The position numbers were made by a program, and so were the translations under genes. This document shows positions 1 through 33,103 of a stretch of 33,103 nucleotides of DNA, in pieces. The notes below the pieces were generated by a model. It was not told where the DNA came from. It ran no database searches and saw only the letters and a program-made list of their open reading frames with translations. This DNA comes from an uncultured Ectothiorhodospiraceae bacterium (GTDB lineage: Bacteria > Pseudomonadota > Gammaproteobacteria > UBA9214), in the NCBI GenBank assembly GCA_947258515.1, contig CAMYIO010000037.1, positions 1-33,103 on the forward strand. The letters run 5' to 3'. Numbering within the stretch: the stretch's first letter is position 1; every line of letters starts with the position of its first letter.

Positions 1-97
1 GATTGCGCCGATTGCGATGGAAGAGGGGCTGCGTTTCGCGATACGCGAGGGTGGCCGCACCGTCGGCGCCGGCGTGGTCTCCAGGATTATCGAGTAA
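1..97 (+). CDS. tuf: Elongation factor Tu, C-terminal fragment (truncated by window start)
   Basis: Encodes ...[31 protein letters not shown]; nucleotide-identical to the 3' end of the complete tuf gene at 16650-16746. Confidence 0.95.
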
Positions 98-101
98 ACG
101 G
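1..101 (+). repeat. Direct repeat of tuf 3' end (second copy at 16650-16750)
   Basis: 101 nt read as identical by eye, running 4 nt past the stop codon (ACGG); diverges at 102 / 16751. The 5' extent is unknown because the window begins here. Confidence 0.95.
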
Positions 102-134
102 GGTGTGGCAGCGGACCGCGTCCGCTAATGAAAT

Positions 135-210
135 AGGCCAGTAGCTCAATTGGCAGAGCGACGGTCTCCAAAACCGTAGGTTGGGGGTTCGATTCCCTCC
201 TGGCCTGCCA
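135..210 (+). tRNA. trnW: tRNA-Trp (anticodon CCA, 168-170)
   Basis: Cloverleaf: acceptor AGGCCAG/CTGGCCT, anticodon stem ACGGT-CTCCAAA-ACCGT, GGTTCGATTC T-arm, genomically encoded CCA end. Canonical position between tuf and secE. Confidence 0.95.
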
Positions 211-250
211 ATCGTGGCAGGGTTATTTACAGCAGTTGAAACAGGGTCAG

Positions 251-628
251 ATGAACGCAAAAGCTGAAACAGAGAGTAACCGGTTTGACAGCCTGAAACT
301 TGGTATCGCGGTACTGCTACTGGCAGCCGGCATTGTTGCTTTTTACCGCTATGATGACCAGTTGCTGGTTCTGCGTGTACTGGGCCTGCTCGCCGTGGCG
401 GGTATATCCGTGTTTATTGCGGCGCAATCAGGTACCGGCAAGAACATCATCGGTTTTATCCGGGGTGCGCAGACCGAGGTTCGCAAGGTGGTCTGGCCTA
501 CCCGGGCCGAAACCGTGCAGACAACGCTGGCAGTGCTCCTGATGGTGTTTCTGGTCGGGATATTTCTCTGGTTGCTGGACATGCTGCTGCTGTGGGCAAT
601 CCAGCTGCTGACCGGACAGGGAAGCTGA
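251..628 (+). CDS. secE: Preprotein translocase subunit SecE
   Basis: [13 protein letters not shown]... with transmembrane segments and the [20 protein letters not shown] motif; start chosen at the internal ATG 251 rather than ORF start 236. Confidence 0.93.
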
Positions 629-630
629 CG

Positions 631-1164
631 ATGTCATTGCAATGGTATGTGGTACACGCGTATTCGGGTTTCGAAAACCAGGTGAAACGCGCCCTGGAAG
701 AACGCATCAGCCGCGCGGAAATGAGTGAGTCGTTCGGCCAGATACTGGTACCGACAGAAGAAGTGGTCGAGATGCGCGAGGGCAACAAGCGTCGCAGTGA
801 ACGCAAGTTTTTTCCTGGTTATGTACTCGTGCAGATGGACATGAACGAAGATACCTGGCACCTGGTGAAAGACGCGCCGAAAGTGCTGGGTTTTATCGGC
901 GGAACCAGCGACAAGCCTGCGCCCATATCGGACCGCGAGGCCGATGCTATCCTGCAGCGTGTGCAGGAAGGTGTCGACAAGCCGCGGCCGAAGGTACTGT
1001 TCGAGGTGGGCGAGGTGGTGCGTGTCACCGATGGTCCGTTCAATGATTTCAATGGTGTTGTAGAAGAAGTGAATTATGAAAAAAGCCGGTTGCGTGTGTC
1101 GGTACTGATTTTCGGCCGCTCAACCCCGGTCGAGCTGGCGTTCAGCCAGGTAGAAAAGGCGTAA
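631..1164 (+). CDS. nusG: Transcription termination/antitermination protein NusG
   Basis: [26 protein letters not shown]... NGN domain and KOW motif ([20 protein letters not shown]); start at ATG 631, 2 nt after the secE stop. Confidence 0.96.
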
Positions 1165-1173
1165 TTGAAATAC

Positions 1174-1240
1174 CTGTAGGAGCGCTCCGCGAGCGCGATT
1201 GTTTTTGTACAGGGATCGCGGATGCGATCCGCTCCTACAG
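1174..1240 (+). repeat. Inverted pair of GTAG-type REP-like palindromes (REPIN-like)
   Basis: CTGTAGGAGCGCTCCGCGAGCGCGAT ... ATCGCGGATGCGATCCGCTCCTACAG. Outer ends are complementary; each half contains its own hairpin (CGCTC-CGC-GAGCG; GCGGAT-CGC-ATCCGC) beginning with GTAGGAGCG. Confidence 0.8.
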
Positions 1241-1252
1241 TTTAATTAAATA

Positions 1253-1280
1253 CAGGGGAGCCGCGAGGCGTTTGTACCCA
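1253..1280 (+). promoter_or_regulatory. Candidate ribosomal protein L1 binding site / L11-operon leader
   Basis: GGGGAGCCGCGAGGCGTTTGTACCC: GCC-GCGA-GGC hairpin with asymmetric internal loop closed by GGG/CCC, directly 5' of rplK, resembling known L1 mRNA sites. Confidence 0.55.
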
Positions 1281-1293
1281 ACAGGAGTAATAG

Positions 1294-1722
1294 ATGGCTA
1301 AGAAAATAGAGGCTTATATCAAGCTGCAGGTACCTGCAGGCGAGGCCAACCCGAGTCCGCCCGTCGGCCCGGCTCTGGGCCAGCATGGCGTCAACATCAT
1401 GGAGTTCTGCAAGGCGTTCAATTCGCAAACGCAGAAGGCCGAGAAGGGCTTGCCGACCCCGGTCGTGATCACGGTGTACTCTGACCGCAGTTTCACTTTT
1501 GTCACCAAGACGCCACCGGCGTCCATTTTGCTGAAGAAGGCTGCCGGCGTCCCGAAGGGTTCCAGCACGCCGAATACCGACAAGGTCGGCAAGGTCAGCC
1601 GCGCCCAGCTGGAAGAAATCGCCACGACCAAGATGGCTGATCTGAACGCGACCGATATGGACGCTGCTGTACAGATTATCGCCGGTACTGCCCGCAGTAT
1701 GGGCCTTGATGTGGAGGGTTGA
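1294..1722 (+). CDS. rplK: 50S ribosomal protein L11
   Basis: [43 protein letters not shown]...; RBS AGGAG upstream. Confidence 0.97.
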
Positions 1723-1726
1723 GGGC

Positions 1727-2422
1727 ATGGCCAGGCTAACGAAACGCGCACAGGCGACGAATGAAAAAGTAACCCCCGGCAAGCTCTACAGCTTTGAAGA
1801 AGCGCTGGGTTTGTTGAAGGAACTGTCCACGGTCAAGTTCACCGAGTCCGTCGATGTCAGTGTCAACCTTGGAATTGATCCGCGTAAATCCGACCAGGGA
1901 GTACGTGGTGCCACGGTGCTGCCAAACGGCACCGGCAAGACGGTGCGCGTGGCCGTCTTTACGCAGGGTGCGAATGCCGATGCCGCCATGGAAGCCGGGG
2001 CTGATATTGTCGGCATGGATGACCTTGCGGAAGAGGTTAAAAAGGGCAACATGGATTTTGACGTGGTGATCGCCTCACCGGATGCCATGCGTGTCGTCGG
2101 TACACTGGGCCAGATCCTGGGGCCGCGAGGACTGATGCCGAACCCCAAGGTGGGTACCGTTGCGCAGGACGTGGCCGCAGCCGTGAGGAATGCCAAGGCC
2201 GGTCAGGTACGTTACCGCACCGACAAGGGTGGCATCATCCATTGCCAGATTGGCCGGCTGGATTTCGAGATTGATTCCCTGAAGCAAAACCTGTCGGCGC
2301 TGCTGGCAGACCTGGTGAAGGCGAAGCCGACCTCCGCCAAGGGCATCTATATGAAAAAGCTGTCAGTGTCGACCACCATGGGGCCAGGGCTCCAGGTTGA
2401 TCATACTTCACTGATTGAATAG
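1727..2422 (+). CDS. rplA: 50S ribosomal protein L1
   Basis: [15 protein letters not shown]...; ...[14 protein letters not shown]...; start chosen at 1727. Confidence 0.96.
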
Positions 2423-2468
2423 AAATTCCGGGCGGGCCGCAGGCCCGTTCGTACAGGTTTGACGCTGC

Positions 2469-2519
2469 GATGTACAGGGTTGTACGAGCGTCGCGAAAGT
2501 CAGGGACGACATATAGCGA
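2469..2519 (+). repeat. Degenerate copy of rplJ-upstream hairpin repeat (copy 1)
   Basis: GATGTACAGGGTTGTACGAGCGTCGCGAAAGTCAGGGACGACATATAGCGA; same architecture as copies at 2642 and 2693 (GTAC-AGGGTT-GTAC hairpin, then TCGC...GTC AGG GAC...GCGA). Confidence 0.6.
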
Positions 2520-2537
2520 TTCCGGTTTAACCGGTGG

Positions 2538-2632
2538 CCGTCAAAGACCGCAGGTTGCGGGCGAGGTGATTGATCGCCGGCTTTAATTGTCCTGTCACTG
2601 ACAGGGTGGCCTGCGTAGAGGGTGGCGTCGAG
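2538..2632 (+). promoter_or_regulatory. Candidate L10 leader (L10(L12) autoregulatory RNA)
   Basis: TCAAAGACCGCAGG...CCTGCGTAGAGGGTGG: closing stem CGCAGG (2549-2554)/CCTGCG (2610-2615) with internal hairpins GGCGA...TCGCC (2560-2578) and CCTGTC-ACT-GACAGG (2591-2605); position upstream of rplJ. Confidence 0.7.
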
Positions 2633-2641
2633 ACAGTATTC

Positions 2642-2741
2642 GATGCACAGGGATGTGCAAGTGTCGCGTGAGGCAGGATGCCGGAAGCGACCGATGTACA
2701 GGGTTGTACACATGTCGCGTGAGGCAGGATGCCGGAAGCGA
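2642..2741 (+). repeat. Tandem two-hairpin repeat (copies 2 and 3, 51-nt period)
   Basis: Copy 2 (2642-2690): TGCACA-GGGA-TGTGCA hairpin plus TCGC-GTGA-GGCA-GGA-TGCC-...-GCGA. Copy 3 (2693-2741): TGTACA-GGGT-TGTACA plus the same second module. The 29-nt tract TGTCGCGTGAGGCAGGATGCCGGAAGCGA is identical at 2662-2690 and 2713-2741. Confidence 0.9.
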
Positions 2742-2855
2742 ACTGTCTTAAAGTCACATAAGCTGCACCGGTGCTGCTTGCCGGTGTGTAGTCAATAAAG
2801 TGGAAGCAACCGGTGGCCATGTTGCCGTCGGTGAATTCCTGATGAGGTAAACGCA

Positions 2856-3386
2856 ATGGCATTAACTCTTGATGAGAAAAAAGCTGTTGTTGCTGAAGTT
2901 TCTGAAGTTGCCAAAGGGGCCTACTCGGCCGTTGCCGCGGAATACTGCGGTCTGACAGTCGAGCAGCTGACGAGCCTGCGTATCAAGGCGCGCGAGGATA
3001 ATGTCTATCTGCGCGTCGTGAAGAATACGCTGGCAAGGCGTGCCCTGGAGAATACCGACTTTGCGTGCATGAGTGAACGACTGACCGGTCCGTTGATCCT
3101 GGCATTTTCCCGGGAAGATCCGGGTGCTGCGGCGCGTGTGGCCAAGGACTTTGCCAAGGGTAATGACAAGTTCCAGGTCACCATGCTGTCGGTCGGCGGC
3201 GAGTTGCTTGAACCGACAGATATCGACAAGTTGGCCAGGCTCCCGACCCGCGACCAGGCAATCAGTATGCTGATGTCCGTCATGCTGGCACCGACAGAGA
3301 AGTTTGTCCGTACCCTCAATGAGGTACCGGGCAAGCTGGTTCGTACGGTAGCCGCTATTCGCGAGCAGAAACAGCAGGCAGCTTAA
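2856..3386 (+). CDS. rplJ: 50S ribosomal protein L10
   Basis: MALTLDEKKAVVAEVSEVAKGAYSAVAAEYCGLTVEQLTSLRIKARE... Confidence 0.96.
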   Translation: MALTLDEKKAVVAEVSEVAKGAYSAVAAEYCGLTVEQLTSLRIKAREDNVYLRVVKNTLARRALENTDFACMSERLTGPLILAFSREDPGAAARVAKDFAKGNDKFQVTMLSVGGELLEPTDIDKLARLPTRDQAISMLMSVMLAPTEKFVRTLNEVPGKLVRTVAAIREQKQQAA

Positions 3387-3435
3387 AGCTATTCATTACT
3401 TAAACTGATCAAAAATTTAACAGGAGTATTTCGTT

Positions 3436-3813
3436 ATGGCCGTTTCACAAGAAGAAATTCTGGAAACAATTTCAGGCATGTCTGTGATGGAGGTTGTTGA
3501 TCTGATCTCTGCCATGGAAGAAAAGTTTGGCGTATCTGCCGCAGCAGCCGTTGCTGTTGCGCCGGCGGCAGGTGGCGGTGAAGTTGCTGCCGCTGAAGAG
3601 AAGGACGAGTTCGATGTCGTCATGACCAGCTTTGGTGAGAACAAGGTTTCTGTCATCAAGGCCGTTCGCGGTATCACCGGTCTGGGTCTCAAGGAAGCAA
3701 AGGAAATGGTGGAAGGCGTGCCTTCTACCATTAAAGAAGCAGCTTCCAAGGATGAGTCCGCAGAGATCAAGAAGACGCTCGAAGGAGCAGGCGCTACTGT
3801 CGAGCTTAAATAG
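3436..3813 (+). CDS. rplL: 50S ribosomal protein L7/L12
   Basis: Ala-rich hinge followed by [42 protein letters not shown]... Confidence 0.97.
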
Positions 3814-3863
3814 GCGGTCTTGTAATCCATTTGTGATTGCAGCAACCGCGGGTATACAGGGTC

Positions 3864-3890
3864 GGCCGGTCACAGTTTCTGTGCCCGGCC
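3864..3890 (+). terminator. Strong hairpin in rplL-rpoB intergenic region (attenuator candidate)
   Basis: GGCCGG-T-CACAG-TTT-CTGTG-C-CCGGCC stem-loop; no good U-tract (followed by TGTCCTGCTTGTTG), so an attenuator or processing site rather than a strong terminator. Confidence 0.5.
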
Positions 3891-3914
3891 TGTCCTGCTT
3901 GTTGTAAATGAAAG

Positions 3915-3940
3915 GGCGCTTTGCGTAAGTACGAAGCGCC
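3915..3940 (+). promoter_or_regulatory. Second hairpin upstream of rpoB (possible RNA processing or regulatory structure)
   Basis: GGCGCTTTGCGTAAGTACGAAGCGCC: stem GGCGCTT/AAGCGCC extended by CGT/ACG with a bulge. Confidence 0.5.
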
Positions 3941-4013
3941 GGTTTGTGACTGTATAAAGGATTAACTGCCGCAGACACGCAGCTTTCTTCATACTTACTG
4001 GAGAGGAAAACCG

Positions 4014-7000
4014 ATGGCCTATAGCTTCACTGAGAAGAAACGAATTCGCAAGGACTTTGGCGAGCGCCACAGCATCCTGGATGTACCGTACCTGCTGGCG
4101 ACGCAGATCAATTCCTACCGCGACTTCCTGCAGGCAGATAAAGACGCCGATTCGCGTGGTGAAAAAGGCCTGCATGCGGCATTCAAATCGGTTTTCCCGA
4201 TCGTCAGTTATTCAGGCACGGCAGCGCTTGACTACGTCACCTACCGGCTCGGCGAGCCGGCATTCGACGTCAAGGAATGCCAGTTGCGCGGTCTTACCTA
4301 CGCCGCGCCGCTGCGTGCGCTGGTGCGTCTTATTATCTATGACAAGGACTCCCCGGCAAACGCCAGGAAGATCAAGGATATCAAGGAGCAGGAAGTCTAC
4401 ATGGGCGAACTGCCGTTGATGACGGACAACGGCACCTTCGTCATTAACGGTACCGAGCGGGTGATTGTTTCCCAACTGCACCGTTCGCCGGGTGTGTTTT
4501 TCGACCACGACAAGGGCAAGACCCATTCCTCCGGCAAGCTGTTGTTCTCCGCCCGGGTTATCCCGTACCGCGGTTCCTGGCTGGACATGGAGTTCGATCC
4601 AAAGGATTCACTGTTCGTGCGCATCGACCGTCGCCGCAAGCTGCCAGCCACGATCCTGTTGCGCGCGCTCGGCTACGAAAATGAGGAAATTCTCGATATC
4701 TTCTTCGATACCAATGATTTCCACATCACCAAGACTGAAGTAAAACTTAGCCTGGTTGCCGAGCGCCTGCGTGGTGAAATGGCCACGTTTGATATCAAGG
4801 CCAAGAGCAAGGTGATCGTTGAAGAGGGCCGCCGTATCACTGCGCGGCATATTCGCGAACTGGAAAAATCGGGCGTCAAGACACTGGTTGTGCCCGAGGA
4901 ATACCTGTTCGGCAAGATACTTGCCAACAATATCGTGGACAAGGAAACCGGTGAACTGCTGGCGGCTGCCAACGAAATTATTACTGAAGAGTTGCTGGAA
5001 AAACTGCGCGAGGCAGGTATCAAGGACATCCGCACGCTCTATGTAAACGACCTCGATCGTGGTCCCTATATCTCCAGCACCCTGCGCATCGATCCGACCA
5101 CCACCGAACTGGAGGCGATGGTCGAAATCTACCGCATGATGCGTCCCGGTGAACCGCCGACCAAGGACGCCGCGCAGAACCTGTTCAAGAACCTGTTCTT
5201 TTCCAGCGACCGCTATGACCTGTCGGCCGTGGGCCGCATGAAGTTCAACCGCCGCGTGGGCCGCGAGGAACTGACGGGCGAGGGGACACTGTCGAAAGAA
5301 GACATCCTCGATGTCATGAAGATCCTCATCGAGATTCGCAACGGCAACGGCTTCGTCGATGATATCGATCACCTCGGCAACCGCCGCATTCGCTGTGTCG
5401 GTGAAATGGCCGAGAATGTCTTCCGTATCGGCCTGGTCCGCGTCGAGCGTGCCGTCAAGGAGCGTCTCAGCCTGGCGGAATCGGAAAGCCTGATGCCGCA
5501 GGAACTGATCAACGCCAAGCCGGTTGCGGCTGCCACCAAGGAGTTCTTCGGCTCCAGCCAGCTGTCGCAGTTCATGGATCAGAACAACCCGCTTTCAGAA
5601 GTCACGCACAAGCGTCGTGTCTCGGCGCTTGGCCCGGGCGGTCTGACCCGCGAACGCGCCGGTTTCGAGGTGCGCGATGTGCACCCGACACATTATGGCC
5701 GTGTCTGTCCGATCGAGACGCCGGAAGGTCCGAACATCGGACTGATCAATTCACTGGCCGTCTATTCGCGTACCAACGAGTACGGTTTCCTGGAGACGCC
5801 GTATCGCAAGGTCAATAACGGGCGGGTCACCGATGACATTGAATACCTGTCCGCCATTGAAGAGGGCCGCTACATCATCGCCCAGGCGAATGCCGATGTG
5901 GATGCAAAGAATAATCTGACGGATGACCTGGTGACCTGTCGTCATAATAATGAATTCATGACCTCGACGCCTGACAAGGTCGACTATATCGACGTGTCAC
6001 CGAAGCAGATTGTATCGGTCGCCGCGGCCCTGATCCCGTTTCTTGAGCATGACGATGCCAACCGTGCCCTGATGGGTTCCAACATGCAGCGCCAGGCGGT
6101 ACCAACGCTGATTACCGAAAAACCGCTGGTCGGTACCGGTATCGAGCGTACCGTGGCCGTTGACTCCGGCGTTACCGTGGTCGCAAAGCGCGGTGGTGTA
6201 CTGGATTCCGTGGATGCCGGCCGTATCGTTGTGCGTGTCAATGACAATGAAACCGTCGCCGGTGAACCGGGCGTCGATATCTACAACCTGACCAAATACA
6301 CCCGTTCCAACCAGAATACCTGTATTAACCAGCGCCCGCTGGTGAAGCCGGGTGACGTGATTGCGCGCGGTGACGTGCTTGCCGACGGTCCCAGTACCGA
6401 CATGGGTGAGCTGGCGCTTGGCCAGAACCTGCTGGTCGCCTTCATGCCGTGGAACGGATACAACTTCGAGGACTCCATCCTGATTTCCGAGCGGGTGGTC
6501 GAGGAAGACCGTTTCACCACCATCCATATCGAAGAGCTGACCTGCGTGGCGCGTGATACCAAGCTGGGTTCCGAAGAGGTCACCGGCGACATCCCGAACG
6601 TCGGTGAAGGCGCACTCTCCAAGCTGGATGAGTCCGGCATTGTCTACATCGGTGCCGAGGTGAAGCCTGGCGATATCCTCGTCGGCAAGGTCACGCCGAA
6701 AGGCGAGACCCAGCTGACGCCGGAAGAAAAACTGTTGCGTGCCATCTTCGGCGAGAAAGCCGCCGACGTGAAGGACACCTCGCTGCGCGTGCCAAGTGGT
6801 ATGGATGGCACCGTGATCGATGTGCAGGTGTTCACCCGTGACGGTGTCGAGAAGGATGCCCGCGCATTGCAGATACAGGAAGACCAGCTGGCGCAGGTGC
6901 GCAAGGACCTCAACGATCAGCTGCGCATTATGGAAGACGACGTCTACACGCGTGTCGAGTCCATGCTGCAGGGCAAGGTGGCAGAAGGTGGTCCGAACAA

Positions 7001-8090
7001 ACTGGCTGCCGGTGCCAAGATCACCAGGGACTACCTTGCCAGCACCGGCCGTGACAAATGGTTTGAAATCCGTCTGCGCAACGAGGAAGCCAATGCCGAT
7101 CTCGAAAAGATTTCCGAACAGCTCAAGGACCTGCGCAAGGGCTTTGAAGAGCGCCTCGAGGACAAGCGCGTCAAGCTGACAAGCGGGGACGATCTTGCGC
7201 CTGGCGTGCTGAAGATGGTCAAGGTCTACCTGGCGGTGAAGCGTCGCGTGCAGCCGGGTGACAAGATGGCCGGCCGTCACGGTAACAAGGGTGTGATCTC
7301 CATGATCCAGCCGGTCGAGGATATGCCGTTTACGGCTGATGGTACCTCGGTGGATATCGTGCTCAATCCGCTGGGTGTGCCTTCACGTATGAATGTGGGC
7401 CAGGTGCTGGAGACGCATCTCGGCTGGGCTGCCAAGGGTCTCGGAATCAAGATCGGCAAGATGCTGGAAGCGAAGCGCAAGGTCGCCGAGCTGAGGCAGT
7501 TCCTGGACAAGATTTACAATAGCAGCGGCCGCAAGGAAGACCTCAAGTCACTGACCGACGAAGAAATACTCGAGCTGTCACATAATCTCGTCAAGGGTGT
7601 ACCGATGGCCACACCGGTCTTCGACGGTGCGCCGGAATCAGCCATCAAGTCCATGCTGGAGCTTGCAGACCTGCCGACGTCAGGGCAAACCACCCTGTAT
7701 GACGGTCGTACCGGTGACGCCTTCGACCGCGAGGTCACGGTCGGCTACATGTACATCATCAAGCTGAATCACCTGGTGGATGACAAGATGCACGCGCGAT
7801 CAACCGGTCCGTACAGTCTCGTCACACAGCAGCCGCTGGGCGGCAAGGCACAGTTCGGCGGACAACGCTTCGGTGAAATGGAGGTGTGGGCGCTGGAAGC
7901 CTACGGTGCCGCCTATACCCTGCAGGAAATGCTGACCGTGAAATCAGATGACGTCAATGGCCGTACCAAGATGTACAAGAACATTGTCGATGGCAACCAT
8001 CATATGGATGCCGGTATGCCCGAATCCTTCAACGTGCTGGTGAAAGAAATACGTTCGCTGGGACTCAATATTGAATTGGAACAGGATTAG
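4014..8090 (+). CDS. rpoB: DNA-directed RNA polymerase subunit beta
   Basis: 1358 aa; contains [33 protein letters not shown] (rifampicin-region, wild-type residues) and [15 protein letters not shown]. Confidence 0.99.
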
Positions 8091-8150
8091 GAACGGTAGC
8101 GGCCGGTTGTATTCGCCCCGATACCAGATACTCCAGCTACAGGAGCAACG

Positions 8151-11100
8151 ATGAAAGACTTACTGAATTTATTAAAGCCGCAAGGTCATACTGATGATTT
8201 CGATGCGATCCGCATTGGTCTGACGTCCCCGGACATGATCCGTTCCTGGTCCTATGGCGAGGTGAAGAAACCGGAGACCATCAACTACCGTACCTTCAAG
8301 CCGGAGCGCGATGGCCTGTTCTGCGCCAAGATCTTCGGTCCGGTGAAGGATTACGAATGTCTCTGTGGCAAATACAAGCGCCTCAAGCATCGCGGCGTTG
8401 TCTGCGAGAAATGCGGCGTTGAAGTCACGCTGGCAAAGGTACGCCGTGACCGCATGGGCCACATTGAGCTGGCCAGCCCCGCGGCGCACATCTGGTTCCT
8501 GAAGTCACTGCCATCGCGCATCGGCCTGTTGCTGGACATGACCCTGCGTGATATCGAGCGCGTCCTGTATTTCGAGGCGTTTGTTGTGGTCGATCCCGGC
8601 ATGACCACGCTGGAACGCGGCCAGTTACTGTCTGACGAGGCCTATCTCGAGGCCATCCAGGAGAACGGTGACGAGTTCGACGCGCGCATGGGTGCCGAGG
8701 CGGTATTCGAGCTGCTCAAGGGCATCGACCTGCAGGTAGAAGCCGTCAAGCTGCGTGACGAGATCAACGCTACCAAGTCGGAGACCAAGTTGAAAAGGCT
8801 GTCCAAGCGTCTCAAGCTGGTCGAGTCCTTTCTCGAGTCCGGCAACAAGCCCGAGTGGATGGTGATGACCGTGTTGCCGGTGCTGCCGCCGGAACTGCGT
8901 CCACTGGTGCCGCTCGATGGCGGCCGCTTTGCGACCTCTGACCTGAATGACCTGTACCGCCGCGTCATCAACCGTAACAACCGTCTGAAGCGTCTGCTGG
9001 AACTGAGCGCGCCGGACATTATCGTGCGCAATGAAAAGCGCATGCTGCAGGAATCCGTCGATGCACTGCTCGACAATGGCCGTCGCGGTCGTGCCATTAC
9101 CGGCACCAACCGCCGTCCGTTGAAGTCACTGGCGGACATGATCAAGGGCAAGCAGGGGCGTTTCCGCCAGAACCTGCTGGGCAAACGCGTCGATTATTCC
9201 GGTCGCTCCGTGATCGTGGTCGGTCCGACGCTGAAACTGCACCAGTGTGGCCTGCCGAAGCGCATGGCGCTGGAGCTGTTCAAACCGTTTATCTTCAGCA
9301 AGCTGCAATTCAGGGGGTTGGCGACCACCATCAAGGCGGCCAAGAAGCTGGTCGAACGCGAGGGACCGGAAGTCTGGGATATCCTCGAGGAAGTGATTCG
9401 TGAGCACCCGGTGATGTTGAACCGCGCACCGACACTGCACCGTCTGGGTATCCAGGCTTTTGAACCGGTACTGATCGAGGGCAAGGCCATCCAGCTGCAT
9501 CCGCTGGTCTGTGCGGCCTTCAACGCCGACTTTGACGGTGACCAGATGGCGGTGCACGTACCGTTGTCCATCGAGGCGCAGCTGGAAGCACGCGCGTTGA
9601 TGATGTCGTCCAACAACATCCTGTCACCGGCCAATGGCGAGCCTATTATCGTACCGTCACAGGACGTGGTGCTGGGTCTGTATTACATGACACGCGAGTC
9701 CATTAACGCCAAGGGCGAGGGCATGGTGTTTGCCGATGTGTCGGAAGTGCACCGCGCCTATCAATGCGGCGAGGTGTCCATTCATGCCAAGGTCAGGGTG
9801 CGCATCCATCGTCACGAATTTGATGAGGCAGGCGAGGCACAGGCCCGCCAGGACCTGGTTGACACCACGGTGGGGCGTGCCTTGCTGTCGGAGATTATCC
9901 CCAAGGGCCTGACCTTTGATCTGGTCAACCGCGACATGAGCAAGAAGGCGATTTCAAACCTGATTAATGCCTGCTATCGGCGCGTCGGTCTGAAAGAGAC
10001 GGTCATCTTCGCTGACCAGCTGATGTATACCGGCTTTACCTACGCTACCCGCTCCGCCGTGTCATTCGGCATCGATGACATGATTATTCCCAAGGAAAAG
10101 GCCGGAATTCTCAGTGGCGCCGAAGACGAGGTGCTGGAGATCGAGCATCAGTACACCTCCGGCCTGGTGACCATGGGCGAGCGCTACAACAAGGTCGTCG
10201 ATATCTGGTCACGTACCAATGACCAGGTGGCCAAGGCCATGATGGAGAAGCTCGGCACCGAGAAGAAGCTGGATGCTGACGGCAACGAGGTCAGCCAGCC
10301 ATCGTTCAACTCGGTGTACATGATGGCCGACTCCGGGGCGCGTGGTTCCGCGGCGCAGATTCGTCAGCTCGCCGGTATGCGTGGCCTGATGGCCAAGCCG
10401 GACGGTTCCATTATTGAAACGCCGATCACGGCCAACTTCCGCGAGGGACTGGACGTGCTGCAGTACTTTATTTCCACGCACGGTGCCCGCAAGGGTCTCG
10501 CCGATACCGCGCTGAAGACCGCCAACTCGGGTTACCTGACGCGTCGCCTGGTCGATGTTGCCCAGGACCTGGTGGTCATCGGTGATGACTGCGGTACGGA
10601 GAAGGGCCTGGAGCTGACGCCGCTGGTTGAAGGCGGTGATGTGGTTGAGCCGTTGCGTGAACGGGTACTGGGCCGGAAGACCGCGGCGGATGTATTGCGT
10701 CCGGGGTCCGATGAGGTGGTCGCGGAACGCGGCACCTTGCTGGACGAGGCCTGGGTCGACAGGCTGGAAGCCATGGGTGTCGACCAGATAATGGTGCGTT
10801 CACCGATTACCTGTGAAAACCGCTACGGTGTCTGCAAGGCCTGTTACGGTCGTGATCTGGCGCGTGGTCATGTGGTGAACGCCGGTGAGGCCATTGGTGT
10901 GATCGCCGCGCAGTCGATTGGTGAGCCGGGTACACAGTTGACCATGCGTACCTTCCATATTGGTGGCGCGGCAAGTCGTGCCGCCACGGTCAACAGCGTC
11001 GAGGTCAAGGCCGGCGGCACCGTTCGTCTGCACAATATCAAGACGGTCGCCAACAGCAGTAACAACCTGGTTGCCGTCTCGCGTTCCGGTGAAATCGGAC

Positions 11101-12362
11101 TGGTTGACGAGTACGGCCGTGAGCGTGAGCGCTACAAGGTTCCCTACGGTTCGGTTATCAGTGCTGCCGACGGTGACAAGGTCGAGGGCGGCCGTGTCAT
11201 CGCGACCTGGGATCCGCACACCCACCCGATTGTGACCGAGGTGGCCGGTGTCGCGAACTTCAGCGATTTCATCGAGGGTGTCACCGTGCAGGAAAGCACG
11301 GATGAGATCACCGGCCTCACCAGCCTGGTCATTACCGATCCCAAGTCACGCGGCAGCGTCGGCAAGGACCTGCGTCCGATGGTCAAGCTGCTGGATGAAA
11401 AGGGTGAGCCGCTGAAACTGGCCGGTACCGATCTGGATGCCCAGTACTTTCTGCCTGCCGGCGCCGTTGTCGGCCTCGAAGACGGGGCTTCGGTGACAGT
11501 TGGCGATGTCATCGCGCGTATCCCGCAGGAATCATCCAAGACCCGTGATATCACCGGTGGTCTGCCGCGTGTTGCCGATTTGTTCGAAGCGCGCAAGCCG
11601 AAGGAGCCGGCCGTGCTCGCAGAGTGCTCGGGCACCGTGGGCTTTGGCAAGGATACCAAGGGTAAGCAACGCGTCATTATTACCCGCAAGGATGGCGAGA
11701 CCCATGAAGAACTGATACCAAAATGGCGCCATGTCACCATTTTTGAGGGAGAGCATGTCGAAAAGGGTGAAACGCTGGTCGACGGTGAGCCGAGTGCGCA
11801 CGACATTCTGCGTTTGCTGGGTACCTCGACCATGGCGGAATACCTCGTCAAGGAAATCCAGGATGTGTACCGCCTGCAGGGTGTGAAGATCAATGACAAG
11901 CACATCGAGGTTATCCTGCGGCAGATGTTGCGCAAGGTGGAAATCCTGACGGGTAACGAGAGCCGCTTCCTCAAGGGTGAACAGATCGAGAGGGTTCGCG
12001 TACTGAAAGAGTCCGAGCAGCTCATCAAGGAAGACAAGCAGCCGGCCGTGTGGATGCCGCTGTTGCTGGGTATTACCAAGGCATCGCTGGCAACCGAGTC
12101 CTTTATCTCGGCGGCCTCCTTCCAGGAGACCACCCGGGTGCTCACAGAGGCCTCTGTGAGAGGCAGTCGCGACCCCCTGCGTGGACTCAAGGAGAACGTC
12201 ATCGTGGGTCGCCTGATACCGGCAGGTACCGGTCTGGCCTACCACGAAGAGCGTCGCCGCCAGCGGGAGACCATCCCGATGGATATCGCCGGAGAAATGG
12301 CGGCAGTGGATGCGCCAGAGGAAGGCAGCGCCGAGGATATCGCGGAGTCCTCGACCGAATAG
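8151..12362 (+). CDS. rpoC: DNA-directed RNA polymerase subunit beta'
   Basis: 1403 aa; contains the catalytic [16 protein letters not shown] motif and N-terminal zinc ribbon [21 protein letters not shown]. Confidence 0.99.
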
Positions 12363-12372
12363 AAAATCAGGC

Positions 12373-12401
12373 TTGACAGGGCGCGGCCCTGAACCTAAAA
12401 T
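12373..12401 (+). promoter_or_regulatory. Sigma70 promoter candidate between rpoC and rpsL
   Basis: TTGACA (12373-12378), 17-nt spacer, TAAAAT (12396-12401). Confidence 0.7.
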
Positions 12402-12412
12402 TCCGCTTCTCT

Positions 12413-12447
12413 CGACAGGCCGGTCTATCCGGCCTGTCGTTTGTTTT
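12413..12447 (+). terminator. Rho-independent terminator/attenuator upstream of rpsL
   Basis: CGACAGGCCGG-TCTAT-CCGGCCTGTCG perfect 11-bp stem followed by TTTGTTTT. Confidence 0.9.
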
Positions 12448-12495
12448 CAGGACGACAGAATTTATTTCGGTTTACATTTCAGGGTTTATTTTTAA

Positions 12496-12870
12496 ATGGC
12501 AACAATCAACCAGTTAGTGCGTAATCCACGTGCCCGCAAGCGGGAAAAGAGTAACGTTCCGGCGCTGGAGGCGTGCCCCCAGAAGCGCGGTGTGTGTACG
12601 CGCGTGTATACCACAACCCCGAAAAAACCGAACTCGGCCCTGCGTAAGGTTGCCCGTGTGCGATTGACCAATGGTTTTGAAGTAACGACCTACATTGGCG
12701 GTGAAGGGCACAATCTGCAGGAGCACTCGGTGGTGTTGATTCGCGGCGGCCGTGTCAAGGATTTGCCAGGTGTGCGTTACCACACGGTGCGCGGCAGCCT
12801 CGATACCTCCGGTGTGACCTCGCGCCGCCAGGGGCGTTCCAAGTACGGCGCCAAGCGGCCTAAATCCTGA
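12496..12870 (+). CDS. rpsL: 30S ribosomal protein S12
   Basis: [57 protein letters not shown]... Confidence 0.98.
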
Positions 12871-12899
12871 AGCAAACAGACAACATACCAAGGAATTGA

Positions 12900-13379
<480 letters not shown>

Positions 13380-13423
13380 GCGTTTTCATTGGCTCGTAAA
13401 TACAGGAATTCAGGAACAGGATC

Positions 13424-15523
13424 GTGGCTCGCTCAACCCCTTTGGATCGCTATCGTAACGTCGGCATCATGGCGCATATTGATGCGGGCAAGACCACGAC
13501 GACCGAGCGTATCCTGTTCTATACCGGCGTGTCCCACAAGATTGGCGAGGTGCACGACGGCGCGGCAGTGATGGACTGGATGGAGCAGGAACAGGAGCGC
13601 GGTATTACGATTACTTCCGCGGCAACCACCTGTTTCTGGAAGGGCATGGACAAGCAGTTTGACCTGCACCGCATCAATATTATCGATACCCCCGGTCACG
13701 TTGACTTCACTATTGAAGTTGAACGTTCATTGCGGGTGCTCGACGGCGCGGTTGCCGTGTTCTGTGCGGTCGGTGGCGTCGAGCCACAGTCCGAGACGGT
13801 CTGGCGGCAGGCAAACAAGTACCACGTGCCGCGCATGGCCTTTGTCAACAAGATGGACCGTGCCGGGGCGGATTTCCTGCGTGTCACCGAGCAGATTAAA
13901 CAGCGACTCGGTGCCAGGCCGGTGCCGCTGCAGTTGCCGATTGGTGCTGAAGACCACTTCAAGGGTGTCGTCGACCTGATTCGCATGAAGGCGATTTACT
14001 GGAATGAGGCCGACATGGGAACCACCTATGAAGAGCACGAAATTCCTGCCGACATGGCCGCCGCCTGCAAGGAATGGCGCGAGCACCTGGTGGAAACCGC
14101 GGCGGAAGCCAGCGAAACCCTGATGGAAACCTACCTGGGTGGTGGTGAGTTGTCGGAAGCAGAGATTCGCGAGGGGATTCGCATACTTACCGTGGCTAAT
14201 GACATCGTGCCGACACTGTGTGGTTCGGCGTTCAAGAACAAGGGCGTGCAGGCCATGCTCGACAGCATTGTCTACTACATGCCCTCGCCTCTGGAAGTGC
14301 CGGCCATTACCGGTCACCTGGATGATGCAGACGAGACCGTGGCAGAACGCGCGTCGTCGGATGAAGTGCCGTTTGCAGCGCTGGCCTTCAAGATCGCGAC
14401 CGATCCGTTTGTCGGCAACCTGACGTTCTTCAGGGTGTATTCCGGCGTGCTGGCATCGGGTGATTCTGTTTACAACCCGGTGAAGGGCAAGAAAGAACGC
14501 ATCGGCCGCATTTTGCAGATGCATTCCAACAGCCGCGAAGAGATCAAGGAAGTCTGCGCAGGCGATATCGCCGCCGCGGTTGGATTGAAGGATGTCACCA
14601 CGGGTGACACCCTGTGCGATCCGGAACATATCATCACCCTGGAGCGCATGGATTTTCCGGAGCCGGTGATCTCCGTTGCCGTCGAACCCAGGACCAAGGC
14701 TGATCAGGAAAAGATGGGTATTGCCTTGCAGAAGCTTGCCAAGGAAGATCCCTCGTTCCGGGTGCATACCGATGAAGAATCCGGTCAAACCATTATTTCC
14801 GGTATGGGCGAGTTGCATCTGGATATCATCGTTGACCGCATGAAGCGCGAGTTCAGCGTCGCGGCCAACGTGGGTGCGCCGCAGGTTGCCTACCGTGAAA
14901 CCATTCGCAAGACGGTCGAGCAGGAAGGCAAGTTTGTGCGCCAGTCCGGTGGTCGCGGCCAGTACGGACATGTGTGGCTGAAACTGGAGCCGCGGGCACA
15001 CGGTGAAGGTTACGAATTCGAGAATGGCATTGTCGGCGGCGTGGTGCCGAGGGAATACATCTCGTCTGTCGACAAGGGTGTGCGGGAACAAATGGAAAAT
15101 GGCGTCATCGGCGGGTACCCGGTCGTGGATGTAAAAGTCACGCTCTATGACGGCTCCTACCATGACGTCGACTCCAGCGAAATGGCCTTCAAGATCGCCG
15201 GCTCCATGGCCTTCAGGTCGGGTGCCCAGCGCGCCAACCCGGTACTGCTGGAGCCCATCATGAAGGTTGAGGTAGTAACGCCTGAAGATTATCTCGGTGA
15301 TGTCATGGGTGACCTGAGCCGGCGTCGCGGCATTACCCAGGGTATGGATGAAGGTCCGGGCGGCAAGGTAATCCGTGCCGAAGTGCCACTGGCGGAAATG
15401 TTTGGTTATGCCACGGATCTGCGTTCAGCCACGCAGGGACGGGCAACCTACTCAATGGAATTCGAGAAGTACAGCGAGGCGCCGGCAAGCATTGCCAACG
15501 CCGTTATCAAGAAAGCATCCTGA
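13424..15523 (+). CDS. fusA: Elongation factor G (GTG start)
   Basis: 699 aa; [35 protein letters not shown]..., GTPase motifs DTPGHVDF and NKMD. Confidence 0.98.
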
Positions 15524-15555
15524 AACCAGTTTGACGAATAAAGAGGAATTCAGTC

Positions 15556-16746
15556 GTGTCCAAGGAAAAATTTGAACGTACCAAACCGCATGTCAACGTG
15601 GGCACCATTGGTCACGTGGATCATGGCAAGACGACATTAACAGCGGCGATCACGAAGGTGATGGCGGAGCAGCAGGGTGGCGAGTTCAAGGCCTACGACC
15701 AGATTGACAACGCACCTGAAGAGCGTGCGCGCGGCATCACGATTGCGACGGCACACGTTGAGTACGAATCACCGAACCGTCACTACGCACACGTAGACTG
15801 CCCGGGACACGCGGACTATGTGAAGAACATGATCACGGGTGCGGCGCAGATGGACGGTGCCATACTGGTGGTGAGTGCGGCCGACGGTCCGATGCCACAG
15901 ACGCGTGAGCACATTCTGCTGTCACGCCAGGTGGGTGTGCCCTATATATTGGTATACATGAACAAGGCCGACCAGGTTGACGATGCCGAGTTGCTGGAGC
16001 TGGTGGAGATGGAGATCCGCGAGCTGCTGGACAGCTATGATTTTCCGGGTGATGACACCCCGATTGTGATCGGTTCTGCGCTGAAGGCGCTGGAAGGTGA
16101 CAGCAGTGACATTGGCGTACCGTCGATTGTGAAGCTGGTTGAGGAGATGGACAAGTACATACCGGAGCCGGAGCGTGCGGTGGACGGTGATTTCCTGATG
16201 CCGGTTGAGGACGTGTTCTCGATCTCCGGTCGTGGCACGGTGGTGACGGGTCGTATTGAGCGCGGCGTCATCAAGGTGGGCGAGGAGATTGCGATTGTTG
16301 GCATCAAGGACACGGTGGTAACGACGTGTACGGGTGTCGAGATGTTCCGCAAGCTGCTGGACGAGGGGCGTGCGGGTGACAACGTGGGTGTATTGCTGCG
16401 TGGTACCAAGCGTGAAGAGGTTGAGCGTGGCCAGGTGCTGGCGAAGCCGAAGTCGATTACGCCGCACACCAAGTTTGAGTGTGAGGTGTACATTCTGAGC
16501 AAGGATGAGGGTGGTCGTCACACGCCGTTTTTCAGCAATTACCGGCCGCAGTTTTACTTTCGCACGACGGACGTAACGGGAGCGTGTGATTTGCCGGAAG
16601 GTGTTGAGATGGTGATGCCGGGCGACAACATCAAGATGACGGTCTCCCTGATTGCGCCGATTGCGATGGAAGAGGGGCTGCGTTTCGCGATACGCGAGGG
16701 TGGCCGCACCGTCGGCGCCGGCGTGGTCTCCAGGATTATCGAGTAA
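15556..16746 (+). CDS. tuf: Elongation factor Tu (GTG start)
   Basis: 396 aa; [35 protein letters not shown]...; 3' end identical to window positions 1-97. Confidence 0.98.
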
Positions 16747-16747
16747 A

Positions 16748-17041
16748 CGGATTCGTCTCAAGGCCTTCGATCATCGGCTGATTGATCAGTCGGCGGCTGA
16801 AATTGTTGAGACAGCCAGGCGCACAGGTGCGCAGGTACGGGGCCCGATCCCGCTGCCTACCCGTAAGGAGCGCTTCACGGTACTGATTTCACCGCATGTC
16901 AACAAGGATGCGCGTGACCAGTATGAGATCCGGACGCACAAGCGTCTCATGGACATCGTTGATCCGACTGACAAGACGGTCGACGCCCTCATGAAACTGG
17001 ATCTCGCTGCCGGCGTTGATGTTCAGATCAAGCTGAATTGA
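16748..17041 (+). CDS. rpsJ: 30S ribosomal protein S10; canonical start codon not present, 5' boundary uncertain
   Basis: [67 protein letters not shown]... in frame from the tuf stop region. The nearest upstream in-frame ATG (16652) lies inside tuf. Confidence 0.85.
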
Positions 17042-17067
17042 CCAGCTGAATTGATTGGTAAAGCACA

Positions 17068-17706
17068 ATGACTATTGGAATAGTAGGACGCAAAGAAGGT
17101 ATGACGCGCATCTTTACTGAAGATGGCGCTGCTGTACCCGTGACAGTGCTCTCGGTTGAGCCGAACCGGGTGACGCAACTGAAGACGCTCGAGAGTGACG
17201 GTTATCGTGCCGTGCAGGTGACGACCGGTTCGCGTCGTGCCTCACGCGTGACGAAGCCGATGGCCGGGCACTATGCCAGGGCCGGCTCGGAGGCGGGTCG
17301 CAAGCTCTGGGAGTTTCGTCTTGATGATGGCGAAGGTGAGGGCATCGAGGTGGGCAGTGAAATCAAGGTCGAGATGTTTGAGGAAGGCCAGAACGTGGAT
17401 GTGGTCGGCACCTCGATCGGTAAGGGTTATGCCGGTGTCATCAAGCGTTACAACTTCAGCATGCAGGATGCCACGCATGGCAACTCGATTTCACACCGTG
17501 CGCCGGGTTCGATTGGACAGTGCCAGACGCCCGGACGTGTTTTCAAGGGCAAGAAGATGGCCGGCCACATGGGTAACGTGCGCCGCACAATGCAGAACCT
17601 GAAAGTCGTCCGCGTGGATGCAGAACGCAACCTGTTGCTGGTGAAGGGCGCGGTTCCGGGTGCCAGGGGTGGCGATATCATTATTCGTGCGGCGGTAAAG
17701 GGGTAA
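17068..17706 (+). CDS. rplC: 50S ribosomal protein L3
   Basis: [40 protein letters not shown]... Confidence 0.97.
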
Positions 17707-17710
17707 GATG

Positions 17711-18313
17711 ATGGAGTTGCAGCTGCAAGGTTCAGGTTCAGTCAAGGTGTCGGAAGGTACCTTTGGCCAGGAGTTCAAGGAGTCACTGGTGCACCAGGTG
17801 GTCACTGCCTGCCTGTCCGGCGCGCGCGCCGGCACTGTGCAGCAGAAAACACGCTCGCAGGTGCGCGGTGGCGGTATCAAGCCGTGGCGCCAGAAAGGTA
17901 CCGGGCGCGCCCGTGCCGGCACCATTCGCAGCCCGATCTGGCGCGGTGGCGGCAGGGCCTTCGCGGCCTCGCCGCGTGATTATTCTCAGAAAATCAATCG
18001 CAAGATGTACCGCGCAGCCATGCGCTCCATTCTGTCCGAACTGGTGCGCCAGGAGCGGCTGGTTGCCATCGATACGTTTGCAGTCGATGCGCCGAAAACC
18101 CGCGAACTGGCCGGCAAGCTCGGTGAGCTGGGACTGGATAACGTTCTGATCGTGACGGTCGAGGTGGACGACAACCTCTATCTGGCGGCACGTAACCTGC
18201 CGGGTGTCGCCGTCTGTGATGTGGTCAGCGCCGATCCTGTCAGCCTGGTGGGTTTCGAAAAGGTGCTGATGACGAAAGCTGCCATTGAAAAAATTGAGGA
18301 GCGTCTGGCATGA
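17711..18313 (+). CDS. rplD: 50S ribosomal protein L4
   Basis: [31 protein letters not shown]...[25 protein letters not shown]; a preceding ATG at 17708 is also possible. Confidence 0.96.
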
Positions 18314-18606
18314 ACCAGGAACGCATAATGAAAGTCCTGATTGCACCGATTGTCTCTGAAAAGAGTACCCGGCTGGCCGACGAAAACCGTCAGTTTGCCT
18401 TCAAGGTGGTGCCGGATGCCAGCAAGCCGGAAGTACGCAAGGCCGTTGAGCTGATGTTTGATGTCAAGGTCGATGGTGTGCAGATTGCCAATGTGCGCGG
18501 CAAGGTCAAGCGCTTCGGGCAAAAGATGGGTAAGCGCTCTGACTGGAAAAAAGCCTATGTGACCCTGGCGGAAGGGCACGATATCAATTTTATGGGAGCG
18601 GAATGA
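18310..18606 (+). CDS. rplW: 50S ribosomal protein L23
   Basis: [33 protein letters not shown]...[17 protein letters not shown] overlap with rplD. Confidence 0.96.
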
Positions 18607-18648
18607 GTCGCGTGCTGAATTCGCGAACTTCGCTGAAAGGACTGGAAA

Positions 18649-19476
18649 ATGCCACTAGTTAAAGCAAAACCAACATCACCGGGTCGTCGCTTTGTCGTTC
18701 AGGTCAACACGCCTGGTCTGCACAAGGGTGAGCCCCATGCTGCGCTGCTCGATACGAAGTCGAGGTCCGGCGGCCGTAACAATGCCGGCCGGATCACAAC
18801 CCGGCATCGCGGTGGCGGACACAAGCAGCGTTACCGTATCGTCGATTTCAAGCGCAACAAGCTTGACGTGCCGGCAAAGGTGGAACGTATTGAATACGAT
18901 CCGAACCGCTCCGCGCATATTGCTTTGTTGTTATATGCAGACGGCGAGCGTCGCTATATCCTTGCGCCGAAAGGTATCGGGGCCGGTGACGAGATTCGCA
19001 ACGGCAGTACTGCCCCGATCAAGGCCGGTAATGCCATGCCCATGAGTTACATTCCTGTGGGTACACTGGTTCACAATGTTGAAATGAAGCCGGGCAAGGG
19101 CGGTCAGATCGCCCGCAGTGCCGGCAGCAGTGTGCAACTGGTTGCCCGTAGCGGTGACCATGCAACCCTGCGCTTGCGCTCCGGTGAAATGCGCCGGGTG
19201 CCGGCCGAGTGCATGGCAACGATCGGTGAAGTCGGCAATGTAGAACACAGCCTGCGCTCACTGGGCAAGGCCGGTGCCAGTCGCTGGCGCGGCAAGCGCC
19301 CGACGGTTCGCGGTGTTGCCATGAACCCGGTTGATCATCCGCACGGTGGTGGTGAAGGCCGTACCGCCGGTGGTCGGCATCCGGTCAGTCCCTGGGGTAC
19401 GCCGGCGAAGGGTTACCGTACCCGCAGTAACAAGCGTACCGATGGCATGATTGTCAGACGCCGTAAAAAGAAATAA
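18649..19476 (+). CDS. rplB: 50S ribosomal protein L2
   Basis: [20 protein letters not shown]...[28 protein letters not shown]... Confidence 0.98.
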
Positions 19477-19494
19477 TCGAGAGGATTACAGACA

Positions 19495-19767
19495 GTGGCA
19501 CGTTCTATTAGAAAAGGTCCGTTTATTGACACCCATCTGCAGAACAAGGTGGACAAGGCCGTGGCCGAGAACAGCAAGCGTCCGATCAAGACCTGGTCGC
19601 GCCGTTCCATGGTGATTCCCGAAATGGTCGGCCTGACGATTGCGATACATAACGGCCGCCAGCATGTGCCGGTTCTGATTAACGAGAACATGGTCGGTCA
19701 CAAGCTGGGCGAGTTTGCCCTGACACGTACCTTCCGTGGTCACGTGGCAGACAGAAAATCGAAGTAG
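19495..19767 (+). CDS. rpsS: 30S ribosomal protein S19 (GTG start)
   Basis: [46 protein letters not shown]... Confidence 0.97.
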
Positions 19768-19778
19768 AGGGCGGATTG

Positions 19779-20111
19779 ATGGAAGTCAGCGCAACATTGA
19801 AACAAGCACATATCTCGGCGCAGAAGGCCCGCCTGGTTGCAGACCAGGTTCGCGGACTGCCGGTAGAGAAGGCATTGAACCTGCTGATGTTCAGCCCGAA
19901 GAAGGCGGCTGTCATGGTGCGCAAGGTGCTCGAGTCTGCCATTGCAAACGCAGAGCACAATGAAGGTGCGGATATTGACGAACTGAAAGTGTCGGCCATT
20001 TTTGTGAATGAAGCGAGCACCATGAAACGGTTTCGTGCGCGCGCCAAGGGCCGTGGTACACGGATACTGAAACGAAACAGTCATATCACCGTAACGGTGG
20101 GTGACGTTTAG
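19779..20111 (+). CDS. rplV: 50S ribosomal protein L22
   Basis: [36 protein letters not shown]...; ATG 19779 preferred over TTG 19776. Confidence 0.96.
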
Positions 20112-20140
20112 GCTAACCAGCGAAAAGCGAGAACAGCGGT

Positions 20141-20815
20141 ATGGGTCAAAAAGTACATCCAACGGGCATCAGGCTCGGCATTGTCAAGGACTGGACGTCT
20201 ACATGGTACGCCGGTACGGATAACTACGCCGATTACCTGAACATGGATCTGGAGATTCGTGAATACATCCGGAAGCGCCTTGCGCAGGCATCTGTCAGTC
20301 GCATCCAGATCTCACGTCCGGCACATAATGCCGTGATCACGATCCATACGGCGCGTCCGGGTATTGTCATTGGCAAGAAGGGTGAGGATATCGATCGTCT
20401 GCGCAAGGAAGTGTCACAGCGCATGGGTATCCCGGTCAACATCAATATCGAGGAGATACGCAAGCCGGAACTGGACGCTACTTTGGTCGCAGAAAGTGTT
20501 GCCCAGCAGCTGGAACGCCGCATCATGTTTCGCCGCGCCATGAAGCGTGCCGTCAGCAACAGCATGCGTATCGGTGCAGAAGGTATCAAGATCAAGGTGG
20601 GCGGCCGCCTCAACGGCGCAGAAATAGCGCGCAGCGAGTGGTATCGCGAAGGCCGTGTGCCGCTGCATACCCTGCGTGCCAATATTGATTACGGCACAGC
20701 CGAGGCGAACACAACCTACGGCAAAATCGGCGTCAAGGTGTGGATATTCAAGGGTGAGGTCATTGGTACGGCCGACGAGGCGGAAGCCGAGGCACCCCGG
20801 AAGGCAGCATCCTGA
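20141..20815 (+). CDS. rpsC: 30S ribosomal protein S3
   Basis: [33 protein letters not shown]... Confidence 0.98.
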
Positions 20816-20830
20816 TAGCGGAGAATATTC

Positions 20831-21244
20831 ATGTTACAGCCAAAAAGAACCAAGTTTCGCAAGAAGATGAAAGGTCGCAACCGCGGCCTGGCCCAGCGTG
20901 GCAGCAAGGTCAGTTTCGGAGAGTATGGACTGAAGTCAACCGACCGTGGCCGCATGACGGCGCGCCAGATCGAGGCTGCCCGCCGTACCATAACGCGTCA
21001 CGTCAAGCGTGGTGGCAAGCTGTGGATACGCGTGTTTCCCGATGTGCCTATTACCAAGAAACCTATCGAGGTACGGCAGGGCAAGGGCAAGGGCAACGTT
21101 GAATACTGGATTGCGCAGATTCAGCCCGGTCGCATGCTTTACGAAATCGAGGGTGTATCGGAAGAAATTGCACGTGCAGCTTTCAAACTGGCCGCAGCCA
21201 AGCTGCCTTTTAAAACAGCCTTTGTGTCACGGACGGTGATGTAA
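20831..21244 (+). CDS. rplP: 50S ribosomal protein L16
   Basis: [36 protein letters not shown]... Confidence 0.98.
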
Positions 21245-21447
21245 TGAATGCCGCAGATCTAAGAACCAAGTCAGTCAGCGAACTCAAGCTGGAGTTGCAT
21301 AACCTGCTGCGCGAGCGCTTTAACCTCGGTATGCAGCGTGGTACCGGTCAGCTGTCGCGCCCGGACCAGATCAGGAAGGTGCGCAGGGATATTGCACGGG
21401 TAAATACAGTATTGAACGAAAAATCCAGGGCGGGTGAGGCATCATGA
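21244..21447 (+). CDS. rpmC: 50S ribosomal protein L29
   Basis: [53 protein letters not shown]...; TAATG overlap with rplP. Confidence 0.96.
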
Positions 21448-21704
21448 GTGAGACCACTGCAACAGCACGCATTGTTACCGGCAAGGTAATAAGCGACAAG
21501 ATGGACAAGTCGGCCACCGTGATGATTGAGCGCAAGGTCAAGCATCCCGTGTACGGAAAGTATATTCGCCGCTCTACCAAGCTGCATATTCACGATGCGG
21601 AAAACACCTGCCAGGAAGGTGATACGGTGATAATCGAACAGTGCCGGCCGATCTCCAGAACAAAATCGTGGAGACTGGTGGAAGTAGTAGGTCGCAGCGA
21701 CTAG
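21444..21704 (+). CDS. rpsQ: 30S ribosomal protein S17
   Basis: ...[44 protein letters not shown]... Confidence 0.96.
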
Positions 21705-21767
21705 GCAGTATCCTGCGGACGAAGACCGGCAAATAATTTAATTCAACAGGGCGAACGGTACATAAGC

Positions 21768-22136
21768 ATGATTCAGATGCAAACAAAACTTGATGTTGCT
21801 GACAACAGTGGCGCACGCCGCTTGCAGTGCATCAAGGTGCTGGGTGGTTCACACCGCCGCTATGCGGGTATCGGTGACATAATCAAGGTCAGCATCAAGG
21901 AAGCCATACCTCGCGGCAAGGTCAAGAAGGGTGAGGTCTATAACGCGGTAATTGTCAGGACACGCAAGGGTGTACGACGTTCCGATGGTTCACTGATTCG
22001 CTTTGACGGCAATGCGGCGGTACTGCTGAATGCGCAGTTACAGCCGATCGGTACGCGTATCTTCGGACCGGTGACACGTGAACTGCGCAGTGAGCGCTTC
22101 ATGAAGATCATTTCGCTTGCACCGGAAGTTTTGTAG
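21768..22136 (+). CDS. rplN: 50S ribosomal protein L14
   Basis: [55 protein letters not shown]... Confidence 0.98.
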
Positions 22137-22145
22137 GAACAGAGC

Positions 22146-22463
22146 ATGAACAGAATCAAGAAAGGTGATGACGTCATCGTGGTGGCGGGCAAGGACAAGG
22201 GCAAACAGGGCAGCGTGCTGCGTGTTCTGCCAAACGGGCGCCTGATCGTGTCTGACGTCAATATGGCGAAGCGTCATACCAAGCCGAACCCGAACAAGGG
22301 TGTGCCCGGCGGTATAGTCGAAAAGGAAATGTCGATCGATCCTTCCAATATCATGCTGTTCAATCCGCAAACCAAAAAAGGCGAACGGGTATGTTTCAGG
22401 GTGCTTGAGGACGGTCGCAAGGTGCGTTATTTCAAGTCTACCGATGAAGTGGTGGACATCTAG
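22146..22463 (+). CDS. rplX: 50S ribosomal protein L24
   Basis: [49 protein letters not shown]... Confidence 0.97.
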
Positions 22464-22479
22464 GTGATGGTGTAGAGAT

Positions 22480-23019
22480 ATGACCAGGCTGAAGGATTTT
22501 TACTCGGAAACAGTGACCAAACAGCTCAAGGAGCAGTTCGGTTACAAGAATGATATGGAGATTCCGCGGATCACCAAGATCACGCTCAATATGGGTGTGG
22601 GCGAGGCGATTGCCGATCGCAAGGTCATGGAACATGCAGTTAATGACATGACCAAGATTGCAGGTCAGAAACCGATTGTTATCAAGGCGCGCAAGTCCGT
22701 GGCCGGTTTCAAGCTGCGCGAGGGCTGGCCGGTTGGCTGCAAGGTGACACTGCGTCGCAGTATGATGTACGAGTTTCTTGACCGCCTGATCAGTGTGGCG
22801 ATCCCGCGTATTCGCGACTTTCGCGGCATGAACCCGAAGGCATTTGACGGTCGCGGCAACTACAACATGGGCGTCAGGGAACAGATCATTTTTCCCGAGA
22901 TTGATTACGACAAGATCGATACCCTGCGTGGTATGGATATAACACTTACGACAACTGCAAAAACGGACGAGGAAGGACGCGCGTTGCTGGCAGCGTTCAA
23001 CTTTCCGTTCAGGCACTGA
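22480..23019 (+). CDS. rplE: 50S ribosomal protein L5
   Basis: [44 protein letters not shown]... Confidence 0.97.
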
Positions 23020-23028
23020 GGTAGAAGC

Positions 23029-23334
23029 ATGGCCAAGAATTCCATGATTGCCCGCGAGAACAAGCGCGCCCGTACTGTGAAACGATTTGCCGCAAGGCGA
23101 GCCGAACTGAAGGCGATTATCAAGAGCAGTACCAGCTCCTATGACGAACGCTACCAGGCACAACTTAAATTGCAGGAGCAGCCGCGTGATGCGAGCCCCG
23201 TACGTGGCCGTAACCGCTGCCGGGTCACCGGCAGACCGCACGGCTATTACAGAAAATTCGGACTGTCCAGAAACAAGCTGCGTGAAGCTGCAATGCGTGG
23301 TGATGTTCCCGGTCTGGTCAAGGCAAGCTGGTAA
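23029..23334 (+). CDS. rpsN: 30S ribosomal protein S14
   Basis: [31 protein letters not shown]...[26 protein letters not shown]; long zinc-free form. Confidence 0.97.
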
Positions 23335-23340
23335 CCTATT

Positions 23341-23733
23341 ATGATGACCGATCCTATTGCTGATCTGCTGACCCGTATTCGTAATGGTCAGTCTGCCAAC
23401 AAGGTGGAGGTTTCCATGCCTTCATCGACGTTGAAGTGTGCCATCGCACAGGTATTGAAAGACGAGGGTTACATTAACGATTTCTCCACTGCTGATGAAG
23501 ACGGCAAGATGGTGCTGACGGTCACGCTGAAGTACCACAATGGTACGCCGGTGATCGAGATGATCCAGCGCTCCAGTCGTCCGGGTTTGCGCCTCTACAA
23601 GGGCAAGGATGATATTCCGCGTATCCAGAACGGACTCGGTGTGGCTATCGTCTCGACCTCCAAGGGTGTAATGAGCGATCGTCAGGCCCGTGCTGCCGGT
23701 GAAGGTGGCGAAATCCTTTGTGTTGTAAGTTAA
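23341..23733 (+). CDS. rpsH: 30S ribosomal protein S8
   Basis: [29 protein letters not shown]...; ATG 23344 also possible. Confidence 0.97.
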
Positions 23734-23745
23734 GCGGATAGAGTC

Positions 23746-24279
23746 ATGTCTAGAATTGCAAAACAACCGGTGTCTGTTCCTGCTGCAGTGGAAGTCACCG
23801 AGAATGGCCAGCAGATTACGGTCAAGGGCCCCAAGGGCACACTGGTTCACAATATACATGAACTCGTGGAAATGAAGCGCGAGGACGGCGAACTGAGCTT
23901 CAGCCCGCGCGATGGATCCAAGGCTTCCAATGCGCTGGCCGGTACCACCCGGTCGCTGGTCAGCAACCTGGTGACCGGTGTCAACGACGGTTACGAAAAG
24001 AAACTGGAACTGGTCGGCGTTGGTTACCGCGCGCAGGCCAGGGGCAAGGTGCTGAACCTGACCCTGGGTTTCTCGCACCCGGTCGACTACGAGGTGCCTG
24101 AAGGTGTCACGGCTGAAACGCCGAGCCAGACAGAAATTTTACTGAAAGGTGCAGACAAGCAACAAGTCGGCCAGGTTGCTGCAGAGATACGCGCCTTTCG
24201 TCCGCCGGAGCCTTACAAGGGCAAGGGTGTTCGTTATGCGGATGAAGTTGTGGTCCGCAAAGAAGCCAAGAAGAAATAG
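23746..24279 (+). CDS. rplF: 50S ribosomal protein L6
   Basis: [33 protein letters not shown]...[26 protein letters not shown]. Confidence 0.97.
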
Positions 24280-24288
24280 GCAATTATT

Positions 24289-24642
24289 ATGGACAAGAAA
24301 CAATCACGTTTACGTCGTGCACGCCGTACCCGGGCTCATATCAAGACCATGGGCGTTACACGCCTGTGTATACACAAGACGCCACGCCACATGTATGCAC
24401 AGATTATCTCGCCGCAAGGCAATACCGTGGTCGCCAGTGCCTCGACGCTGGAAAGTGATGTTCGTAAAGACGTTAAATCTACCGGTGGTGTTGCCGCTGC
24501 AAGTGCAGTTGGACAAGTGGTTGCAGAGCGCGCCAGGGCCGCAGGAATTACCCGGGTAGCGTTCGATCGTTCCGGTTTTAAATATCATGGCCGCGTAAAA
24601 GCACTGGCTGATGCCGCGCGCGAGAACGGCCTGGAATTTTGA
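24289..24642 (+). CDS. rplR: 50S ribosomal protein L18
   Basis: [40 protein letters not shown]... Confidence 0.96.
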
Positions 24643-24670
24643 TATAGGGTTTTCTGATAAAGGTCAAGTT

Positions 24671-25177
24671 ATGGGAAGAGTAGATGCACAGGCACAGGGT
24701 GACGGACTGCTTGAAAAGCTGGTCACGGTTAACCGTGTAGCGAAGGTTGTCAAGGGTGGTCGCCAGTTCGGCTTTACTGCGTTGACCGTTGTCGGTGACG
24801 GTGAGGGTCGTGTCGGTTATGGCTACGGCAAGGCCCGGGAAGTGCCTGTTGCTATCCAGAAGGCGATGGAAGCGGCACGCAAGAACATGATTGAGGTCAA
24901 CCTCAAGGATGGCACGCTGCAATACGCCCTGAACGCACGACACGGTGCCGCCAAGGTTTACATGCAGCCTGCCTCCGAAGGTACCGGCATTATCGCGGGC
25001 GGTGCCATGCGCGCCGTTTTTGAAGTCGTTGGCGTGCATAATGTTCTGGCAAAGTGCATCGGTTCCAACAATCCGAATAACGTGTTACGTGCCACCATCC
25101 GCGGACTTCAGGAAATGCGTTCGCCGGATGATATCGCGAGCAAGCGTGGCAAGACAGTAGCGGATATTCTGGAGTAA
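24671..25177 (+). CDS. rpsE: 30S ribosomal protein S5
   Basis: [59 protein letters not shown]...; start chosen at ATG 24671. Confidence 0.96.
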
Positions 25178-25180
25178 GAC

Positions 25181-25366
25181 ATGGCCAGCGTAAAGAAAAT
25201 CAGAATTTCACAGACGAAGAGTTCCAATGGTCGCCTGCAGAGCCACAAGGCCACGTTAATCGGCCTGGGTTTGCGTCGTATCCGCCATACCGTGGAACTG
25301 GACGATACCCCGGAAATACGGGGCATGATCAACAAGGTTGCCTATATGGTAAGGGTCGAGGACTAG
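25181..25366 (+). CDS. rpmD: 50S ribosomal protein L30
   Basis: [57 protein letters not shown]... Confidence 0.95.
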
Positions 25367-25369
25367 ACA

Positions 25370-25804
25370 ATGCGTCTGAATACATTAAAACCGGCTGACG
25401 GCAGCAGCAAAGACCGCAAGCGTGTCGGCCGTGGTATCGGTTCGGGGCTGGGCAAGACCTGTGGCCGTGGTCACAAGGGTCAGAAGTCACGCTCCGGTGG
25501 TTACCACAAGATCGGTTTCGAAGGCGGGCAGATGCCGTTGCAGCGTCGCTTGCCGAAAATGGGTTTCCTGTCGCGCAAGTCACGCTTTATCGATGAACTG
25601 CGCTTGAACGAACTGGCGCTGGTCAATGCTGATGTCATTGACCTGGCTGCATTGAAGGCAGTCAACCTGATCTCGCGTGAAGTCCGCAGTGTCAAGGTGT
25701 TCGCATCCGGTGCGATCGACAAGGCTGTAACCCTGAAAGGTATACGGGTCACAAAGGGTGCGCGTGCTGCAATTGAAGCGGCCGGTGGCAAGATCGAGGA
25801 ATAA
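25370..25804 (+). CDS. rplO: 50S ribosomal protein L15
   Basis: [44 protein letters not shown]... Confidence 0.97.
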
Positions 25805-27160
25805 ATGGCAACAGGAAATACACTTTCAGGTACCGCCTCGAGTATCGGGCAGATGAAAGAGCTGCGCCAGCGGCTCTTTTTCGTCATTGGTGCCATCGTC
25901 GTCTTTCGTATCGGCTCGTTCATTCCGTTGCCGGGAATCGATCCGGTGGTGCTTGCTGCACTGGTAGACCAGCAGCGTGGCACGATTCTGGAGATGTTCA
26001 ATATGTTTTCCGGTGGCGCGCTGGAGCGGTTGTCGCTGTTCGCGCTCGGCATCATGCCCTACATCTCGGCATCGATTATCATGAACCTGCTGACCGTGAC
26101 GGTACCGTCACTGGAAGCCCTGAAGAAAGAAGGCGGTGAAGCCGGTCGCCACAAGATCACGCAATACACCCGCTACGGGACCGTGGGCCTGGCCACCATG
26201 CAGGCCTTCGGCATCTCCAGCGCGTTGCAAAGCCAGCAGGTCGCCGGCAGTGCACTGGTGATTAATCCAGGGCCGAGTTTTGTGCTGACGGCCATCGTTA
26301 CGCTGGTGACCGGAACCGTATTCCTGATGTGGCTCGGTGAGCAGGTCACGGAACGCGGTGTCGGTAACGGCATCTCGATTATCATCTTTTCCGGTATCGT
26401 CTCCGGCCTGCCATCAGCCATTGGCGGCACACTGGAACTGGCGCGTACCGGTGAAATGAACGTGCTGACCATCCTGGTGCTGTTTGCACTGGCACTGGCA
26501 GTGACCGGATTTGTGGTGTTTGTCGAACGCGGTCAACGCCGTATTACCGTGAATTACGCGAAGCGGCAACAGGGGCGCAAGGTGTATGCGGCACAGAGTA
26601 CGCACCTGCCGCTGAAGCTGAACATGGCGGGTGTGATACCGCCGATCTTTGCGTCCAGTATCATTCTGTTCCCCGCGACCATGGGTAGCTGGGTCGGGCA
26701 GGGCGAAGGTATGGGCTGGTTAAAGGATATCGCCGCGACATTGTCGCCGGGTCAGCCGTTGTATGTGATTTTCTATGCACTGGCCATCGTGTTCTTCTGT
26801 TTTTTCTATACGGCACTGGTATTCAATGCCAAGGAAACAGCGGACAACCTGAAGAAGTCCGGTGCCTTTATCCCGGGTATCCGGCCGGGTGAGCAGACCG
26901 CCAAATATATCGACGGTGTCATGACGCGGCTGACCACGGCCGGCGCGGTGTACATCACCCTGGTCTGCCTGATGCCGGAATTTCTGATTCTTTACTGGAA
27001 CGTACCGTTCTATTTTGGTGGTACTTCCCTGTTGATTATTGTCGTGGTGACCATGGACTTCATGGCACAGGTTCAGACGCACCTGGTTTCGCACCAGTAC
27101 AGCGGCTTGATGAAGAAGGCGAACCTGAAGGGTCACGGCGGGACCGGCATGCTGCGCTAG
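25805..27160 (+). CDS. secY: Preprotein translocase subunit SecY
   Basis: 451 aa multi-pass membrane protein; [26 protein letters not shown]...; starts immediately after the rplO stop. Confidence 0.97.
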
Positions 27161-27188
27161 CGGCGGCCTTTTTTAGAGGTGTAGGGAC

Positions 27189-27302
27189 ATGAAAGTACGT
27201 GCTTCAGTCAAGCGTATCTGCCGCAACTGCAAGGTAATCCGTCGCAACGGCGTTGTGCGCGTCATCTGTAAAGATGGACGTCACAAGCAGCGACAGGGCT
27301 AG
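27189..27302 (+). CDS. rpmJ: 50S ribosomal protein L36
   Basis: 37-codon [40 protein letters not shown]; below the ORF-track length cutoff, translated by hand; zinc-ribbon form. Confidence 0.96.
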
Positions 27303-27394
27303 TCAGTCGCGGACAGTATGCAAGACATTGAAAAACATGCAAAAACGAGCCTGATGATGCGGCGAATGCGCGGCTGACAGGTGTTTGTTTGTAT

Positions 27395-27423
27395 TTGATT
27401 TATTGGCGGTCAAAGGCTATCCT
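27395..27423 (+). promoter_or_regulatory. Candidate sigma70 promoter for the rpsM-rpsK-rpsD-rpoA-rplQ (alpha) operon
   Basis: TTGATT (27395-27400), 17-nt spacer, TATCCT (27418-27423), in the 172-nt rpmJ-rpsM intergenic region. Confidence 0.5.
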
Positions 27424-27474
27424 ACCCTGCTTTTCGCGCCGCACTCAATACAATAGCGTTTGGAGATTATTTAG

Positions 27475-27831
27475 ATGGCACGTATTGCCGGGATTAACAT
27501 TGCACCGCACAAGCATGCGGAGATTGCCCTGACGGGTATCTATGGTATCGGTCGCATCACTGCGCGCAAGATCTGTGCGGACACTGGTGTCAAACCGGAC
27601 ACCAAGATCAAGGACCTGACAGAGGCCGAGGTGGAGTCCATCCGCAACGAGATTGTCAAGTACACCATAGAAGGTGACCTGCGTCGTACCATCTCCATGA
27701 ATATCAAGCGACTGATGGACCTGGGCAGCTATCGTGGAATCCGCCATCGTCGCGGTTTGCCGCTGCGCGGACAGCAAACACAAACCAATGCACGTACCCG
27801 CAAGGGTCCGCGCCGCCCGATTCGCAAGTAA
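27475..27831 (+). CDS. rpsM: 30S ribosomal protein S13
   Basis: [39 protein letters not shown]...[26 protein letters not shown]. Confidence 0.97.
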
Positions 27832-27873
27832 TTTACATTAACCAGTAATCGTAGTTAACACCGGAACCCAGGT

Positions 27874-28257
27874 ATGGCACAGGCACCCACTCGCAAGAAA
27901 GTGAAGAAGGACGTCGCTGACGGCATCGCGCACATTCACGCATCATTCAACAATACCATCATCATGATCACCGATCGCCAGGGTAATGCCCTTGCCTGGG
28001 CGACCGCGGGTGGTTCAGGGTTCCGCGGTTCGCGCAAGAGCACGCCGTTTGCCGCGCAGGTCGCTGCTGAAAAAGCCGGTGACAAAGTCAAGGAATACGG
28101 CATGAAAAATCTTGAAGTAGAAGTCAAGGGCCCGGGCCCCGGTCGCGAATCCGCGGTACGTGCGCTGAATAATGCCGGTTTTCAGATTACCAATATCACT
28201 GACGTGACACCGATACCGCATAACGGCTGTCGGCCACCGAAAAAACGTCGCGTTTAG
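27874..28257 (+). CDS. rpsK: 30S ribosomal protein S11
   Basis: ...[53 protein letters not shown]... Confidence 0.98.
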
Positions 28258-28270
28258 AAAGGAAAAGATC

Positions 28271-28897
28271 ATGGCAAAGTACACTGGATCCAAATGCCGC
28301 CAATGCCGCCGCGAAGGTGGCAAGCTGTTTCTGAAAGGCGAAAAATGCTTTACCTCGAAGTGCCCGGTTGAGAACCGTCCGTTTCCGCCCGGCCAGCACG
28401 GCCAGCGCCGTACGCGGCTGTCTGATTATGCGACCCAGTTACGTGAAAAGCAGAAGGTGCGCCGGATCTACGGGGTTCTGGAGAAGCAGTTCCGCAATTA
28501 CTACAAGAAGGCGGCCGGTACCAAGGGCTCGACCGGTGAAAACCTGTTGCAGTTACTTGAAGGGCGTCTCGATAATGTGGTCTACCGCATGGGTTTTGCA
28601 TCTTCGCGCAGCGAGTCACGTCAGCTGGTGCGCCACAACGGTATCAGTGTCAATGGTTCGCGGGTAAATATACCGTCCTACCAGGTTCAGCCGAGCGATG
28701 TCGTCGGCATTACCGACAAGGGTCGCTCACAGCTGCGTATCAAGTCAGCCATTGAGCTGGCGCAGCAGCGCGGCTTTTCAGACTGGATTGACGTCGATAC
28801 CAAGAAGATTGAAGGGGTGTACAAATCACGGCCCGAGCGCAGTGAATTGCCCGCTGATATCAACGAACATCTGATCGTCGAATTGTATTCTAAGTAA
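28271..28897 (+). CDS. rpsD: 30S ribosomal protein S4 (four-cysteine N-terminus)
   Basis: [47 protein letters not shown]...[45 protein letters not shown]...[14 protein letters not shown]. Confidence 0.97.
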
Positions 28898-28915
28898 TTT
28901 CTGAGGGATTTATAC

Positions 28916-29938
28916 ATGCTTGGTAAAGTCAACGAATTCCTGAAACCGCGTATCGTGGATGTCCAGGCTATCAACGACAAGCACGCCAAGGTAACACTGG
29001 AGCCACTGGAACGCGGTTTTGGTCATACCCTCGGTAATGCCTTGCGCCGCATACTGCTGTCATCGATGCCGGGCACCGCAATCATCAATGCCGAGATCGA
29101 TGGCGTGTTGCATGAGTATTCAACCATTGAAGGCGTTCAGGAAGATGTCATCGACATCCTGCTGAACCTGAAGAAGGTCGCACTGCGCATGCACGAGCGC
29201 AGCGAAGCAACGCTGACGCTGAACAAGAAGGGTCCGGGTCCTGTCACCGCCGGTGATATCAAGCTGGATCACGATGTCGAGATCGTCAATCCGGACCATG
29301 TCATTGCCAACCTGACCAAGGCCGGCGAATTGTCCATGACGCTGAAAATCGCGAAGGGGCGTGGTTACCAGCCGGCTACCCGACGTGAAACCGAGGAGAG
29401 CGAGGGGCGGGCAATTGGCAGTCTGCAACTGGATGCCTCGTTCAGCCCGGTCAGCCGCATTGCCTACAATGTCGATCGGGCGCGTGTCGAGCAGCGCACC
29501 GACCTGGACAAGCTGATTATTGATATTGAAACCAACGGCACGGTCGACCCTGAAGAGGCTATTCGCCATGCGGCGACCATCCTGCAGGACCAGTTGTCCG
29601 CGTTTGTTGATCTGCAGGCCACCACGGTAGAAGACAAGGATACCCAGGGTCCGGAAATTGATCCGATCCTGCTGCGCCCTGTCGATGATCTGGAGTTGAC
29701 CGTGCGTTCCGCCAATTGCCTCAAGGCAGAGAGCATCTATTTCATCGGTGACCTGATACAGCGAACCGAAGTGGAGTTGCTGAAGACACCGAATCTGGGC
29801 AAGAAGTCCCTGACCGAGATCAAGGATGTGCTCGCCACCAAGGGGCTGTCACTGGGTATGCGTCTTGAGAACTGGCCGCCTGCGAGCCTTTCCGCACGGG
29901 AGCAGGAACCTTCTGCCTTAATAAGTAACGGGATTTAA
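28916..29938 (+). CDS. rpoA: DNA-directed RNA polymerase subunit alpha
   Basis: 340 aa; ...[30 protein letters not shown]...; [47 protein letters not shown]. Confidence 0.98.
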
Positions 29939-29940
29939 TC

Positions 29941-30330
29941 ATGCGTCATCGTAAGACAGGGCGGCAACTAAACCGCAACAGCTCACACCGCAGTGCCATG
30001 TTCCAGAACATGACTGTGTCATTGCTGCGTCATGAAATCATCAAGACGACCTTGCCAAAGGCCAAGGAACTGCGTCGTATCGCCGAACCGTTTATCACCA
30101 TGGCAAAGACAGATTCCGTGCACAAGCGCCGCATGGCCTTCAACCGCTTGCGTGACCGGGACATGGTGACCAAGCTGTTTAATGACCTGGGTCCGCACTA
30201 CAAGGAACGCCCGGGTGGTTACCTGCGCATTCTCAAGGCCGGCTTCCGTACCGGTGACAAGGCGCCCATGGCCTATATCGAAATGGTTGATCGTCCCCAG
30301 AATGATGCCGGCGAAGATCTCGTCACCTGA
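29941..30330 (+). CDS. rplQ: 50S ribosomal protein L17
   Basis: [53 protein letters not shown]... Confidence 0.98.
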
Positions 30331-30365
30331 TGTGACGATTTTCCGCAACTGCGCGGATTCACAAG

Positions 30366-30390
30366 AAACCGGGCACTGCCCGGTTTTTTT
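30366..30390 (+). terminator. Rho-independent terminator at the end of the supercluster
   Basis: AAACCGGGC-ACT-GCCCGGTTTTTTT. Confidence 0.95.
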
Positions 30391-30491
30391 GTGCCACGAT
30401 GATTGTGATTGATTCGTGATAATCGCGCGACGATTGCGTGACACTCTCCTGTAATACTGATTCTCCCTGCAATAAATACTGGAGAGTTAAA

Positions 30492-30845
30492 ATGAAAACA
30501 CTGAAAACGATCGGCATGGTTACCCTGCTGGGTGCCGCTGTTGTCATGAGCAGCACCGGCTTTGCGAAAGAGCGGACCAAAGGGCGTGGCACCGGGCCTG
30601 TTATCTTCGTGACCTCGCAAGGCCTGTATTACGACTCGATTGTCGTTGTCGATCCATTACCCTTCAAGGGCCGCTTCCAGGAACTGGTACCCGGGGAGAA
30701 CGGATTGAGCACGGAGTTCGGGCCGGGTGAGGTTGGTCACCTCGGTGGCCGCTGGTGGGTGGACGTGAACGATAACCAGAACATGGACAAGAATGATCAT
30801 TACTTCCTGTGTCCGTTACTCGGACCGGGACGTGACCACATGTAA
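30492..30845 (+). CDS. Small secreted hypothetical protein with signal peptide
   Basis: MKTLKTIGMVTLLGAAVVMSSTGFAKERTKG... typical signal peptide; GGAG RBS; 117 aa; mature part VIFVTSQGLYYDSIVVVDPLPFKGRFQELVPGENG...WWVDVNDNQNMDKNDHYFLCPLLGPGRDHM; family not recognised. Confidence 0.75.
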   Translation: MKTLKTIGMVTLLGAAVVMSSTGFAKERTKGRGTGPVIFVTSQGLYYDSIVVVDPLPFKGRFQELVPGENGLSTEFGPGEVGHLGGRWWVDVNDNQNMDKNDHYFLCPLLGPGRDHM

Positions 30846-30857
30846 CATCTGACTGTT

Positions 30858-30889
30858 GCCCCCCCGGACACATATGATGGCCGGGGGGC
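30858..30889. terminator. Hairpin between convergent genes (possible bidirectional terminator)
   Basis: GCCCCCCCGG-ACACATATGATGG-CCGGGGGGC, lying between the hypothetical protein stop and the convergent kinase stop; U-tracts are weak. Confidence 0.5.
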
Positions 30890-30892
30890 TTG

Positions 30893-32380
30893 TTAGTATT
30901 TGGCGGGCAGGCTGAAGTTGAATTCCGAGCCGCTGTTGATCATGCTGCTGACCGACAGTTTTCCACCGTGAATTTCTATAATGCGTTGTGCGATGGCCAG
31001 TCCCAGGCCGGCGCCGTCCCTGTTATCGTCAGTGGCTGTCTTGCGGTAGAAACGATCAAAGATGTGCGGCAGTACATCTGCGGAAATGCCGCTGCCGGTA
31101 TCCCTGACTTTTACAGTGACCTGGCTGTCCCTGGTTTCCATGGACAGGTGGATGCTGCCGCCCGATGGCGTATGTTGCAGTGCATTGTCGATGAGATTGT
31201 CAAGCACGCGCTCAATCATGCCGATGTCCGCATCCACGAACGGGATGTCGGGTGCGTCATCGGCCTCGATCATTACATTGGCCTGCTGCGCACGCAGCTT
31301 GAACTTCTGGATGACATCCTGGATAAGCTCGGTGAGCAGGAACGGTTCGCGTTCCGGTGTCAGTTCATGCGCATCCAGCTTGGCAAGTTCGAACAGGTCA
31401 TAGACCAGCTTCGTGAGTCGATCTGCATGCCGGCTTGCCGTCTCCAGGTATTCCCGCCGTTCGCTGGCGGTGAGGCTGTTGTCCTTGAGCGTGAGCGTCT
31501 CGAGGTAACCGTTCAGGGACGCCAGCGGTGTGCGCAGGTCGTGAGAGACATTGGCTACCAGTTCGCGTCGCAGTGAATCGGTTTCACGCAGGCGTTCCAT
31601 TTGCGCGCGGATATGCGTTGCCATTTCAAAAAAGGTATTGCTGAGCCGGTCGATCTCGTCAGAAGCCGCGTCATTCTTCACCGAATACGAGACTGCTGCG
31701 GAAAAGTTCTGTTGTTTGAAAACTTCCATGCTGCGACTGAGGGTGCCCAGGCGTCGCGTCAGCAAGGCGAAGATCAGCAAGCCGGCACCCAGTGCAAACA
31801 GCAGGGCAGTGCCGACGGCAACAGCGCTCCAGCGCATGATGTAGCTGTTTTTTAACATCGCCGTGATGTGGTCAGTCTGCTCGCTGCCCAGTATCGCGTA
31901 GATGTAGCCCTGGATATCGCCATCACCGGTAATGGGGGCAGCCGAGAAGGCCTTTTGCTGTCCAATATGACGTGGATCATCACCAAGCACCGGCAGCGTG
32001 GCCTTGCCGCTGAGCATGCTTGCCAGCGGGGAAAGATCGACGCGCTCACGATGGACCTTGTCGGGTGATGCTGAGTAGGAGAGGATCCGCCCGTCTGCCG
32101 CCAGCAGGTACAGTTCCAGACTGGGGTTAACGATCATCAGATTATGGAACAGGTCTTTCAACGCTCTCTGGTTGATCTGACCCTCCCTGAACAACACATG
32201 TTCATCCACGATATACATGGCGAGGTCGCGATTTAGCCGCTGGGCGACTTCCTGCTGGTACATCTGTGCGGAATACAGGGCGGCAAACAGAAAGGTGCCG
32301 CCAACGAGGCAAAACAGCAGCAACAGCACCAGCGCCAGTTTGGCATACAGGGTTCTGAACAGTTTGTTAAACGCTTGCAT
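30893..32380 (-). CDS. Sensor histidine kinase (HAMP, HisKA, HATPase_c)
   Basis: N-terminal TM segment (LALVLLLLFCLVGGTFLFAALY), periplasmic region, second TM, H-box NVSHDLRTPLASLNGYLETL, ATP-lid motifs DNLIDNALQHTPSGG, DTGSGIS, GAGLGLAIAQRIIEIHGG. Start at MQAFNKLF chosen; ORF extends to 32410. Confidence 0.92.
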   Translation of the reverse strand: MQAFNKLFRTLYAKLALVLLLLFCLVGGTFLFAALYSAQMYQQEVAQRLNRDLAMYIVDEHVLFREGQINQRALKDLFHNLMIVNPSLELYLLAADGRILSYSASPDKVHRERVDLSPLASMLSGKATLPVLGDDPRHIGQQKAFSAAPITGDGDIQGYIYAILGSEQTDHITAMLKNSYIMRWSAVAVGTALLFALGAGLLIFALLTRRLGTLSRSMEVFKQQNFSAAVSYSVKNDAASDEIDRLSNTFFEMATHIRAQMERLRETDSLRRELVANVSHDLRTPLASLNGYLETLTLKDNSLTASERREYLETASRHADRLTKLVYDLFELAKLDAHELTPEREPFLLTELIQDVIQKFKLRAQQANVMIEADDAPDIPFVDADIGMIERVLDNLIDNALQHTPSGGSIHLSMETRDSQVTVKVRDTGSGISADVLPHIFDRFYRKTATDDNRDGAGLGLAIAQRIIEIHGGKLSVSSMINSGSEFNFSLPAKY

Positions 32381-33083
32381 GACTGGCCTCGGCAAATTTG
32401 TAACCGACACCCCAGACCGTCAGGATATAGCGGGCATCTGCCGGGTCCCGCTCGATCTTCTTGCGCAGCCGGTTGATGTGTGAATTGACGGTATGCTCAT
32501 AGCCGTCGTGACCATAGCCCCAGACGCTGTTCAGCAGTTGCTCGCGACTGAATACCTGGCCCGGGTGGCTGGCAAAATAATGCAACAGGTCGAACTCCCG
32601 TGCCGTCAGTTCAACCGCCGAGTCGCCGACACTGACGGCACGCCGCGCCGGGTCGATCAGCAGTCCATTGATACGGATTATGTCCGGGCCCTTGTCCGGG
32701 CGTTGCATCTCCGACAGCCCGGCACGCCGGATGATGGCCTTGACCCGCGCCAGCAGTTCCATGATGGAGAACGGCTTGGTGAGGTAATCGTCCGCACCCA
32801 GTTCCAGCCCCAGTACCCGGTCGAGCTCGGTGGTCCTCGCGGTCAGCATCAGCACCGGCGTCTGGTTTGAAGCGCCCCGTAACCGGCGGCACACCTCAAG
32901 ACCATCAATCCCGGGTAGCATGATGTCCAGTATCACCAGGTCATAGTTGCCCTTCATGGCGCGTTGCAGGCCGCTACGGCCATCCGCGTCCAGATCTACC
33001 TGGTATGACAAGTCCTTGAGATGCAGCTCCACGAGGCGTGCAATGTCGTGATTATCTTCGATGACCAGAATACGGTGTGGCAT
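32367..33083 (-). CDS. OmpR/PhoB-family response regulator
   Basis: MPHRILVIEDNHDIARLVELHL...DLVILDIMLPGIDGLEVCRRLR...LGADDYLTKPF receiver plus winged-helix REFDLLHYFASHPGQVFSREQLLNSVWGYGHDGYEHTVNSHINRLRKKIE... Confidence 0.95.
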   Translation of the reverse strand: MPHRILVIEDNHDIARLVELHLKDLSYQVDLDADGRSGLQRAMKGNYDLVILDIMLPGIDGLEVCRRLRGASNQTPVLMLTARTTELDRVLGLELGADDYLTKPFSIMELLARVKAIIRRAGLSEMQRPDKGPDIIRINGLLIDPARRAVSVGDSAVELTAREFDLLHYFASHPGQVFSREQLLNSVWGYGHDGYEHTVNSHINRLRKKIERDPADARYILTVWGVGYKFAEASHASV

Positions 33084-33103
33084 AAGCGGGCTACGTCGCG
33101 ATG

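Follow-up and report, generated by a model that had tools for sequence, protein, structure and literature searches.

The 33,103-nt stretch of DNA analysed here (the window) has the gene order rplA, a 433-nt gap, rplJ, and the gap contains, ahead of rplJ, a pair of 51-nt units in head-to-tail arrangement with a period of 51. These raise the question of whether they are a regulatory part of the leader of the ribosomal protein genes or a mobile repeat that has inserted there. The preliminary description of the region, made from the window alone, had reported a tandem two-hairpin repeat between the L10 leader and rplJ with an identical 29-nt core, and had proposed either a CsrA-responsive element or a dispersed intergenic repeat. 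The tandem repeat is present, with 51-nt units at 2641–2691 and 2692–2742, and both units share the core TGTCGCGTGAGGCAGGATGCCGGAAGCGA identically. The features of this region are:

2468–2520, forward strand: a third, decayed unit copy in the same leader (model E 8.6e-7)
2536–2625, forward strand: a leader-like block (GGCCGTCAAAGACCGCAGG ... CCTGCGTAGAGGGTG), taken as the L10 leader and kept in all relatives examined
2632–2636, forward strand: host hairpin, left arm GACAG, with the units in the loop; empty sites in relatives
2641–2691, forward strand: unit 1 of the proposed mobile element, 51 nt (model E 1.5e-17)
2641–2661, forward strand: unit 1 hairpin 1, with loop AGGGAT at 2649–2654
2662, forward strand: unit 1 linker T
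2663–2691, forward strand: unit 1 hairpin 2, with loop AGGAT at 2675–2679
2692–2742, forward strand: unit 2 of the proposed mobile element, 51 nt (model E 1.5e-14)
2700–2705, forward strand: unit 2 loop 1, AGGGTT, in which GGA is lost
2726–2730, forward strand: unit 2 loop 2, AGGAT, intact
2743–2747, forward strand: host hairpin, right arm CTGTC; empty sites in relatives
2856–3386, forward strand: rplJ (ribosomal protein L10), the downstream gene

The GACAG/CTGTC stem (2632–2636 / 2743–2747) surrounds the unit pair, the folding of which is beaten by just one of 200 shuffles (z −3.1). Loops 1 and 2 of unit 1 each match the A(N)GGAX rule established for RsmE with RsmZ, whose stem-loops share the closing pairs of the unit (PMC4005645), and the GGA-to-GGA distance in this unit is 22 nt. 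The decayed copy at 2468–2520 has 62% identity with both loops altered, and a related copy is present at the same position in three relatives (G014, G019 and G021). Part of the leader-like block matches the E. coli rplA-rplJ gap (a local match). The local likeness of window positions 2536–2625 to the E. coli L10 leader (CCGTCAAAGACCGCAG) is unreported by any Rfam model at E up to 5, and Rfam searches of the leader and the whole window reveal no leader or repeat family, the sole match being a tRNA. This tRNA gene is at the start of the window (135–207).

The rplJ leaders were compared across 19 genomes of the family. The leader-like block ends in CCTGCGCAGAGGGTG or near variants, and a small GACAG...CTGTC hairpin lies behind it in most of these genomes, with a loop that is occupied in a variety of ways. 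The loop is empty in G007, G008, G012, G015 and G018; G016 and G022 have unrelated sequence there, and in G010 it is deleted. There is one unit in G019, and there are two in both the window and G013. In G006, G009, G014 and G021 the units are split by a 42-nt element, G002, G003 and G005 have a unit within a unit, and G004 has a remnant, such that single, double, nested or partial units are found at the rplJ site in 11 genomes including that of the window. The E. coli rplA-rplJ gap is without such a unit. Unit 1 of the window and unit 1 of G013 are identical at 49/51 positions, the second units at 42/51, and the two G013 units with each other at 49/51, so that the second copies must have separate origins or have been homogenised independently. 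The 42-nt element (GAAGGTGAGACC...GGTCGAGAG...GGGCCA) is a separate sequence located directly after GGA in unit loops in the rplJ leaders of G021 (L169), G006 (L182), G014 (L170) and G009 (L177), and in G021 it occupies both loops of one unit.

The variable occupancy of the rplJ-site loop argues that the pair is an insert in a tolerant hairpin loop and not a conserved part of the leader. Very probably the pair is a tandem dimer of a small palindromic element, mobile but non-autonomous, that inserted in the loop of a small hairpin already present at this place; its status at rplJ is probably that of a tolerated passenger by which an apical hairpin is lengthened. The other reading of the locus is that a CsrA-responsive element or decoy was selected in place and tunes rplJL-rpoBC, with a CsrA dimer bridging the GGA loops of the leader. 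Judged from sequence, this would account for the high-affinity form and spacing of both loops of unit 1, and the check for csrA that had been suggested finds two copies in the genome of the window. Every occupied rplJ leader also has its unit in the sense orientation, although such uniformity would be expected from a shared ancestral insertion, and equally from function. However, the conservation in the leaders of relatives that a CsrA-regulated element would require is not seen, as five relatives have no unit and others have replaced or split it; unit 2 and the old copy have each lost a GGA while the stems persist, and E. coli has no such unit there. Selection in place is thus very unlikely, and with many copies elsewhere and the rplJ site empty in several relatives, there is no support for a CsrA element that belongs specifically to the rplJL-rpoBC leader.

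Units of this type are widely dispersed. Searching 23 same-family genomes at the DNA level with the leader gave well above 100 short unit matches on unrelated contigs, and copies were further sought with a covariance model of the unit, for which counts are those among the best 150 or fewer candidates per genome. By this measure there are about ten copies in the genome of the window, part of them of a sister type with other stems; the unit is found in 22/23 genomes of the order and in 79/369 sampled Gammaproteobacteria genomes, with the highest copy number, 106, in one 2.4-Mb genome. Exact matches occur in named genomes including Methylomonas, Thiohalophilus, an Ectothiorhodospiraceae MAG and a tubeworm endosymbiont. 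Within the genome of the window the core TGTCGCGTGAGGCAGGATGCCGGAAGCGA itself has exactly two copies, even with three mismatches permitted, and a loose 21-mer pattern with three mismatches is at background (41 matches vs 47 in a reversed control). The many copies elsewhere and the empty rplJ sites favour the dispersed intergenic repeat that had been offered as the alternative, and numerous genome-wide copies at unrelated sites without conservation before rplJ, which had been named as the mark of a mobile repeat, are what is found.

Each unit consists of two hairpins joined by a single invariant T (T22, constant in 127 non-tandem copies). The thirteen stem pairs are Watson-Crick in 97% of cells (1653/1703; 131 distinct units), with repeated two-sided changes at pairs 1-21, 5-18, 6-17, 7-16, 24-50 and 33-41. 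Among the exceptions G.T outnumbers C.A by 33:9 (P 2.7e-4), an excess indicating that the GGA strand is the folded strand. The loop consensus in the 131 distinct units is C-A-N-G-G-A-N-G for loop 1 and C-A-G-G-A-N-G for loop 2, and in 110/131 both loops have the A(N)GGAX form on a stem closed by C-G. The family shares with small mobile palindromic repeats the maintenance of stems through paired changes, the large number of near-identical copies at sites unrelated to each other, and the existence of orthologous sites with and without the element (five rplJ leaders are empty). The C-to-T and G-to-A differences between the two window units had been taken as evidence for selection on the RNA. They fall at unit positions 6 and 17 and do preserve pairing, but T-A and C-G stem types are both common family-wide (84 and 39, respectively, among 131 distinct units), so that the swap represents two widespread variants and compensation in place at the window pair is rejected.

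Many copies are located inside genes. Among 178 copies with flanks, 70 lie within long open frames (the definition of inside used here), although this count will be somewhat inflated by chance long open frames in G+C-rich DNA. Of these, 68 are stop-free in that frame, 68 have a length of exactly 51 nt (17 codons), and the length is a multiple of three in 69/70 intragenic vs 87/108 other copies (P 1.4e-4). The orientation is sense in 51 and antisense in 19, and a single reading frame (xDVQGCTSVAGGRMPGAT) accounts for 41/70 copies; this concentration of the sense excess in one frame points to the peptide. Real host genes include tgt, dnaQ, metE, metH, a valS-like gene, asnB, purL and hsdS, together with csoS2, a recB-type nuclease, a uvrD/recB-type helicase, pcnB, recG, valS and topA; hosts in both sets were checked by Pfam and solved relatives. 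The DnaQ host has exactly 17 additional residues in comparison with E. coli epsilon; as a caution, the tgt copy corresponds to a net gain of just 15 residues relative to the closest solved relative. The gene for an E1-type dehydrogenase of the isolate Methylomonas sp. LW13 also carries the unit. A Methylococcaceae MAG has it at the same point of this gene, in tandem copies (L133, L146), and the shared insertion point means that intragenic copies can be inherited. G348 contains several in-frame copies in one gene, as seen in the csoS2 (carboxysome) region and the adjoining recB-type genes (L206, L218).

Inserts that are bypassed by the ribosome are known in phage T4 gene 60 and in yeast mitochondria. 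Intragenic units could similarly be left untranslated, either skipped by the ribosome or excised from the RNA, and they resemble bypassed inserts in being near 50 nt with hairpins; essential genes among the hosts would also fit such an arrangement. Skipped inserts, however, need neither be stop-free in the frame of the gene (68/70) nor favour one frame (41/70), which makes this explanation highly improbable, and ribosomal bypassing of the intragenic copies is rejected on both grounds.

The in-frame, stop-free insertion of the mobile element in real genes is the property of Rickettsia-type coding palindromes. In-frame palindromic inserts are best known in Rickettsia, where the palindromic elements (RPE), like the unit, are small palindromes found between genes and, in frame, inside genes for unrelated conserved proteins (PMC10969869), with scattered REP cases elsewhere (PMC3733652). 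RPE differ in being about 150 bp (some shorter) and in belonging to an alphaproteobacterium, whereas the unit has a fixed length of 51 nt, two hairpins, and hosts in the Gammaproteobacteria. We know of no sequence likeness between the two. REPs of the GTAG and CGTC families are also multi-copy short palindromes, located sometimes inside palindromes and in replication and repair genes (Di Nocera 2013, PMC3733652), but each is a single hairpin of 20–40 bp with GTAG or CGTC at one end, whereas the unit has two hairpins and no tag at the foot of the stem. It starts with YGAY and ends with GCGAC, and the reverse strand starts with GTCGC, such that there is no GTAG or CGTC tag 5′ of a single hairpin; in the C4 variant a CGTC lies one base in from the opposite end, which is the wrong side of the stem for a tag. 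Searches of the open-access literature with the DNA or peptide letters of the unit returned nothing, and an earlier description elsewhere is possible.

Units are commonly nested in other repeats or palindromes (e.g. GTCATTCCCGCG^CAGGCGGGAATCC, GGCGGCAGGGA^TGCCGCC and AGGCAGGA^TGCCGG, where ^ marks the insertion point), and are inserted also in REP hairpins and in their own kind. Flanking palindromes are more frequent than in shuffled pairings (≥7: 5 vs 0.8). A similar case, of REPs nested in palindromes, has been recorded (PMC3733652), and this REP paper is the only one on nested palindromes found in the open-access literature. Left junctions favour C-Y-T-G^ and right junctions ^C-R, and no target duplication is visible.

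These properties suggest movement of the element in the form of a folded single strand, with no duplication of the target. Cutting and joining would be provided in trans, most likely by a Y1 (HUH, RAYT-like) transposase, and insertions would survive where harm is small, that is, in hairpin loops of leaders and palindromes or in frame in tolerant parts of proteins. Y1 transposases are present in 69/79 unit-bearing vs 172/290 other genomes, and csrA, for which the association is weak, in 74/79 vs 239/290; the Y1 association is the stronger of the two, both being raw counts that ignore genome size and relatedness. One genome (G260) with 15 unit copies has no Y1_Tnp match, and no csrA was detected in five of the unit-bearing genomes, some of which are incomplete.

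Transposition alone does not account for loops that conform so exactly to the CsrA rule. Three of the eleven loop positions are variable and these are exactly N, X and X of A(N)GGAX (chance 1 in 165). The likeness to CsrA motifs that had been noted is thus real for the family, and stronger than first described, although at rplJ it is decaying (loop 1 of unit 2 is without GGA). As far as sequence comparison goes, no other result supports the CsrA idea as strongly as this fit, which is a property of the family and not of the leader. The hairpins of CsrB and RsmZ have the same A(N)GGAX loops, in hexaloop and pentaloop forms, on stems closed by C-G followed by U-A or G-C (PMC4005645), but they belong to one regulated sRNA gene, whereas the units are dispersed insertions, many of them antisense, with putative CsrA sites. 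Searches for CsrA together with REP in the open-access literature gave nothing relevant by title or abstract.

One explanation is that the whole family is a portable putative CsrA/Rsm site, with CsrA binding aiding its persistence or movement. This would fit the position-by-position agreement with A(N)GGAX, the closing pairs shared with RsmZ, the identity of the folded strand with the GGA strand, the 51:19 sense excess in genes and the slightly commoner csrA in unit-bearing genomes. However, antisense intragenic copies retain their loops as often as sense copies (18/19 vs 45/49 and 44/49), the sense excess is mostly that of one reading frame and so points towards the peptide, and csrA was not found in the five genomes above; the explanation is accordingly doubtful. 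Equally doubtful is its wider form, in which an element of two near-optimal CsrA/Rsm hairpins would be spreading through the Gammaproteobacteria and their essential genes, its copies acting as portable CsrA sites throughout the genome, rplJ included. The equal retention in antisense copies and the loss of GGA in unit 2 suggest that the constraint acts on the mobile element or its copying and not on control of rplJ.

Such a constraint could arise if the GGA loops are kept as DNA recognised by the mobilising machinery or by incoming elements, either as insertion targets or as transposase contacts. Units as well as the 42-nt element enter just after GGA in such loops (the latter in both loops of one G021 unit), GGA is among the most frequent left junctions (11/127), and the antisense loops are equally kept. 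This explanation does not predict variation at exactly N and X of the CsrA rule, and most insertions are not after GGA; it is a serious candidate that falls slightly short of being probable. Hairpins of the form C-A[NGGA]T-G with unrelated stems are numerous close to units but scarce in unbiased samples of 400 kb (1 and 6 hairpins), and no enrichment is claimed.

As a small mobile palindromic element of fixed length, the 17-codon insert in Gammaproteobacteria genes (dnaQ, valS, tgt) provides a clean system for the study of element movement and protein tolerance, and, with loops that obey the CsrA/RsmE rule, it allows a possible connection of a mobile repeat with a global RNA regulator to be tested in one binding assay. 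Its presence before rplJ also cautions that repeats in ribosomal-protein leaders are not to be taken as regulators. The genome of the window contains in addition a sister two-hairpin family (L072, L073, L074 and L076), with other stems and the same loops (CCTACAGGGATGTAGG ... GCAGGATGC), and in three cases its copies sit inside REP-like hairpins.
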